DNA of 64,000 nt, taken from an uncultured Rhodospirillales bacterium (GTDB lineage: Bacteria > Pseudomonadota > Alphaproteobacteria > Rhodospirillales > JABHCV01). Shown here piece after piece: positions 1-64,000 of this stretch. The stretch's first letter is position 1, and each line of letters begins with the position of its first letter. A program made the translations under genes and the position numbers. The stretch lies in NCBI GenBank assembly GCA_938092065.1, contig CALKND010000016.1, positions 1-64,000 on the forward strand, read 5' to 3'. Below the pieces are notes generated by a model, which had not been told where the DNA came from, made no database searches, and was given only the letters and a program-made list of their open reading frames with translations.

Positions 1-310
1 AATCTATAATTACTCATCTAACTTGGAGTAAAAAATAATAGATGGGGGGTGCTAAACCTCAACGACCCTTGCTTCCTTAACTGGAAAAAAAATACACCCC
101 GATATTTTTTATGGGAACTGACCCTTACACACATTATCCAAGTGTTTATCTGCCTGACCCGAATAGAACCTCACACTAACCTATGAGGTTCCTTCTTCTC
201 CTACTTCCACCAATTAACACCCTGCCTAACGACCACAGAGGGTCGCACAGACGCATTACTTTGCCAGGTGGTGCGATAGGGTCAGTTGGGGAAGATAATA
301 CTAGATTTGT
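1..310. other. Non-coding flank of the integrase gene with inverted repeats
   Basis: No credible coding region is seen here. The stretch lies beyond the 3' end of the integrase. It holds a perfect 9-base inverted repeat (AACTGACCC at 116-124, GGGTCAGTT at 279-287), a second direct CTGACCC at 154-160, and a hairpin-like inverted repeat (GAACCTCA at 166-173, TGAGGTTC at 184-191) without a clean T tract. Such repeats beside an integrase can be arm-type or core recombination sites, but that is inference; the sequence to the left is not available. Confidence 0.4.
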
Positions 311-1627
311 CTATATTGTTAGTTCATCTACAAAATCTAATGTTTCTGTATCATCATAGAAAGTTTGTATCATTTGCACGCTGGTTCGTGCGTTCCTTGC
401 TAAACTATGGATAGATAAGTTCTTCCCATATTTTAGACGGAAAGTGATGTAAGTATGCCGACAAGAATAAGGAACAAACTTCACTCCAAACTTATCTGTC
501 TCCACTCCTGCCTCTTTGATGACGGAAGAGAAACCCTCACGGAAATCTTGGATTAACTTTCCGTTGGAGTTGCAGAAAATAAATCTATCACCAGTTGGTT
601 CCTCATCTATTGAGATTAGATAATCTCTAAACCTCTCCAACGCTCTCCACGCAGTATATCTTCCAATCACCTTTGCAGAACGAGTGGAACCTTTATCAAC
701 TTTGGATAGGGTTTGGTCTATCTCAATCACGCAGACCTTTTCACCTAACTTATTCTTCGTAAAAGAAACATCACCCCAACGAATACTTCTTGCTTCACCA
801 ACTCGTAATCCTGTGTTGCAGAGAAACAAAATATAACACCTCAACATATGTCTATGACGCACAATCCTTTTGTCTGGTGCGCCATTATCTTTGTGTTTTC
901 CTACACTAAGATATTTATTCGTTCTCATATACCGCACCAAAGTTCGGTATTGGTCTATTGAAAATGCTTCTCTGCGATTTTTGATTTTACCAGATGCTTT
1001 GTGTCTCCATTCGTGTGCTCCACCTTTGTAATAATCTCTTGCCGAACACCAACGAAGGAACTGACGAAAATAGTTTATTTCATTTTTGAGAGTAGAGTTT
1101 GCAACGCTGTCTTTGTAGTGTTGTCTATATTTGTTTTTTTTGCGTTTGGTGCTCTTTGCAAAATCTCGTCTAAACTCCTCATATCCCTCCATATCTCTAT
1201 CGGTGATATTTTCTAAATCTTTGGAACCAACATACTCTCGCCAGTAAATGTCTATGCTCTTACGATAGTTGCGTAGGATGTTTTTAGAATATCCATTCAT
1301 CTTTTTATGCATATTTTCCTCATAGTTTTTGAGGAACCTATCCATCGCTGATGCAACACTTACAGGTTTCACATTTTGACCCTGTTTTTGTCGTAACTCT
1401 ATTTCTGCGTGTTTTTTGTATGCGAGGGGTTTTGCTTTGTCGTAATCATCAGTTCGTAAAGAACCAACAACTCTGCGTTGTTTGTTTGCCAGTTCTGGTT
1501 TGATGATACGAGATTTATGATAATAAATGCGTCTTTCATTTTGGAAAGTTCGCAAACAAAGTTCCAAAAGAATGTTGCCATTCTCGTCACTCTGTAAAGT
1601 TTCAATCTTTTCTTCTGTGTATCTCAT
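311..1627 (-). CDS. Tyrosine recombinase / phage-type integrase
   Basis: A 438-residue protein of the site-specific tyrosine recombinase family, which cuts and rejoins DNA at attachment sites. The N-terminal half (about residues 80-220) looks like the SAM-like core-binding domain. The C-terminal catalytic domain shows the box I arginine in TGLRVGEA, the box II arginine in YSCRHTYIT, and a C-terminal tyrosine in IQTFYDD. In box II the usual first histidine is replaced by tyrosine, and the later H/W position is changed (LARNARTSVQ). The same pattern (YSLRHTYAT, LAKNMGTSV) is typical of a divergent integrase subfamily in alphaproteobacteria, so the enzyme is probably intact. The start ATG at 1627 has no strong ribosome site. 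Base composition is AT-rich compared with the cell-wall genes. It is the only mobile-element gene visible; the element, if any, would extend to the left. Confidence 0.9.
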   Translation of the reverse strand: MRYTEEKIETLQSDENGNILLELCLRTFQNERRIYYHKSRIIKPELANKQRRVVGSLRTDDYDKAKPLAYKKHAEIELRQKQGQNVKPVSVASAMDRFLKNYEENMHKKMNGYSKNILRNYRKSIDIYWREYVGSKDLENITDRDMEGYEEFRRDFAKSTKRKKNKYRQHYKDSVANSTLKNEINYFRQFLRWCSARDYYKGGAHEWRHKASGKIKNRREAFSIDQYRTLVRYMRTNKYLSVGKHKDNGAPDKRIVRHRHMLRCYILFLCNTGLRVGEARSIRWGDVSFTKNKLGEKVCVIEIDQTLSKVDKGSTRSAKVIGRYTAWRALERFRDYLISIDEEPTGDRFIFCNSNGKLIQDFREGFSSVIKEAGVETDKFGVKFVPYSCRHTYITFRLKYGKNLSIHSLARNARTSVQMIQTFYDDTETLDFVDELTI

Positions 1628-2313
1628 CAGTAATCATAATAACATATGATACACCTTTGATACACCAATAATATCATTTTATGTAAGTATATGATTTATA
1701 TGGTATTTTATTGCTTACTCAGTCAATCCAAAACTGCCATTTTTTCTCAGAAGTCAATGTTTCTAATACGTTTTCAGTTTTCAATCTTTTTACACCCATA
1801 CTACAATAAACGTAGGTTTGGTGTTGATTTAGTAATTGTATGTTACCGCAAAATATAATTTTGATACACTTATAATATAGTAGTATCTGCCTTACTTTTA
1901 GAAGCGAACATCAATCGTATAAAATTGATAAATCATCTATTAGCCATAAGTTAACATTAGAAATAAATTAGTTGTAAACTTTCATCTATTTTAGAGTATT
2001 GGTTAGCTAATCCGACATGTCACCATCATACGTTAAGGGCCAATTACAGAAGATAGTGTAAAAAGACACATCGGTAGCGGGCCCCTTTGGGCTTTATAGC
2101 AAGCTCACAAAAATTTTTATCACTGGCTTTAGGGTTAGACACGAAAGAATGCTGTTTCTAAGCTGTAATATGTGATTAGGAGCTAAAAGATAAGATGTAA
2201 GACTTTGCTCATGGAGTGGCAGTTGTAGCCAAAAATCTTATACAGACTTGTTTAAACAGTCTGTTGCAGCTTATTTTGTACAAGGCTATTTGAAACTAAG
2301 ATTAGGAAAATTA
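1628..2313. other. AT-rich intergenic region upstream of the integrase
   Basis: About 690 bases without a supported gene, strongly AT-rich, lying between the divergent integrase and the djlA-like gene. It contains three copies of a TGATACAC repeat (listed separately) and a short G/C-rich hairpin-like patch near 2078-2097 (GGGCCCCTTTGGGC). No tRNA or other RNA gene was recognised. It presumably holds promoters for both divergent genes and possibly the right attachment site. Confidence 0.35.
1647..1870. repeat. TGATACAC[C/T] repeats next to the integrase start
   Basis: TGATACACC occurs at 1647-1655 and again at 1658-1666, an 11-base period, about one helical turn. A third copy, TGATACACT, lies at 1862-1870. 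The first pair starts 20 bases upstream of the integrase start codon. Tandem short repeats in this position fit arm-type recombinase sites or an operator for integrase control; the sequence cannot decide which. Confidence 0.4.
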
Positions 2314-3060
2314 ATGAGTGTCTGGGGCAAGGTTATTGGTGGTGTTGCCGGATTTGCACTTGTGGGGCCGCTGGGTGCACTGATTGGTATCTATGCGGGC
2401 CATAAAATGGACAAAGCTCGTGAGGGTGAGCCGAATTTTGTTGGTTCTAGTGATGCAGACCAGCAAACACGTCAAGTGGCTTTTACTATGGCAGTGATTG
2501 TTCTAAGCGCTAAGATGGCTAAGGCTGATGGTGTTGTTACCCGTGAAGAGGTCGAGGCTTTTAAGCGTGTTTTTCACATACCCCCTGAAGAAATGAGCAG
2601 CGTGGGCAAGTTGTTTGACGCGGCACGAGATGATTCGCAAGGCTTTGAGCCTTATGCGGAGCAGGTTGCCCAAATGTTTGCTCGTGAACCAGTAGTTCTG
2701 GAAGAACTACTGGGTGGGCTATTTCATATAGCCCGTGCTGATGGTGTTGTGCACCCAGCGGAACTGGATTTTCTAGCCAGAGTATCAGTAATTTTTGGTT
2801 TCTCCGAACGAGACTTTGAACGTCTACGCGCCAGTTATAACACCAAGGGAAAAACCAATTCTTATGAAATCCTTGGTGTTCAGTCCGATGCCACAGATAG
2901 TGAGGTAAAAAAGGCCTATCGTAAGTTAATAGTTGAAAATCACCCTGACAAATTGATGGCGCAGGGCCTGCCTCAGGAATTCATCGATCTAGCCAATGAG
3001 AAAATGGTGGCTATCAACTCTGCTTATGGCACTATTAAGAAGAAACGTGGATTAAAATAA
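2314..3060 (+). CDS. DjlA-like co-chaperone: TerB domain plus C-terminal J domain
   Basis: A 248-residue protein. The start used is ATG 2314, preceded by AGGAAA; an ATG further upstream at 2248 would add 22 residues that do not look like the family. Residues 8-30 form a glycine-rich hydrophobic segment (VIGGVAGFALVGPLGALIG) like the membrane anchor of DjlA. The middle (about 55-170) is an acidic, helical TerB-like domain with two 'ADGV' loops. The C-terminal J domain carries the HPD motif (VENHPDKLM) needed to stimulate DnaK ATPase. It ends one base before the amidase start, so the two are co-transcribed. The arrangement djlA-like, amidase, rnpB upstream of mraZ is familiar in alphaproteobacteria. 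Confidence 0.88.
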   Translation: MSVWGKVIGGVAGFALVGPLGALIGIYAGHKMDKAREGEPNFVGSSDADQQTRQVAFTMAVIVLSAKMAKADGVVTREEVEAFKRVFHIPPEEMSSVGKLFDAARDDSQGFEPYAEQVAQMFAREPVVLEELLGGLFHIARADGVVHPAELDFLARVSVIFGFSERDFERLRASYNTKGKTNSYEILGVQSDATDSEVKKAYRKLIVENHPDKLMAQGLPQEFIDLANEKMVAINSAYGTIKKKRGLK

Positions 3061-3723
3061 GTGGAATATTGTGCATCTACAAACCATGACGAGAGGCCGC
3101 CGGGGACTGTCATAGATATGCTAGTGCTCCATTATACTGGAATGGAAAGTGCCAACGATGCCATAAAAAGGCTATGTGATCCTCAAGCAAAAGTAAGCGC
3201 CCATTATTTGGTGCATAAAGATGGCCGCATAATACAACTGGTAGGAGAAGAGCGCAGAGCATGGCATGCGGGTGTTGCCTTTTGGCGGGGTTATACAGAT
3301 ATCAATTCACGTTCTATTGGGGTCGAGATAGTTAACTCCGGACATGAATTTGGACTAAAGCCATTTCCTGAAAAACAGATGGCTTCTCTGGAAACACTGG
3401 TTTTAGATATTCTTAAGCGCCATCCTATCCCAAAGCGCAATGTAGTTGGTCATTCAGATGTAGCCCCCCGCCGCAAAACGGATCCGGGTGAATTGTTCGA
3501 TTGGTTCCGGTTGTATAAATGCGGTATTGGCATTTGGCCTAAAAATGGGATGGCTAAAAGTATGAATGATCAACAAGCAGGAATTTTACTGCGAGACTTT
3601 GGTTATGAGATTGATGACTTGGGTAAAACCCTGGAAGCTTTTCAACGCCGTTTTCGGCCGATTGAAATCAATGGCAAGCTTGATAGTGAGACAGTGCAAT
3701 TATTAAGTGGTCTTCAGAAGTAA
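3061..3723 (+). CDS. N-acetylmuramoyl-L-alanine amidase (AmpD/AmiD type)
   Basis: A 220-residue Amidase_2-family zinc hydrolase that cuts the bond between N-acetylmuramic acid and the stem peptide. Zinc ligands are visible as the histidine in LHYTGM, the histidine in VVGHSDVAP, and the aspartate in RKTDPGELF. A C-terminal stretch (about 170-218) resembles a peptidoglycan-binding helical domain (GILLRDFGYEID ... AFQRRFRP). The start is a GTG directly after the TAA of the co-chaperone gene, so translation is likely coupled. No signal peptide is seen, which favours a cytoplasmic AmpD-like recycling role over a periplasmic one. The exact substrate (anhydro-muropeptide or intact wall) is not decided by sequence. 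Confidence 0.88.
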   Translation: MEYCASTNHDERPPGTVIDMLVLHYTGMESANDAIKRLCDPQAKVSAHYLVHKDGRIIQLVGEERRAWHAGVAFWRGYTDINSRSIGVEIVNSGHEFGLKPFPEKQMASLETLVLDILKRHPIPKRNVVGHSDVAPRRKTDPGELFDWFRLYKCGIGIWPKNGMAKSMNDQQAGILLRDFGYEIDDLGKTLEAFQRRFRPIEINGKLDSETVQLLSGLQK

Positions 3724-4037
3724 CTTTTTACTAAAGATAAAGAAATTTTTTTGAAAACATCCTGATGTTTTAAACGCCAAAATAGGCCTGAATCTTTGAT
3801 AGAATGCAGGTGTTTTTAGAGCAAGCATCTGCAGCTATCAATTAAACATCCATAACTTTGCGCTCTGGCTTGCAATTAATGAAAAGACTGGTCGTTCTAT
3901 CGGGCTTGCTCGGCTATGAATTGTGCTAAGCTTTAACTTGCAAATTGATTAATAGGTAATTAGTACACGGATAAATCATTTAGGTTTTGCATTCGTGTTA
4001 AATTCATCACACATTAACTTAGCCGCAGACGGGGGAC
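3724..4037. other. Intergenic region between amidase and rnpB
   Basis: No gene is supported. A small perfect inverted repeat, AAAACAT at 3754-3760 and ATGTTTT at 3765-3771, lies 30 bases after the amidase stop. It is AT-rich and at best a weak terminator. The rest is AT-rich leader ahead of the rnpB promoter. Confidence 0.3.
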
Positions 4038-4067
4038 TTGACCGCTTGTTTATTGTCATGGGATAAA
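4038..4067 (+). promoter_or_regulatory. Predicted rnpB promoter
   Basis: A -35 box TTGACC at 4038-4043 is followed after 18 bases by GATAAA at 4062-4067. This places the transcription start at about 4073, which coincides with the first base of the P1 helix of RNase P RNA. The agreement between promoter position and RNA 5' end supports both calls. Confidence 0.6.
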
Positions 4068-4071
4068 TGTG

Positions 4072-4455
<384 letters not shown>

Positions 4456-4535
4456 CTTCTTCTTCAGAAATTTTCTCGATTTTCCAATAGTGAATTAAAG
4501 TAGTATAAAAAGAAATTTATGAAGGAACATTGTGC

Positions 4536-7019
4536 ATGGCTCGAAACTGGGAAAAAAGAGCTAATAAGGCCAAGCAAAAAAATAAAAGTTCAAAGGAAGT
4601 CTTGCAAAACGTCCCTGAGAAACTTCAGGCTCTGCTATCACAGGCAATGAGAGACCATCAGGTTGGTCTGCTCGATCAGGCGATAATATCCTACCGGCAA
4701 ATTCTTAACTTGATGCCCAGCTATGCCGATGCCAATCATTTGCTTGGTGTCGCACTGCATCAAAGCGGTGAGCTTGAAGAGGGCGTGAGCCTGATTAAGA
4801 AAGCCATAAAGTATGTTCCTAGCAGACCCGCTTTCCATAGTAATCTTGGCAACGTCCTCAAAGATATGGAATGTTGGGAGGAAGCCATTGGCAGCTTTCG
4901 TAAGGCACTCGTTCTGGACCCTCAATACGTAAGCGCTCATATAAATATTGGTAATGTCTTGAACCAGATGGGTCGCTACGATGAGTCTGGCCCACACTTA
5001 CTCAAGTCGTTAAAGTTGAATCCTAATTTACCAGAGGTCCACAATAATCTCGGCCTGATGTACCATGAAGGAAAAAATCTTCTGGACGAGGCAATTGAAA
5101 GTTTTACTAGGGCACTTTCTTTATCCCCAAATTTCTCGGAGGCTCATTACAACCTAGGTAATGCCTATAGCGCGCAGGGCCGCCTGGATGAGGCCTTGGC
5201 TAGTTATAGCGAGGCCTTACACATTAACCCAAATTACGTTACAGCTCATGGCAATCTGGGTAATGTTTATAAAAAGCAAAACCGCTTTAAAGATGCTCTC
5301 GACTGCTACAATAAAGCCCTGAGTATTGATCCTACTTTTGAAAAAATCTACTACAACATGGGTCTCTTGCATTTGAGCAATGGGCAAGCAACTGATGCAT
5401 TTAATTGCTTGCGACGTGCAGCTAAAAGTAGCCCTGAGGATGGCCTCTTGTGGACAGCTTGGGCAGATAGTCTTGTCTCCTACACTTTTGATACATTAGA
5501 TGAAGATCTGCTCGATGATTTGAACAAACTTCTTGACCATGTAATGGTATCGCCAAGGGGACTTGCCTCCTCAATACTAAGGGTGCTGAAACATTTGCCT
5601 GAATTTCTTAGGGTAATGGCGTTGACTCTTGAGGACCCCGAAGTGAAATCACTAATCTACAAGGAATTAGCGGGAAGCCTGTCAAAAATACCTTTGCTGA
5701 TCAAATTAATGGGCTTGTGCACTTTTGATGATTTTAATACTGAGAGAATTTTCACGAACCTGCGTAAGGCGATGATCCTGCAATTGCCAGATTGCGACGT
5801 AAATAGCTTACCCTTTAGTGCAGCACTGGCTCTTAATTGCTTTACTAACGAATACGTTTTTATTTGTACCGATGAAGAAAAATATGCCGTTGGAGAGCTT
5901 GAAACAAAGATCGCAAAAGTGCTTGAGGATGGAAACCCTGTGCCCGCACTCTGGGTTGCTGCTCTGGGAGCTTATCGAGCTCTGCACACATACCCTTGGG
6001 TAGATAGCTTGTTGAAGTGCGAATGGTCAGAAGAAATCAATATTCTGCTCAACCGTCAAGTAACACAGCCAAGAGAAGAGCAAGTTTTGGCAGCAAAGAT
6101 GCTCTCGCTCAGCAACATCACTGATGGCGTATCTATAGCTGTTCGTGAACAGTACGAATCCAACCCTTATCCGCGTTGGATAAAGTTGGGAAGCCCTCAA
6201 AAAGGACAGCCCATTGACCAAGTGATGCGGGATATTCAGTTGCCTGTGATTCCAGACAAAGGTGATTTTCAGAAAAATCCTGAAATTCTTATTGCCGGTT
6301 GTGGTACCGGCCAACAATCGATCACTGCCGCTCTCAGATTCGCTAATTCAAAAGTCACAGCTGTTGATTTAAGTCTGACTAGCTTGGCCTATGCAGCAAG
6401 AAAAACTTATGAATTAGGGGTCAAAAATATTGATTATGCCCAAGGTGATATTCTTGAGCTGGAAACTATGGAACGCCAATTTGATGTTATTGAATGCACT
6501 GGGGTGCTTCACCATCTCCACGATCCTATAGCGGGTTGGCGGGTTCTACTTAACCTCTTGCGCCCAGGCGGCTTATTGAAAGTTGCACTTTATAGCCAGA
6601 TTGCTCGTCGTTCAGTAACCTTGGCCCGGGCCATAATCAGCGAGAAGAACTATCCTACAACTGGCGACGGCATACGTGATTGCCGCCGTGAACTTGCCAG
6701 CATGCCAAAAAGTGCAAGTTTAGATTTTTCCGGAATCCTAAAGTCAAGCGACTTCTATTCCATGAGTGGATGTCGTGACCTTCTATTTCACGTAAAAGAA
6801 CACCAATTTACTATACCACAGATAGAAGATAACTTGCGTGATCTTGGTCTTGAATTTTTGGGGTTTGAAATAGCCGATCAGACGATTTTAAGGAAATTTA
6901 GGACAAATTCTCCAAAATACGAGTCACTAGCATCCCTAAGCTCATGGCACCACTTCGAACTGGCCAACCCAGATACCTTCGGTGGCATGTATCAGTTCTG
7001 GTGTCGCAAAAAAGCCTAA
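4536..7019 (+). CDS. TPR-repeat protein with C-terminal SAM methyltransferase domain
   Basis: An 827-residue two-part protein. After a lysine-rich N-terminus (residues 1-22), about eight tetratricopeptide repeats cover residues 30-305, with typical 'A..NLGN.....G..DEA...Y..AL...P' signatures. A poorly conserved middle (about 310-540) follows. The last part contains a class I methyltransferase fold: the SAM loop GCGTG near residue 588, the acidic AVDLS, and the VIECTGVLHHLHDP and LLRPGGLLK segments. The ATG at 4536 has AAGGA nine bases upstream; a TTG two codons earlier is less likely. Such fusions are common in marine alphaproteobacteria, and the substrate is unknown. It sits alone between rnpB and mraZ, interrupting the more usual direct neighbourhood. 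Confidence 0.85.
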   Translation: MARNWEKRANKAKQKNKSSKEVLQNVPEKLQALLSQAMRDHQVGLLDQAIISYRQILNLMPSYADANHLLGVALHQSGELEEGVSLIKKAIKYVPSRPAFHSNLGNVLKDMECWEEAIGSFRKALVLDPQYVSAHINIGNVLNQMGRYDESGPHLLKSLKLNPNLPEVHNNLGLMYHEGKNLLDEAIESFTRALSLSPNFSEAHYNLGNAYSAQGRLDEALASYSEALHINPNYVTAHGNLGNVYKKQNRFKDALDCYNKALSIDPTFEKIYYNMGLLHLSNGQATDAFNCLRRAAKSSPEDGLLWTAWADSLVSYTFDTLDEDLLDDLNKLLDHVMVSPRGLASSILRVLKHLPEFLRVMALTLEDPEVKSLIYKELAGSLSKIPLLIKLMGLCTFDDFNTERIFTNLRKAMILQLPDCDVNSLPFSAALALNCFTNEYVFICTDEEKYAVGELETKIAKVLEDGNPVPALWVAALGAYRALHTYPWVDSLLKCEWSEEINILLNRQVTQPREEQVLAAKMLSLSNITDGVSIAVREQYESNPYPRWIKLGSPQKGQPIDQVMRDIQLPVIPDKGDFQKNPEILIAGCGTGQQSITAALRFANSKVTAVDLSLTSLAYAARKTYELGVKNIDYAQGDILELETMERQFDVIECTGVLHHLHDPIAGWRVLLNLLRPGGLLKVALYSQIARRSVTLARAIISEKNYPTTGDGIRDCRRELASMPKSASLDFSGILKSSDFYSMSGCRDLLFHVKEHQFTIPQIEDNLRDLGLEFLGFEIADQTILRKFRTNSPKYESLASLSSWHHFELANPDTFGGMYQFWCRKKA

Positions 7020-7220
7020 CAAACTTGTACTTGTCTATTTATTCTACTAGAGAGCGTTTTTAATTCCCTCCTGAGCAATTTAAGACATCTCATGGCTTTG
7101 CTATTTGGCAAGCAACTGTAATTCATAGTCAAAAAAAAGCCCGCTTGTTCAAGAGATAAATTCTAGAAGCATTTTTTTTATATGTTTCTTCCCACGTAAA
7201 CACTTTGTTAAGCCTATAAA

Positions 7221-7275
7221 ACCCATAATCTGCCATTGCTTCCCACATATTCCCATGGTATCCCATGAGATCCCG
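7221..7275 (-). promoter_or_regulatory. MraZ operator: six phased TGGGN-type boxes
   Basis: Read on the minus strand, six five-base boxes recur at exactly 10-base steps: CGGGA (7271-7275), TGGGA (7261-7265), TGGGA (7251-7255), TGGGA (7241-7245), TGGCA (7231-7235) and TGGGT (7221-7225), each separated by 5 bases. Four match TGGGN fully and two have one mismatch. E. coli MraZ is known to bind direct TGGGN repeats with 5-base spacers upstream of its own gene, so this is the expected autoregulatory site of the dcw operon. It lies 126-180 bases ahead of the mraZ start. A TTGACA hexamer at 7328-7333 could be a -35 box, but no good -10 follows. Confidence 0.82.
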
Positions 7276-7400
7276 TCAAGAGCTATGGGAAAATCTTGGT
7301 TTTTGTGTGTTCGGATATTTGAACCTTTTGACAAACTGGGCAGGTTAAAATCTCAGGGAATATGTCGAGTAGGAAAGTAAAACGTTAGCGGGGGTCGAAG

Positions 7401-7871
7401 ATGACGCTCTTGATAGGCAGATACGTTAATAAAATTGACAAAAAAGGGCGAATTTCCGTTCCTAAACCTTTTCGTGATATTTTCGTACACGAGAACTTTT
7501 GTGGTGTGTATGTCTATCCTTCCATCCGTTTTAATAACATTGAAGCCTGTGGTGAAAGCTATTTTCGGGCGTTAACCCAACGCCTTGATGATAGTCTTGA
7601 AAAATTTTCCCCCGAACAGGATGATCTATTGATCGCTATTTTAGATAATGCTCACGCCCTTCCTTTCGACCCTGAAGGGCGTGTTGTGATTCCTACTGAA
7701 CTGCTTGAAATGGGTAATATTTCAGAAGAGGCTCGCTTCGTTGGACGTGCGGATTATTTTCAGATATGGGATCCCAAGTCACATGAAGAACACCGCCATC
7801 ATGGTTTGAGTCAAGCCCGCGCCCGGGCTGTCACCCTTCCAGCTCGGCGTGGTCCTGAGGGTAAAACCTGA
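7401..7871 (+). CDS. MraZ, transcriptional regulator of the division/cell-wall operon
   Basis: A 156-residue DNA-binding protein with two AbrB/SpoVT-like half-domains; the first holds the signature KIDKKGRISVPKPFR (about residues 12-26), the second FDPEGRVVIP (about 92-101). MraZ forms a ring-shaped oligomer that binds repeated TGGGN boxes and regulates the operon it heads. The matching box array is present upstream at 7221-7275. The ATG follows a G-rich region (GCGGGGGTCGAAG). It ends two bases before rsmH, so they share a transcript. Confidence 0.96.
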   Translation: MTLLIGRYVNKIDKKGRISVPKPFRDIFVHENFCGVYVYPSIRFNNIEACGESYFRALTQRLDDSLEKFSPEQDDLLIAILDNAHALPFDPEGRVVIPTELLEMGNISEEARFVGRADYFQIWDPKSHEEHRHHGLSQARARAVTLPARRGPEGKT

Positions 7872-7873
7872 TT

Positions 7874-8860
7874 ATGGCTGTTCCTACCAAAACTTTTACC
7901 CACACTCCTGTTTTACTCCGCGAGGTGCTTGAAGCCCTTGGTCCCCGCGATGGCGCAATTTATGTGGATGGTACTTTTGGAGCTGGTGGCTACTCAACAG
8001 CCATCCTGGAAGCTGCTGATTGTCATGTCTTTGGTATCGACCGTGACCCAATGGCACTCAAAACTGGCAAAGAGCTGGCAAAGAGGTTTCCGGGTCGTCT
8101 TTGTATTTTGGGTGGTTGTTATGGCGATATGGTCAATTTGTTAGCTAAAAGAGGTATAGACAAGGTCGACGGTGTCGCGTTGGATATTGGTGTTTCGTCA
8201 ATGCAAATAGATGATGCCGAGCGTGGTTTTTCCTTTCGCACCAACGGTCCTTTAGATATGCGAATGGGCATGCATGCGGACGCCACTGCTGCTGATGTGG
8301 TCAACACAATGAATGAGGATGACCTTACCCATATTATTTATGCATATGGAGATGAACGCGCATCGAGACGTATTGCCGCAGCTATTGTGAAGGATAGAGT
8401 TCGTGAGCCATTCACCACAACTAGCCAGTTGGCTGGCCTGATCCGTCGCATTGTTAAAAAATCTAAGGATGGAGTAGATCCTGCTACCAGAACTTTTCAG
8501 GCCTTGCGTATTTATGTTAATGACGAACTGGGTGAGCTTTCCCGGGGCCTTACGGCGGCGGAAAAACTTCTTAGCCCATGCGGACGCCTTGCTGTGGTTT
8601 CATTCCATTCCGGAGAAGATCGTAAGGTTAAGAAATTTTTACATAGCCGTTCAGGTCATGGGCCGCGTCAGTCGAGACATTTGCCAGAAGCAGCCTTTAG
8701 CGAACTGCCCCCGAGCTTTAGTTTGCTGAAGCGTGGCATCATCAAACCCTGCAAAGAAGAGATTGAAATTAATCCACGCGCACGATCGGCCAGGCTCAGG
8801 GCAGCGGAACGAAATGGTTCCCCATCTTGGCCTGGAGATTTTTCTGAAATAGCCGCTTAA
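7874..8860 (+). CDS. RsmH (MraW), 16S rRNA m4C1402 methyltransferase
   Basis: A 328-residue SAM-dependent enzyme that N4-methylates C1402 of 16S rRNA in the ribosomal P site. It begins with the family signature HTPVLLREVLEAL and the SAM loop DGTFGAGGYS (about residues 33-42), followed by FGIDRDP. DIGVSS and the ERGFSFRTNGPLDMRM block are diagnostic. The length is normal. It starts two bases after mraZ and is the second gene of the operon. Confidence 0.97.
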   Translation: MAVPTKTFTHTPVLLREVLEALGPRDGAIYVDGTFGAGGYSTAILEAADCHVFGIDRDPMALKTGKELAKRFPGRLCILGGCYGDMVNLLAKRGIDKVDGVALDIGVSSMQIDDAERGFSFRTNGPLDMRMGMHADATAADVVNTMNEDDLTHIIYAYGDERASRRIAAAIVKDRVREPFTTTSQLAGLIRRIVKKSKDGVDPATRTFQALRIYVNDELGELSRGLTAAEKLLSPCGRLAVVSFHSGEDRKVKKFLHSRSGHGPRQSRHLPEAAFSELPPSFSLLKRGIIKPCKEEIEINPRARSARLRAAERNGSPSWPGDFSEIAA

Positions 8861-8878
8861 AAAAGAGGGAGGAAAAAC

Positions 8879-9232
8879 ATGCGCCATACAACATTATTAT
8901 TCCTGCTTATCGCGGGCGCCATCAGTATCGCTCTATTTTCAGTCAAATATCAGGTTCAAGATTTGGAAGATGATCTGAGGAGTTTGAATAGGTCAATCAC
9001 TATGGAACGGCAGTCAATTCATGTTTTAAATGCAGAATGGAGCCACCTGAATAATCCAGAAAGGTTAGGAAAACTGGCTCGGTGGCATCTTGGTATGCAA
9101 CCAATTGATCCAGCTCAGATGACAAATTTCAAGGGCATGGAACGCCTTACATTAGCTCCCCGCTTTAGAACAAAAGTTAATTCATCTGTTGTCGCCCCAC
9201 CTACTTACAGTGATGGGCAGGCAAAACCATGA
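8879..9232 (+). CDS. FtsL, divisome bitopic membrane protein
   Basis: A 117-residue protein with an N-terminal membrane segment (about residues 3-21), then a short coiled-coil periplasmic stretch (about 24-65) ending in the conserved 'LNNPERLGKLAR' region found in alphaproteobacterial FtsL. FtsL links FtsB, FtsQ and the FtsWI synthase at the septum. A good ribosome site (GGGAGGAAAAAC) precedes ATG 8879. The last four bases overlap the ftsI start. The weak conservation of the family means identity rests partly on position. Confidence 0.88.
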   Translation: MRHTTLLFLLIAGAISIALFSVKYQVQDLEDDLRSLNRSITMERQSIHVLNAEWSHLNNPERLGKLARWHLGMQPIDPAQMTNFKGMERLTLAPRFRTKVNSSVVAPPTYSDGQAKP

Positions 9233-10989
9233 GTCAAAATTATAATTTTGAAACATCTTCCGAGGTTCCCCCCCCTCGAGGAATGCCCGTGAATGAGACT
9301 ATCAGCCTAGAGGGGAATCTGAAACAAGCTCTAGAAACTGGGCGTAATCGTTTGCTGGTGACGGGCGTCATGTTTATAATTGCGTTTGTTGCCATTGGCG
9401 TTCGTCTTGTTGAGCTGAGCGCTTTTGGTGTTAGTGGACAAGAACGTTTTGCCCACCGAATTCCACTAGCTAGTATCGCGGTTGGACGTCCAGATATTAT
9501 TGATCGCAATGGTGTCGTTCTGGCGACATCATTGCCGACAGCCTCACTTTACGCAGATCCAAAAGATATTATGAATCCCAAGGAAGCAGCAGTCAAATTG
9601 GCAGGGATATTCCCTGAAATCAACTCCAATGAATTACTCTTAAAGCTGGAGTCGAAATCACGTTTTGTCTGGATTAATCGTAACCTAACCCCGAAGCAAC
9701 AGTATGCCGTTAACGCGCTCGGTCTTCCTGGAGTTTTATTTCGACGGGGTGAGCAGCGGGTTTATCCCCATGGTCGTGAAGCAGCGCACATTCTGGGTCT
9801 GACAGATATTGATGGTAAGGGCATTGCAGGAATAGAGAAGTATTTCGCTTCGAGCTTAATCAAGGGTGGGGAACCTTTGCAGTTGTCCATCGACGTCCGT
9901 GTTCAGAGCATGCTTAGGCAAGAATTGAGTTCAGCCATGGAGGAGTTTCAGGCCCTTGGCGCCGCAGGTGTGGTTCTTGATGCAAACACTGGTGAGATTG
10001 TCTCCATGGTTTCATTGCCGGACTTTGACCCAAATACCCCTGATAGCTTGCTTGGTACGGTTGGCTTTAACCGGGTGACTAAGGGTGTTTATGAAATGGG
10101 ATCTGCCTTTAAGCTGTTCACAGCGGCCATGGCTTTGGACAGTGGTACAGTTGGTATGGAAGATGGCTATGATGCATCTAAACCAATCAAAATTGCGCGT
10201 TTCACTATTAAAGACTACCACGGCAAAAACCGATGGCTATCTGTGCCGGAAATTCTCATTTACTCATCAAACATAGGCGCTGCAAAGATGTCGATGGATG
10301 TGGGAGCGAAAGCACAGAAATTCTATCTCGATCAATTAGGCTTGTTGCAGCCCTCAAGAGTTGAGTTGCCTGAGGTTGGCAAGCCCCAATATCCCGACCG
10401 CTGGGGTGATATATCAACCATGACCATATCGTATGGCCACGGTATATCTGTAAGCCCTCTGCAGTTGGCCGGTGCAGTAGGAGCCTTGGTCAATGGTGGC
10501 AAGCGAATACCATTGAGCTTGCTCAAACATCCCTCATCAAAGCCGCCTATTGGAACAAGAGTGCTCTCTGAGAAAACATCTCAGCAAATGCGCGAACTTA
10601 TGCGTCTGGCTGTAACAAATGGCACTGGCAAGAAAGCTGCCGCACAGGGATACCTAGTAGGTGGAAAAACTGGCACAGCTGAAAAACAAGTAAATGGTGG
10701 CTATGTAAAAAAATCTTTAATGTCTTCTTTTGTAGGTGCATTCCCAATAGACAAACCTCGCTATGTTATTCTGACCATGCTTGATGAGCCAAAGGGAACT
10801 GAGCGAACATTCAATTATGCAACTGGTGGCTGGGTTGCGGCCCCCATTGTTAGTCGCTTGGTTTCGCGAATGGCTTCCTTGTTGGGAATTTTGCCACGCT
10901 CAAAAGAAGCCCCAAATATTGAATTGAAAGCAATTAAACCTCGCTTAGCATCGCTAGGTTTAAAACCTTTAAGCGGTGAGGGTCGATAA
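9229..10989 (+). CDS. FtsI (PBP3), septal peptidoglycan transpeptidase
   Basis: A 586-residue class B penicillin-binding protein that cross-links septal peptidoglycan. A membrane anchor lies near residues 45-62 and the dimerisation domain follows. The transpeptidase motifs are Ser292-x-x-Lys295 (SAFK), the SSN triad at 346-348, and KTGT at 480-483. It overlaps ftsL by four bases (ATGA), so translation is coupled. The periplasmic product would work with FtsW, encoded further along the operon. Confidence 0.96.
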   Translation: MSQNYNFETSSEVPPPRGMPVNETISLEGNLKQALETGRNRLLVTGVMFIIAFVAIGVRLVELSAFGVSGQERFAHRIPLASIAVGRPDIIDRNGVVLATSLPTASLYADPKDIMNPKEAAVKLAGIFPEINSNELLLKLESKSRFVWINRNLTPKQQYAVNALGLPGVLFRRGEQRVYPHGREAAHILGLTDIDGKGIAGIEKYFASSLIKGGEPLQLSIDVRVQSMLRQELSSAMEEFQALGAAGVVLDANTGEIVSMVSLPDFDPNTPDSLLGTVGFNRVTKGVYEMGSAFKLFTAAMALDSGTVGMEDGYDASKPIKIARFTIKDYHGKNRWLSVPEILIYSSNIGAAKMSMDVGAKAQKFYLDQLGLLQPSRVELPEVGKPQYPDRWGDISTMTISYGHGISVSPLQLAGAVGALVNGGKRIPLSLLKHPSSKPPIGTRVLSEKTSQQMRELMRLAVTNGTGKKAAAQGYLVGGKTGTAEKQVNGGYVKKSLMSSFVGAFPIDKPRYVILTMLDEPKGTERTFNYATGGWVAAPIVSRLVSRMASLLGILPRSKEAPNIELKAIKPRLASLGLKPLSGEGR

Positions 10990-10990
10990 A

Positions 10991-12442
10991 TTGCGCCTTA
11001 TTGATTTATTGGATGGAGACCTGAACAAATTGAGTAATGGTGTGGTCATCAAAGATTTGGAGATAACTGGACTAACGTGCGATTCACGCAAAGTTAATCC
11101 TGGCTTCCTTTTTGTTGCCATTCCTGGTTCTTGTAGAGATGGCCGTGATTATATTGATGACGCTTTTAAACGCGGAGCCAGCGCTGCTCTGGCCCCGATA
11201 GGAACCTCGGGTTACGGAGATATAGTGGTTTTTACTTCTGAAAATACCCGGAAAAGCTACGCCCAAATGGCTGCACGATTTTTTAACCAGCAGCCCCCAA
11301 GAATAGCCGCTGTTACCGGCACAAACGGTAAAACTTCAGTTGTATCATTCGTCCGTCAAATTTGGGAAAGCCTTGGCAGTCAAGCGGCCAGTTTAGGCAC
11401 CCTAGGAATCGACGCGCCCGGCTATCAAACTAGCAAGGGGCTAACAACGCTTGATCCTGTAGATCTGCATGAATGTCTTGCTCTTTTGAGAAAACGTGGC
11501 ATTGAAACTCTAGCCTTGGAGGCGTCTTCACATGGCCTCGACCAGTATCGACTCGACGGCGTTAATGTTTCCATCGCCGGTTTCACTAATCTAGGCCGCG
11601 ATCACATGGATTACCATGGCTCTAAAGAAAAATATCTGAGTGCCAAGAAACGGCTATTCAGTGAAGTACTGGCAGACGATGGGGTATCTGTATTAAATGC
11701 AGATAGTGAAGCCTATTTAATTTTATTAGAATCGGCTCGTGGTCGTGTCGTCAGTTATGGCCGCAAAGGAACAGATATTCGCCTTGACAATATACAGGTT
11801 TTTGAGGGTGGACAGCGCCTTTTGTTAAGTGTCATGGGAAATACATATAAAATTACTTTACCGTTATCAGGCTTTTTCCAAGTAGAAAATGCTATGTGCG
11901 CTCTTGGTATTGTAATTGCCGATGGTGCGGATATAGCAAAAGCCGTAAAGACATTAGAGAATTTGCAAGGGGTACCAGGTCGTTTGCAACATGTTGGAAA
12001 CAGCCCTGATGGTGCAACCATTTATGTGGATTTTGCCCACACACCTGATGCCTTAGCGGCCATTTTAAAAACATTACGCCCGTATGCTGAGAGAAATCTA
12101 AATTTAGTTTTTGGCTGTGGTGGCGAACGGGATGCTGGCAAGCGCCGAGATATGGGACGTATTGCCAGTAAGCTGGCTGACAAAATTATTGTTACTGATG
12201 ACAACCCGCGAAGTGAGGATGCCGCTAATATCCGTGCTCAATCTCTTGCAGCCTGCCCGGCAGCTTTGGAAATTGGTGATCGAGCACAAGCTATCAGGCG
12301 GGCCATTGCTCAGTTGCAAAAGGGGGACATTCTTGTCATTGCAGGAAAGGGGCATGAGACAGGTCAGCTTATAAAAGGCGTTGAATACCCATTTAATGAC
12401 GCTGAAGAAATTCGTGCTGTTCTCAAGGAGATTGGATCATGA
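10991..12442 (+). CDS. MurE, UDP-MurNAc-L-Ala-D-Glu:meso-DAP ligase
   Basis: An ATP-dependent cytoplasmic ligase adding the third stem residue. It has the ATP loop GTNGKTS (about residue 107) and the DNPR motif in the C-terminal domain, which marks meso-diaminopimelate rather than lysine specificity. The start is uncertain. A TTG at 10991 gives the family-like N-terminus MRLIDLLDGD and has GAGGG at 10978-10982 with eight bases spacing; a GTG at 10976 would add five residues but has no ribosome site. The TTG follows the ftsI stop by one base. The length, about 483 residues, is normal. Confidence 0.95.
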   Translation: MRLIDLLDGDLNKLSNGVVIKDLEITGLTCDSRKVNPGFLFVAIPGSCRDGRDYIDDAFKRGASAALAPIGTSGYGDIVVFTSENTRKSYAQMAARFFNQQPPRIAAVTGTNGKTSVVSFVRQIWESLGSQAASLGTLGIDAPGYQTSKGLTTLDPVDLHECLALLRKRGIETLALEASSHGLDQYRLDGVNVSIAGFTNLGRDHMDYHGSKEKYLSAKKRLFSEVLADDGVSVLNADSEAYLILLESARGRVVSYGRKGTDIRLDNIQVFEGGQRLLLSVMGNTYKITLPLSGFFQVENAMCALGIVIADGADIAKAVKTLENLQGVPGRLQHVGNSPDGATIYVDFAHTPDALAAILKTLRPYAERNLNLVFGCGGERDAGKRRDMGRIASKLADKIIVTDDNPRSEDAANIRAQSLAACPAALEIGDRAQAIRRAIAQLQKGDILVIAGKGHETGQLIKGVEYPFNDAEEIRAVLKEIGS

Positions 12443-13845
12443 TGCCCCTTTGGACTTCAGCCCAAGTAGAGCATGTAACACAAGGACGCGCTTCTGGTGA
12501 ATGGATTGCGGGTGGTGTTTCCATAGATAGTCGTACTCTTGAAGAGGGTGACCTTTTCGTTGCTCTGCATGGCCCTAACTTTGATGGTCATGATTTTGTT
12601 TCTGATGCTCTTTCAAAAGGAGCTGTTGCTGCGATTGTTGATAAAGACAACGAAGGTTCTGTACTTAAGGTGGAAGACACATTGATCGCTCTTGAGGCCC
12701 TTGGTCGGGCAGCGCGTGAAAGAACCAGTGCGACAATCATTGCAGTTACTGGCAGCGTAGGAAAGACAGGATCAAAAGATGCTTTGAAATTTGCACTTTC
12801 CCGTCAGGCCAAAACATCTGCAAATACGGGTAGTTTAAACAATCACTGGGGGGTTCCCCTAAGCCTGTCGCGTATGCCATCCAAGACGACCTACGGAATT
12901 TTTGAATTGGGGATGAATCACTCAGGTGAGATTAATCTCTTATCAAAAATGGTGCGGCCCCACGTTGTGCTGATCACCACAGTTGAGGCTGTTCATAGTG
13001 AATATTTTGATAGTGATGAAGCTATTGCCGATGCTAAAGCCGAAATTTTTGCTGGCTTGGAGTTGGATGGGGTTGCTGTTCTTAACTGTGATAATAAACA
13101 TTTTCATCGGTTGGCGGCAACTGCCAAGGCTATGGGTATCACCAAGATAATTGGTTTTGGAGCTTGGGGTGGAGCTGACTTTAGATTGCTCGAGGCAGTG
13201 CCAGACAATGGTGGCACTGTGGTGAAGGCTGATCTTGCAGGAACAGAATTGATTTATCGTCTGGCTGTTTCTGGACGCCACTGGGTGCTTAACTCTTTGG
13301 GTGTGCTTGCTGCTATTGCCGCTGCTGGTGGAGATATTAGAATCGCCGCCGCTGCCCTTGGCGAAATGGAAGCAGGAAAAGGCCGTGGAGCATTTCATAT
13401 GCTGCAAACTGTAAATGGAGAATTTACCCTGATAGATGAAAGCTATAACGCAAGCCCTGTTTCCATGAAGGCGGCCATTGAAGTTCTCGGGGCGACCAAA
13501 CTAGGCAGCGGTGGACGCCGTATTGCTGTGCTTGGTGATATGCTGGAACTAGGACAGGGTTCTACTCGGCTTCACGCTGGGCTTGCTAGCGTGTTGGAAA
13601 AGGAAGCGATTGATCTTGTTTTTACGGCAGGAGACCAAATGGCATATTTAGCAAAGGCACTTGATCCAGTAATGAGTGCGGGTCACGCCAAAAATACGAG
13701 TATCCTTAGGTCAATGGTCCTTAAAGAAATTCAGCCCGGAGACGTAGTTGTTGTCAAAGGATCAGCAGGAAGTAATACAGGCATCATAGTTCAGGCTTTA
13801 CTGGATCTTAATCAAAAACCTTCTGATAGGGGGTGCCAAAAGTAA
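12439..13845 (+). CDS. MurF, UDP-MurNAc-tripeptide:D-Ala-D-Ala ligase
   Basis: A 468-residue Mur ligase completing the pentapeptide by adding D-alanyl-D-alanine, using ATP. Visible features are the N-terminal substrate-binding block ([18 protein letters not shown]), the P-loop [13 protein letters not shown], the N-x-N-x-W-G-V-P-L motif (NNHWGVPLS), and the C-terminal DESYNASP block typical of MurF. The start codon overlaps the murE stop (ATGATG; either ATG may be used). It overlaps mraY by one base. Confidence 0.96.
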
Positions 13846-14933
13846 TGCTTTATCACTTTCTTTACCCCATGGCCGATCAATTTGCGATTTTGAACGTTTT
13901 CAAGTATCTGACTTTTCGCACTGGTGGTGCTGTTCTTACAGCTTTGATTATTAGTTTTCTGGTTGGGCCGGTATTAATAGACACTTTGCGTGCGCGGCAA
14001 AAAGGAGGCCAGCCAATCCGTGATGATGGACCCGAAGGCCATCTTCTTTCCAAACAGGGGACGCCGACCATGGGAGGCTTTATGATCCTGCTAGCGTTTG
14101 GTTTGTCGACCTTACTATGGGCTAATTTAGATAATGGTTATATCTGGGCGGCTATGGGTGTGACCATGGCTTATGGATTTATCGGATTTATTGATGACTA
14201 TCTGAAAATTCTGAGGAGGGACAGTAATGGACTATCAGGTCGTGTAAAAATTATTTTACAAGCATTGACAGCTTTTATAGCGACCCTATGGATCATGCAG
14301 TTGCTGCCTGGAGATCTTACAACCACTCTGGCCGTGCCTTTCTTCAAGAATTTTCTTATTGATATTGGTAATTGGTTCCTACTCCTCGCAATTGTTGTAA
14401 TGGTCGGTGCCTCTAATGCGGTGAACTTGACCGATGGGTTGGATGGCCTAGCTATTGGCCCAGTGATGATTGCTGCTGCAGTTTTTGCTTTGATTGCGTA
14501 CTTGATAGGTCACTCCGGGTTTTCATCCTATTTGCAAATTCATCATGTTCCAGGCGCTGGCGAGCTAGCTGTGTTTTGCGGAGCATTGATCGGGGGTGGC
14601 CTTGGTTTTCTCTGGTTCAATGCGCCTCCAGCAAAAGTATTTATGGGCGATACAGGATCTCTAGCTCTAGGAGGTGCGTTGGGCGTGGTCAGCGTAATCA
14701 CTAAACATGAACTGGTTCTTGCAATCGTAGGTGGATTATTTGTTTTGGAGACCATTTCGGTGATTGTCCAGGTAGCCTCATTCAAACTGACGGGAAAACG
14801 TATCTTTGCCATGGCCCCCTTGCATCATCATTTTGAGAAAAAAGGATGGGCGGAATCAACTATTGTAATTCGCTTCTGGATAATTGCGCTGATACTGGCG
14901 CTAGTTGGTCTTTCAACGTTGAAGCTCAGGTAG
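13845..14933 (+). CDS. MraY, phospho-MurNAc-pentapeptide translocase
   Basis: An integral membrane enzyme of about 362 residues that transfers phospho-MurNAc-pentapeptide to undecaprenyl phosphate, forming lipid I. Several membrane helices are apparent, and the conserved blocks are clear: [20 protein letters not shown], the acidic FIDDYLK motif, [10 protein letters not shown], and [12 protein letters not shown] with the histidine cluster. I place the start at ATG 13845, overlapping the murF stop as TAATG, since it gives the typical N-terminus MLYHFLYP; a GTG at 13833 is an alternative. AGGGGG lies 11 bases upstream. Confidence 0.97.
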
Positions 14934-14949
14934 TGGGAGTTTTGTTAGT

Positions 14950-16350
14950 ATGATCAACATTTCTTCTTTTTCTAGGCTGCCAGTTTGTGTCTTTGGACTT
15001 GGCTGCTCAGGCTTTTCCAGTGCCCTCGCATTAAAATATAGTGGTGCCCTTGTTTCCGTCTGGGATGATAGTGAAATTGCTCGCCTCCAAGCCTTGGAGG
15101 CTGGCCTTGAACTGGTTGATTTGTATAGGGCTGATTGGAGTGCCTACAGTGCGTTGGTATTGTCTCCTGGCGTCGCCCTTAATCACCCTGAGCCTCATAT
15201 TATTGTTCAGCGTGCTCGAGAAAATGGAATAGAAATTATTGGTGATATTGAACTGCTTGCGCGAAGCAACCTTAAGGCGCGGGTAATAGGTATTACCGGA
15301 ACCAACGGCAAATCAACCACAACGGCTTTAATTGGACATCTCCTACATAACGCCGGGCATAGGGTTCAGGTAGGGGGAAATTTAGGCGTTCCTGTACTGG
15401 ATTTAGATCCTATGGATGAAGTGGGTAATTACGTACTTGAGATGTCGTCCTACCAATTGGATTTAACCCATTCCCTCGCCTTTGATGTAGCTTTGTTGCT
15501 TAATTTAAGCGCGGATCACCTTGAGCGACATGGTGGCATGGATGGTTACATTTCTTCCAAAAAAAGAATTTTTGCTAAACAAGGTAACAGCCATACAGCT
15601 ATTGTTGGCCTAGATGATACCTCCTCTAGGAATGTTCATGAAGAACTAAAAAAGGTTGGAGTGAAAAATATCATTGGCATCTCTGGAGAACAGCCTGTCC
15701 CAGGAGGTGTTTATGTCCATTCGGGAATACTGTATGATTGTATTGAAGAAGGAATGGCTGTAGCTGTAATCAATCTTACTCAAATGCCAAATTTGCCTGG
15801 TGTTCATAATGCGCAGAATATCGCTGCAGCGTATGCGGCTGTCCGGACTTGTGGACTTAAACGTGAAGCAATTATATCTGGTATGGTGTCATTCAAAGGC
15901 CTTGCCCACCGTCAGGAACTGCTCGCCGTTATTGATGGTGTAGCTTATGTCAATGACAGCAAAGCTACTAATGGTGAGTCAGCGGCTCGAGCTCTTTCCT
16001 GCTATGGCAACGTTTATTGGATTGCAGGAGGCCGCGCCAAGGATGGAGGAATAGAAGCGGCTAGGCCGTACCTTGATAGAGTTCGCCATGTGTATTTAAT
16101 TGGGGAAGCTGCTAACAATTTTGCCCGAAATTTGGAGAGTGAGATACCGGTTACAGTTTCTGGTAAACTGCAAAGTGCCGTCGGAGAAGCACGTGAAAGT
16201 GCCTTGGCTGAAACTGGTGATGGTGCTGTCGTATTGTTTTCTCCGGCTTGCGCATCATTTGATCAATTTGATAATTTTGAATCTCGTGGGGAAGCTTTTC
16301 GTGATCTTGTCGATGCCCTTCCAGGGAACCGCACGGGGGTGGGCGCATGA
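14950..16350 (+). CDS. MurD, UDP-MurNAc-L-alanine:D-glutamate ligase
   Basis: A 466-residue cytoplasmic Mur ligase adding D-glutamate. It has the Rossmann-like N-terminal UDP-binding region (VCVFGLGCSGFSSA), the ATP loop GITGTNGKSTTTAL, the SSYQLDLT motif and the C-terminal NDSKATN block diagnostic of MurD. It follows mraY after 16 bases and overlaps ftsW by four bases. Confidence 0.96.
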   Translation: MINISSFSRLPVCVFGLGCSGFSSALALKYSGALVSVWDDSEIARLQALEAGLELVDLYRADWSAYSALVLSPGVALNHPEPHIIVQRARENGIEIIGDIELLARSNLKARVIGITGTNGKSTTTALIGHLLHNAGHRVQVGGNLGVPVLDLDPMDEVGNYVLEMSSYQLDLTHSLAFDVALLLNLSADHLERHGGMDGYISSKKRIFAKQGNSHTAIVGLDDTSSRNVHEELKKVGVKNIIGISGEQPVPGGVYVHSGILYDCIEEGMAVAVINLTQMPNLPGVHNAQNIAAAYAAVRTCGLKREAIISGMVSFKGLAHRQELLAVIDGVAYVNDSKATNGESAARALSCYGNVYWIAGGRAKDGGIEAARPYLDRVRHVYLIGEAANNFARNLESEIPVTVSGKLQSAVGEARESALAETGDGAVVLFSPACASFDQFDNFESRGEAFRDLVDALPGNRTGVGA

Positions 16351-17537
16351 CGACACTCCCACGAACTGATACAAGCTTGTTTGGCCGATGGTGGTGGACT
16401 GTTGATCGATGGATGTTGATGGCAATTTTTGCTATATCCGCTATTGGGGCATTATTGACCCTCGCTGCTTCGCCTGCGGTTGCAGAGCATTACGGCTTTG
16501 ACACCTATCACTTTGTCCACCGTCAGTTCGTTTTTCTGCCGGTATCACTTTTGGTTATGGTTTTGGTCTCTTTGATGACCCCGAGGGGTATTAGAAGACT
16601 AGCAGTTGGCTGCGCTGGAATTGCTCTTTTAGGAATGATAGCAACACTTTTTGTTGGTGAAGAAATAAAGGGAGCAAGTCGTTGGCTTCATATTGCCAGC
16701 TTTTCATTGCAACCCTCAGAATTTATCAAGCCGGCTTTCGCAGTTATTGCTGCCTGGCTATTCGCTGAGAGTCGAGAAAATTCTAGTTTACCGGGTAATA
16801 AACTCGCAACTTTTCTATTTATGATCATTGTGGTGCTCTTGTTGTTGCAGCCAGATGTGGGTATGACGTCAGTCGTTGCTGCCATTTGGGGAATAGAGTT
16901 TTTCCTTGCTGGCTTGCCACTTTTTCTGGTGGTGGCAGTGGCGTTTTTGTTTATGGGTGGAATTGTTGGTGCGTACTTTACTTTTGGTCATGTGCAAATT
17001 CGGGTTGATCGTTTTTTAGACCCCGCCACTGGAGAGGGCTATCAGGTGACCCGCGCATTGGAAGCATTTCGTAATGGTGGACTTTTTGGGCGCGGACCTG
17101 GAGAGGGTCGCGTTAAAGAGGTGCTGCCTGACGCTCATGCAGATTTTATATTTGCTGTCGCTGGTGAAGAATTCGGCCTGATTGCCTGTTTGGTAATGCT
17201 TGGCCTGTTTGCCTCAATTGTACTCAGGGGGTTTTCACGTGCATTACAAGAAGGCGATCTTTTCATTATGTTGGCCTCAGCGGGGCTTATCGTCCAGTTT
17301 GGCTTGCAGGTGATCATTAATCTCGCCTCCACATTGAATATGATTCCACCAAAAGGAATGACCTTGCCCTTTGTTTCTTATGGTGGGTCTTCGACTTTAG
17401 CTTTGGCTATTGGTATGGGAATGATGTTGGCTCTGACCCGTGAACGATCTGGAGGCGTGGGTTTAAAGCGTATGCGTTCTTCCAAGGTCTCAGGAGCGGG
17501 ACTGCTTGAAAAACTAGCACCAGGGGGTGTTAGATAA
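16347..17537 (+). CDS. FtsW, SEDS-family septal glycan polymerase
   Basis: A 396-residue polytopic membrane protein of the SEDS family, with about ten hydrophobic helices. It polymerises lipid II into glycan chains with FtsI. Family blocks present are KGASRWLHIASFSLQPSEF with the catalytic-region acidic neighbourhood, LLQPDVG, GRGPGEGRVKEVLPDAHADFIFAV, and LPFVSYGGSS. It begins inside the last codons of murD (ATGA overlap) and its TAA overlaps the murG ATG. Confidence 0.97.
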   Translation: MTTLPRTDTSLFGRWWWTVDRWMLMAIFAISAIGALLTLAASPAVAEHYGFDTYHFVHRQFVFLPVSLLVMVLVSLMTPRGIRRLAVGCAGIALLGMIATLFVGEEIKGASRWLHIASFSLQPSEFIKPAFAVIAAWLFAESRENSSLPGNKLATFLFMIIVVLLLLQPDVGMTSVVAAIWGIEFFLAGLPLFLVVAVAFLFMGGIVGAYFTFGHVQIRVDRFLDPATGEGYQVTRALEAFRNGGLFGRGPGEGRVKEVLPDAHADFIFAVAGEEFGLIACLVMLGLFASIVLRGFSRALQEGDLFIMLASAGLIVQFGLQVIINLASTLNMIPPKGMTLPFVSYGGSSTLALAIGMGMMLALTRERSGGVGLKRMRSSKVSGAGLLEKLAPGGVR

Positions 17538-18652
17538 TGGTTTTGTCAGAAAATGTAATAGTTCTAGCTGCTGGCGGCACCGGTGGGCACGTCTTCCCTG
17601 CCGAAGCGTTGGCTGCGGAACTGACCAGACGTGGTTACAAACTTAGACTGATCACGGATAGTCGTGGTTGTGCATTGGGTAATCTTGAAACCCATAGGAT
17701 TCGTGCGGGAGGTGTTGCTGGAAAAAACTTCACTTCACTTCTCCGTAGTGGGCCAGAACTTGCCATAGGCACTATGCAATCCTGGTCACTTTTAAAAAAA
17801 CTAAAGCCTAGGGCCGTTATTGGATTTGGTGGATATGCATCTGTACCTACAATGCTAGCTGCAACATTTGGTAGCTACAATTCCATCATACACGAACAAA
17901 ATGCGGTTTTAGGCCGTGCCAATAGATTTCTTGCAAGCCGTGTGAACCGAATTGCTACCTCATTTAAAGGCACGCGTTTAGTCCCAAAGTCTGCATTAAG
18001 TAAAGTTGTGTACACAGGCATGCCAGTCCGGCCTGAGGTTGCAGCTGTAAGAAATCTTCCTTACCCTGAATTGGACAATAATGGCGAACTCTGCCTGCTG
18101 GTTCTTGGCGGCTCTCAAGGGGCCCACATTCTTAGTAAAGTAATTCCTGAAGCTATTGCCCGTCTTGGCACAGATCTTAAATCGCGCCTTTTTATAAGCC
18201 AACAATGTCGGCCAGAAGATTTGGACAGCGCTCGTAATTCTTTTAAGCGCATAGCTGTTAATGTGAAGTTAGAGAGTTTTTTTAATGACATTCCAGAACT
18301 TTTTGCGCGTAGCCATTTGTTGCTATGTAGGTCGGGCGCTTCGACGGTGTCAGAAGCTATGACCGTTGGCAGGCCTGCAATACTGGTCCCTTACCCCCAC
18401 GCAGTTGACGACCATCAAACATTCAATGCACATGCGCTTGACGAAGTGGGAGGGGGCTGGTTAATGCCTCAGGAAAGTTTTACTCCCGACGGATTGGCTG
18501 AACGGCTTGGCTCATTGCTTACTGTACCTAGAATTCTTAAACGGGCAGCTGAGTGTTCAAGAAGTTCGGGTCAACCAGATGCAGCGGTTAGGCTCGCTGA
18601 TGCAGTCTGTGATCTGATAGGCAATGATGAAAATGAAAGGAGAGCTGCATGA
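17537..18652 (+). CDS. MurG, lipid II-forming GlcNAc transferase
   Basis: A 371-residue GT28 glycosyltransferase that adds GlcNAc to lipid I on the inner membrane face. Signature segments are [16 protein letters not shown] (about residues 10-25), [20 protein letters not shown], and the UDP-GlcNAc site region [13 protein letters not shown] and DDHQTFNA. The start overlaps the ftsW stop by one base (TAATG). Confidence 0.97.
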
Positions 18653-20079
18653 GGGCGCTATCTCTTTCAATTGGTACCATTCATTTTGTTGGTATTGGTG
18701 GCATAGGCATGAGCGGCATTGCCGAAATATTGCATAATCTTGGATATTCGGTGCAAGGCAGCGATATGTCTGACAGTGCTAATGTCAAACGACTACAGGA
18801 AATGGGCATTAAAGTGGCTATTGGCCATAATGAATATAACCTTGGCAACGCACAGGTTGTGGTTGTTTCATCTGCAGTTAAAGATGAGAACCCAGAAGTC
18901 ATGGTTGCTCGAAGTAAGCTGCTTCCTGTTGTACGCCGTGCTGAAATGCTGGGTGAGCTAATGCGTTTAAAATGGTCTATTGCAGTTGGCGGCACCCATG
19001 GAAAAACGACAACGACATCCCTGATCGCAGCAATTCTAGAAGCAGCAGACATGGATCCGACAGTGATAAATGGGGGTATCATAAATGCCCTTGGAACCAA
19101 TGCAAAGTTGGGTGATGGCGACTGGATGGTAGCTGAAGCTGATGAGTCTGACGGCACCTTCCTAAAGCTTCCAGCCACTATTGCCGTGGTCACCAACATT
19201 GATCCTGAGCATCTTGACCATTACGGCGATTTCGATACTTTGCGTTCAGCCTTTGACGCCTTTGTACAAAACATTCCGTTTTATGGCTTTGCTGCTCTTT
19301 GTATTGATCATATAGAGGTTCAAGCGATGATCCCCAGAGTTTCTGATCGTAAGGTTGTGACTTATGGCTTTAGTCCGCAGGCAGATGTGCGTGCAGTCAA
19401 CGTCAAACGAGCGAAGGATGGTATCTGTATGGATGTGGTTATTAATGACCGCAAGGCGATTTCGACGCGCACACTCCAGGCTGTCAATCTGCCAATGTTC
19501 GGTGACCATAATATTCAAAATGCCTTAGCCGCTATAGCTATCGCTAGCGAAATGGGTATCGAAGATGATATTTTGCAGGGAGGTCTAGCTAATTTTGAGG
19601 GGGTTAAAAGGCGATTTACAAAAACTGGTGAAGTTGATGGAGTCACAGTGATTGATGATTATGGTCATCATCCTGTCGAAATCTTGGCAGTTCTTGCCGC
19701 TGCCCGCGAAGCCAGTGAAGGCCAAGTTATTGCTGTCATGCAACCGCACAGGTACACTCGATTACGTGATTTATTTGAGGATTTCTGCACTTGTTTCAAT
19801 GATGCGGATGCAGTTCTGGTCACCGATGTCTTCGCTGCTGGTGAAGCACCAATTAAAGGCATTGACCGTGACGCTCTTGTCAGAGGTTTGCGTGAACGCG
19901 GCCATCGAACTGTGATGCCACTACTAGATAGTGCGCATCTGCCCGGTATAATAAATGACTTAAGCGGGCCCGGGGATATGGTTGTTTGTCTTGGTGCAGG
20001 TAGTATTACCCAACTTGCTAATGCGCTTCCTGAAAAGCTTCGTATGTTGCGTTACGGGTCTGAAGAGAACGACGAATGA
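18649..20079 (+). CDS. MurC, UDP-MurNAc:L-alanine ligase
   Basis: A 476-residue Mur ligase attaching the first stem residue. It has the N-terminal [15 protein letters not shown] motif, the P-loop [11 protein letters not shown], the EADESDGTF block and the DDYGHHPVE motif of MurC. It begins four bases before the murG end and overlaps murB by four bases. It closes the set of Mur ligases encoded here. Confidence 0.97.
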
Positions 20080-21023
20080 CGGCAGCCAATCAAATCCCCA
20101 AAGATCTTATTAGTCGTCTTCCCAGAGTGCGTGGAAGCTACGTTGCAAATGCACCTTTGCACAAAGTTACTTGGCTGAAAGTTGGCGGCCCGGCTGAGGT
20201 AATGTTTCGTCCAGCAGATGAAAATGATTTGAAATTTTTTTTATCGGCCCGTCCGTTTGATGTTCCTATCACCATTATAGGTGTCGGCTCAAATCTTTTA
20301 GTGCGCGACGGTGGCGTGCCAGGTGTTGTTATTCGTTTAGGTAGAGAGTTTGCTTTCATTAATAAAGATGATCATCTTCTAAGAGTAGGTGCTGGTGCGT
20401 TAGACATTAATGTTGCGCGGGTCGCAGAACAAGCTGGTCTTGGAGGTCTTGAATTCTTGACTGGGATCCCTGGCACTATTGGTGGTGGTTTAAGAATGAA
20501 TGGGGGTGCCTACGGATCAGAATTCAAGGATGTTTTTGTTAGCGCCAGAGCTGTTGACAATCATGGTGAGATACATGAGCTTTTCGCTGACGATATGGGT
20601 TTTGGTTATCGAAAAACAATTGTCCGGGAAGATTGGCTATTTGTTGACGCAGTTCTCAAGGGGGTTCCGGAGGCAAAATTAACAATTTCCCAACGCATGA
20701 ATAAAATCAAGGCAACACGAGAGAAATCCCAACCTGTGCGGTCACCTACAGGCGGCTCGACTTTTGCTAATCCAACTGATGCTAAAGCGTGGGAGCTGAT
20801 CAATGCGGCTGGTTGTCGCGGGCTGGTTCGGGGTGATGCAATGATGTCAGAAAAACATTGCAACTTTCTGATTAACAAAGGGAATGCCACTGCAGCAGAT
20901 CTTGAAGGTCTTGGAGAAGATGTTCGAAGATGTGTTCTTGAGAAAAGCGGGATCACTCTTGAATGGGAAATTCGGCGTATAGGGATCCCCCTCCAAAGTT
21001 TGATGGAGGAGGGCAGGCAATGA
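20076..21023 (+). CDS. MurB, UDP-GlcNAc-enolpyruvate reductase
   Basis: A 315-residue FAD enzyme that reduces enolpyruvyl-UDP-GlcNAc to UDP-MurNAc using NADPH. FAD-binding segments include [18 protein letters not shown] and [23 protein letters not shown]. The proton-donor serine is likely that of the [10 protein letters not shown] block, and a glutamate in the C-terminal LEWEIRRIG is in the expected place. The short form lacking an extra Tyr loop suggests type II MurB. ATGA junctions with murC and ddl on both sides suggest coupled translation. Confidence 0.96.
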
Positions 21024-21925
21024 GAAAAAAAGTTGCAATCCTGATGGGAGGCTGGTCCACTGAACGTGAAGTCTCGCTTGTTAGCGGTGCGGCTGTATCC
21101 AAGAGCCTGAGACAGGCTGGTTATCAGGTTACATTAATTGATGTGCAGCGCGATGTGGGTTCTTTGCTAGCCCAGCTTTTACCAAAACCTGATGTTGTTT
21201 TTAACGCCCTTCATGGACGTTTTGGTGAAGATGGTACTATTCAGGCGTTACTTGATATTCTTGATATTCCTTACACCTATTCCGGCCTAATGGCTTCGGC
21301 AATTGCTATGGATAAACCAATGTCAAAGAGTTTATTCGAAAAAGCAGGTCTTTTTGTAGCAGAACACATCATCATCAGTCGTAAAGATGTCCTCGCTGGT
21401 GATTTCATGTCCCCACCATATGTCATTAAACCTACTAACGAAGGGTCTAGTGTCGGTGTTCATGTAGTGAAAAGTGAGAGAAATAAAGTAGTGCTTGCTA
21501 ATGGTATCTGGCCTTACGGTGAAAAGGTTATGGTTGAAGCATATATTGAGGGCCGGGAGCTAACGGTTTCTGTGATGGGAGATCAAGCGCTGGCAGTGAC
21601 TGAAATAACGACGGATCATGGCTTTTATAATTATTCGGCAAAATATGAAAAGGCCGGGTCTCGTCATGTGATCCCCGCCAAAATAGAGAAGTCAGTTTAT
21701 GATCAAGCTATGCAAATGGCAGTTACGGCACATCAGGCCCTTGGGTGCCGAGGTGTCTCAAGAACAGACTTCCGATACGATGGTAAAACTCTTTACATCC
21801 TTGAAGTAAATACCCAGCCAGGCATGACGCCAATGTCACTGGTTCCCGAACAGGCTGCATACGCGGGTATTTCATTTGAGGATTTAGTTATCTGGATGGT
21901 AGAAAATGCGGAGTGCGACCCGTGA
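21020..21925 (+). CDS. Ddl, D-alanine-D-alanine ligase
   Basis: A 301-residue ATP-grasp enzyme joining two D-alanines for MurF. Blocks present: GGWSTEREVSLVSG near the N-terminus, ALHGRFGEDG, PYTYSGLMASAIAMDKP, PPYVIKPTNEGSSVGV, and EVNTQPGMTPMSL with metal ligands near the end. The start was placed at ATG 21020, overlapping the murB TGA; an in-frame ATG 57 bases earlier would add unconserved residues inside murB. Confidence 0.96.
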   Translation: MRKKVAILMGGWSTEREVSLVSGAAVSKSLRQAGYQVTLIDVQRDVGSLLAQLLPKPDVVFNALHGRFGEDGTIQALLDILDIPYTYSGLMASAIAMDKPMSKSLFEKAGLFVAEHIIISRKDVLAGDFMSPPYVIKPTNEGSSVGVHVVKSERNKVVLANGIWPYGEKVMVEAYIEGRELTVSVMGDQALAVTEITTDHGFYNYSAKYEKAGSRHVIPAKIEKSVYDQAMQMAVTAHQALGCRGVSRTDFRYDGKTLYILEVNTQPGMTPMSLVPEQAAYAGISFEDLVIWMVENAECDP

Positions 21926-22785
21926 GATTATTTAATAGGTTTATAAAAAAAGAGAAAGTTTCACAACAACGTGGAGAACCTCTAAAGCGTGTCATTCCTG
22001 TTTGGCGTAGTTTTGGCAGTCTGGCAGCACTCGCTGTAATTTTTATAGTTGGAATGGGTACCGCCGGCGTGTGGAGCTGGAACAATGGAATGGTTAAACG
22101 CGCCTTTGATCAGACAAAATGGAACCTAATTACTTTTTCTGGAACATTGGGTTTTACGGCTGAGGATGTGCTCGTAGTTGGTCGTTCGCAAACGGCAAAG
22201 GATGATCTTTTGAAAGCAGTTCGCTTGGCCCGCGGTGCTCCGATCCTAGCCTATGACCTTAATAAAGCACGGCAACGTGTTGAATCGCTGCCTTGGATCT
22301 CAAGTGCGACTGTTGAAAGAATGTTGCCCAATACTATTTTACTAAGTGTGAGTGAACGTCACCCCCTAGCCCTTTGGCAGAGAAAAGGTAGATTTGAGCT
22401 TATCGACCGCACGGGCAAAATAATATTAGGGCAAAGCATTGAAAAATTTTCTGATCTTCTAGTTGTGGTTGGCAAGGATGCTCCAGAGAACGCTTCTGCT
22501 TTACTTGGAATTCTAGAGACGCAGCCACAATTGATGAATCTGGCAACATCTGCAGTGCGCGTTGGTGGCAGGCGATGGAATATACAGCTCAAGGGTGAAA
22601 TAGATATACGACTACCTGCCGAACAGGCCAGAGCCGCCTGGTCTCGACTTGCTGAATATGAAAGCCGACATGGGATTTTAAATAGCGATGTAAGGATGCT
22701 CGACCTTAGGCTTCCAGACCGTGTGATTGTTCAAAAAAATCCAAGCGGATCAGAAATTAAGTTAAAATCTGGAAGGAAAACCTGA
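21922..22785 (+). CDS. FtsQ, divisome POTRA-domain membrane protein
   Basis: About 287 residues with a basic cytoplasmic N-terminus, a single membrane segment (about residues 32-55, SLAALAVIFIVGMGTAGVW), then a POTRA domain (about 80-150, containing the PWISSATVERMLPNTILLSVSER block) and a C-terminal beta domain. FtsQ with FtsL and FtsB activates septal synthesis. The GTG at 21922 overlaps the ddl stop (GTGA) and has GGAG at 21910-21913 with eight bases spacing; a GTG at 21913 is an alternative. Confidence 0.93.
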   Translation: MRLFNRFIKKEKVSQQRGEPLKRVIPVWRSFGSLAALAVIFIVGMGTAGVWSWNNGMVKRAFDQTKWNLITFSGTLGFTAEDVLVVGRSQTAKDDLLKAVRLARGAPILAYDLNKARQRVESLPWISSATVERMLPNTILLSVSERHPLALWQRKGRFELIDRTGKIILGQSIEKFSDLLVVVGKDAPENASALLGILETQPQLMNLATSAVRVGGRRWNIQLKGEIDIRLPAEQARAAWSRLAEYESRHGILNSDVRMLDLRLPDRVIVQKNPSGSEIKLKSGRKT

Positions 22786-22788
22786 TCC

Positions 22789-24078
22789 GTGGCGAATGCT
22801 CAAACAAAAAAATTTTCCAATAGTGTTGTTTCTAACAAAGTCCGTTCTGGCCTTGTAGCAGCGCTTGACCTGGGAACAACCAAAGCTTGCTGTCTAATCG
22901 CCAAGCCTCTAGCTGAGGGTGGTTTTGAAATCAATGGGATTGGTCACCAGATTTCGCATGGGCTCCGTTCTGGAACAATTATTGACATGGAACGAACAGA
23001 ATCAACTATTCGATCTACAATAGAAGCAGCGGAAAAAATGGCAGGTGAAAACATACGCAACGTCATTGTTAATGTCTCCTGCGGTGATCCTATGTCCCGC
23101 CTAATTGCCTATGAGGTCGCCATTGCCGGTCACGAAATAGGTGACGGTGATTTACGTCGTTTACTTGATCCAGCAGGATTGGTTGAAAGCAAAAACTCTG
23201 AACGTGAACTTATTCATTTAATACCCGTTGGTTACAGCGTTGACGGGAACAAGGGAGTACGCGATCCACGGGGGCTTCACGGCCAATCTTTAGGTGTTAA
23301 TATGCATATTGTCACTGCCGCAAGTGGCCCAATGCGAAATCTTGAGCAAGGTATATCTCGCTGTCATTTAAATATTTGCGGTAAGGCTATTACGCCCTAC
23401 GCTTCTGCACTTGCATGTGTTTTGCAAGACGAGGCAAACTTGGGCGTTACCTGTATTGATATGGGCGGTGGCACGACCACCATATCGGTTTTCTTTGATG
23501 GTGAACTTGTCTATGTCGACTCTATTCCTGTTGGCGGTGTACATGTGACAAACGATATAGCACGTGGGCTTTCAACACCATTTGTTCATGCAGAGCGCAT
23601 GAAAACGCTCTATGGTAGTGCTATTCCGACACCCTCTGACAATAACGAAATCATTAAGGTGCCATTGATTGGTGAGGAAGAAACTGGAGAAACCAATCAG
23701 GTCCCTCGATCGGTCTTGATTGGAATTATCCGCCCCCGTATTGAAGAAACACTTGAGTTGGTCCAGAACAGATTGGCTGATGCCGGCTTCGATAAGGTTG
23801 CTGGGCGCCGCATAGTTCTTACTGGAGGTGCTTCCCAGCTTTCCGGAGCAAAGGAAATGGCTGGAGCAATTCTTGACAAACAAGTTCGCCACGGCAGACC
23901 ACACAGTGTTGCTGGTCTTGCCGAATCTGTCTCTGGCCCAGCATTTTCTACTTCAGTCGGGCTTTTACATTTCGTTTTTAACAACCCAGCAAGAGAAGCA
24001 AACAATGCTTATAGACCGGCTGATGAGCCAAATAGCAGTTTTGCCCGCTTTGGTCAGTGGTTAAAGGAGAGTTTTTAA
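22789..24078 (+). CDS. FtsA, actin-like tether of FtsZ
   Basis: A 429-residue actin-fold protein that anchors FtsZ to the membrane. The phosphate-binding segment VAALDLGTTKACCLIAKP lies near residues 23-40, with CIDMGGGTTTISVF as the second nucleotide loop and VLTGGASQLSG as the adenosine motif. The last residues (RFGQWLKESF) form the conserved amphipathic membrane-targeting helix. The start is GTG 22789, three bases after the ftsQ stop, with AAGGA upstream. Confidence 0.96.
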   Translation: MANAQTKKFSNSVVSNKVRSGLVAALDLGTTKACCLIAKPLAEGGFEINGIGHQISHGLRSGTIIDMERTESTIRSTIEAAEKMAGENIRNVIVNVSCGDPMSRLIAYEVAIAGHEIGDGDLRRLLDPAGLVESKNSERELIHLIPVGYSVDGNKGVRDPRGLHGQSLGVNMHIVTAASGPMRNLEQGISRCHLNICGKAITPYASALACVLQDEANLGVTCIDMGGGTTTISVFFDGELVYVDSIPVGGVHVTNDIARGLSTPFVHAERMKTLYGSAIPTPSDNNEIIKVPLIGEEETGETNQVPRSVLIGIIRPRIEETLELVQNRLADAGFDKVAGRRIVLTGGASQLSGAKEMAGAILDKQVRHGRPHSVAGLAESVSGPAFSTSVGLLHFVFNNPAREANNAYRPADEPNSSFARFGQWLKESF

Positions 24079-24191
24079 TGATTTTTCAATAATTTAGGGG
24101 AATTATATAATAAGTAAGAATAGGAATTTATGACAAATGAGATACACCTTGGCAATTACCCACATATCGCCATACGAAACTGGAGGCTGAC

Positions 24192-25973
24192 ATGAGCATT
24201 AATTTGACAATACCCAACAGTAACATACCCCAACTTAAGCCCCGAATAACCGTTATTGGTGTTGGTGGCGCCGGCGGGAATGCAGTCAATAATATGATAG
24301 ATAAGCGACTGGAGGGTGTAGATTTTGTTGTCGCTAATACGGATGCCCAGGCGTTATCTTTATCAAAAACGGAAAGCAGGGTTCAATTAGGCGCAAACGT
24401 CACTGAGGGCCTAGGTGCAGGTTCCAAACCAGAGGTCGGAAGAGCAGCAGCGGAAGAATCCTTGGCAGATATTGAAGAGCAAATTAAGGATTCGCACATG
24501 GTCTTTATTGCTGCTGGCATGGGTGGGGGCACAGGAACTGGCGCTGCGCCTGTTGTTGCCAGAGCAGCTAAGGAGAGAGGTATTCTTACCGTTGGTGTGA
24601 TCACTAAACCGTTCCAATTTGAGGGAATGCACCGATATAACATTGCCGAAGCAGGTATAGAAGACCTTGAACAGTTTGTGGATACACTTATTGTTATTCC
24701 AAATCAGAACCTATTCAGGGTTGCCAATGAACAAACGACTTTCGCTGATGCTTTTAACATGGCTGACGAAGTGCTGTATTCTGGTGTTCGAGGTGTCACT
24801 GACTTGATGGTTATGCCAGGCCTTATTAACCTCGACTTCGCTGATATTCGTTCGGTGATAAGTGAAATGGGTAAGGCGATGATGGGAACTGGTGAGGCTG
24901 AGGGAGAACGCCGAGCCCTAGATGCAGCTGAGGCTGCTATCTCAAATCCTCTTCTTGACGATTGTTCCATGGACGGTGCCAAGGGTGTGCTGATCAATAT
25001 TACTGGTGGACAAGATATGACATTGTTTGAAGCTGATGAAGCGGCAAACAGAATTAGATCAGAGGTTGACGTCGATGCCTATATTATATTTGGCTCAACT
25101 TTTGATGATAGTCTCGCTGGAAAAATTAGGGTTTCAGTCGTCGCTACAGGTATGGATCGTGAGGCTATAGCTGCTCCGGCACCGACATTCTTGTCCGTGT
25201 CATCGCCAGTGGCCCATCCCAAAGAAGCAAAACCTCTTCCTGTAGTTGAAACCCCTGAGCAAATAAAAACTGATGTTTCTGCTGGTACTGAGGTTGTTGG
25301 ATTGATGAATGTTTCCAAGGTGGCTCATGTTAGTGTACAAGATATAGAAGAAGTCGATATTGAAATTCCAAGTGCTGGGTCAGTCCGAGAAGCCATGAAA
25401 AATGCTGCTGCAGAAGAAGTCAAAGCAGAGGAGGTTGAATCAGAAAAGGCTGTGATTGAGCAGGTGCTGCCTGCGATTGATGCTGAAGCCAGTATCATGG
25501 TTAAAGAGGAAGCCGAACAGATCAAAGAAGTCGTGATTGACCGAGGTGAACCAGCACCTGCAACCCCTGGAAAAAATACTGACGACGCTTTTATTCCTGA
25601 AGCACCCATATGTTCTACTGGTGAACAAGCTCCAGAGTTAGCAGATCCGTTTGCGGCAGCGGCGATGACTAATGGCAGCAAAAGTAGCGAAATAAAACTG
25701 AAAGCTAGTGAGCTTAAGGCTAAAAAACAAAGCTTATTTGAACGGGTTACTGGTTTGGCAGGTGGTGCTGGTGATGTGGCTGAAACTGTTGCTTTCGAGC
25801 CAAAAGCTGCAATTCCACCTCTGGCTCCTAAGTCTAAATCAACCCCTGACTCTGCTGAGGCCGAAGAGAAGACACAACTGGGTGGTATGGATGAAGCAGA
25901 ACGTATTGCTTCGTCTCAAGGAGAAGCAGACCTGCTTGATATTCCAGCTTTTTTACGCCGTCAGGCTAATTAA
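24192..25973 (+). CDS. FtsZ, cell division GTPase with long C-terminal linker
   Basis: A 593-residue tubulin homologue forming the Z ring. The GTPase core (about 18-325) contains [24 protein letters not shown] (about residues 112-122), and the [11 protein letters not shown] synergy loop. It is followed by an acidic, low-complexity linker of about 250 residues and the conserved terminal peptide [11 protein letters not shown] that binds FtsA. The long linker is a known feature of many alphaproteobacterial FtsZ proteins. A clear ribosome site (TGGAGG) precedes ATG 24192. A 113-base gap after ftsA leaves room for its own promoter. Confidence 0.97.
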
Positions 25974-26297
25974 AAGCCACGATAAACAGTTACGAAGTTT
26001 TAGATCAAGAAAAACCACATTTATATAAATGTTTTGTATGTTTGAAAGGCTCTTATTGGATTTGTTTTTTTAAATTACATTCAATTCTTCAAAAATTACT
26101 TATGATTAAGAAACATTGTCCGAAATTTTATTTAGGTCATTGAAACAACGTTTATAAATCTGGTGTAACACAGCGTAACAAAGTGTTATTTGAAAGCCTC
26201 GGGTGGGGTTGCTAAAAAGTAATTGTAATTTTACTTAAAGTTTTCATAAGATTTTTTGTGAAGAAATACTCCGTTAAACGTCAAGTGATGATGAAAA
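25974..26297. other. AT-rich intergenic region between ftsZ and lpxC
   Basis: About 320 AT-rich bases with no gene. No strong terminator follows ftsZ and no convincing promoter hexamer pair was picked out, though lpxC is likely to have its own promoter here given the gap. Confidence 0.3.
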
Positions 26298-27239
26298 ATG
26301 ATTAAGCAAAAGACTCTTAAGAACTCTATTGGCTGCATTGGTGTAGCTCTTCATTCAGGTCAAAAAGTCTCTATGACTCTTAAACCCGGTCAACCTGACA
26401 GCGGTATTGTTTTCAGGCGCACTGACATTCCCGGTAGCGGTGGCCTTATTAAGGCCACGTGGGATAATGTTGTAGAAACCACCCTGTGCACCACGCTTGG
26501 AAATGATGACGGCGTTACCATTGCTACTGTCGAACATCTGATGGCAGCTTTATCCGCTTGTAGCATTGACAATGCCGTGATTGAGGTTAGTGGTACCGAA
26601 GTCCCTGTTATGGATGGTAGCGCAGCTCCTTTCATTTTTTTGGTCGAATGTGCGGGTATAGTTGAACAAGATAGACCCCGTCTATATATCCGTGTCCTTA
26701 AAGCCATATCAATTGGCGATGATCACAAGTCTGTTAGTATAGTTCCTTCTAACGGCTTTACGGTTGACTTTGATATTGATTTTGAAAGTGCTGCTGTTTC
26801 GCATCAATCTTACTCTATGTGTATGGCTGGAGAGAACTTCAAAAACGAAGTTTCTCGTGCACGCACATTTGGTTTTCTGCACGAAGTTGAAGCTCTGCGT
26901 GCAGCCGGTCTTGCTAAAGGTGGTTCTTTAGAAAATGCCGTTGTCGTGAGCGGAGATAAGATAATTAATGAAGATGGCTTGCGTTATGATGATGAATTTG
27001 TACGGCATAAAGTTCTTGATGCCGTAGGTGATCTTTATCTAGCAGGTGGTGCCATTCTTGGCCACTTCCATGGTGTGTGCTCCGGACATGAGGCTACCAA
27101 TCATCTTCTCAGGGCTCTGTTCGCTGATAAAGACGCTTGGTGCTACGATGACATGTCAGTACCCAAGGTTGTTGTCAATAAGCCGGCACATGCCTGGTCG
27201 GTTGACGTTGCGGGCTCTGAAATCACCGCAACTGCCTAA
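26298..27239 (+). CDS. LpxC, UDP-3-O-acyl-GlcNAc deacetylase
   Basis: A 313-residue zinc deacetylase, the committed step of lipid A synthesis. Zinc and catalytic segments are visible: TVEHLMAALSACSIDNA (first histidine), HKVLDAVGDLYLAG (His and Asp) and GHFHGVCSGHEATNHLL (catalytic histidine). The presence of lpxC shows a lipid A-making outer membrane. It ends at a strong terminator, and its position after ftsZ is the usual alphaproteobacterial order. Confidence 0.97.
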   Translation: MIKQKTLKNSIGCIGVALHSGQKVSMTLKPGQPDSGIVFRRTDIPGSGGLIKATWDNVVETTLCTTLGNDDGVTIATVEHLMAALSACSIDNAVIEVSGTEVPVMDGSAAPFIFLVECAGIVEQDRPRLYIRVLKAISIGDDHKSVSIVPSNGFTVDFDIDFESAAVSHQSYSMCMAGENFKNEVSRARTFGFLHEVEALRAAGLAKGGSLENAVVVSGDKIINEDGLRYDDEFVRHKVLDAVGDLYLAGGAILGHFHGVCSGHEATNHLLRALFADKDAWCYDDMSVPKVVVNKPAHAWSVDVAGSEITATA

Positions 27240-27275
27240 TTTCCCTTGAAGGGTTAAAGTTCAGTGAAAAAAGAC

Positions 27276-27302
27276 AAGACGGGAGATCCCCGTCTTTTTT
27301 TA
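27276..27302 (+). terminator. Rho-independent terminator after lpxC
   Basis: A stem AAGACGGG (27276-27283) pairs with CCCGTCTT (27289-27296) across a five-base loop and runs into a T tract. It lies 36 bases after the lpxC stop and separates the wall/lipid A genes from bamD. Confidence 0.88.
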
Positions 27303-27397
27303 TGGAATATTTCTTGCCTAGTTAACGCCCTTGGTGTTTCACAATCGCCCCCTGAGCGTGATATAGTTATATTGAATATTTATCTGAAGGCACAAGA

Positions 27398-28231
27398 ATG
27401 AAACGTAATAAAAATATTTTCAACAAACTTAAATGGATTTGGATTAAATCCAAAATTATCCCACTTGTGATACCTTTGATTTTTGTAGCATCATGTACGC
27501 AAGAAGCCCCTGTAGCTGGGTATGTAGAACGCCCCGTGGAAGAAATCTACAATGAAGCCCTAGCTGTGCTTGAACAGAGGGATTATGAAGAAGCAGCCTA
27601 CCTGTTTGATGAAGTTGAACGTCAACACCCATATTCTAAATGGGCGACCAAGGCGCAATTAATGTCAGCTTATAGTTTTTACCAAGATGATGCTTTTGAT
27701 AGCGCCGTTATTGCTTTAGACAGATTTATCCAGTTACACCCAACAAGCCCAGATGCACCCTACGCGTATTATCTGAAGGCATTATGTTACTACGAGCAAA
27801 TTTCTAATGTTACGCGAGATCAAAACATGACGGAGGTTGCTTCAAAAATTCTAAAAGAAATAATTACACGTTTTCCAAAATCGAAATATGCCAAGGATGC
27901 AAAGTTAAAGCTGGACCTGACTCGTGACCATCTCGCAGGCAAGGAAATGGAGATCGGTCGCTACTATCTTAAACAGGGTCAATATCTGGCAGCTATCAAC
28001 CGTTTTAAAAACGTTGCAGTTAAGTTTCAAAGCACTACCCATGTACCCGAAGCCTTGCATCGGTTAGCAGAGACTTACGTTGCCATTGGTATCAAGCTGG
28101 AAGCGCAAAAAGTTGCCGCTGTATTGGGTCATAATTTCCCCGGTAGCCCGTGGTATACAGATTCCTACGCTTTAGTTGAAGGAAAACTGATCAAGCCAAA
28201 GGAAGATGATCCTTGGTATAAGTTGTGGTAA
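27398..28231 (+). CDS. BamD (ComL), outer-membrane assembly lipoprotein
   Basis: A 277-residue lipoprotein with a basic N-terminus, a hydrophobic segment and the lipobox VASC with Cys33 as the lipidated residue. The rest is TPR-like helices (about 45-270), starting with the family's 'EEIYNEALAVLEQRDYEEAA' region. BamD works with BamA to insert beta-barrel proteins. It is followed 10 bases later by recN, probably in one transcript. Confidence 0.95.
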   Translation: MKRNKNIFNKLKWIWIKSKIIPLVIPLIFVASCTQEAPVAGYVERPVEEIYNEALAVLEQRDYEEAAYLFDEVERQHPYSKWATKAQLMSAYSFYQDDAFDSAVIALDRFIQLHPTSPDAPYAYYLKALCYYEQISNVTRDQNMTEVASKILKEIITRFPKSKYAKDAKLKLDLTRDHLAGKEMEIGRYYLKQGQYLAAINRFKNVAVKFQSTTHVPEALHRLAETYVAIGIKLEAQKVAAVLGHNFPGSPWYTDSYALVEGKLIKPKEDDPWYKLW

Positions 28232-28241
28232 TAGAAGATTA

Positions 28242-32005
<3,764 letters not shown>

Positions 32006-32055
32006 AAGAGTGGTACCGTAAAGGATCCTGTTTTTTTATATGGACTTGAAATCTA

Positions 32056-32589
32056 CTACAGCAGCGACGGTAAGTCCTTGATGGCGGCATCGATAAGGGC
32101 ATCCCCTTTTTTACCTGAAACTTTATCAGTTAGAATACGGCGACTGGCTTCTAGGGCAACGTCAATAGTAGCTGTAAGGATTTCCTCGCGAGCTGCAATT
32201 TCAGCCTGGGCAATACGATCTTTGGCTTGCCGTTTCCGCCGATCAATCAATGCATTCATATCAGTGGTTGCTTTCTCGATCAGGTATTCAGCTTCTTTCT
32301 TGGCTCGTTCGATGATTTCCTTGGCTTCGTTTGCTGCGTCTCGCTGTTTGCGTTCGTAGGAAGCTAATAAGTCTTGGGCATCTTCACGCAGGCGAATGGC
32401 TTCTTCGATGTTTCTACGTATCCCCTCGCTTCGTTCATCAAGAGCAACAGAAATCTTCTGGTAGACGGTCTTACCAATCAATGCAATCGTAATAACAAAG
32501 GCAACTAGCACGAGAAATTGTGAATCCTCGTAAAAAGCAACGTGAGTTGCAGCTGCCACTGTTTCGGATGCATTGGCTGTGGCAATCAC
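32056..32589 (-). CDS. ATP synthase F0 subunit b
   Basis: A 177-residue peripheral stalk protein with an N-terminal membrane helix (about residues 24-40, FLVLVAFVITIALIG) and a long charged coiled coil (about 45-150). It is the last gene of the F0 set and overlaps the b' gene by four bases. Alphaproteobacteria make one b and one b' rather than two identical b subunits. Confidence 0.94.
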   Translation of the reverse strand: MIATANASETVAAATHVAFYEDSQFLVLVAFVITIALIGKTVYQKISVALDERSEGIRRNIEEAIRLREDAQDLLASYERKQRDAANEAKEIIERAKKEAEYLIEKATTDMNALIDRRKRQAKDRIAQAEIAAREEILTATIDVALEASRRILTDKVSGKKGDALIDAAIKDLPSLL

Positions 32590-33164
32590 TGGCGTTCCTC
32601 CAAGATGTTAGTAATTACCTTGCTGATATCTTTTTTGTTCAAGGCTTCACCAGAAATTTTTTCAGTTGTGCTCAGGGCTACTTCAGTGGCAACGTCAGCT
32701 ATAACTGCCATAGCAATTACCTTGGCATCAATGATACTCCCTTCGGCAGCCTTAATTTCTGCTTCCAGTTCCTCAGCTAATTCAGCCTGCTTGGTGGCCA
32801 TATTATCAGTAATTTGAGTGTGGGTTTCCATTATGATTGCGTGAGCTTCTTCTCGCACCTCTGCTTGAGCTTTTGTGTAGGCTTCTGCTGCAATTTCTGC
32901 TTCTTCTTTGAAGGAAACCGCTTTTTTCAAGTTGTCGTCAATCTTGTGCTGACGTTCTTCAAGGACCTGAGATATTCGAGGCAAAGAAATACGTGACATC
33001 ATCATAAAGAGTGCGGCAAAAGTTATTACCAACCAAATCAATTGTGAAGGAAATGTAGTTATATCCAACTGTGGCAAACCGGCTGCCTGAACAGATGTAC
33101 TAAAAACACACGTTAAGAGGGCCAGAATTGAAATCGACAAGATTGCAATTTTTAACTTCCACAT
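32586..33164 (-). CDS. ATP synthase F0 subunit b'
   Basis: A 192-residue b-type subunit with a cleavable-looking signal segment before the membrane helix: residues 5-27 are hydrophobic and end in SVQA, then a membrane helix (about 42-58) and a coiled coil follow. This arrangement is typical of the alphaproteobacterial b' subunit, which pairs with b in the peripheral stalk. It lies between atpE and b. Confidence 0.93.
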   Translation of the reverse strand: MWKLKIAILSISILALLTCVFSTSVQAAGLPQLDITTFPSQLIWLVITFAALFMMMSRISLPRISQVLEERQHKIDDNLKKAVSFKEEAEIAAEAYTKAQAEVREEAHAIIMETHTQITDNMATKQAELAEELEAEIKAAEGSIIDAKVIAMAVIADVATEVALSTTEKISGEALNKKDISKVITNILEERQ

Positions 33165-33232
33165 GAACTGCTCCTGAAGCTCATACGCTTAAATATTAAA
33201 ATTGAACATCAAAAAGGTCTGTCACTTAAACT

Positions 33233-33457
33233 TTATGTAAACAAAATCAGGAATGAGATCAGCAACGCGTAAAGTGCAACAGCTTCAACTAGTGCAAACC
33301 CAAGCATGGCAAGGCCAAAAACCTGGCCACGAGAAGCAGGGTTCCGTGCAATAGAGCTGATTAGTGATGCGAAGATGCTACCTATACCAGCACCAACCCC
33401 ACCAAGACCTATAACAGCTAGGCCGGCACCAATCATTTTTGCGGCATCAATTTCCAT
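33233..33457 (-). CDS. ATP synthase F0 subunit c
   Basis: A 74-residue rotor subunit with two membrane helices and a polar loop containing ARNP (about 37-40). The proton-carrying carboxylate is Glu58 in GFALVEAVALYALL. No sodium-binding pattern is evident, so a proton-driven rotor is likely. It lies between subunit a and b', with gaps of about 70 bases on each side. Confidence 0.97.
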   Translation of the reverse strand: MEIDAAKMIGAGLAVIGLGGVGAGIGSIFASLISSIARNPASRGQVFGLAMLGFALVEAVALYALLISFLILFT

Positions 33458-33528
33458 AGTCAGAATTCCTTAGTTTCTAATTTTTACAAGTTATCTTTGA
33501 GCTAATGATCGTCGTTTCAAATAAGTGT

Positions 33529-34254
33529 CTAATGCAGGTGAATGGCATCGTTTAGATAAAGGCATGTTAATACTGTAAAGACATATGCTTGAAGGAACGC
33601 CACCAGAAATTCAAAGGCCGTAAGGGCAACATCAACTGTTAGTGGGGCCCAGCCACCAAGTATACCTAATGGTATAATGAAGCCTGCGAAGACCTTCATC
33701 ATTGTATGCCCAGCCATCATGTTAGCAAACAGTCGAATTGATAAGCTAATAGGACGTGATAGATATGAAAGAATCTCGATCGGGACTAGCACTGGGGCCA
33801 TCACTTTTGGGACGCCAGTGGGTAAGAAGAAGGTAAAGAAGTGAAGTCCGTGGCGCGCAATAGCAATTATGGTAACGCCGAGGAATACAACAACTGCCAT
33901 CGCAAAGGTTACGGCAATGTGACTTGTGAAGGTAAAGGCATAAGGAATTAAGCCAATTAAATTTCCAAAAAGAATGAACATGAAAAGGGAAAAAACGAAG
34001 GGAAAGTACTTGCGACCTTCAGAGCCAACATTATCACGTATCATGCAAGCAATAAATTCATAACTGATTTCGGCGAGAGATTGCCAACGGCCTGGAACCA
34101 GCAATCGTTGGCGCATGCCAATGGTAAGGAAAAGTGAAATAGCAGCAACTGTTAGAACCATGAAAAGCCCAGAGTTTGTAAGAGATGCGTCAACTTCACC
34201 AAGTGGAATTGGAATAAGAGTTTTGATTGTGAATTGTTCTAGAGGGTTAGCCAC
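33529..34254 (-). CDS. ATP synthase F0 subunit a
   Basis: A 241-residue polytopic membrane protein forming the proton half-channels. The essential arginine is Arg174 in LSIRLFANMMAGH. The C-terminal helix carries the conserved Gln/Tyr segment (FLQAYVFTVLTCLYLNDAI). It follows atpI by 12 bases. Confidence 0.97.
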   Translation of the reverse strand: MANPLEQFTIKTLIPIPLGEVDASLTNSGLFMVLTVAAISLFLTIGMRQRLLVPGRWQSLAEISYEFIACMIRDNVGSEGRKYFPFVFSLFMFILFGNLIGLIPYAFTFTSHIAVTFAMAVVVFLGVTIIAIARHGLHFFTFFLPTGVPKVMAPVLVPIEILSYLSRPISLSIRLFANMMAGHTMMKVFAGFIIPLGILGGWAPLTVDVALTAFEFLVAFLQAYVFTVLTCLYLNDAIHLH

Positions 34255-34266
34255 TTTATTTGCTGC

Positions 34267-34665
34267 CTATTTCCTTTTTTTTTCGCTCGCATCTTTATCA
34301 GGTGCTTCTTTCCGTTTAACCAAGGAAACTACACCGCCGGTTGGTTCTGTATATCTAGGGGCTACACCAAGGCCTCTTGCCGCTCGGTAAACATTTAAAG
34401 TCCCGGCACCGGCCCCTAAAAAAAAGAATACTACCAAAAACAAAGGCTTTGTTTCCAGCCAGTTATCCAGAGAATACCCAATTCCCACGCCAACAATCAG
34501 AGCTGCTACCATTTCGGTACCTATGCGAACAGCCATGCTATAACCGTAGGTTTGCTCTTTACCAATCGAGGATATCGATTGTTTATTAGCGCTGCTTTTT
34601 TCGCGTGCTTGATTTAGGCGTTTATCTAAGTCTTTAAGATTCTCCTGAGGGGAATTATCGCTCAT
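34267..34665 (-). CDS. AtpI, F0F1 ATP synthase accessory protein
   Basis: About 132 residues with a charged N-terminal stretch (LKDLDKRLNQAREK) and two hydrophobic helices containing the family glycine pattern GVGIGYSLDNWLETKP. AtpI helps c-ring assembly or magnesium supply. The start is set at ATG 34665 (MSDNSPQENL); further upstream starts, an ATG two codons earlier and a TTG at 34707, fit the family less well. A strong promoter lies ahead, so this begins the F0 transcript. Confidence 0.88.
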   Translation of the reverse strand: MSDNSPQENLKDLDKRLNQAREKSSANKQSISSIGKEQTYGYSMAVRIGTEMVAALIVGVGIGYSLDNWLETKPLFLVVFFFLGAGAGTLNVYRAARGLGVAPRYTEPTGGVVSLVKRKEAPDKDASEKKRK

Positions 34666-34726
34666 AGTCATCAGCGCTTTTTCAACATTCCCATCTAGTT
34701 GAAACAATAAGTTATGTAAAAATAAA

Positions 34727-34753
34727 ATTAGAACTCTGCCGAGAGCGTGTCAA
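34727..34753 (-). promoter_or_regulatory. Predicted promoter of the F0 ATP synthase operon
   Basis: Reading the minus strand, TTGACA (34753-34748) is followed after 15 bases by TCTAAT (34732-34727), a five-of-six match to the -10 consensus; shifting to TAATTT gives the ideal 17-base spacing with a poorer -10. The start of transcription would fall near 34720, giving a leader of about 55 bases before atpI. It lies between the smc stop and atpI. Confidence 0.62.
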
Positions 34754-34832
34754 CCCAATGAGGATAGATAAGCGCATGATAATATTAAATAAAACATATG
34801 AAAATTCTTAATTCTGAATATGCAACAGTGGG

Positions 34833-37800
34833 TTAGGCGGTCTTTTGAAGCTTTTCTGCGAATTCAAGGTCGACTGAAACAAGCTTTGAGACTCCCCTTT
34901 CTGACATGGTAACTCCAAAAAGACGGTCCATTTTGGCCATAGTCAGGCGGTGATGGGTGATCACTAGGAATCGTGTGGTTCCCGAAGCAGCCATTTCATT
35001 GAGCATGGTACAAAATCTGTCGACGTTCGAGTCATCTAACGGTGCGTCAACCTCGTCGAGCACACAAATAGGTGCAGGGTTGGTCAAAAAAACACCAAAC
35101 AAAAGCGCCAGGGCGGTCAGGGCCTGTTCACCACCTGAGAGCAAAGATAGGCTTTGCAGGCTTTTACCCGGCGGGCTTGCCAAGATTTCCAGTCCAGCTT
35201 CAAGGGGGTCGTCTGAGTCAACCAGACTCAGGTGTGCACGACCGCCACCGAATAGGCGCATAAATAATTTCTGAAAATGCTTATCTACTTCATGGAAAGA
35301 TTTTAGAAGGCGTTGACGGCCTTCTTTATTTAACTCAGAGATGCCCTTTCGAAGTTTTGCAATAGCTTCGATCAAATCTTCTCGCTCATTCTCGAGTGAT
35401 TGAATTTGATCTGTTAATTCCTGTGTTTCCTTTTCTGCACGCAGATTGACAGGCCCCATAGTGTCGCGCTCATTAATCAGACGATCAACTTTGCGTTCGC
35501 AATCGTTAAGCTCGGGTAGAGCTTTTTCTTTGTCAAGGCTGGCAATATTAAATAACTGGTCAGGGCTCACATCTAGTTTATCGAGAACCCTCTCCATAAT
35601 ACTTTTAGCGGCTTGCTCAGCCTGTTCAACTAAGCCTTGTGACCGGACTCTATTTTCCCTTGCTTTGGCCAGCGTTGTTTCGGCATTGCGCAGGACTTTG
35701 TCAGCGTCGGACAATCGAGTTTCTGCTTCGGCCAGTTTGTCGGCAGCTTCTGTGCGTGTCTTTTCTGACTGGTGAATTTTTTCCACTAAAACTTCGCGGC
35801 GTTGCTCTATTACTTCTGGCATGGCACCGAGGCGTAAAATCTCAGCGGTTTCAACGCTCTGACGTTCGCTCAACTGGTTGATTTGGTCGCTTGCACTCGT
35901 ATGACGCCCGCGCCAGTTCGCTAGCTCATTTTCAATGCTGCCCAGACGACGGCAGCGTTCTTCAGCAGCTTGAACAAGCGAATCAAATGCGCTTTGGCTT
36001 TCAACCTGAACAGCTCTGCGTTCTGCAAGGTCGGCACGAAGGGTTGTGATTTTACTCTGAGCCACATCTGTATTGGGGAGTTCTGCGAGAGACTGGCGAG
36101 CTTGAACTGCACGGGCATCGGATTCTTCAAGATCAGCGCTGATTGCCCCAGCTGTTTCAACAAGAGCTGAAATTCTAGATGAATGGTGAGCCGCTTTTTC
36201 CTTGATGTCAGTCAGGGTGTCCCGGGCCTGATCATAGGCGCTATCCGCAGTGTTGGCATCTACACGGGCTTTACGCTCTGCGATTTGCGCCTTGGTTGCT
36301 ATATTTCTGGCTTTCTCGACGCCTGCATCGGCATCGGCCACATCGGCGCGGGCACTGACCAGGGTATCACGAATGATGTTTAAGCGATTCCGTTGTTGAA
36401 GGCGTGCAGCAGCTGCGGTTTCAGCCCCAGCGGAGACTGTATAGCCGTCCCAGCGCCACATGGCCCCATTTTGCGAGACTAGGGACTGGCCCTGCTTAAG
36501 GCTTTCAGCAAGGCGTTCACCATCAGCTTCATTGTAAACGATGCCGATCTGGCTCAGGCAACGAGTAAGAGCAGCAGGTCCAGAAACGAATTGGCCCAGA
36601 GGTTCAGTACCTTGTGGCAGCTCGGTGGTTTGTCTATAAGGCAGCATGGTGCGCCAGGTGATTGGAGCCAACTCATAGCTTGAAGCAGACAGGTCTTCGC
36701 CTAGGACAGCGCCCAAAGCTGCCTCGAAGCCTAGTTTAACTGTCACTTCGTCAATCATGGCTGGCCACTCATCACTGTCACCAACTTTCAAAACATCTGA
36801 CAGTGCTTGTTCCTCTGCAAGAAGCCGGGTTAGCGTGGATTGGGAAGAATGTTGTTGGTTCACAGATTGAGAAATAGCTTCAGTTGTTTCTATGAAGACC
36901 TGATTTGCAGCTTCGGCCCGATTGCGGAGATTGTTACGGGCTTTATGAAGTCTTTCAAGGCTGTCTTCTGCCTCGCTCAGATTATTGGGAACAATGCTTT
37001 CACCTTCTATGCGGGCTCTTTGTTCAGTGGTTTCAGCGTAGCGGGCTTTTAGGCGTTCGCTACGGCTTGTTAGCTCATCTATAGTACGGTTAAGGCTGGA
37101 GCGGTGGGCTTCACTTTTGGCAAACTGATCGCTTAAGCCGTTCAACTCGGTGTCTAAAACATTTACCTCTTTATTGGTTTTGCTCAAATTTTCACCAGCA
37201 ATTTTGCGGTTGTCTTCGTCACCCAAGCGAGTGGTTTCAATACCTTGGCGTTCTTCATCTAGGGTGGTGATTGCCTTAGTTGCGTCTTCGGCTAGCGACT
37301 TCTCACGTTGGATATCTGCGGTAATTTGTATTGTGCGCCTTTTGGTTTCTTCTTGAGCTTCAGCAATGCGTTCTTTTTCTTCGTCTAGGCTATTACGAGC
37401 AACGCTCAGGCTGTGTAGTTCTGCTGCTGCTTTGGCCTCCATTTGGCGTAATTCAGGAAGGTTTGTGGCTGCATCAATCTGCTTGTTTGAGGCGGAAGCA
37501 GTCAGGCGGGTCAGTTCCTCAACCTCGAAACCAGAGGTTCTGAGGTTGCCCTGATATTGCTCAAGATCCTCAGAGGCTGTCTTCCAGCGCAGATAATAAA
37601 GCGTCGCCTCTGCCTTACGGATATGATCAGATAAATTACGATATCTGTTAGCTTGCCGACTCTGTTTTTTCAGGCCCTGCAATTGCGCTTCAAGGGTACT
37701 GAGAATGTCTTCAAGGCGATCAAGATTAGTTTCGGCCCCACGTAAGCGTAACTCAGCCTCGTGCCGACGAGAATGCAGTCCAGTTATGCCGGCAGCTTCT

Positions 37801-38297
37801 TCCAATAGCGCACGTCGTTGGGAGGGTTTGGCCCGAATTACAGCACCAATTCGACCTTGAGAAACCATTGCGGTTGACCGCGCGCCAGTGGATGAGTCCG
37901 CAAAGAGAAGTTGCACATCTTTGGCCCGCATTTCAATACCATTGACCCTGTAGATGGAGCCCTTCTCGCGTTCAATGCGGCGACTAACGTCAAGTTCTTC
38001 AAATTCGTTGAATTGGGCCGGGGCGGAGCGTTCTGAATTGTCCAGATTAAGGACCACTTCAGCAATGTTACGGGCTGGGCGGTCTGTGGTGCCGCCAAAA
38101 ATGACATCTTCCATACCGGAGCCACGCATTTGCTTTGCAGAGGACTCGCCCATAACCCAGCGCAAGGCCTCAACTAGGTTTGATTTGCCACAGCCGTTTG
38201 GCCCAACAACACCGGTCAGGCCGGGTTTGATGTGCAGTTCGGTAGGGTCAACGAATGACTTAAAACCTGTCAGCCTAAGTTTTGAAAAGTAGAGCAA
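34833..38297 (-). CDS. SMC, chromosome condensation ATPase
   Basis: A 1154-residue structural-maintenance-of-chromosomes protein. Walker A is GPNGCGKS at residues 32-39, followed by long coiled-coil arms, a hinge in the middle (about 500-620, with the APITWRTMLPYRQ region), the second arm, and the C-terminal head with the ABC signature LSGGEQA and Walker B CVLDEVDAPLDD. The ScpA/ScpB partners are not in the window. It is the third gene of the minus-strand unit DUF721-DsbA-smc, 21 bases after the DsbA-like gene. Confidence 0.97.
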   Translation of the reverse strand: MLYFSKLRLTGFKSFVDPTELHIKPGLTGVVGPNGCGKSNLVEALRWVMGESSAKQMRGSGMEDVIFGGTTDRPARNIAEVVLNLDNSERSAPAQFNEFEELDVSRRIEREKGSIYRVNGIEMRAKDVQLLFADSSTGARSTAMVSQGRIGAVIRAKPSQRRALLEEAAGITGLHSRRHEAELRLRGAETNLDRLEDILSTLEAQLQGLKKQSRQANRYRNLSDHIRKAEATLYYLRWKTASEDLEQYQGNLRTSGFEVEELTRLTASASNKQIDAATNLPELRQMEAKAAAELHSLSVARNSLDEEKERIAEAQEETKRRTIQITADIQREKSLAEDATKAITTLDEERQGIETTRLGDEDNRKIAGENLSKTNKEVNVLDTELNGLSDQFAKSEAHRSSLNRTIDELTSRSERLKARYAETTEQRARIEGESIVPNNLSEAEDSLERLHKARNNLRNRAEAANQVFIETTEAISQSVNQQHSSQSTLTRLLAEEQALSDVLKVGDSDEWPAMIDEVTVKLGFEAALGAVLGEDLSASSYELAPITWRTMLPYRQTTELPQGTEPLGQFVSGPAALTRCLSQIGIVYNEADGERLAESLKQGQSLVSQNGAMWRWDGYTVSAGAETAAAARLQQRNRLNIIRDTLVSARADVADADAGVEKARNIATKAQIAERKARVDANTADSAYDQARDTLTDIKEKAAHHSSRISALVETAGAISADLEESDARAVQARQSLAELPNTDVAQSKITTLRADLAERRAVQVESQSAFDSLVQAAEERCRRLGSIENELANWRGRHTSASDQINQLSERQSVETAEILRLGAMPEVIEQRREVLVEKIHQSEKTRTEAADKLAEAETRLSDADKVLRNAETTLAKARENRVRSQGLVEQAEQAAKSIMERVLDKLDVSPDQLFNIASLDKEKALPELNDCERKVDRLINERDTMGPVNLRAEKETQELTDQIQSLENEREDLIEAIAKLRKGISELNKEGRQRLLKSFHEVDKHFQKLFMRLFGGGRAHLSLVDSDDPLEAGLEILASPPGKSLQSLSLLSGGEQALTALALLFGVFLTNPAPICVLDEVDAPLDDSNVDRFCTMLNEMAASGTTRFLVITHHRLTMAKMDRLFGVTMSERGVSKLVSVDLEFAEKLQKTA

Positions 38298-38318
38298 AAT
38301 ATAACTTCCTAGTTGGCC

Positions 38319-38930
38319 TTAAAGCTTTTTGGCCAAGGCTTTGTCCAGAAGATTCTTAAATTCGCTATAAGATAGGTTCCCGGGTACAATTTCGCCCTCA
38401 ATGAAAAATGTAGGGGTTGATTTTACGCCTAAGAGATTTTCAGCTTCTTTTGCTTTTGCCTGTATAGCCGCCAGCAACTCACTATCATTTAGGCAAGCCT
38501 CTATATCATCGATACTCATACCACTAAGCCTTGCGATTCCTGCAATAGCATCAAAGGGAGCGTCGCTCTGGGCCCAAGTTTCTTGCGAGAGGAATAGGGC
38601 ACTGGTCATAGGCACGTAATTATCCTGACCTGAGCAGCGTGCAATCATGGTAGCTGCTAAAGCTAGGTTTCCGAGGGGAAAATCCCAGAACACTAAACGT
38701 AATTTACCGGTGTCGATATAATCCTTTTTGATACTGGGTAGGGTATCAGTGTGGAACGCTGCACAATGAGAGCAGGTCAGGGATGAATATTCGATCATAG
38801 TAATTGGCGCATCTGGGTTGCCAATTGATTTTTCAGCCATTGCCTCGTTTAATGAGACTTTTTGGGCAAAGGAAGTGGTGGCTGTAAATAGCATAAGTGA
38901 TATTGCTATCCCTAGTATGATACGGGGCAC
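38319..38930 (-). CDS. DsbA-family periplasmic thiol-disulfide oxidoreductase
   Basis: About 203 residues. The GTG at 38930 is the likely start: it has AAGGAG six bases upstream and yields a signal peptide (MPRIILGIAISLMLFTATTSFAQ split at AQ). Longer upstream starts lack this. The mature protein has a thioredoxin fold with the active-site Cys53-Ser-His-Cys56 and the cis-proline loop STPTFFIEG. CSHC differs from the CPHC of classical DsbA and is seen in this alphaproteobacterial family. It sits between DUF721 and smc, a conserved arrangement whose reason is unclear. Confidence 0.92.
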   Translation of the reverse strand: MPRIILGIAISLMLFTATTSFAQKVSLNEAMAEKSIGNPDAPITMIEYSSLTCSHCAAFHTDTLPSIKKDYIDTGKLRLVFWDFPLGNLALAATMIARCSGQDNYVPMTSALFLSQETWAQSDAPFDAIAGIARLSGMSIDDIEACLNDSELLAAIQAKAKEAENLLGVKSTPTFFIEGEIVPGNLSYSEFKNLLDKALAKKL

Positions 38931-39091
38931 ATGACTCTCCTTAAATACAATATATGGTTGAACTATAGAATTGCACCCACCATAGAGTCGACTCATTTTC
39001 ATTGGTCTGGACGGACTTTTTACAAATTCTTTCTAAGCATCTACTGTATATAGGTTTTTTTCAGTTTAAAGGGGAGTACATTAGTAGGTAA

Positions 39092-39598
39092 TTAGGGTAA
39101 TTCTTTAGAAGTCTTACTCATGATAGCCCTACCCAGACGCTCAAGAGCGTGGTGTAAGTCATCATCATTAATATCGCGCAGGCAATTAAATAGTCTTCGT
39201 TCTTCTATTTTTGATAAAAGTCGAGGCGAGGAAAATTTATTCTCGGTGGTTTTCGGGAGAGGGCCCTGAGTAATTCGTATGCTCTCAACTGCGCCAAATC
39301 CGAAATAAGCATTTATGCGCTCGATGAGAACGGCTTCGAGGTGCTGCAACTGTATAGCTAGACCGCCATTATCAATCCGTAGATGCAGAGTTCCTTTACT
39401 TTTCTTACCATGACTATAGTGTATTTTCTCTGGCGCACAATGTTTTGCCAGATATTCACCTGCTATTTCCTGCCAGTCATTAACAATAGCTGAATCAGTA
39501 AACCCCCGCTCACCGAATATTGGTTTGATAAGCTTACCAACTTGACTAGCTAGCGTTTTCGGCGCGCTGCCTCTTTTATTATTTCCCTTAAGTACCAT
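39092..39598 (-). CDS. DUF721 (DciA-like) protein
   Basis: A 168-residue protein with the DUF721 domain at about 20-115 (WQEIAGEYLAKHCAPEKIHY, GTLHLRIDNGGLAIQLQHLE). DUF721 proteins include DciA, the loader of the replicative helicase in many bacteria, but the exact role in alphaproteobacteria with this shorter form is not proven by sequence. It heads the minus-strand unit with the DsbA-like gene and smc, and faces mutY across only 17 bases. Confidence 0.85.
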   Translation of the reverse strand: MVLKGNNKRGSAPKTLASQVGKLIKPIFGERGFTDSAIVNDWQEIAGEYLAKHCAPEKIHYSHGKKSKGTLHLRIDNGGLAIQLQHLEAVLIERINAYFGFGAVESIRITQGPLPKTTENKFSSPRLLSKIEERRLFNCLRDINDDDLHHALERLGRAIMSKTSKELP

Positions 39599-39615
39599 CT
39601 ATATATGATAAACCC

Positions 39616-40671
39616 ATGATGAATAATGAACAACAGCGACTGCAAACTAGCTTGCTTAATTGGTATGACAGTCATGGCCGTACATTGCCCTGGCGGGACA
39701 GAAACGGACTTGGTGATCCATATAAGGTTTGGCTTTCAGAAGTCATGCTACAGCAAACGACAGTGGCCACTGTCCAGCCTTATTTTACAGAATTTATCAG
39801 GCGTTGGCCCTCTCTTGTGGCCTTGGCAGGGGCAGAACTTGATGATGTGCTTCATGCCTGGCAGGGGCTAGGATACTATTCCCGTGCTCGTAATCTGCAT
39901 AAGTGCGCGCGGTTAATTTTGGAGAAATATAAAGGGAAATTTCCTGATAATGAAAAAGACTTGCTTCGCCTTCCTGGTATAGGTCCGTATACTGCCGCAG
40001 CGATTTCAGCTATTGCATTCGGACGCCCTAGTGCACCCGTCGATGGCAATATAGCAAGGGTTGTATCGCGTTTAATGAACTTGCAGACTCCCTTACCTGC
40101 CCTGCAACTTGAAGTCATTAGTTTGTTTGCACCCATTGTGCCAAGAGATAGACCCGGTGATTTTGTGCAGGCAATTATGGACCTTGGCGCAACGACTTGC
40201 ATGCCACGTAATTTAAAATGTAATCAATGCCCATGGTTTAAGTTTTGTGCAGCTAAGAAATACGGTAATGCAGAAAATTTGCCTGTCAGGGCACCAAAGA
40301 AAAAGAAACCAACACGCCGTGGTGTTGTTTTTTGGCTGGAAAATGAAGGTGGAAAAATTTTACTGCAGCGGCGTCCTGAAAAAGGCTTGCTTGGCGGTAT
40401 GATGGAATTCCCTTCTACTGACTGGCGTGATAGAACCTGGGCCGTGGCAGAGGCTATAAAAATGGCACCCTTCAAAGCAAAATGGAAGCCATTATCAGGA
40501 ACGGTTCATCATACTTTCACCCATTTCCACTTAGAACTGTCAGTATTTTTGGGCCATGCGGGCTTAAGAGAGGAAGAGTTAGATGTTTGGTGCAGACCCG
40601 AATGTTTTGCAGATTACGCCTTGCCAACCTTGATGAAGAAAGTAGCAAAACATGTCACTCTCATTTCATGA
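39616..40671 (+). CDS. MutY, A/G-specific adenine DNA glycosylase
   Basis: A 351-residue base-excision repair enzyme removing adenine opposite 8-oxoguanine. The helix-hairpin-helix LPGIGPYTAAAI is near residue 115, followed by the catalytic aspartate in APVDGN. The four-cysteine [4Fe-4S] loop is CMPRNLKCNQCPWFKFC. The catalytic glutamate is in SEVMLQQT. The C-terminal third is the NUDIX-like domain that reads 8-oxoG (GVVFWLENEGGKILLQRRPEKG). The ATG at 39616 has no leader space beyond 17 bases shared with the divergent gene. Confidence 0.96.
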   Translation: MMNNEQQRLQTSLLNWYDSHGRTLPWRDRNGLGDPYKVWLSEVMLQQTTVATVQPYFTEFIRRWPSLVALAGAELDDVLHAWQGLGYYSRARNLHKCARLILEKYKGKFPDNEKDLLRLPGIGPYTAAAISAIAFGRPSAPVDGNIARVVSRLMNLQTPLPALQLEVISLFAPIVPRDRPGDFVQAIMDLGATTCMPRNLKCNQCPWFKFCAAKKYGNAENLPVRAPKKKKPTRRGVVFWLENEGGKILLQRRPEKGLLGGMMEFPSTDWRDRTWAVAEAIKMAPFKAKWKPLSGTVHHTFTHFHLELSVFLGHAGLREEELDVWCRPECFADYALPTLMKKVAKHVTLIS

Positions 40672-40735
40672 TGCAACTCTCTTGTAAACTGGTCAAATAT
40701 ATATAATCCTGGTTCCACAAATGTCAAAAGCACAT

Positions 40736-41254
40736 TTACTCGCCATAGATGGCAAGGGCCTCAAAGGGAACCCCTTTAAGCTTCTCCCGCCCATTCAGAA
40801 AATCCAATTCAATTATGCATGCAGTGCCAACGACTTTGGCACCTATTTTTTCAAATAGGTTGATAGAAGCACCCATAGTACCCCCTGTCGCCAAAAGATC
40901 ATCTAAAATGACAACGCGCTGGCCCTTCTCGACTGCGTCATCTTGAATTTCTATGACATCTGAACCGTATTCCAGATCATATTCATAAGAAATCAAATTA
41001 CCTGGTAACTTGCCCTTTTTGCGGACCATAGTGAAGCCGCAACCAAGCTTAAGCGCCAAAGGGGCTGCGACGAGGAAGCCGCGGGCTTCAATTCCAGCTA
41101 GGGTATCGGGTTGAAAGCGACTTATTATTTTGGACAGTCGCTCCACTGCAACCTGCCAAGCGTCTGAATGGGCCAAAAGGGTTGAGATGTCATAATAAAG
41201 TATTCCAGGTTTTGGAAAGTCGGGAATAGCACGAATGTGGTCTTTAATATCCAT
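40736..41254 (-). CDS. Apt, adenine phosphoribosyltransferase
   Basis: A 172-residue purine salvage enzyme converting adenine and PRPP to AMP. The N-terminus ([21 protein letters not shown]) and the PRPP loop [14 protein letters not shown] are diagnostic, as is [18 protein letters not shown]. It stands alone on the minus strand between mutY and the TRAP binding protein. Confidence 0.96.
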
Positions 41255-41387
41255 TATTATAAATATTTCATACAGTTGTTGAAAAGAAATTAAACCAACA
41301 AAGTCAGGTCGTATGTTAATTTTGTTATGCTAGCTATCAATTTCCCCTTTTGTCCTTTAATACTAAAAAAATGAGTTACGGTCAAAG

Positions 41388-42554
41388 TTACTGGCGGGCC
41401 AACTCATCCCAGACAGCATATTCCTTCCTGAAATCACTTAAGGAACGCCATACTTCTTTAAATTTGGTATCCATAGAGGATTGTTCTATTGCAACTTCCC
41501 TCCAGGCATCTTCAAGTGCCGATAATATTGCTACTGGCCAGCGCTTTATTGTCACACCTTTTGCTGTTAATTCCTTCAGCGCGTCGTATTGTAGGGCTTC
41601 ACCCTCAGCCAGGCCGTATCTAATATTATCTCCACATACAGCCTTGATCTGTGCTTGGCCGGTTATTGTTAACGCGTCCCAACTATCTTTATTAATGAGT
41701 AATTCAAAAAAGCTTGAGGGCTGATGCCAACCCGGAAAGTAGTAATGACCAGCTAGGTGATAAAATCCCAGTTTAAGATCAATGGCAGGCATTGAAAACT
41801 CAGCGCCATCAATTTCTCCATTATCCAAGGCAAGAAATATATCCTCATCCTGTAATGTAAGGGTTTTAACGCCCAGTTTATTTAGCACTTTGCTACCTAG
41901 GCCGGATGCATGCATTTTCAAACCCATCAGGTCCTCAGGCGTTGTATAAGAGTGTCGAAACCAGCCAGATGCCTCTGATGCAATCATGCCGCAAAGGACA
42001 CTTTGGATGCCATGAGGATTATAGATTTCGTTAAGTAACTCTTGGCCTCCATCAAAGTAGACCCAAGCTAAATATTCGCCCGAGGACGGTCCAAATGGAA
42101 CACCTGAAAAAAGTTGAAGTGCGGGCTCTTTATCTGCCCAAGACCCAGGAGAGGAGTATGCAGCGTCAATGGCACCGGATGCAACGGCAGCGAACATTTC
42201 CGATGATGGAACGAGGGCGCCAGGTCCGAAGAACTTAATTTCAATCTCACCGTTTGAAATCTTCCAAATATTTTGGCTAGCGCGTTTTGCTAATGATCCC
42301 AATTGGGGTAAATCGCCCGAATAGGCACTGGCCATGCGCCATACGATTTTCGGTCTACCGGGTTTGGCACGGGTTAAGTCTAGATTAGACGTTTCTGTGA
42401 TTGGCACGTCTTTTGGTTTTTTCTCTAAGCTGGTTTGCGAAGCCTCAGTATTTAATTGCTTTGTAGATTGGTCTAGTCTTGGCGCAATGATGTTTGTTCC
42501 AAGCATCACACCAATGACACCACCTATGACAATACCAACAATAATGTATCGCAT
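41388..42554 (-). CDS. TRAP transporter solute-binding protein, DctP/TakP-like
   Basis: A 388-residue extracytoplasmic binding protein of a TRAP transporter. The first 24 residues form a hydrophobic segment without an obvious cleavage site, then a linker, so it may stay membrane-anchored. The DctP domain (about 68-380) resembles the TakP / mannitol-chloroaromatic subfamily that binds 2-oxo acids: FFGPGALVPSSEMFAAVASGAIDA and GWFRHSYTTPEDLMGLK. No DctQ or DctM membrane subunit is in this window, so it is an orphan gene here. The ligand is not known. Confidence 0.9.
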   Translation of the reverse strand: MRYIIVGIVIGGVIGVMLGTNIIAPRLDQSTKQLNTEASQTSLEKKPKDVPITETSNLDLTRAKPGRPKIVWRMASAYSGDLPQLGSLAKRASQNIWKISNGEIEIKFFGPGALVPSSEMFAAVASGAIDAAYSSPGSWADKEPALQLFSGVPFGPSSGEYLAWVYFDGGQELLNEIYNPHGIQSVLCGMIASEASGWFRHSYTTPEDLMGLKMHASGLGSKVLNKLGVKTLTLQDEDIFLALDNGEIDGAEFSMPAIDLKLGFYHLAGHYYFPGWHQPSSFFELLINKDSWDALTITGQAQIKAVCGDNIRYGLAEGEALQYDALKELTAKGVTIKRWPVAILSALEDAWREVAIEQSSMDTKFKEVWRSLSDFRKEYAVWDELARQ

Positions 42555-42680
42555 TAACTGACGTGCTCTAAATTTCTGTCAAAACAAGGGCTCAAATATT
42601 TTGTTTACTGAAAGAAATAATATAAACGTAAAAGAGGACTTCATCAATGTTCTTAGTTAGAGGTTGTCCTTCTGTATATA

Positions 42681-42718
42681 TAAAAAAATCCCCGGGAGCA
42701 GTTAGCTTCCGGGGATTT
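42681..42718 (-). terminator. Rho-independent terminator of the porin gene
   Basis: On the minus strand a 10-base stem, AAATCCCCGG (42718-42709) with CCGGGGATTT (42695-42686), closes a 13-base loop and runs into Ts. It lies about 50 bases beyond the porin stop, as expected for a highly expressed single gene. Confidence 0.9.
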
Positions 42719-42771
42719 AATTATTAGTAGAAATTAAAAGAAATTCTACTTCATTTTGAGAAATGATTTCT

Positions 42772-43875
42772 TTAGAAGGTAACCACTGCACCCATAAAGA
42801 AGCCATTGATGTCATCAAAGTTTGAAGCCGTGGTGTCGTAGCTTAAGTTGCTGTAGCCACCATAAACGGTAGTACCGTAATCAGAAAGGCTCTGTTGGAA
42901 TAAAAGACTAATATTCTCAAATTCGTCACCAGTCGTTGATTGGTCTTCAGACTTTTTGTACATTAAGGCAATGTTTGTGCCGCCCAGGTCACTTAAACCA
43001 GTCATTTTGTAACCGACTTTAGTCATCCAGTTGTTGCCATCAGGAGCAGTATTTGCAGAGTTCTTTTCTTCTTCCCTGAAGCTCGAGGAGATGTTTAAAC
43101 CATTTGGAAGTTCAATCCCAACACCGCCGCCATGAACGCTATCTTGCGCAGCAGTCTTTGCCGTACCAGAAGCCGTAGCCATGTTCGCATACGAATAACC
43201 AGCAGAAACTTTAACACCGTTGAAGTCTCCACCATATTTTACGTTGTATGCGCCTGATGCATCAGTTCGGTGAGAAACCATTGCAGTGAAACCGTTAAAC
43301 TTAGGCGTGGTATAACTTATACCATTGTCACGTCCAGCGCCATAACCACCACCTTGTGCGGTTTCAACTGATACACCAGCAGCTGCAGAACCAGCGGTTG
43401 AGGATGTATCATTGAAGAGAACGTCTGCATAAGGTGTTGCACTATGACTAGTAGCGAAGGTAGTTCCAGATACGTCTGAAACTAAATAAGCTTCTCCTGC
43501 ATGAGAAGTATGGCCCATAGTAACTTTGCCCATACTGTTTTCCACATAAAGCACGCTGTGACGAACGGAGAAGCTTTCTCCGCCTGAAGCAGATTGAGAT
43601 GCGTTATCGCCGTCTGTTAATCCAATCTCAATAGTTGCACCTACTGTCATGGCATCAGACTTGGCCGAAGCCTTAATTCTACCTCTTGTTTGTCCGACAC
43701 TTACGGGGTCACTATGTGATATGAAGTTATTTTCTCCGTCATCACCAGTAATTATAACGCGGTTAACAAAGCCGCTCCATGCCATTTTCTTTTCGACATC
43801 AGCTGCAGAAGCTGATGAAACTGTCAAAAGACCCAAAGCTGCTGTACTCAGAAGCATTGTACGAAAGTTAGTCAT
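42772..43875 (-). CDS. Gram-negative porin
   Basis: A 367-residue outer-membrane beta-barrel protein. A signal peptide (residues 1-24, ending ASA) precedes a mature part with repeated alternating strands, aromatic girdles and a C-terminal phenylalanine (GAVVTF), the usual signal for barrel assembly. It matches the Porin_4 type of alphaproteobacteria by the AWSGFVNR and HSVLYVEN-like segments. It has its own promoter and terminator, so it is a single-gene transcript. Confidence 0.92.
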   Translation of the reverse strand: MTNFRTMLLSTAALGLLTVSSASAADVEKKMAWSGFVNRVIITGDDGENNFISHSDPVSVGQTRGRIKASAKSDAMTVGATIEIGLTDGDNASQSASGGESFSVRHSVLYVENSMGKVTMGHTSHAGEAYLVSDVSGTTFATSHSATPYADVLFNDTSSTAGSAAAGVSVETAQGGGYGAGRDNGISYTTPKFNGFTAMVSHRTDASGAYNVKYGGDFNGVKVSAGYSYANMATASGTAKTAAQDSVHGGGVGIELPNGLNISSSFREEEKNSANTAPDGNNWMTKVGYKMTGLSDLGGTNIALMYKKSEDQSTTGDEFENISLLFQQSLSDYGTTVYGGYSNLSYDTTASNFDDINGFFMGAVVTF

Positions 43876-43963
43876 TGTAATATTCCCTCTCTCAAAAAAT
43901 GGGGGTAGTAAAAAAACTTATAAAACCTGCGAAACCTTAAGAACGCAACTTTCAACTGAATAT

Positions 43964-43992
43964 GTTTTATGTTAGGACACTTGCTCTGTCAA
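43964..43992 (-). promoter_or_regulatory. Predicted porin promoter
   Basis: On the minus strand, TTGACA (43992-43987) is followed after 17 bases by TAAAAC (43969-43964), four of six matches to the -10 consensus. Transcription would begin near 43957, leaving a leader of about 80 bases with a GAGAGAGG ribosome site. The 340-base region upstream otherwise shows no gene. Confidence 0.6.
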
Positions 43993-44218
43993 ACCCTTTG
44001 CCGGCCTTTTAATATAAATGCCACAAGTTTGTTGCATAAAGGCAACACTTCCTAAGGCGAGTAATTTTAAAACTGTCAAAGCGGCTAAATTTTTTTGCCT
44101 ATTAATATATAAAAACATTAGAATCCTTGAACTTTTTTAGCATATATTTTTGAATAATATAAAGCATTATGCGAAAAATTGACGGCTTAGTGCAAGCGGA
44201 TACAAATGAGAAAGCGGT

Positions 44219-44407
44219 CTAGCGGCGTTTTCGTCTCTTCTTCCTCGTGTTGCCAAAGACGAACTCGCCTGCTTTACCAGAGAACAAACCTGGCTCCGGT
44301 GGTGGTTCTGCTAATGGCCGAGGCCTCTGACATCCATTTGCGACCAAAGCAACTATAAAGAGTAATAATGGAAATACAAAGAAGGATGTTTTTATATTTA
44401 TCTTCAT
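44219..44407 (-). CDS. Small putative lipoprotein of unknown function
   Basis: A 62-residue frame that looks real by structure rather than by family. A hydrophobic segment (about residues 9-25) ends in the lipobox ANGC, with Cys26 as the likely lipid site. The mature part is proline-rich (RPLAEPPPEPGLF), then ends in a strongly basic tail (RKKRRKRR). A weak AAGG lies about ten bases before ATG 44407. No function is assigned. It lies alone between porin and the glycosyltransferase, on the minus strand. Confidence 0.5.
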   Translation of the reverse strand: MKINIKTSFFVFPLLLFIVALVANGCQRPRPLAEPPPEPGLFSGKAGEFVFGNTRKKRRKRR

Positions 44408-44751
44408 TTTTTATTTGCCTTGCTAAAATGTAATTTTGTTTGAGCCCCAGTCGACGGTGACCTTTTCAAACTTTGTTCAATTGTATCACAGGAGGCATTT
44501 GTCATACTACCTTTGATGTGGTGTCGGTAGTGAGGTGGTAATTGAAATCACTAGGATGTTGTTGAATTTTAGATACCCTTGTAGTCATTACTGTTATCAA
44601 CAGAGAGCTAAGGCTTGCAAAAATGCAAATACACTGCTTAACATATTATGCTGTCTAAGCCACATTCTGTCTTATATCAGATCACTTAGGTTTGATTTTT
44701 AAATTATGATAAATAGTCAGTTTTAAGTGTTAAAATACCAAGGAAAATTCT
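44408..44751. other. Intergenic region between the small lipoprotein and the glycosyltransferase
   Basis: About 340 AT-rich bases with no gene recognised on either strand. It should hold the divergent promoters for the lipoprotein and the glycosyltransferase; no clear hexamer pair was picked out. Confidence 0.3.
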
Positions 44752-45807
44752 ATGCGGGTAATGATCGTTGGTGGCAACCAATTAAAATATGCCGCATCGC
44801 GTTTTTATGATTATGCAAACAAACTTGGCAATGGTTTTATCAGAAATAAACATACTGTATTGCGTTTTTTTGATCGGGACGTTGCTCGATTGAGCAATGT
44901 TTTCCGTTCCCGTAAAATGGGGGTCTCCGGAGCGAACAAAATTTTGTTGCGACAAGCCCATTCGTTCGCGCCAGATCTCGTTATTTTTATACATGCTGAT
45001 GTAATTAAGTCAGATACACTTAGCCAGTTAAGAAAAAATCACCCAGATGTAAAACTCGCCCAACTCTCTATAGATCCGCTTTTTATTCCTGGCACAATTT
45101 TGCGCCTGAACCAAAAAAGTGCTTTGCTAGATGCGACTTTTATTACCACTGCCGGCAAAGGCTTAAGTAGAATTTCAGGTGGTCAGGCAGCCTACTACAT
45201 TCCCAATATTATCGATTCGTCAATGGAAACAGGACGTGCTTTCGAGATCAATGGTGATGTTGACCTTATCTTTGCCTGTGGCTCTTTCGACAGAGGAGGG
45301 GGAGACCCGCGGAGGACAACGGTTGATCTGATCCGTCAGCGTTTGCCTCAGATTAAATTTCCAGAACATGTGTCTTTTGAAACCGGTGGGCTATGGGGTG
45401 CTGACTATGTGAAAACTTTGGCGCGTAGCAAGTGTGGGCTTAATTTGTCGCGAGAGCGAGAAGGGCCCTTAAATATTGCTACTCCTGATGATTTGTACGT
45501 TTATTCATCTGATCGAATCTCCCATTTAACGGGAAACGGTGTCCTGACGTTTTCTCATAGAAAATATAATATTGAAAAATTATATAGTGATGACGAAATG
45601 GTATATTATGAGAATGATGAAGACCTAGTCAGCAAGATCTCCTATTTTCTTGAAAACGACGATATGCGGAGAAAAATTGCCAAAAAAGGTTGGGAAAAGG
45701 CACACCTTCATCTCAATGAGTGCCTAGGGGCTCAATTCATCACAGATGTTCTCAATAATAACAAACTTTCTCACCCCTATATTTGGCCGACTGAGAAAAT
45801 TGTTTAG
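44752..45807 (+). CDS. Glycosyltransferase family 1 protein (CgeB-like)
   Basis: A 351-residue protein that looks like a GT-B glycosyltransferase. It begins with a Rossmann-type strand (MRVMIVGGN) and ends with a C-terminal segment like the CgeB / Glyco_trans_1_2 domain (about 225-340: RSKCGLNLSRER, SDRISHLTGNGVLTF, YENDEDLVSKISYFLENDDMRRKIAKKGWEKAH). This C-terminal pattern, with a donor-binding region and the 'ND...R.IA..G' helix, is characteristic. Acceptor and product are unknown; cell-surface polysaccharide or glycan decoration is plausible. No other glycan genes adjoin it. Confidence 0.8.
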   Translation: MRVMIVGGNQLKYAASRFYDYANKLGNGFIRNKHTVLRFFDRDVARLSNVFRSRKMGVSGANKILLRQAHSFAPDLVIFIHADVIKSDTLSQLRKNHPDVKLAQLSIDPLFIPGTILRLNQKSALLDATFITTAGKGLSRISGGQAAYYIPNIIDSSMETGRAFEINGDVDLIFACGSFDRGGGDPRRTTVDLIRQRLPQIKFPEHVSFETGGLWGADYVKTLARSKCGLNLSREREGPLNIATPDDLYVYSSDRISHLTGNGVLTFSHRKYNIEKLYSDDEMVYYENDEDLVSKISYFLENDDMRRKIAKKGWEKAHLHLNECLGAQFITDVLNNNKLSHPYIWPTEKIV

Positions 45808-45931
45808 CTTTACGCTAGTATTTTTTCAAATTGCCGACTGATATATTTGCGTCGGAACCCGTTTTTTGACGAAATTTTCCTAACAATACACCTGCTAGCT
45901 GTCAGGAAACCCCAAAAACTGTTCCAGCCCA

Positions 45932-45960
45932 TTGACAGATTGCTTCTCAACTCTTATTTT
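45932..45960 (+). promoter_or_regulatory. Predicted rpmJ promoter
   Basis: A perfect TTGACA at 45932-45937 is followed by exactly 17 bases and TATTTT at 45955-45960 (four of six). The start would fall near 45967, giving a leader of about 40 bases before the rpmJ ATG. It agrees with strong expression of a ribosomal protein gene. Confidence 0.72.
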
Positions 45961-46006
45961 CCGCCTCTGCTACACCCTTTGATTGGGGAAACCAAGGATA
46001 TATACC

Positions 46007-46132
46007 ATGAAAGTAAGAAACTCCCTTAAGTCAGCAAAATTGAGAGATAAGAATTGCCGGGTCGTGCGCCGCAAAGGTAGAGTTTACGTGATCAATAAAG
46101 CAAATCCGCGCTTTAAGGCGCGTCAAGGCTAG
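46007..46132 (+). CDS. Ribosomal protein bL36 (RpmJ), zinc-independent type
   Basis: A 41-residue ribosomal protein that is easy to miss because of its size. It reads [16 protein letters not shown] at the start and continues [15 protein letters not shown] to end PRFKARQG, matching the YkgO-like C- form of L36 found in alphaproteobacteria. It keeps only one cysteine, so the four-ligand zinc site of the classical form is missing. It has its own promoter at 45932 and a terminator at 46179, so it is a single-gene unit. Confidence 0.95.
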
Positions 46133-46178
46133 CTCAAATAAAAGACTTTGATTTTTTCCGTACAGTGGGAAAGATATA

Positions 46179-46208
46179 AAAACCGTGCTGCCAAGCGCGG
46201 TTTTTCTT
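46179..46208 (+). terminator. Rho-independent terminator after rpmJ
   Basis: A ten-base stem AAAACCGTGC (46179-46188) with GCGCGGTTTT (46195-46204), six-base loop and one G-T pair, is followed by further Ts. It lies 46 bases after the rpmJ stop. Confidence 0.88.
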
Positions 46209-46268
46209 TTATACAGCCTCCATTACCCTTACTCTATAATCAATGATAAATGTTAAGGGCTATGCAGC

Positions 46269-47756
46269 ATGAAGATGCCGATACCAGACATTGAGATTAT
46301 TTCTCGGCGTTCAAAAATCATTATCGCTTTATCCAGTTTTGTTCCCAACGAAAATGTCATTTCTAACGAGGATGAACTGCGTGTTTATGAATGCGATGGT
46401 CTATCCGCCTATCGTCAAATACCTATGGCCGTCGTGTTGCCAGAAACGACGGAACAAGTTTCGGCTATTCTCAAGTATTGTTTCCATGAAGGCATTAAGG
46501 TAGTGCCACGAGGAGCTGGCACATCCTTGTCTGGAGGTGCTTTGCCTTTGGCAGATGCGATAGTATTGGGATTGGGTAAGTTCAATCGTATCCTTGATGT
46601 AGATTATGAGAATCGGGCTGTCGTCGCCCAATCTGGTGTAACCAACCTAGCAATCTCTGATATTGTTGCAGACAAGGGTTTCTATTACGCACCCGATCCT
46701 TCAAGTCAAATAGCATGTTCAATTGGTGGTAATGTTGCCGAAAATTCAGGTGGCGTACACTCTTTGAAATACGGCCTTACAACCAATAATCTTCTCGGCA
46801 TCGAAGTGGTAAATATAAATGGTGATATCATACGTTTGGGCGGTAAGCATCTTGATAGTGAAGGGTATGACTTGCTTGGCTTGATAACTGGGTCCGAGGG
46901 GTTGCTCGGGGTTGTCACCGAAGTTACTGTCCGAATTTTGAAGAAACCGGAAACTGCTCGGGCTGTGCTTGTGGGTTTTCCTTCCAACGAGCAAGCTGGG
47001 GACTGTGTCAACGCCATTATCTCCGCAGGCATTATCCCTGGTGGTATGGAAATGATGGATAAACTGGCAGTTCAGGCGGCGGAAGGTTTTGTACACGTCG
47101 GTTATCCTCTGGATGTTGAGGCCATACTTATTATTGAACTTGATGGTCCCGAGGCTGAGGTTTCTTTCTTGATTGAACGAGTCTACATTTTAGCGATGGA
47201 AGCAGGGTCTAGCTATTCCCGGATTAGTGAGAGTGAAGTTGAAAGAATTTCTTTTTGGGCTGGACGTAAATCTGCTTTTCCGGCTGTTGGTCGCATTTCT
47301 CCTGATTATTACTGCATGGACGGCACTATCCCGCGTGGGCGTTTGCCTGAAGTGTTATCGCGCATGTCCAAGATGTCTGACAAATATAATCTGCGAGTCG
47401 CCAATGTATTCCACGCGGGGGACGGTAATTTACACCCGTTGATCCTCTACGATTCAAATATTCCTGGCCAGCTGGAAAAGGCAGAGGAATTTGGCGCTGA
47501 AATTTTAAAACTATGTGTTGAGGTTGGTGGTGTGTTGACTGGCGAGCACGGAGTGGGAGTTGAAAAGCGTGATCTCATGGGTGTTATGTTTACCGAAGCT
47601 GATCTAAAACAACAGCAACGAGTTAAATGCGCGTTTGATCCAGATGGGCTTCTTAATCCGGGCAAGGTGTATCCTACTTTGCACCGCTGCGCCGAGCTTG
47701 GCCGGGTCCATGTCCATGACAACAAGGTACGTTTTACTGATCTTCCAAGGTTCTAA
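46269..47756 (+). CDS. GlcD, glycolate oxidase FAD subunit
   Basis: A 495-residue FAD-linked oxidase. The FAD-binding block VVPRGAGTSLSGGALPLADA lies near residues 78-97, and PDPSSQIACSIGGNVAENSGG is the flavin phosphate region. The C-terminal oxidase domain carries the GEHGVGVEKRDLM and FDPDGLLNPGKVYP motifs. With GlcE and GlcF it oxidises glycolate to glyoxylate, passing electrons to the respiratory chain. It begins the glcDEF operon; the next gene starts six bases later. Confidence 0.95.
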   Translation: MKMPIPDIEIISRRSKIIIALSSFVPNENVISNEDELRVYECDGLSAYRQIPMAVVLPETTEQVSAILKYCFHEGIKVVPRGAGTSLSGGALPLADAIVLGLGKFNRILDVDYENRAVVAQSGVTNLAISDIVADKGFYYAPDPSSQIACSIGGNVAENSGGVHSLKYGLTTNNLLGIEVVNINGDIIRLGGKHLDSEGYDLLGLITGSEGLLGVVTEVTVRILKKPETARAVLVGFPSNEQAGDCVNAIISAGIIPGGMEMMDKLAVQAAEGFVHVGYPLDVEAILIIELDGPEAEVSFLIERVYILAMEAGSSYSRISESEVERISFWAGRKSAFPAVGRISPDYYCMDGTIPRGRLPEVLSRMSKMSDKYNLRVANVFHAGDGNLHPLILYDSNIPGQLEKAEEFGAEILKLCVEVGGVLTGEHGVGVEKRDLMGVMFTEADLKQQQRVKCAFDPDGLLNPGKVYPTLHRCAELGRVHVHDNKVRFTDLPRF

Positions 47757-47762
47757 TAAATT

Positions 47763-48977
47763 ATGGGCGAAACCTTTAAAGCTTCGTGTCCTGAACAAAT
47801 CCTTGATGTGATTCAGTGGGCAGTTTCTGAGGAACAGGCCTTGGATGTTTGTGGTCTTGCAACCAAGCGTGATTACGGATGCCCGCCTGGCCCGGATGTA
47901 AACGTCCTAGATATTTCAGGTGTTAGCGGCATTGATCTTTATGAACCTGGTGAACTGGTCATGAGTGCGGCCGCTGCTACACCAATGAGTGAGATACTAG
48001 CGGCCCTTGATGAACACAAACAGCGGCTCTCATTTGAGCCGCCTAATTTGGGGCCTCTGCTTGGCTCCGGTATTTGCGCGGGAAGTATAGGTGGCGTGTT
48101 TGCTTGCAACCTGGCCGGGCCGCGCCGCGTAACAGCAGGTAGTGCGCGCGATCATATTCTCGGTTTCCATGCCATCAGCGGTCGCGGAGAAAAGTTTAAA
48201 TCTGGGGGTCGCGTTGTCAAGAACGTAACTGGCTTTGATTTATCAAAATTAATGGCTGGCTCTTTTGGAACCTTAGGAGTGATGAGTGATGTTACGTTCA
48301 GAGTATTGCCCAAGTCTGAAAAATCAAGGACCATCTTGGTCATGACAAAAGATAGCGCAAGTGGCATCAAGGCTTTAACTTCAGCTCTGCAAAGTTCCTG
48401 CGAAGTTTCCGCTGCTGCCCATCTGCCCGCGGATATTACGACTGGGTCAGTTGTTCCATATGTTGCTGGGGCGCAAAGTGCCTTGAGCGCAATTCGCGTC
48501 GAAGGGCCAGGTCCATCAGTAGAGTACCGGACCAAGACCTTAAGGCAGTTATTATCTGAATTTGGAGAAACTGAGGAACTGCATACCTTTCACACCATTA
48601 GCCTTTGGCGCGAAGTGTGTGATATTAATTACTTTGTCTTGGGTGGGGAGCAAATTTGGCGACTGTCTGTTCCCCCTGCAGACGGTGCCAAGGTCGCGCA
48701 AAAGATATTGGATATTATTGGCGGACGCGTTTTTTTTGATTGGGGTGGGGGCTTGATCTGGTTGGCCATTGAAGCGCGTCCTGATGGAGCCTATCGGGAG
48801 GTTAGGAATGCCCTCAAAAAATCAGGCGGTCACGCTACGTTACTTCGTGCGGCTGTGGATGTGCGGTCTCAGGTGCCTGTGTTTCAGCCCCAAGCGGATG
48901 CTCAGGTACGAATTTCTGCAAGGGTCAAAAATAGTTTTGATCCCAAAGGGCTACTTTGCCCTGGGCGAATGAATTAG
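47763..48977 (+). CDS. GlcE, glycolate oxidase FAD-binding subunit
   Basis: A 404-residue second flavin subunit, related to GlcD but shorter in its oxidase domain. The PPNLGPLLGSGICAGSIGGV block and KNVTGFDLSKLMAGSFGTLGV mark the FAD fold, and SFDPKGLLCPGRMN ends the protein in the family style. It lies six bases after glcD and two bases before glcF. Confidence 0.94.
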   Translation: MGETFKASCPEQILDVIQWAVSEEQALDVCGLATKRDYGCPPGPDVNVLDISGVSGIDLYEPGELVMSAAAATPMSEILAALDEHKQRLSFEPPNLGPLLGSGICAGSIGGVFACNLAGPRRVTAGSARDHILGFHAISGRGEKFKSGGRVVKNVTGFDLSKLMAGSFGTLGVMSDVTFRVLPKSEKSRTILVMTKDSASGIKALTSALQSSCEVSAAAHLPADITTGSVVPYVAGAQSALSAIRVEGPGPSVEYRTKTLRQLLSEFGETEELHTFHTISLWREVCDINYFVLGGEQIWRLSVPPADGAKVAQKILDIIGGRVFFDWGGGLIWLAIEARPDGAYREVRNALKKSGGHATLLRAAVDVRSQVPVFQPQADAQVRISARVKNSFDPKGLLCPGRMN

Positions 48978-48979
48978 TC

Positions 48980-50284
48980 ATGCAGACAAACTTCAGTCGT
49001 GATCAAATGAGCCAACCAACGATTTCAATCGCCAATAATATTCTGCGTAAGTGTGTACATTGTGGTTTCTGTACGGCGACCTGTCCAACTTATGTTTTGT
49101 TGGGCGATGAACGTGATAGCCCACGCGGCCGAATATACATGATTAAGCAAATGCTTGAGAGTGCGAAGCCTGCCCCTGCGTCGGTAGTCAAGCATATTGA
49201 CAGGTGCCTGAGTTGTCTGTCCTGCTCTAGCACTTGTCCGTCAGGTGTCGATTACATGCATCTGATTGACCACGCTAGAGTCTATGTGGAAAAAACCTAC
49301 TCACGTCCTTTGGGGGACCGGCTTTTACGTATGTTGTTGGCCTGGGTTTTGCCAAACCCGGCGATTTTCCGCTTGTCGCTTATTGCTGCAAAACTTGCGC
49401 TGCCTTTTAAAAAATTAATGCCGGGTCGCCTAAAGGGAATTATCGCCATGGCGCCAGATAAAATCTCAAGTCAGTCAAACTATGATGTCCCTCAGGTTTT
49501 CGAAGCTATTGGTAAAAAAAGAATGCGTGTTGCTCTGATGACGGGCTGCGCACAGAAAGTGCTGCGTCCGTCTATTAATGAGGCGACAGTGCGCCTGCTG
49601 ACCCGTCACGGTTGTGAAGTTGTGGTTGCTGCAAATGCCAGTTGTTGTGGCGCCTTAGTCCATCATCTAGGCAATGAAGCCGCAGCAATTGAGGCGGCTC
49701 GCAACAATGTTGCTGCTTGGATGGTAGAAGTGGAGAGAGATGGGCTGGATGCTATTGTGATTAACACCTCTGGTTGTGGCACGACGCTTAAGGATTATGG
49801 CTTCATGCTCCAAGGGGACGGGGTCTGGGCTAAAAAAGCAGCAAAGATAGCCTCATTATGTAAGGATGTAAGTGAAATTATGTCTCTTCTTGGCTTAGGT
49901 GACATCAAAGTACGTGACCAGCCGGTTATAGTTTATCATTCGGCTTGCTCAATGCAGCATGGGCAGGAATTACATGACGAGCCCAAAGAGTTGCTTAAGA
50001 GTGCTGGTTTTGATGTTCGTGATCCGGTGGAAGGTCACTTATGCTGTGGCTCTGCTGGGACTTATAATTTGTTGCAGCCTGAAATCTCCGAGCGCCTAAA
50101 AACCCGTAAGGCTAAAAATTTAGAAGCACAGAATGCTGATATTATCGCCACCGGTAACATTGGTTGTATGGTTCAAATTTCAAGTGTTACTAAAGTTCCT
50201 GTTATACATACGGTTGAGTTGCTGGATTGGGTTACAGGCGGTCCTGCCCCAGATGATTTTATTCATCTAATCAAGAGTACATAG
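48980..50284 (+). CDS. GlcF, glycolate oxidase iron-sulfur subunit
   Basis: About 434 residues. Two [4Fe-4S] ferredoxin motifs occur near the N-terminus, CVHCGFCTATCP and CLSCLSCSSTCP, followed by two cysteine-rich CCG domains (SCCGALVHHLG, LCCGSAGTYNL). It carries electrons from the flavin subunits to the membrane quinone pool. ATG 48980 matches the E. coli GlcF N-terminus; an in-frame start inside glcE is less likely. Confidence 0.95.
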   Translation: MQTNFSRDQMSQPTISIANNILRKCVHCGFCTATCPTYVLLGDERDSPRGRIYMIKQMLESAKPAPASVVKHIDRCLSCLSCSSTCPSGVDYMHLIDHARVYVEKTYSRPLGDRLLRMLLAWVLPNPAIFRLSLIAAKLALPFKKLMPGRLKGIIAMAPDKISSQSNYDVPQVFEAIGKKRMRVALMTGCAQKVLRPSINEATVRLLTRHGCEVVVAANASCCGALVHHLGNEAAAIEAARNNVAAWMVEVERDGLDAIVINTSGCGTTLKDYGFMLQGDGVWAKKAAKIASLCKDVSEIMSLLGLGDIKVRDQPVIVYHSACSMQHGQELHDEPKELLKSAGFDVRDPVEGHLCCGSAGTYNLLQPEISERLKTRKAKNLEAQNADIIATGNIGCMVQISSVTKVPVIHTVELLDWVTGGPAPDDFIHLIKST

Positions 50285-50510
50285 TAAGGTCATAATAATA
50301 CATATATACCTGCATCACTAGGCGAGGACTGCAACGAAAAACTGTGCGTCAAGGTTAGCGCAAGGCTTATTAACCGGCGATCTATGTGCGCGGAAACATT
50401 ACGATGCTTTATTTGCTCGACTAGCGCAGAGAATTTAATGTACATCAATAAATAGAACCTTCGCTTGCCTTATTTCAGGGGTAGTGGCCGTTCAAGTGGA
50501 GCATCAAAGT

Positions 50511-53500
50511 GTGAATAAATTTCTACTCATCATAACAAGTATAGTGGGTTTGCTCGTTGCTGCCATCCTTGTCGGCCCAAGCATGATCAACTGGAATAAC
50601 TATAAAACTGATCTGACAAACGGGGTAGAACGACTTACTGGGCGGAAGCTTGTGATCAATGGTGATATTGAAATTTCCATTTTTCCCGCTCCGGCAGTTG
50701 TTGCCAATGATGTCTATCTTTCCAACAGCGATAGGGCCAGTGCCAAAAACATGCTCAGCCTAAAATCTCTTGAAATTCGTGTTGCTCTTGGCCCGCTTCT
50801 TAGTGGTCAGGTGAAAATCCAGACAGTACATATGATTGATCCTGTTATAGAACTGCAACGTTTTGCTGATGGCCATACCAACATGGATTTTCTCTTTATC
50901 GAAGAAGATTTGGAAGTAAAAAAACCTGAAGTGCAGATTGGCAAAACTTCACTTGTAGAAGCATCAAAAGATATGCAGTTTGATGAGAGTGCGTCTACGT
51001 TTAGTTTGGATAATTTTTCTGTTGAAAATGCCATCGTGACTTACCGAGATGACAGGTTGGAAAGAATTGAAACGATTGAAAAATTCGACGCAACTTTTGC
51101 GGCTGCGTCCCCTGCAGGACCATTTGCTAGTGCAGGCAACATGGTTGTTGGCGGGTTTCCACTGGAGTATACAATTTCTATCGACAGGATTATTGAAGAG
51201 CGCACGGCCCCTGTCAGTTTAACCATCTCATTCAATCCGGGACAGACAAAGACATCTTTTTCGGGCGCTATCATTGGACTGGACGAGACCCCAAGATTTG
51301 AAGGATTGGTTAAGACAACGGGAAAAAATTTAGCTGAGCTTGTTCAGTTTGCTCACCCTAAATCGTCGCTTCCAGGACTTTTGGGTCAAGAGTTCGGCTT
51401 TGAGGCTAAAGTAGCCGCCTCAGCAGAGGCCGCTGATATTTCAGAACTAAGTGTTAACCTAGGTAACGCCGTTGCAAAAGGTTCTGCTGGTTTAATTATG
51501 AAGGGAACCCCAAACGTCAATATAAGTCTGGCACTTGATAGTGTAGACTTGGACAAGTGGCTGGCTTTTCCAAAAATTAGAGCAGCCATGACAGGCGTAT
51601 CGAAAAATAATCAAATAAAAATTGAAGACAATGAGTCCAGATCTAAAGTGAGTTTAAATGTGCCTGACAAGGCAGGCGCATCAGCACCTGATGGGTCAAC
51701 TGAGCTGGCAGATTTTATGGACGTCACATTTAATATTACGGCAAAGTCTCTTGCTTTTAACAATGGGTTGGTTCGTCAGGCCCGTTTGAGTGCGGAGCTA
51801 TCTGGTGGGGAGGTCACTATCAGTCATGCTTCGGCCAAGTTGCCTGGAAATGCAGGTGTGGCTCTGTTTGGTTTTGTTCTGACAGACGAGGCTTTGCCAC
51901 GCTTTGATGGTAAAATAGAAGTTTCTGTCGAAAACGTTCGCGGAATGATGGATTGGCTTGATGCGCCTATGCCACCTGTGCCCGCCGACCGTCTTCTCAA
52001 AGTGGTCCTGTCAGGTGATCTGCAGGCAACCCAGAATATGATTTCTGTGAGTCAGTTGGACTTGCAGTTTGATAGCTCTCGTCTAACAGGGAGTGTTGCA
52101 GTTAAACTTTCTGAACGCTTATCTGTTGATGCGGACTTAGTCCTAGATAGGCTTAATCTTGATGCCTATTTGAGTAGTTCTAGAGCTAGGCCTAAATCTG
52201 CAACCAAACTAGATATTCAGAATTCTGCGCCGAAAGCCACAACAAAGGTCAAGCCTAGTGAAGGGATCAGCATAGCCCCTCTAGCTGCTTTGAAAAACTT
52301 TGATGCAAATTTTAAAAGTAGAATTAATACAGTTGTATATGGAAGTGCCCAAGTCAAGAATATTAACCTTGATCTTTCGTTACTAGACGGCATTATTAAT
52401 GTCCAAGATCTAAGTGTTGCAAAGTTGGCAGGCTCATCCTTTAAAGCAAGAGGTTCCTTTAGCAACATCGCAGGTATCCCAAAAATGGAAGGCGTTCGTA
52501 TTGATGCCAATTTCAGTGATCTTTCCAGGCTTTCTCGTTTGCTTAGAGTTAATATACCACAGATCTTTAAAGCCATGGGAACAGTTACTCTTGCAGGAAA
52601 AATTGACGGCCCTGTCCTAAACCCGCTTGTTGAACTGGAATTGGAAGGGGCAGGGGCAAATATCATGACCAATGGCAAAATGTCGCTTCTTCCTCTCGTT
52701 GGCGGTTTTGACGGCAATTTGAAAGTTGTTCATGGTGATTCGGTTGGGATGCTAAAGTCCCTAGGAAGCAATCATCAATTTGGTGGTAAACTGGGCGGGT
52801 TTGATCTGGACAGTACCATAAAAGCTGATAAAACAGGATTGACGCTTGGCAATCTAAAAGCTCAGTTAGGGCAGACGCTTGTCAACGGCAGAGTCAAAAT
52901 TCTACTGGGTGGCCCAAAGCCAAAGGTAGAGGCTGATTTGAATTCTGGCAAAATTGACGTTAATCAATTTTTGCCAGTGTCTGCAGATGCTTTGCTGGAA
53001 GGAAAAGCCCCGGGTTTTGCCCCTGCAGGGCTTACCCCTGGGCGGTCGCTTGGAGAGCCGACCCTCAAAGGGTTAGCAGGTTTTTCACCGGGGCGCTGGC
53101 CAACAAATCCTATTGATTTATCCTATCTGGAGATTTTTGATGCGGATATAAAGCTCAGATCTAAATCTTTGATTCATAAAAAGTATAGCATCAATAACTG
53201 TGTTTTAGAAGCAACTATAAACACTGGCGTTCTGCAGATTGATAAACTGAGTGGTGACCTTTTTGGTGGGACTGTTAATGCCACGGCGACGGCAAAGGCG
53301 GCGTCTCCTTTGACAATTGAAAGCAGGGTATCGTTAAATAATTTAAGTCTGGAAAAGGGCTTGTTAGCTGCAATTGGTGAGAGCTCAGCGAAAGGCCGAG
53401 TAGGAATGGACATTAAATTAGCCTCAAGTGGCTACACGGTGTCTGATCTAGTGGCTGGGCTTGAAGGTGGTGGGTCAATTGGACTTGAGGAAATAAACGT

Positions 53501-54113
53501 AAGTAGGAGTGACAAAGGAACGTTTTTGTCATCAGTTCTGGGCCTTCTTTCTGAATTAAATAATGTTGGAGGCAGGCTATCTGGAAAAAAAGCGAATGCG
53601 GGTCTTGCCGATATTACGGGCACTTTTAAGGTTAGCAAGGGCATAGCCCAATCTGGCGATCTGACGCTGGTATCATCTATGGGTAACGGGCAGGCGCAAG
53701 GAAAAGTTGACCTGTCGCGCTGGTTGGTTAATGTCGGCGGACAATTTGAAATGTCACAAAATTTCATAGGAAAGATTCTTAATAATGGTGCCTTGGCTAC
53801 ATCAAAGCTGCCATTTTTAATTCGGGGTGATTTGGACGCCCCTAATATTAAAGTGGATACCTCCAAGCTTCTCAGTGGTGGCCTTATCATTAGGGGGCTG
53901 GACAGCATATTGAAGAAAAAGGGCGTTGGCAGTTTTCTGCAAAATATTGTTCCGGGCTTAGGTGGAACGAGCATGAGTTCCCAACCTTCTTCAAAGTCAA
54001 CGGCTGGTGAGGGTAGCGTTCCCCCGCCATCGCCACCCCAACCCTCACAAAATCAGCAACGATTGCCCCCTAAGGATTTTCTTAAGGGTCTTCTTAATGG
54101 GTTGAACCGCTAG
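50511..54113 (+). CDS. AsmA-family inner-membrane protein
   Basis: About 1200 residues. One N-terminal membrane segment (FLLIITSIVGLLVAAILVGP) precedes a very long periplasmic part with AsmA-type repeated beta strands, and the C-terminal part includes the AsmA domain (about residues 880-1110). Such proteins bridge inner and outer membranes and are thought to move phospholipid. The C-terminus is proline/serine-rich. The start is uncertain: GTG 50511 has GGAG nine bases upstream and a family-like N-terminus, while GTG 50484 adds nine residues. Its end overlaps the convergent ribbon-helix-helix gene by four bases. Confidence 0.9.
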   Translation: MNKFLLIITSIVGLLVAAILVGPSMINWNNYKTDLTNGVERLTGRKLVINGDIEISIFPAPAVVANDVYLSNSDRASAKNMLSLKSLEIRVALGPLLSGQVKIQTVHMIDPVIELQRFADGHTNMDFLFIEEDLEVKKPEVQIGKTSLVEASKDMQFDESASTFSLDNFSVENAIVTYRDDRLERIETIEKFDATFAAASPAGPFASAGNMVVGGFPLEYTISIDRIIEERTAPVSLTISFNPGQTKTSFSGAIIGLDETPRFEGLVKTTGKNLAELVQFAHPKSSLPGLLGQEFGFEAKVAASAEAADISELSVNLGNAVAKGSAGLIMKGTPNVNISLALDSVDLDKWLAFPKIRAAMTGVSKNNQIKIEDNESRSKVSLNVPDKAGASAPDGSTELADFMDVTFNITAKSLAFNNGLVRQARLSAELSGGEVTISHASAKLPGNAGVALFGFVLTDEALPRFDGKIEVSVENVRGMMDWLDAPMPPVPADRLLKVVLSGDLQATQNMISVSQLDLQFDSSRLTGSVAVKLSERLSVDADLVLDRLNLDAYLSSSRARPKSATKLDIQNSAPKATTKVKPSEGISIAPLAALKNFDANFKSRINTVVYGSAQVKNINLDLSLLDGIINVQDLSVAKLAGSSFKARGSFSNIAGIPKMEGVRIDANFSDLSRLSRLLRVNIPQIFKAMGTVTLAGKIDGPVLNPLVELELEGAGANIMTNGKMSLLPLVGGFDGNLKVVHGDSVGMLKSLGSNHQFGGKLGGFDLDSTIKADKTGLTLGNLKAQLGQTLVNGRVKILLGGPKPKVEADLNSGKIDVNQFLPVSADALLEGKAPGFAPAGLTPGRSLGEPTLKGLAGFSPGRWPTNPIDLSYLEIFDADIKLRSKSLIHKKYSINNCVLEATINTGVLQIDKLSGDLFGGTVNATATAKAASPLTIESRVSLNNLSLEKGLLAAIGESSAKGRVGMDIKLASSGYTVSDLVAGLEGGGSIGLEEINVSRSDKGTFLSSVLGLLSELNNVGGRLSGKKANAGLADITGTFKVSKGIAQSGDLTLVSSMGNGQAQGKVDLSRWLVNVGGQFEMSQNFIGKILNNGALATSKLPFLIRGDLDAPNIKVDTSKLLSGGLIIRGLDSILKKKGVGSFLQNIVPGLGGTSMSSQPSSKSTAGEGSVPPPSPPQPSQNQQRLPPKDFLKGLLNGLNR

Positions 54114-54328
54114 TCCTTCGTGTGTCGTAGCACATAAAGGCGGATTGCGCTTGACAGGTTGCCACTACGGCTACTGTCAATTTTTGCAACAAGGTCGTTT
54201 ATGGAGAGGTTTTGCTCACGGGCAATGCTGCGCAAGTCATCCCAGAAAGCATTTTCCATGGAAACACTAGTTTCATGGCCTGCGACAAGTACGGAGTGTT
54301 TGCGTATAAATGTAGGGTCATTCACCAT
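54110..54328 (-). CDS. Ribbon-helix-helix domain protein
   Basis: A 72-residue protein with the pattern of the alphaproteobacterial ribbon-helix-helix (RHH_4) family: a beta strand with ETSVSMENAFWDDLRSIA followed by helices (NLSINDLVAKIDSSRSGNLSSAIRLYVL). Ribbon-helix-helix proteins bind DNA as dimers, but the target is unknown. No partner toxin is beside it, so an antitoxin role is not supported. It follows the alpha/beta hydrolase by seven bases on the same strand. Confidence 0.85.
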   Translation of the reverse strand: MVNDPTFIRKHSVLVAGHETSVSMENAFWDDLRSIAREQNLSINDLVAKIDSSRSGNLSSAIRLYVLRHTKD

Positions 54329-54335
54329 GGGCGTT

Positions 54336-54953
54336 TCAGTACAGACTTCCTATAAAACAAATGAAGGCATCAAGTGCTTCGTTCAAGTTCTGTTGCTCTG
54401 TGCGACCTGATTTCTTGCGTGGCTTAAAGCTGTGATCTCCGTCTTCCAACCAATGTAAACTAATATTATGCGAGACTATATAGCCTCCAATTTCATCTTT
54501 GTTCCCAAAGTTATCACGATCACCTTGCAAGAAAAGTGATGGAGTTTTAAGTTTTTGCAAGTGATCAATACGAAGTTTATCCGGCCTGCCATGCGGATGA
54601 AATGGATAACCAAGGCAGACTAGTCCTTTGATGCCAGCCTCGTCTGCAACCATGGAAGCAATCCTTCCACCCATGGATTTGCCACCAATGATAAGATTTT
54701 CAGCACCTAGTTCAGCAATTACTTGGTGCCAAGTATAAAGGAGCAACCTCACCGTATTAGGCGGACGTTTTTTACCAGATCTGCGCTGTTCCAACATATA
54801 AGGAAACTCAAAACGCGCAACTCTAGTGCCTTGCCGGGCAAGTCCTTCAGCGAAGAATGTCATGAAGTGGGTATCCATAGGGGCTCCTGCACCGTGGGCC
54901 AGTGCAACTAAAAAAGGGGAGTTTTTCGGTCCATTAAAAATTATATTTGTCAT
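54336..54953 (-). CDS. Alpha/beta hydrolase, TEX30/KANL3-like family
   Basis: About 205 residues. The family segment LAHGAGAPMDTHFM is near the N-terminus and the nucleophile elbow is GGKSMGGR (serine in the G-x-S-x-G pattern). The catalytic histidine is in EDGDHSF and the acid is probably in LQGDRDNFG. The start is placed at ATG 54953 to match the family; upstream in-frame ATGs exist. The substrate is unknown. Confidence 0.88.
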   Translation of the reverse strand: MTNIIFNGPKNSPFLVALAHGAGAPMDTHFMTFFAEGLARQGTRVARFEFPYMLEQRRSGKKRPPNTVRLLLYTWHQVIAELGAENLIIGGKSMGGRIASMVADEAGIKGLVCLGYPFHPHGRPDKLRIDHLQKLKTPSLFLQGDRDNFGNKDEIGGYIVSHNISLHWLEDGDHSFKPRKKSGRTEQQNLNEALDAFICFIGSLY

Positions 54954-55312
54954 CGGCTTGCCAAGTCTAAAACATACAAGGCAATTAAACATTCGTGTTA
55001 CATGCCCCGGTAACCTCAACTATTAAACACTAGTAGATACTTTGTATGGATGGTTTTTATGATTTTATAAACTTCTAAAGATTAAGTGCACTCATAATGC
55101 CGAATTTAAAAAAGGCCAATAAGCTGGCTCCTAAAGCTTGCCAATCAAATCCTTGGTCAAGTAGATATATTTTTACTTATAGCCATTCAGGATTATGTCT
55201 AGGCCCAGTCAACTACGAACGACTTATTCATTCAAAAGGTGGAGAGCCACAGCTTGATAGCGTTTGTGGCAAAGTGATGATCACAGATGCTCTCATGCTA
55301 TTTCAATAACGC

Positions 55313-56929
55313 CTAACACCTAAAACCTGCAAAGAAATCATTACCTTTATCATCAACAATAATGAAGGCAGGAAAATTAACCACGTCAATGCGCCAGATT
55401 GCTTCCATTCCAAGTTCTTCGTAGTCCTGAACTTCTACTTTCTTAATGCAATCCACCGCTAGTCTTGCTGCTGGGCCACCAATAGAGCCTAAGTAGAAAC
55501 CTCCATATTTCTTGCAGGCAGCAGTCACCTGGGCCGAACGATTTCCCTTTGCTAGCATAATTAAGGATCCTCCAGCTGCCTGAAGTTGTTCGACATATGA
55601 ATCCATGCGTCCTGCAGTAGTTGGGCCAAAAGATCCAGAGGCATAGCCCTCAGGAGTTTTTGCAGGGCCCGCGTAATATATAGGATGGTCCTTGAAATAT
55701 TGCGGCAGCTCTTCTCCTGCATCCATACGCTCTTTGAGTTTGGCATGAGCACTATCTCGAGCAACAATCAAGGTGCCACTGAGAGACAGTCTGGTTTTAA
55801 CTGGTTGCATAGAGAGTTTGCCAAGCGTTTTTCCCATGGGCTGGTTAAGGTCAACATTGACAACGCTCTCGGACAGGAGATCATCAGATATGCTGGGCAG
55901 GTATTTTGCTGGGTCGCGTTCTAATGCTTCAATGAAGACACCTTTAGATGTTATTTTACCCTCACACTGGCGGTCAGCCGAGCATGAAACACCAATGCCA
56001 ACCGGGCATGACGCGCCGTGACGGGGCAAGCGAATGACGCGGACATCATGGCAGAAATACTTACCGCCAAACTGAGCACCAATTCCCATGCTTTGGGTCA
56101 TTTTGTGGATTAATGCCTCTATTTCCAAATCGCGAAAGGCTTGTCCTTTTTTGTTACCCATGATTGGCAAAGTATCTAGATATTTTGTTGAGGCAAGTTT
56201 GACTGTTTTTAAATTAGCCTCGGCAGAGGTGCCGCCAATAACAACAGCTAAGTGGTAGGGCGGACAAGCGGCTGTTCCGAGAGTCCGAATTTTATCATCC
56301 AAAAAAGTCATAAGGCTATCTATGTTCAGCAAGGCTTTAGTTTGCTGATAAAGAAACGTCTTGTTGGCTGAACCACCGCCTTTGGCCATAAATAGGAATT
56401 GGTATTCATCCCCCTCAGTAGCGTAGATGTCAATCTGAGCTGGTAGGTTGTTGCCTGTGTTAGTCTCATTGAACATATCTAAGGGAGCAACCTGTGAATA
56501 GCGAAAGTTGCTTTCATTAAAAGTTTTTAAAACTCCTTCGCTAAGCGCTGCTTCATCATCACTGTCTGTCCATACTTGCTGGCCCTTTTTGCCTAAGATA
56601 ATAGCTGTGCCTGTATCCTGACACATGGGGAGTACGCCACCTGCAGCAATATTAGCATTTTTCAATAAATCCAGTGCCACAAAACGATCATTGTCTGATG
56701 CCTCATTATCATCAAGAATATTCCGAAGTTGTTTTAGATGCCCAGACCTGAGAAGGTGGGAGATGTCACGCATGGCCTCACTACAAAGCAAGGTCAGTGC
56801 CTTTGGCGCGACTTTGAGCATGGCTTTGCCTTCAAATTCAATAACGCTGACGTATTCACTAGTGATTAGCCGCCACGGCGTATTGTTATTTGCTAAGGGG
56901 AACATCGTTTGATGAACGTAATTGCTCAT
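55313..56929 (-). CDS. Class I fumarate hydratase (iron-sulfur)
   Basis: A 538-residue iron-sulfur fumarase interconverting fumarate and malate. The three cluster cysteines are probably those in [18 protein letters not shown] and ADRQC. The C-terminal beta domain holds [21 protein letters not shown], the signature of the family. The oxygen-sensitive class I type is used here; whether the genome also has class II fumC is unknown. It follows sspB by 12 bases on the same strand. Confidence 0.95.
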
Positions 56930-56941
56930 GCAATAAAGTTC

Positions 56942-57481
56942 CTATTTTTTACGAAAATTGTCCAATGCGATCACTTTGCCCATTTTATCATCTTTTCTGT
57001 CGTTGTCATCATCCATAGAGATTTGCGCCTTTTTACCTTCTGGACTTGGCAGGTCAGACAAGACACCAATAGCAGCGGCATTTTCCGGGTAGACTGAAGT
57101 GTTTTCAGTAACTTCAATATTCTTTTCTGCCATTTTTAATTGTAGAACGAAATTGACGGTCGGGTCAGCAAAGGTGACGATGGCTGAGTAGGGTACTTGC
57201 AAATGACACAGTCGACCGCCAAAACTTAATGATACACTAAATCCAACATCACTGACATCAAGATCATTAAACTGATGCTGCAGAACAATGGTCATTTCTT
57301 TAGGGTGTTCGGCCCGTAGGTGGGCAGGAATTTTAACATCAGCTTGACCAGTTAAAAAAGTGATAAAAAAATGATGGTCGCCGAGCAAGCCATTAAGCAT
57401 CGTCTGTTCAAGGGCACGCTTAATTACGACACGAAGGGCTTCCTCTACCCATTTTTCATAACTCAAAGGTTCTTCATTCAT
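56942..57481 (-). CDS. SspB, ClpXP protease-specificity factor (alpha type)
   Basis: A 179-residue adaptor. The substrate-binding domain occupies about residues 1-125 (YEKWVEEALRVVIKRAL, HHFFITFLTGQADVKIPAHL, MTIVLQHQFNDLDVSDVGFSV), followed by a flexible acidic linker and the short terminal ClpX-binding motif (KVIALDNFRKK). It recognises the ssrA tag and delivers tagged proteins to ClpXP. The ssrA gene lies directly upstream on the same strand, about 80 bases away. Confidence 0.93.
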   Translation of the reverse strand: MNEEPLSYEKWVEEALRVVIKRALEQTMLNGLLGDHHFFITFLTGQADVKIPAHLRAEHPKEMTIVLQHQFNDLDVSDVGFSVSLSFGGRLCHLQVPYSAIVTFADPTVNFVLQLKMAEKNIEVTENTSVYPENAAAIGVLSDLPSPEGKKAQISMDDDNDRKDDKMGKVIALDNFRKK

Positions 57482-57560
57482 AATATCGCCTTGCTACTCC
57501 GGTTCTGCGCCTTTTGAAAAGCTCTATGTTTTCTGTTTGGCAATGCTAAAGAATGCCAAG

Positions 57561-57845
57561 TGGGGAGCTTCTGTTGCCAGGTGCCCCCCGAACCCCGTAG
57601 TAAGAGCCGTTAGGCTGCTACTGCAAATGCCTCATTATCGTTGGCATTTCTTTGTTTGGCCCGATAACGGTGGATACCATGCCGAACGAAAGCTGAACCT
57701 TTACCACGCACGTCGATCCTGTTTCGCCCCCATTGCATATCCTTTGTGGGGATAAGAAGATTTGGTGGAGGCGCCGGGCACTGCCCCCGGGTCCGTAACG
57801 ATTATTCCGTACAGTGTTTATCGTTATAGTCGGTTACCCGACATT
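57561..57845 (-). ncRNA. Two-piece (permuted) tmRNA, ssrA
   Basis: The rescue RNA for stalled ribosomes, circularly permuted as in alphaproteobacteria. On the minus strand the acceptor piece comes first (about 57845-57763) and ends in CCTCCACCA. After a spacer of about 30 bases the coding piece begins with GGGGGCGAAACAGGATCGAC (from 57731). The 5' GGGGGCG (57731-57725) pairs with CGCCTCC near the acceptor 3' end, with a G-U at the third pair, the identity element for alanyl-tRNA synthetase. The tag frame ends in TAA at 57610. A seven-pair hairpin (GGGGGGC with GCTCCCC) closes the coding piece at about 57562. End coordinates are estimates from pairing. Confidence 0.93.
57610..57645 (-). other. 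tmRNA tag-peptide reading frame (ANDNEAFAVAA)
   Basis: Within the coding piece of ssrA the codons GCC AAC GAT AAT GAG GCA TTT GCA GTA GCA GCC TAA encode ANDNEAFAVAA followed by stop. With the alanine carried by the tmRNA itself the degradation tag would be AANDNEAFAVAA. The AANDN beginning is the part read by SspB in other bacteria and the AVAA end is the ClpX degron, as in Caulobacter. Confidence 0.92.
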
Positions 57846-57848
57846 TTT

Positions 57849-57877
57849 AATATAAGCTGAAAGAAACACTATTGGAA
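57849..57877 (-). promoter_or_regulatory. Predicted ssrA promoter
   Basis: On the minus strand TTCCAA (57877-57872) is followed after 17 bases by TATATT (57854-57849), a good -10 but a weak -35. The start would be near 57842-57843, where the acceptor piece begins with a small hairpin (GTCGG, GTAA, CCGAC). The match in position supports the call. Confidence 0.5.
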
Positions 57878-57931
57878 GGGGCGGGGATGGGGTATTTTTA
57901 GCTTAATAGAATCGTTTAAGGAAATTTACTT

Positions 57932-58726
57932 GTGAAACAATATCTCGCTTTGATGGCCCAAGTTCGCCATAAAGGTATATTGAAGGAAGATCGGACTGGT
58001 ACCGGCACACTTAGCCTATTTGGTGCTCAATTGCGTTTTGATTTGAATGCTGGTTTTCCTGTGTTGACCACCAAGAAACTTCACATGAAGTCAATCATAC
58101 ACGAACTTCTGTGGTTCCTAGCAGGCGATACCAACATCAAATACCTTAAAGATAATGGCGTCAGGATCTGGGATGAGTGGGCCGATGAAAAAGGACATTT
58201 AGGGCCAGTTTATGGCTCTCAGTGGCGTTCTTGGCCAACACCAGATGGTAGTAAAGTCGACCAAATTTCCAACTTGATTGAGCAGATCAAGTATAAACCC
58301 GATTCTCGCCGGTTGATTGTTAGTGCATGGAATGTTGCCGATATTGAAAACATGGCCCTGCCGCCGTGTCATTGTTTGTTCCAATTTTATGTGGCAGGTG
58401 GCCGCTTGTCCTGTCAGCTTTATCAACGTAGTGCGGATTTATTTTTAGGCGTACCCTTTAACATTGCTTCCTACGCGCTGCTGACCATGATGGTTGCTCA
58501 GGTATGCGGACTTAAACTAGGTGATTTTGTCCATACCTTTGGTGACGTGCATCTATACTCCAATCATTTAGAACAGACAGATCTGCAACTATCGCGCACA
58601 CCGAAGATGCTGCCAGATTTGAAGATCAACCCCAATGTAAAAGATATTTTTTCGTTCTCCTTTAATGATTTTGAGCTTCAAGGCTATAATAGCGATCCAC
58701 ATATATATGCTCCGGTGGCTGTTTGA
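57932..58726 (+). CDS. ThyA, thymidylate synthase
   Basis: A 264-residue enzyme methylating dUMP to dTMP using methylene-tetrahydrofolate. The catalytic cysteine is Cys146 in [13 protein letters not shown], and the dUMP-binding block [22 protein letters not shown] is intact. The length equals the E. coli type. The start is GTG 57932 with AAGGA eight bases upstream. It overlaps folA by one base; the pair is a natural unit, since ThyA makes dihydrofolate and FolA recycles it. Confidence 0.97.
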
Positions 58727-59232
58727 TGATTATCTCAATGGTTGTCGCCATAGGGGAAAATCGCGTAATTGGCCGGGATGGTGGGCTGCCTTGGCATATT
58801 CCCAGTGATCTGAAACTATTTAAGCAAACAACTATGGGCAAACCTATCGTCATGGGCCGTAAGACGTGGGAATCTCTCGGCCGACCCCTACCAGGGCGTC
58901 CACATGTTGTAATAACCCGAGACAGGAGCTACGAAGCCTTAGGTGCTAGTGTTGTCCACGATCTGGATCAAGCTCTATCTGTTGCCTATGGCATGGCGGT
59001 TGCCCTGAAAGAGGAAGAGATCATGATTATTGGCGGGGCAGAAATATATAGGTTGGCCATGGCAAAGGCTGATCGGCTATATCTGACTGAGGTGGGACTT
59101 AGCCCCCATGGCGATGCCTTTTTTCCAGAATTTGATGTCGACCAGTGGCAAGAAATATCGCGTACGGCGTTCCCATCTTCAGATGGCGCGCCATCCTATT
59201 CATTTGTGATTAGGGAAAAATGTAGCCATTAA
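58726..59232 (+). CDS. FolA, dihydrofolate reductase
   Basis: A 168-residue NADPH enzyme reducing dihydrofolate to tetrahydrofolate. The N-terminal IISMVVAIGENRVIGRDGGLPWHIPSDL contains the Met-loop with the catalytic aspartate/tryptophan region, followed by GRKTWESLGRPLPGR and the NADPH region IIGGAEIYR. The ATG at 58726 overlaps the thyA TGA (TGATG). Confidence 0.97.
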   Translation: MIISMVVAIGENRVIGRDGGLPWHIPSDLKLFKQTTMGKPIVMGRKTWESLGRPLPGRPHVVITRDRSYEALGASVVHDLDQALSVAYGMAVALKEEEIMIIGGAEIYRLAMAKADRLYLTEVGLSPHGDAFFPEFDVDQWQEISRTAFPSSDGAPSYSFVIREKCSH

Positions 59233-59475
59233 TTGCAGCCCAAATTAGTGAGCGCCTTGGATAGGCATTTGGCATGTACAAAATTCACAAATCACCAGCC
59301 TATTTATGCAACCTTTTGGTGTTGCCTTGATTTAGTGGTACGGCAATACGTTAAAATCTTGGAAAATTTCAATAAACTGATTTGAATCAATGTATTATGG
59401 GCACCAAAAAAGTTGTCTAGTAAGATAATGCAAACTTTTCATTCTTCCAAAATTGCCTCAATAAAAACCATTTTT

Positions 59476-60594
59476 TTACTGAATAACAATGCGTGGTGCT
59501 TCAGCCTCTCCTTTTGCCAGTGACGCTTGTGTTTTTTTCCAAACTTCCTTCGCCATAATACGGTAAGCTTTTGCGTGATCGCTATCGGGTTGGGAAACGA
59601 CGATGGGGTTGCCACCATCTGAAGTTTCTCGAATGTCTATTGACAGGGGTATCTCACCCAGAAAGTCCATACTTAGTAATTTTGCCTCAGCTCTTGCACC
59701 GCCATGACTGAATATTTCAGAGCGCTCTCCACAATGTGGGCATGAGAAGTAGCTCATATTTTCAACAATGCCGAAGACTGGAACATCAACCTTGCGGAAC
59801 ATATTCAGGCCACGTCTAGCGTCTGCTAGGGCAATATCTTGGGGTGTTGAAACAATGACCGAACCAGTCAACGGAACCTGTTGGGCCATGGTCAGTTGTA
59901 CATCACCTGTTCCTGGGGGCATATCGACGACAAGTATATCAAGGTCGCCCCAGTTGATGTCGCGCATCATTTGTTGTAGCGCAGTTTGTGCCATCGGACC
60001 CCGCCAGATCACTGGGGTTTCCTCTTCAATCAGAAAGCCCATAGACATACATTTGATGCCATGGCCTTCCATTGGATCTAGATTCTTGCCATTGCTTGAT
60101 GAAGGTTCCCCACTAACGCCCAACATACGCGGCACGGAAGGGCCGTAAATATCTGCATCCAGAATGCCTACTTTAAGGCCATCAGCGGCAAGGGCTAGGG
60201 CTAAATTGACTGACGTGGTAGACTTTCCAACTCCACCCTTGCCGGATGCAACTGCGACGATTGATTTGACGCCAGGCATGCTAATTGCATCAGGGCCGGT
60301 GCCAGCTGGGTTGTGTTGAGCTGGCGCTGGTGCATTGGGAGTGCTGCCGCCAGTTTCAGCTGTCAAAACAACACTTACGGATAATACCCCATCAAGGGCG
60401 TGAACTGTCTTTTCAGCTTCCTTGCGAAGGGGTTCCATTTTGCTGCCGCGGGCAGGATCAACTTCTATGGCAAAGACAACATGACCATCCTTTATTTGCA
60501 AGCCGCTAATCATGCCAGCGCTGACAATATCTTCTTTCCCGTCCTTTACTGAGCCAAGAGCATTTAAAATTTGTTCCTCATTAATCACCGACAT
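59476..60594 (-). CDS. Mrp/ApbC-type iron-sulfur cluster carrier ATPase
   Basis: About 372 residues. An N-terminal DUF59-like domain (about 1-90) precedes the P-loop ATPase with the deviant Walker A GKGGVGKST and DIYGPSVPRMLG. The C-terminal CPHCG motif supplies cysteines for the [4Fe-4S] cluster it carries. The ATG at 60594 has GGAG nine bases upstream; the TTG at 60609 overlaps that site and is unlikely. It converges with folA. Confidence 0.94.
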   Translation of the reverse strand: MSVINEEQILNALGSVKDGKEDIVSAGMISGLQIKDGHVVFAIEVDPARGSKMEPLRKEAEKTVHALDGVLSVSVVLTAETGGSTPNAPAPAQHNPAGTGPDAISMPGVKSIVAVASGKGGVGKSTTSVNLALALAADGLKVGILDADIYGPSVPRMLGVSGEPSSSNGKNLDPMEGHGIKCMSMGFLIEEETPVIWRGPMAQTALQQMMRDINWGDLDILVVDMPPGTGDVQLTMAQQVPLTGSVIVSTPQDIALADARRGLNMFRKVDVPVFGIVENMSYFSCPHCGERSEIFSHGGARAEAKLLSMDFLGEIPLSIDIRETSDGGNPIVVSQPDSDHAKAYRIMAKEVWKKTQASLAKGEAEAPRIVIQ

Positions 60595-60857
60595 ACTTGA
60601 AATCTCCAAAATTTAAGCCGATATCTATCCGGTCTAGTATTGCCGGGATTGTTTAGCTGTCCTATAAGACATTCAATATTCGTTAAAGATCAAACCACTT
60701 TTAATTTAATTAATTTGATTGTAGAAAAATTGAGTAGTTTTTGTGATGCTATAGGAAATTATTTACGTACAGACAACGTAGAACGAATTAGAAGTAGGGC
60801 TACAAACAAATAATACAAGCCCGACCTTAATTCAATTTTGAAAAGGACTTAAATTTA
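60595..60857. other. Divergent intergenic region between mrp and hflK
   Basis: About 260 AT-rich bases with no gene. It must contain the two divergent promoters; no unambiguous hexamer pair was identified. Confidence 0.3.
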
Positions 60858-61916
60858 ATGGCACGGAATCCACAAGGCCCATGGGGAAATGGCCCCGGAA
60901 CGCCTCCTCCCGATGTTGAAGAGCTTTTGCGTCGTTCTCAGGATAAGTTTAAAAGCATGATGCCTGGGGGGGTGGGATCGTCCCGTGGCTTAATTTTGAT
61001 AGTCATTGGTATTATTACAATATGGTTGTTCAGTGGCTTTTATCGTGTCCAGCCAGGAGAGCAGGGTGTCGAACTATTATTCGGCAAGTTTGTAAAAGTG
61101 ACCCCCCCGGGGCTGAACTACTGGCCTCCGGCACCAATTGGACAGATTTTCAAACCCAATGTAGAACTAACCAACCAGATCACCATTGGTTATAGGACAA
61201 ATGGTGATGGCCGGTCCTCGGGCTCTCGTGATGTTCCCCAAGAGAGTTTGATGCTTACGGGCGACCAGAACATCATTGATGTGGACTTTGTCGTGCAGTG
61301 GCGCATCAAGAACGCTGCTGATTATCTTTTCAACATTCGCAATCCTGATGCCACAGTCAAATTGGCTGCTGAAAGTGCCATCAGAGAAGTAATTGGTCAG
61401 ACAACTCTCGAAGATGCCTTAACTGTCAAACGTGGAGAAGTTGAAGCTGCAACCAAGGAACTTCTGCAATCAATTTTGGATAGCTATGGCGCCGGAGTTT
61501 TTATAGTTGAAATAAAACAACAGAAGGTAGATCCGCCCTCGGAGGTTATTGATGCCTTTAACGACGTCCAACGTGCCAAGCAGGATCAAGAACGGAGCGT
61601 TAACGAAGCTGTTGCATACAGAAATGGCATTGTTCCCAGAGCTAAAGGTGAGGCTGCTGTTATGATTCAAGAAGCTCTTGCCTACAAAGAAAAGGTGACT
61701 AAGGAAGCAGAAGGCGAAGCCGAACGTTTCCTGTCCGTTTATGAAGCATATAAAACGGGCAAAGAAGTTACCATTGAACGTTTGTACATAGAACGTATGC
61801 AAAGTGTTTTGCAAAACTCTGAAAAAATCATTCTCGACAACAAGGGAGGAACGGGAGTTGTTCCTTACCTGCCGTTGCCTGAATTGAACAAGAAAAAGGT
61901 GGAGGCAAGCCAATGA
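60858..61916 (+). CDS. HflK, membrane protease modulator
   Basis: A 352-residue membrane protein with a proline/glycine-rich cytoplasmic N-terminus, a membrane segment (about residues 47-66, LILIVIGIITIWLFSG) and a band-7/SPFH domain (about 67-280) whose later part is charged coiled coil. With HflC it surrounds and regulates the FtsH protease. It overlaps hflC by four bases. Confidence 0.95.
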   Translation: MARNPQGPWGNGPGTPPPDVEELLRRSQDKFKSMMPGGVGSSRGLILIVIGIITIWLFSGFYRVQPGEQGVELLFGKFVKVTPPGLNYWPPAPIGQIFKPNVELTNQITIGYRTNGDGRSSGSRDVPQESLMLTGDQNIIDVDFVVQWRIKNAADYLFNIRNPDATVKLAAESAIREVIGQTTLEDALTVKRGEVEAATKELLQSILDSYGAGVFIVEIKQQKVDPPSEVIDAFNDVQRAKQDQERSVNEAVAYRNGIVPRAKGEAAVMIQEALAYKEKVTKEAEGEAERFLSVYEAYKTGKEVTIERLYIERMQSVLQNSEKIILDNKGGTGVVPYLPLPELNKKKVEASQ

Positions 61917-62788
61917 ATAAAATATTTCTCGCGATTATCGGCGTTGTTTTTGTTATTTCTGCTATTGTTGCCAACAGCACCTTATTTACAGTTCATCAGG
62001 CATCGCAAGCCCTTGTTCTTCAATTTGGCAAACCGGTCAGAGTTGAACGCGACCCTGGGCTAAAATTTAAAGTACCTTTTGTTCAGAATGTTGAATACTT
62101 TGATCGGCGTATTCTTGATCTAGATCCTCAACCGCAGGAAGTTATTCTGCAGGATCAAAAGCGTGTGAACGTAGACAGTTTTGCCCGTTATCGTATTGTT
62201 GATCCTCTTGAATTTCGCAAGAAGGTCTCAACAGATTTGGAGTTTCGTGCCGTTTTTGGCGGACGCTTAAACTCCGCAGTTCGAGCTGAAGTTGGCAAAG
62301 TGCTGCTTGGTGATATGCTGACTGCAAAGAGGGCCGATGTTATGTATCTAATTAGTGAACAGTTAAAATCACAGGGTGCTGATTTTGGTGTTGAGGTAAT
62401 TGATGTTCGAATTGGGCGCACTGACCTGCCAGAGACTACATCCCAGGCAGTGTACACTAGAATGCGCTCTTCGCGAGTGGCTCAGGCCGCAGAGCTAAGA
62501 GCTAAAGGTGAAGAGGAAAAGTCGAAAATTCAGGCTGGTGCCGACCGTGAACGTACTATCATTGTTGCCAACGCCCAGAAAGATGCGGAAATCGCACGTG
62601 GTCAAGGTGAGGGCGCGCGGACGATTATCCTTAATAATGCCTTCGGTAGGGATGCTGGGTTCTTTGCTTTTTATCGATCAATGGAAGCATACGAAAAGGC
62701 CTTCGGTGAGGGGACCTCATTGGTGCTATCGCCGGACAGTGACTTTATGCGCTTCTTTGGTGCGGCCTCTGGTGACAAGAGAAGGTAA
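61913..62788 (+). CDS. HflC, membrane protease modulator
   Basis: A 291-residue SPFH protein with an N-terminal membrane segment (about 4-24) and the band-7 domain including FGKPVRVERDPGLKFKVPF and the coiled coil RAKGEEEKSKIQAGADRE. It forms the cage around FtsH with HflK. The start overlaps the hflK stop (ATGA). Confidence 0.95.
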   Translation: MNKIFLAIIGVVFVISAIVANSTLFTVHQASQALVLQFGKPVRVERDPGLKFKVPFVQNVEYFDRRILDLDPQPQEVILQDQKRVNVDSFARYRIVDPLEFRKKVSTDLEFRAVFGGRLNSAVRAEVGKVLLGDMLTAKRADVMYLISEQLKSQGADFGVEVIDVRIGRTDLPETTSQAVYTRMRSSRVAQAAELRAKGEEEKSKIQAGADRERTIIVANAQKDAEIARGQGEGARTIILNNAFGRDAGFFAFYRSMEAYEKAFGEGTSLVLSPDSDFMRFFGAASGDKRR

Positions 62789-62814
62789 ATTTCAAACGGG
62801 GTGGCAATAAGATA

Positions 62815-63006
62815 ATGGATTTTTTAGATCTATTTGCCGCCCTCGGGTTGGCCTTAGTTCTTGAGGGAGCGGCTTATACGTTGTTTCCAGTTGCCATGCG
62901 AAAAATGATGGAACAAATTCTCGCATTGCCTGTTGCCAATGTCCGTACCATTGGTCTATTCACTGCATTTGCAGGATTTGCTCTTATCTGGCTCGTCAGG
63001 AGCTAG
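62815..63006 (+). CDS. DUF2065 small membrane protein
   Basis: A 63-residue protein with two hydrophobic helices (LFAALGLALVLEGAAYTLFP and TIGLFTAFAGFALIWLV). It matches the DUF2065 family, commonly placed between hflC and a Do protease in proteobacteria. The function is unknown. It begins 26 bases after hflC. Confidence 0.88.
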   Translation: MDFLDLFAALGLALVLEGAAYTLFPVAMRKMMEQILALPVANVRTIGLFTAFAGFALIWLVRS

Positions 63007-63102
63007 GAGTGAAGTGTAAGTACCGACTAAAGTTGCCATAATGTCACCCTATTCATCTTACACAATGATACATACTATGGTGCATTTCAGGAGATATCCA
63101 AA

Positions 63103-64000
63103 GTGAACGTTTTTTCAAAACGAATGCTCGTAAGCTATTACAGTTGCATGACATGGTTGACAGCAGCCCTGTTTGCCTTATTGATGATGGCCTCAGCTGT
63201 AGCAAAAGCAGAATCTTTCCCGGGCAGTTTTGCAAATCTAGCTGAAAAACTTCTTCCCGCCGTCGTTAATATTTCCACTACACAAGTAATTAAGGGACGT
63301 AGTGGCCCAACAATGCCCCAGTTGCCACCAGGTTCACCCTTCGAAGAGTTTTTTAGGGAATTTATGGATCGTAATCAACAGCAAGGTGAGCCGCGTCGTC
63401 AGCGAAATGCGACATCGCTTGGTTCTGGTTTTGTTGTCAACATAGGTAAAAATGGTGATGCTTATGTTATTACAAATAATCACGTCATTGAAGGCGCTGA
63501 TGAAATAACAGTAATTCTGCAGGACAATGATCGTTTAAAAGCAGAATTGGTTGGCAGGGACGAGAAAACAGATATTGCTGTTCTCAGGGTCAAATCAAAC
63601 GATAAAATGGTCGCTGTCAGTTTTGGAAATTCAGACGATGCTAGGGTAGGTGACTGGGTCATGGCTATCGGAAATCCGTTCGGTCTGGGCGGCACGGTGA
63701 CAGCCGGAATTATTTCTGCTCGTGGTCGGGACATCCAGTCTGGCCCATATGATAACTTTATTCAAACAGACGCGTCAATTAATCGGGGCAATTCGGGCGG
63801 TCCTCTTTTTGATATGGATGGCAAGGTAATTGGTATCAATTCTGCAATCTATTCACCCAGCGGTGGCAGTGTTGGGATTGGTTTCTCTATTCCTTCTTCC
63901 GGAGCCCAACCTATAATTATGCAACTAATTAAATTCGGTGTTGTCAAACGCGGCTGGCTTGGAGTTCATATTCAAGTTGTAACTGAAGAAATTGCAGAAA
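63103..64000 (+). CDS. Do/DegP-type periplasmic serine protease, cut at the window end
   Basis: About 299 residues are visible and the gene continues past position 64000. GTG 63103 has AGGAG nine bases upstream and gives a signal peptide (about residues 14-36, LTAALFALLMMASAVAKA). The trypsin-like catalytic triad is His127 (NNHVIEG), Asp157 (KTDIAV) and Ser231 (RGNSGGP). PDZ domains would follow beyond the window. A conserved neighbour of hflKC, it degrades or refolds misfolded envelope proteins. Confidence 0.95.
   Translation, partial: MNVFSKRMLVSYYSCMTWLTAALFALLMMASAVAKAESFPGSFANLAEKLLPAVVNISTTQVIKGRSGPTMPQLPPGSPFEEFFREFMDRNQQQGEPRRQRNATSLGSGFVVNIGKNGDAYVITNNHVIEGADEITVILQDNDRLKAELVGRDEKTDIAVLRVKSNDKMVAVSFGNSDDARVGDWVMAIGNPFGLGGTVTAGIISARGRDIQSGPYDNFIQTDASINRGNSGGPLFDMDGKVIGINSAIYSPSGGSVGIGFSIPSSGAQPIIMQLIKFGVVKRGWLGVHIQVVTEEIAE

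Follow-up and report, generated by a model that had tools for sequence, protein, structure and literature searches.

On the minus strand of the window, a stretch of 64 000 nt from an uncultured Rhodospirillales bacterium, the Rfam model alpha_tmRNA (RF01849) matches positions 57881–57559 far above chance, with 265.7 bits against a cut-off of 50 (E 3.6e-76) and over model positions 1–355 of 355. The general model for permuted tmRNAs (RF04321, tmRNA_permuted) matches inside this region at 57825–57610 (151.3 bits, E 5.1e-30), and ARAGORN, which is independent of Rfam, calls a permuted tmRNA with the tag ANDNEAFAVAA. Judged from these matches, 57881–57559 is the ssrA gene of this genome in the circularly permuted alphaproteobacterial form. 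An earlier note on this DNA had read the gene as a permuted two-piece ssrA with exactly this tag, and the searches bear out both the gene form, with the acceptor piece first, and the tag. Along the transcribed strand, CGCCTCC (57773–57767) is followed by an A and by an encoded CCA (57765–57763), which thus lies ahead of GGGGGCG (57731–57725), as in the permuted order. GGGGGCG and CGCCTCC can form the pairs G-C, G-C, G-U, G-C, G-C, C-G and G-C; this seven-pair acceptor stem is drawn in the structure lines of both Rfam models, so that the third-position G-U pair and the CCA-terminated acceptor described in the note are both present.

The acceptor piece, the amino-acid-accepting RNA, is encoded first (57763–57841, minus strand, from the alignments to both models and the sequence; the 5' end is approximate). 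It is followed by an intervening segment (57732–57762), which forms the loop between the acceptor-stem arms in both models and, going by the family, would be removed from the precursor. The coding, mRNA-like piece extends from GGGGGCG to the end of the model (57559–57731; RF01849 to position 355 of 355, and ARAGORN). It contains the tag reading frame (57645–57610, ANDNEAFAVAA and a stop), whose hydrophobic end is present; among 135 tags called by ARAGORN, 25 end in AVAA and 59 in ALAA. A plus-strand frame at 57537–57755, which the note had dismissed as spurious, has indeed no Pfam match at E 0.001. The coding piece ends in a terminal hairpin (57562–57589): the fold of 57559–57606 has −19.5 kcal/mol (z −2.17), and 4 of 200 shuffles were equally good. 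Complementary ends of this kind are visible by eye in the tails of other genomes, and in two loci of one family (L120 of genome G010 and L132 of G125) the terminal hairpin loop motif GCAACAGAA occurs twice in tandem after ssrA. The window also holds a bacterial RNase P RNA of class A (4075–4456, plus strand, RF00010, 321.8 bits).

Across the whole assembly (37 contigs, 90.65% complete) no RF01849 match other than the window ssrA exceeds the cut-off, and no other intact ssrA was found; two further matches score 20.0 and 19.2 bits, under the cut-off, and ARAGORN finds no tmRNA at either locus. The completeness of the assembly and the application of the one-piece model RF00023 to the window only leave some room for a second ssrA, but that the window RNA is a degenerate or decoy copy is extremely improbable, because the match covers all model positions, the stem, CCA and tag are intact, and same-order relatives have an ssrA as well, with an identical tag in 11 of 22.

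The next gene on the same strand is sspB (56942–57481, 179 aa), which encodes the ClpXP adaptor for the tag. It begins after a spacer of 77 nt (57482–57558), in agreement with the distance of about 80 bases given in the earlier note. The protein matches PF04386 with 128.5 bits (cut-off 27, profile positions 2–151 of 156) and has no NCBIfam match at E 0.001. With the first Met omitted, phmmer retrieves the solved relatives 2NYS (E 3.7e-30), 2QAS and 2QAZ, with E values ranging to 1.8e-25. The PDB labels are AGR_C_3712p for 2NYS and ‘SspB Protein’ for the other two; we take 2QAS and 2QAZ to be Caulobacter proteins and AGR_C_3712p to be from Agrobacterium. In an alignment of 23 sequences (the window protein and 22 class members) the core is conserved, the linker variable, and the C-terminal tail conserved again. 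In this tail, GKVIALDNFRKK in the window protein, D173 and R176 (the first Met left uncounted) are invariant in all 23. The C-terminal tail of known SspB is ClpX-binding. As a member of this family the window SspB would be a tag-binding adaptor of ClpXP, and the co-variation with the tag described below lends indirect support. SmpB (contig C33, 199 bits, on another contig than ssrA) and ClpX (contig C35, 651.9 bits) are encoded in the same assembly. We are highly confident in the identity and role of ssrA and sspB as the source of the tag and its adaptor. A relative of SspB with 40% identity over 76% of the query was also found in MT836065.1 (5376–5780, minus strand), an unannotated 13-kb record from human faecal samples labelled Bacteriophage sp., which may be bacterial DNA.

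The pair is flanked by two further genes recognized by Pfam. Twelve nucleotides past sspB lies a fumarate hydratase gene of the Fumerase type (55313–56929, minus strand), for which the full-length NCBIfam models stay under their cut-offs and two domain models are over them; no role in the system is implied. On the other side of ssrA lies a divergent thyA (57932–58726, plus strand), which occurs upstream of ssrA in 8 of 22 same-order relatives and at 33 of 150 class loci, the window included (one query, flank of at most 1.3 kb).

Upstream sequences of ssrA share two elements, which in the window read CCTTCC (57879–57874) and TTATATT (57855–57849) and form a promoter-like pair (57849–57879, minus strand) of putative function. 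Under a strict rule (at least 6 of 7 matches to CTATATT and at least 4 of 5 to CTTTC) the pair is found at 83 of 150 ssrA genes, compared to 1.6 expected from resampled sequence. Of the 144 genes that match CTATATT in at least 5 of 7 letters, 130 have it at one and the same offset, 26 counted from model position 1. Where both words match well (93 genes), their starts are 22–24 nt apart in 91. Both words were selected visually in these very sequences, and their spacing was bounded by a search that allowed 19–26 nt. An earlier pattern (TTG.. and TATA) matched no more than 27 of the 150 genes and was given up for CTTTC/CTATATT, which fits better, and a generic sigma-70 scan did not detect the site at 57849–57879. 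Since CTTTC and CTATATT lie within the ~33 positions with which RF01849 opens, these positions probably represent promoter DNA and not RNA.

To see how widespread the neighbourhood of ssrA and sspB is, we searched 192 class genomes with a completeness of 90% or more, carrying 132 family labels, with RF01849 and PF04386. An alpha_tmRNA over the cut-off was found in 182 of the 192 genomes; 8 of these have no PF04386 match, which leaves 174 genomes with both genes. Defining adjacency as an SspB start at most 300 nt downstream of ssrA on the same strand, we found the two genes adjacent in 126 of the 174 genomes, a strongly positive outcome of the survey that the earlier note had proposed. Behind this total stand two sets: 150 ssrA loci (149 and the window) examined with an SspB profile grown from the window protein, of which 109 are adjacent, and the remaining 32 genomes, in which 17 of 30 examined loci are adjacent; the genes are not adjacent in G143 and lie on different contigs in G106. 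For the other 48 of the 174 genomes the two genes do not keep to the limit of 300 nt, part of these cases being at contig breaks. Spacers of the 126 adjacent pairs have an estimated median of 72.5 nt; 37 are at most 40 nt and 20 at most 30 nt long, where SspB starts were estimated by profile, so that single lengths may err by some codons (for the window the start rule picks a TTG 15 nt inside the frame and gives 92 nt instead of 77).

Other counts were made as well. A first count from coordinates only, covering 131 genomes with both places, gave 98 adjacent pairs (at most 400 nt to the profile start). Another 17 pairs share their orientation and lie no more than 10 kb apart, 6 are placed otherwise on one contig, and 10 are split between contigs. 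Among the 22 same-order relatives with an ssrA locus (two of the same genus and one of the same family) the genes are adjacent in 20; the same-order search gave no match in 3 of 26 genomes. For the best 80 SspB loci in genome_contigs, ARAGORN places a tmRNA upstream in 57 of 77, counting loci with at least 700 nt upstream and tmRNAs on the same strand that end within 600 nt; Azospirillum brasilense, Rhizobium phaseoli and Magnetospirillum molischianum are among the adjacent cases. Many alphaproteobacteria share the arrangement, which makes it nothing unusual within the group. As both genes are typical representatives of known families, the locus itself, a conserved pair of genes, is ordinary too. 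One could read the adjacency as plain shared descent without functional meaning, given that the genomes are related and not independent and that the genes lie apart in more than a quarter of the genomes with both. However, order and strand are kept in 126 of the 174 across a sample with 132 family labels, at an estimated median spacer of 72.5 nt, and we consider this reading unlikely.

Next, we compared the tags with the presence of SspB. Tags start with ANDN in 131 of 151 SspB-bearing genomes, and 149 of 151 contain the motif N-x-N. Before correction this number was 148, as ARAGORN had miscalled the tag of G052 as GRDDGRAAAPV, for which the frame reads ANDNFAGEYAVAA; the two exceptions are G004 and G092. 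Of the 20 SspB-bearing tags that are not ANDN tags (one being the miscall in G052), 17 have N-x-N compared to 6.2 in shuffles, a number reached by 0 of 2000 shuffles; two of the 17 are identical. Long Arg/Lys-rich tags of 24–31 residues that still have N-x-N were observed at L175 (G077), L176 (G177) and L177 (G087), and more such tags with N-x-N occur in the SspB-bearing genomes at L075 (G150), L109 (G095) and L119 (G183).

In two families, f40 and f84, of which five sampled members each are all without SspB, N-x-N is present in 0 of 10 tags. Among all permuted genomes without SspB, 14 gave a readable tag, and 4 of these keep N-x-N (G025, G115, G157 and G170, all without a PF04386 match); G115 has it within a long tag and the other three have ANDN tags. 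For G115, G157 and G170 another member of the genus or family does have SspB, so that recent loss or assembly gaps are possible explanations; it is also possible that a diverged SspB was missed by the profile. Since the 10 genomes without N-x-N fall in two families, they count as roughly two independent events, and the Fisher test for the ANDN start with 12 SspB-less genomes (G157 and G170 excluded), with its p of 2e-8, is therefore not to be taken at face value. A clean-looking count of 0/5 ANDN starts in SspB-less genomes was weakened once more genomes were added. ARAGORN gave no tmRNA at 15 of 150 and 11 of 47 loci; of these, only G157 and G170 were read manually and included in the tag counts, the rest being left out, as were L200 (the second ssrA of G340, at a contig end) and L187, L188, L190, L191 and L194, which repeat other loci. 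Two assemblies have two ssrA matches over the cut-off, G340 (L185 and L200, with different tags) and G423 (L216 and L231, one of them partial), and contamination is possible in both. Five class genomes have a one-piece tmRNA (RF00023), no SspB match and N-x-N in 0 of 5 tags; these are loci L204–L208 of G151, G245, G068, G196 and G166, where the tags of G196 and G166 have 22 and 23 residues. Taken together, family-wide absence of SspB goes with loss of N-x-N in two lineages, but single absences do not, a pattern that fits N-x-N being the part of the tag that SspB needs but is no proof of it.

The layout raises the question of a shared transcript. The earlier note, which was right on the facts, had fairly marked linked transcription as its own inference. 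On the minus strand of the window spacer a generic scan, which also misses the ssrA promoter, finds no promoter- or terminator-like site, and the fold is unremarkable (z −0.01). With the ssrA promoter matrix the window spacer scores −1.4 compared to 21.2 for the ssrA promoter. Over the 109 adjacent loci, to which the promoter-matrix, terminator and T-tail tests apply out of the 126, the spacers have a median of −2.7 against −6.3 for resampled sequence, and 14 lie over the threshold where 9.15 are expected; as the spacers outscore resampled sequence, some of them may hold promoters. Terminator-like sites were found in 3 of 109 spacers (3.5 expected) and after 4 of 41 ssrA genes without sspB within 300 nt (3.1 expected). 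Intrinsic terminators showed no difference between ssrA with and without sspB and were dropped as a test of read-through; the scan was limited to loops of at most 8 nt, and thus the terminal hairpin of ssrA is invisible to it. A T-rich tail in the 12 bases past the model end is rarer when sspB is next (35 of 109 versus 21 of 40, one contig-end locus dropped), with a Fisher p of 0.035 that ignores relatedness. As evidence this tail was set aside, the excess over local T content being not significant (p 0.087).

The best argument for read-through is the shortest spacers, the 20 of 126 of at most 30 nt; in these and the others of at most 40 nt there is hardly space for a promoter of sspB alone, except within ssrA itself. 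The low score of the window spacer on the promoter matrix points the same way. Indirect evidence being mixed, and the tests for promoters and terminators weak, it is plausible from the layout that part of the sspB mRNA comes from transcripts running on from ssrA, and we give this an even chance. Only slightly below this we place the alternative that sspB is transcribed from a promoter of its own, located in the spacer or in the end of ssrA, that ssrA transcription stops at the terminal hairpin, and that an old block of thyA and ssrA-sspB-fumarase has simply been kept. This alternative can draw on the stability of the hairpin, on the T-rich stretch after it in part of the genomes and on the somewhat raised promoter-matrix scores of the spacers. 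In addition, 19 of the 22 same-order relatives have fumarase next after sspB, which points to inheritance of the entire block. However, the window spacer has no sigma-70-like pattern on the minus strand (a weak test), the shortest estimated spacers fit it poorly, and across the class fumarase was found at 36 of 150 loci compared to 109 of 150 for SspB adjacency, a weak contrast as it rests on one query reaching at most 1.6 kb past ssrA.

The genes, the structure model, the gene order, its conservation and the presence of SmpB and ClpX were observed here, and the families suggest how promoter use, processing, charging, rescue and delivery by SspB would join them. ssrA would be transcribed from the promoter at ~57879–57849 as a precursor with the acceptor piece first, the intervening segment would be removed and the ends trimmed, yielding a coding RNA and an acceptor RNA with CCA at its end, and the two would pair via the seven-pair stem, with the third G-U pair as the alanine signal. 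Together with SmpB the tmRNA would then rescue stalled ribosomes and add A+ANDNEAFAVAA, after which SspB from the next gene would bind the N-terminal part of the tag and hand the protein to ClpXP, which would recognize the hydrophobic end of the tag. Joining these steps with the survey, we tentatively propose, as a possibility that we rate well short of an even chance, that the pair is a class-wide module of tag writer and tag reader, in which processing of the tmRNA precursor frees the sspB mRNA and selection holds the Asn-x-Asn epitope only where SspB is present. If this module reading were true, adaptor supply would be tied to tmRNA supply and the minimal epitope of SspB would be Asn-x-Asn near the start of the tag. 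The useful part of this work is the survey, in which a class-wide gene order joins an RNA-encoded degradation tag to its reader protein, and specialists might find this pairing and the co-variation of the tag useful. It makes it simple to test for a constant ratio of adaptor to tmRNA production and, with tags that differ in the two lineages lacking SspB, supplies a natural variant set for mapping what SspB must see.

Keiler et al. reportedly described the two-piece tmRNA of Caulobacter crescentus in 2000, and SspB-alpha is said to have been described by Lessner et al. in 2007; the tag encoded in Caulobacter is presumably longer than the 11-residue tag of the window ssrA. Excerpts of PMC3985003, PMC11915505 and PMC7335160 deal with the two-piece tmRNA of Alphaproteobacteria and its processing, and an excerpt of PMC8119881 with SspB in the ssrA pathway of Caulobacter. 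In the parts of the open literature searched, we found no mention of ssrA–sspB adjacency in Alphaproteobacteria, which is no proof of its being unpublished. The window gene resembles that of Caulobacter crescentus in being permuted, RF01849 also matching the control genome of Caulobacter vibrioides, and in its predicted two tmRNA pieces held by base pairing, as described for Caulobacter in a section of PMC3985003. The window SspB belongs to the same family by sequence as the SspB-alpha proteins 2QAS, 2QAZ and 2NYS. In a survey of smpB neighbourhoods, ssrA was the most frequent neighbour (PMC4131195, in part); that pairing is similar to ours in that a tmRNA gene lies beside a protein partner of trans-translation, whereas the partner in the window is a proteolytic adaptor and smpB is on another contig. 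Finally, according to an excerpt of PMC2704228, the permuted tmRNA of Candidatus Pelagibacter ubique lies, like that of the window, by a divergent thymidylate synthase gene, but there this gene is thyX while it is thyA in the window, and COG4696, encoded on the opposite strand, is listed as the other neighbour.
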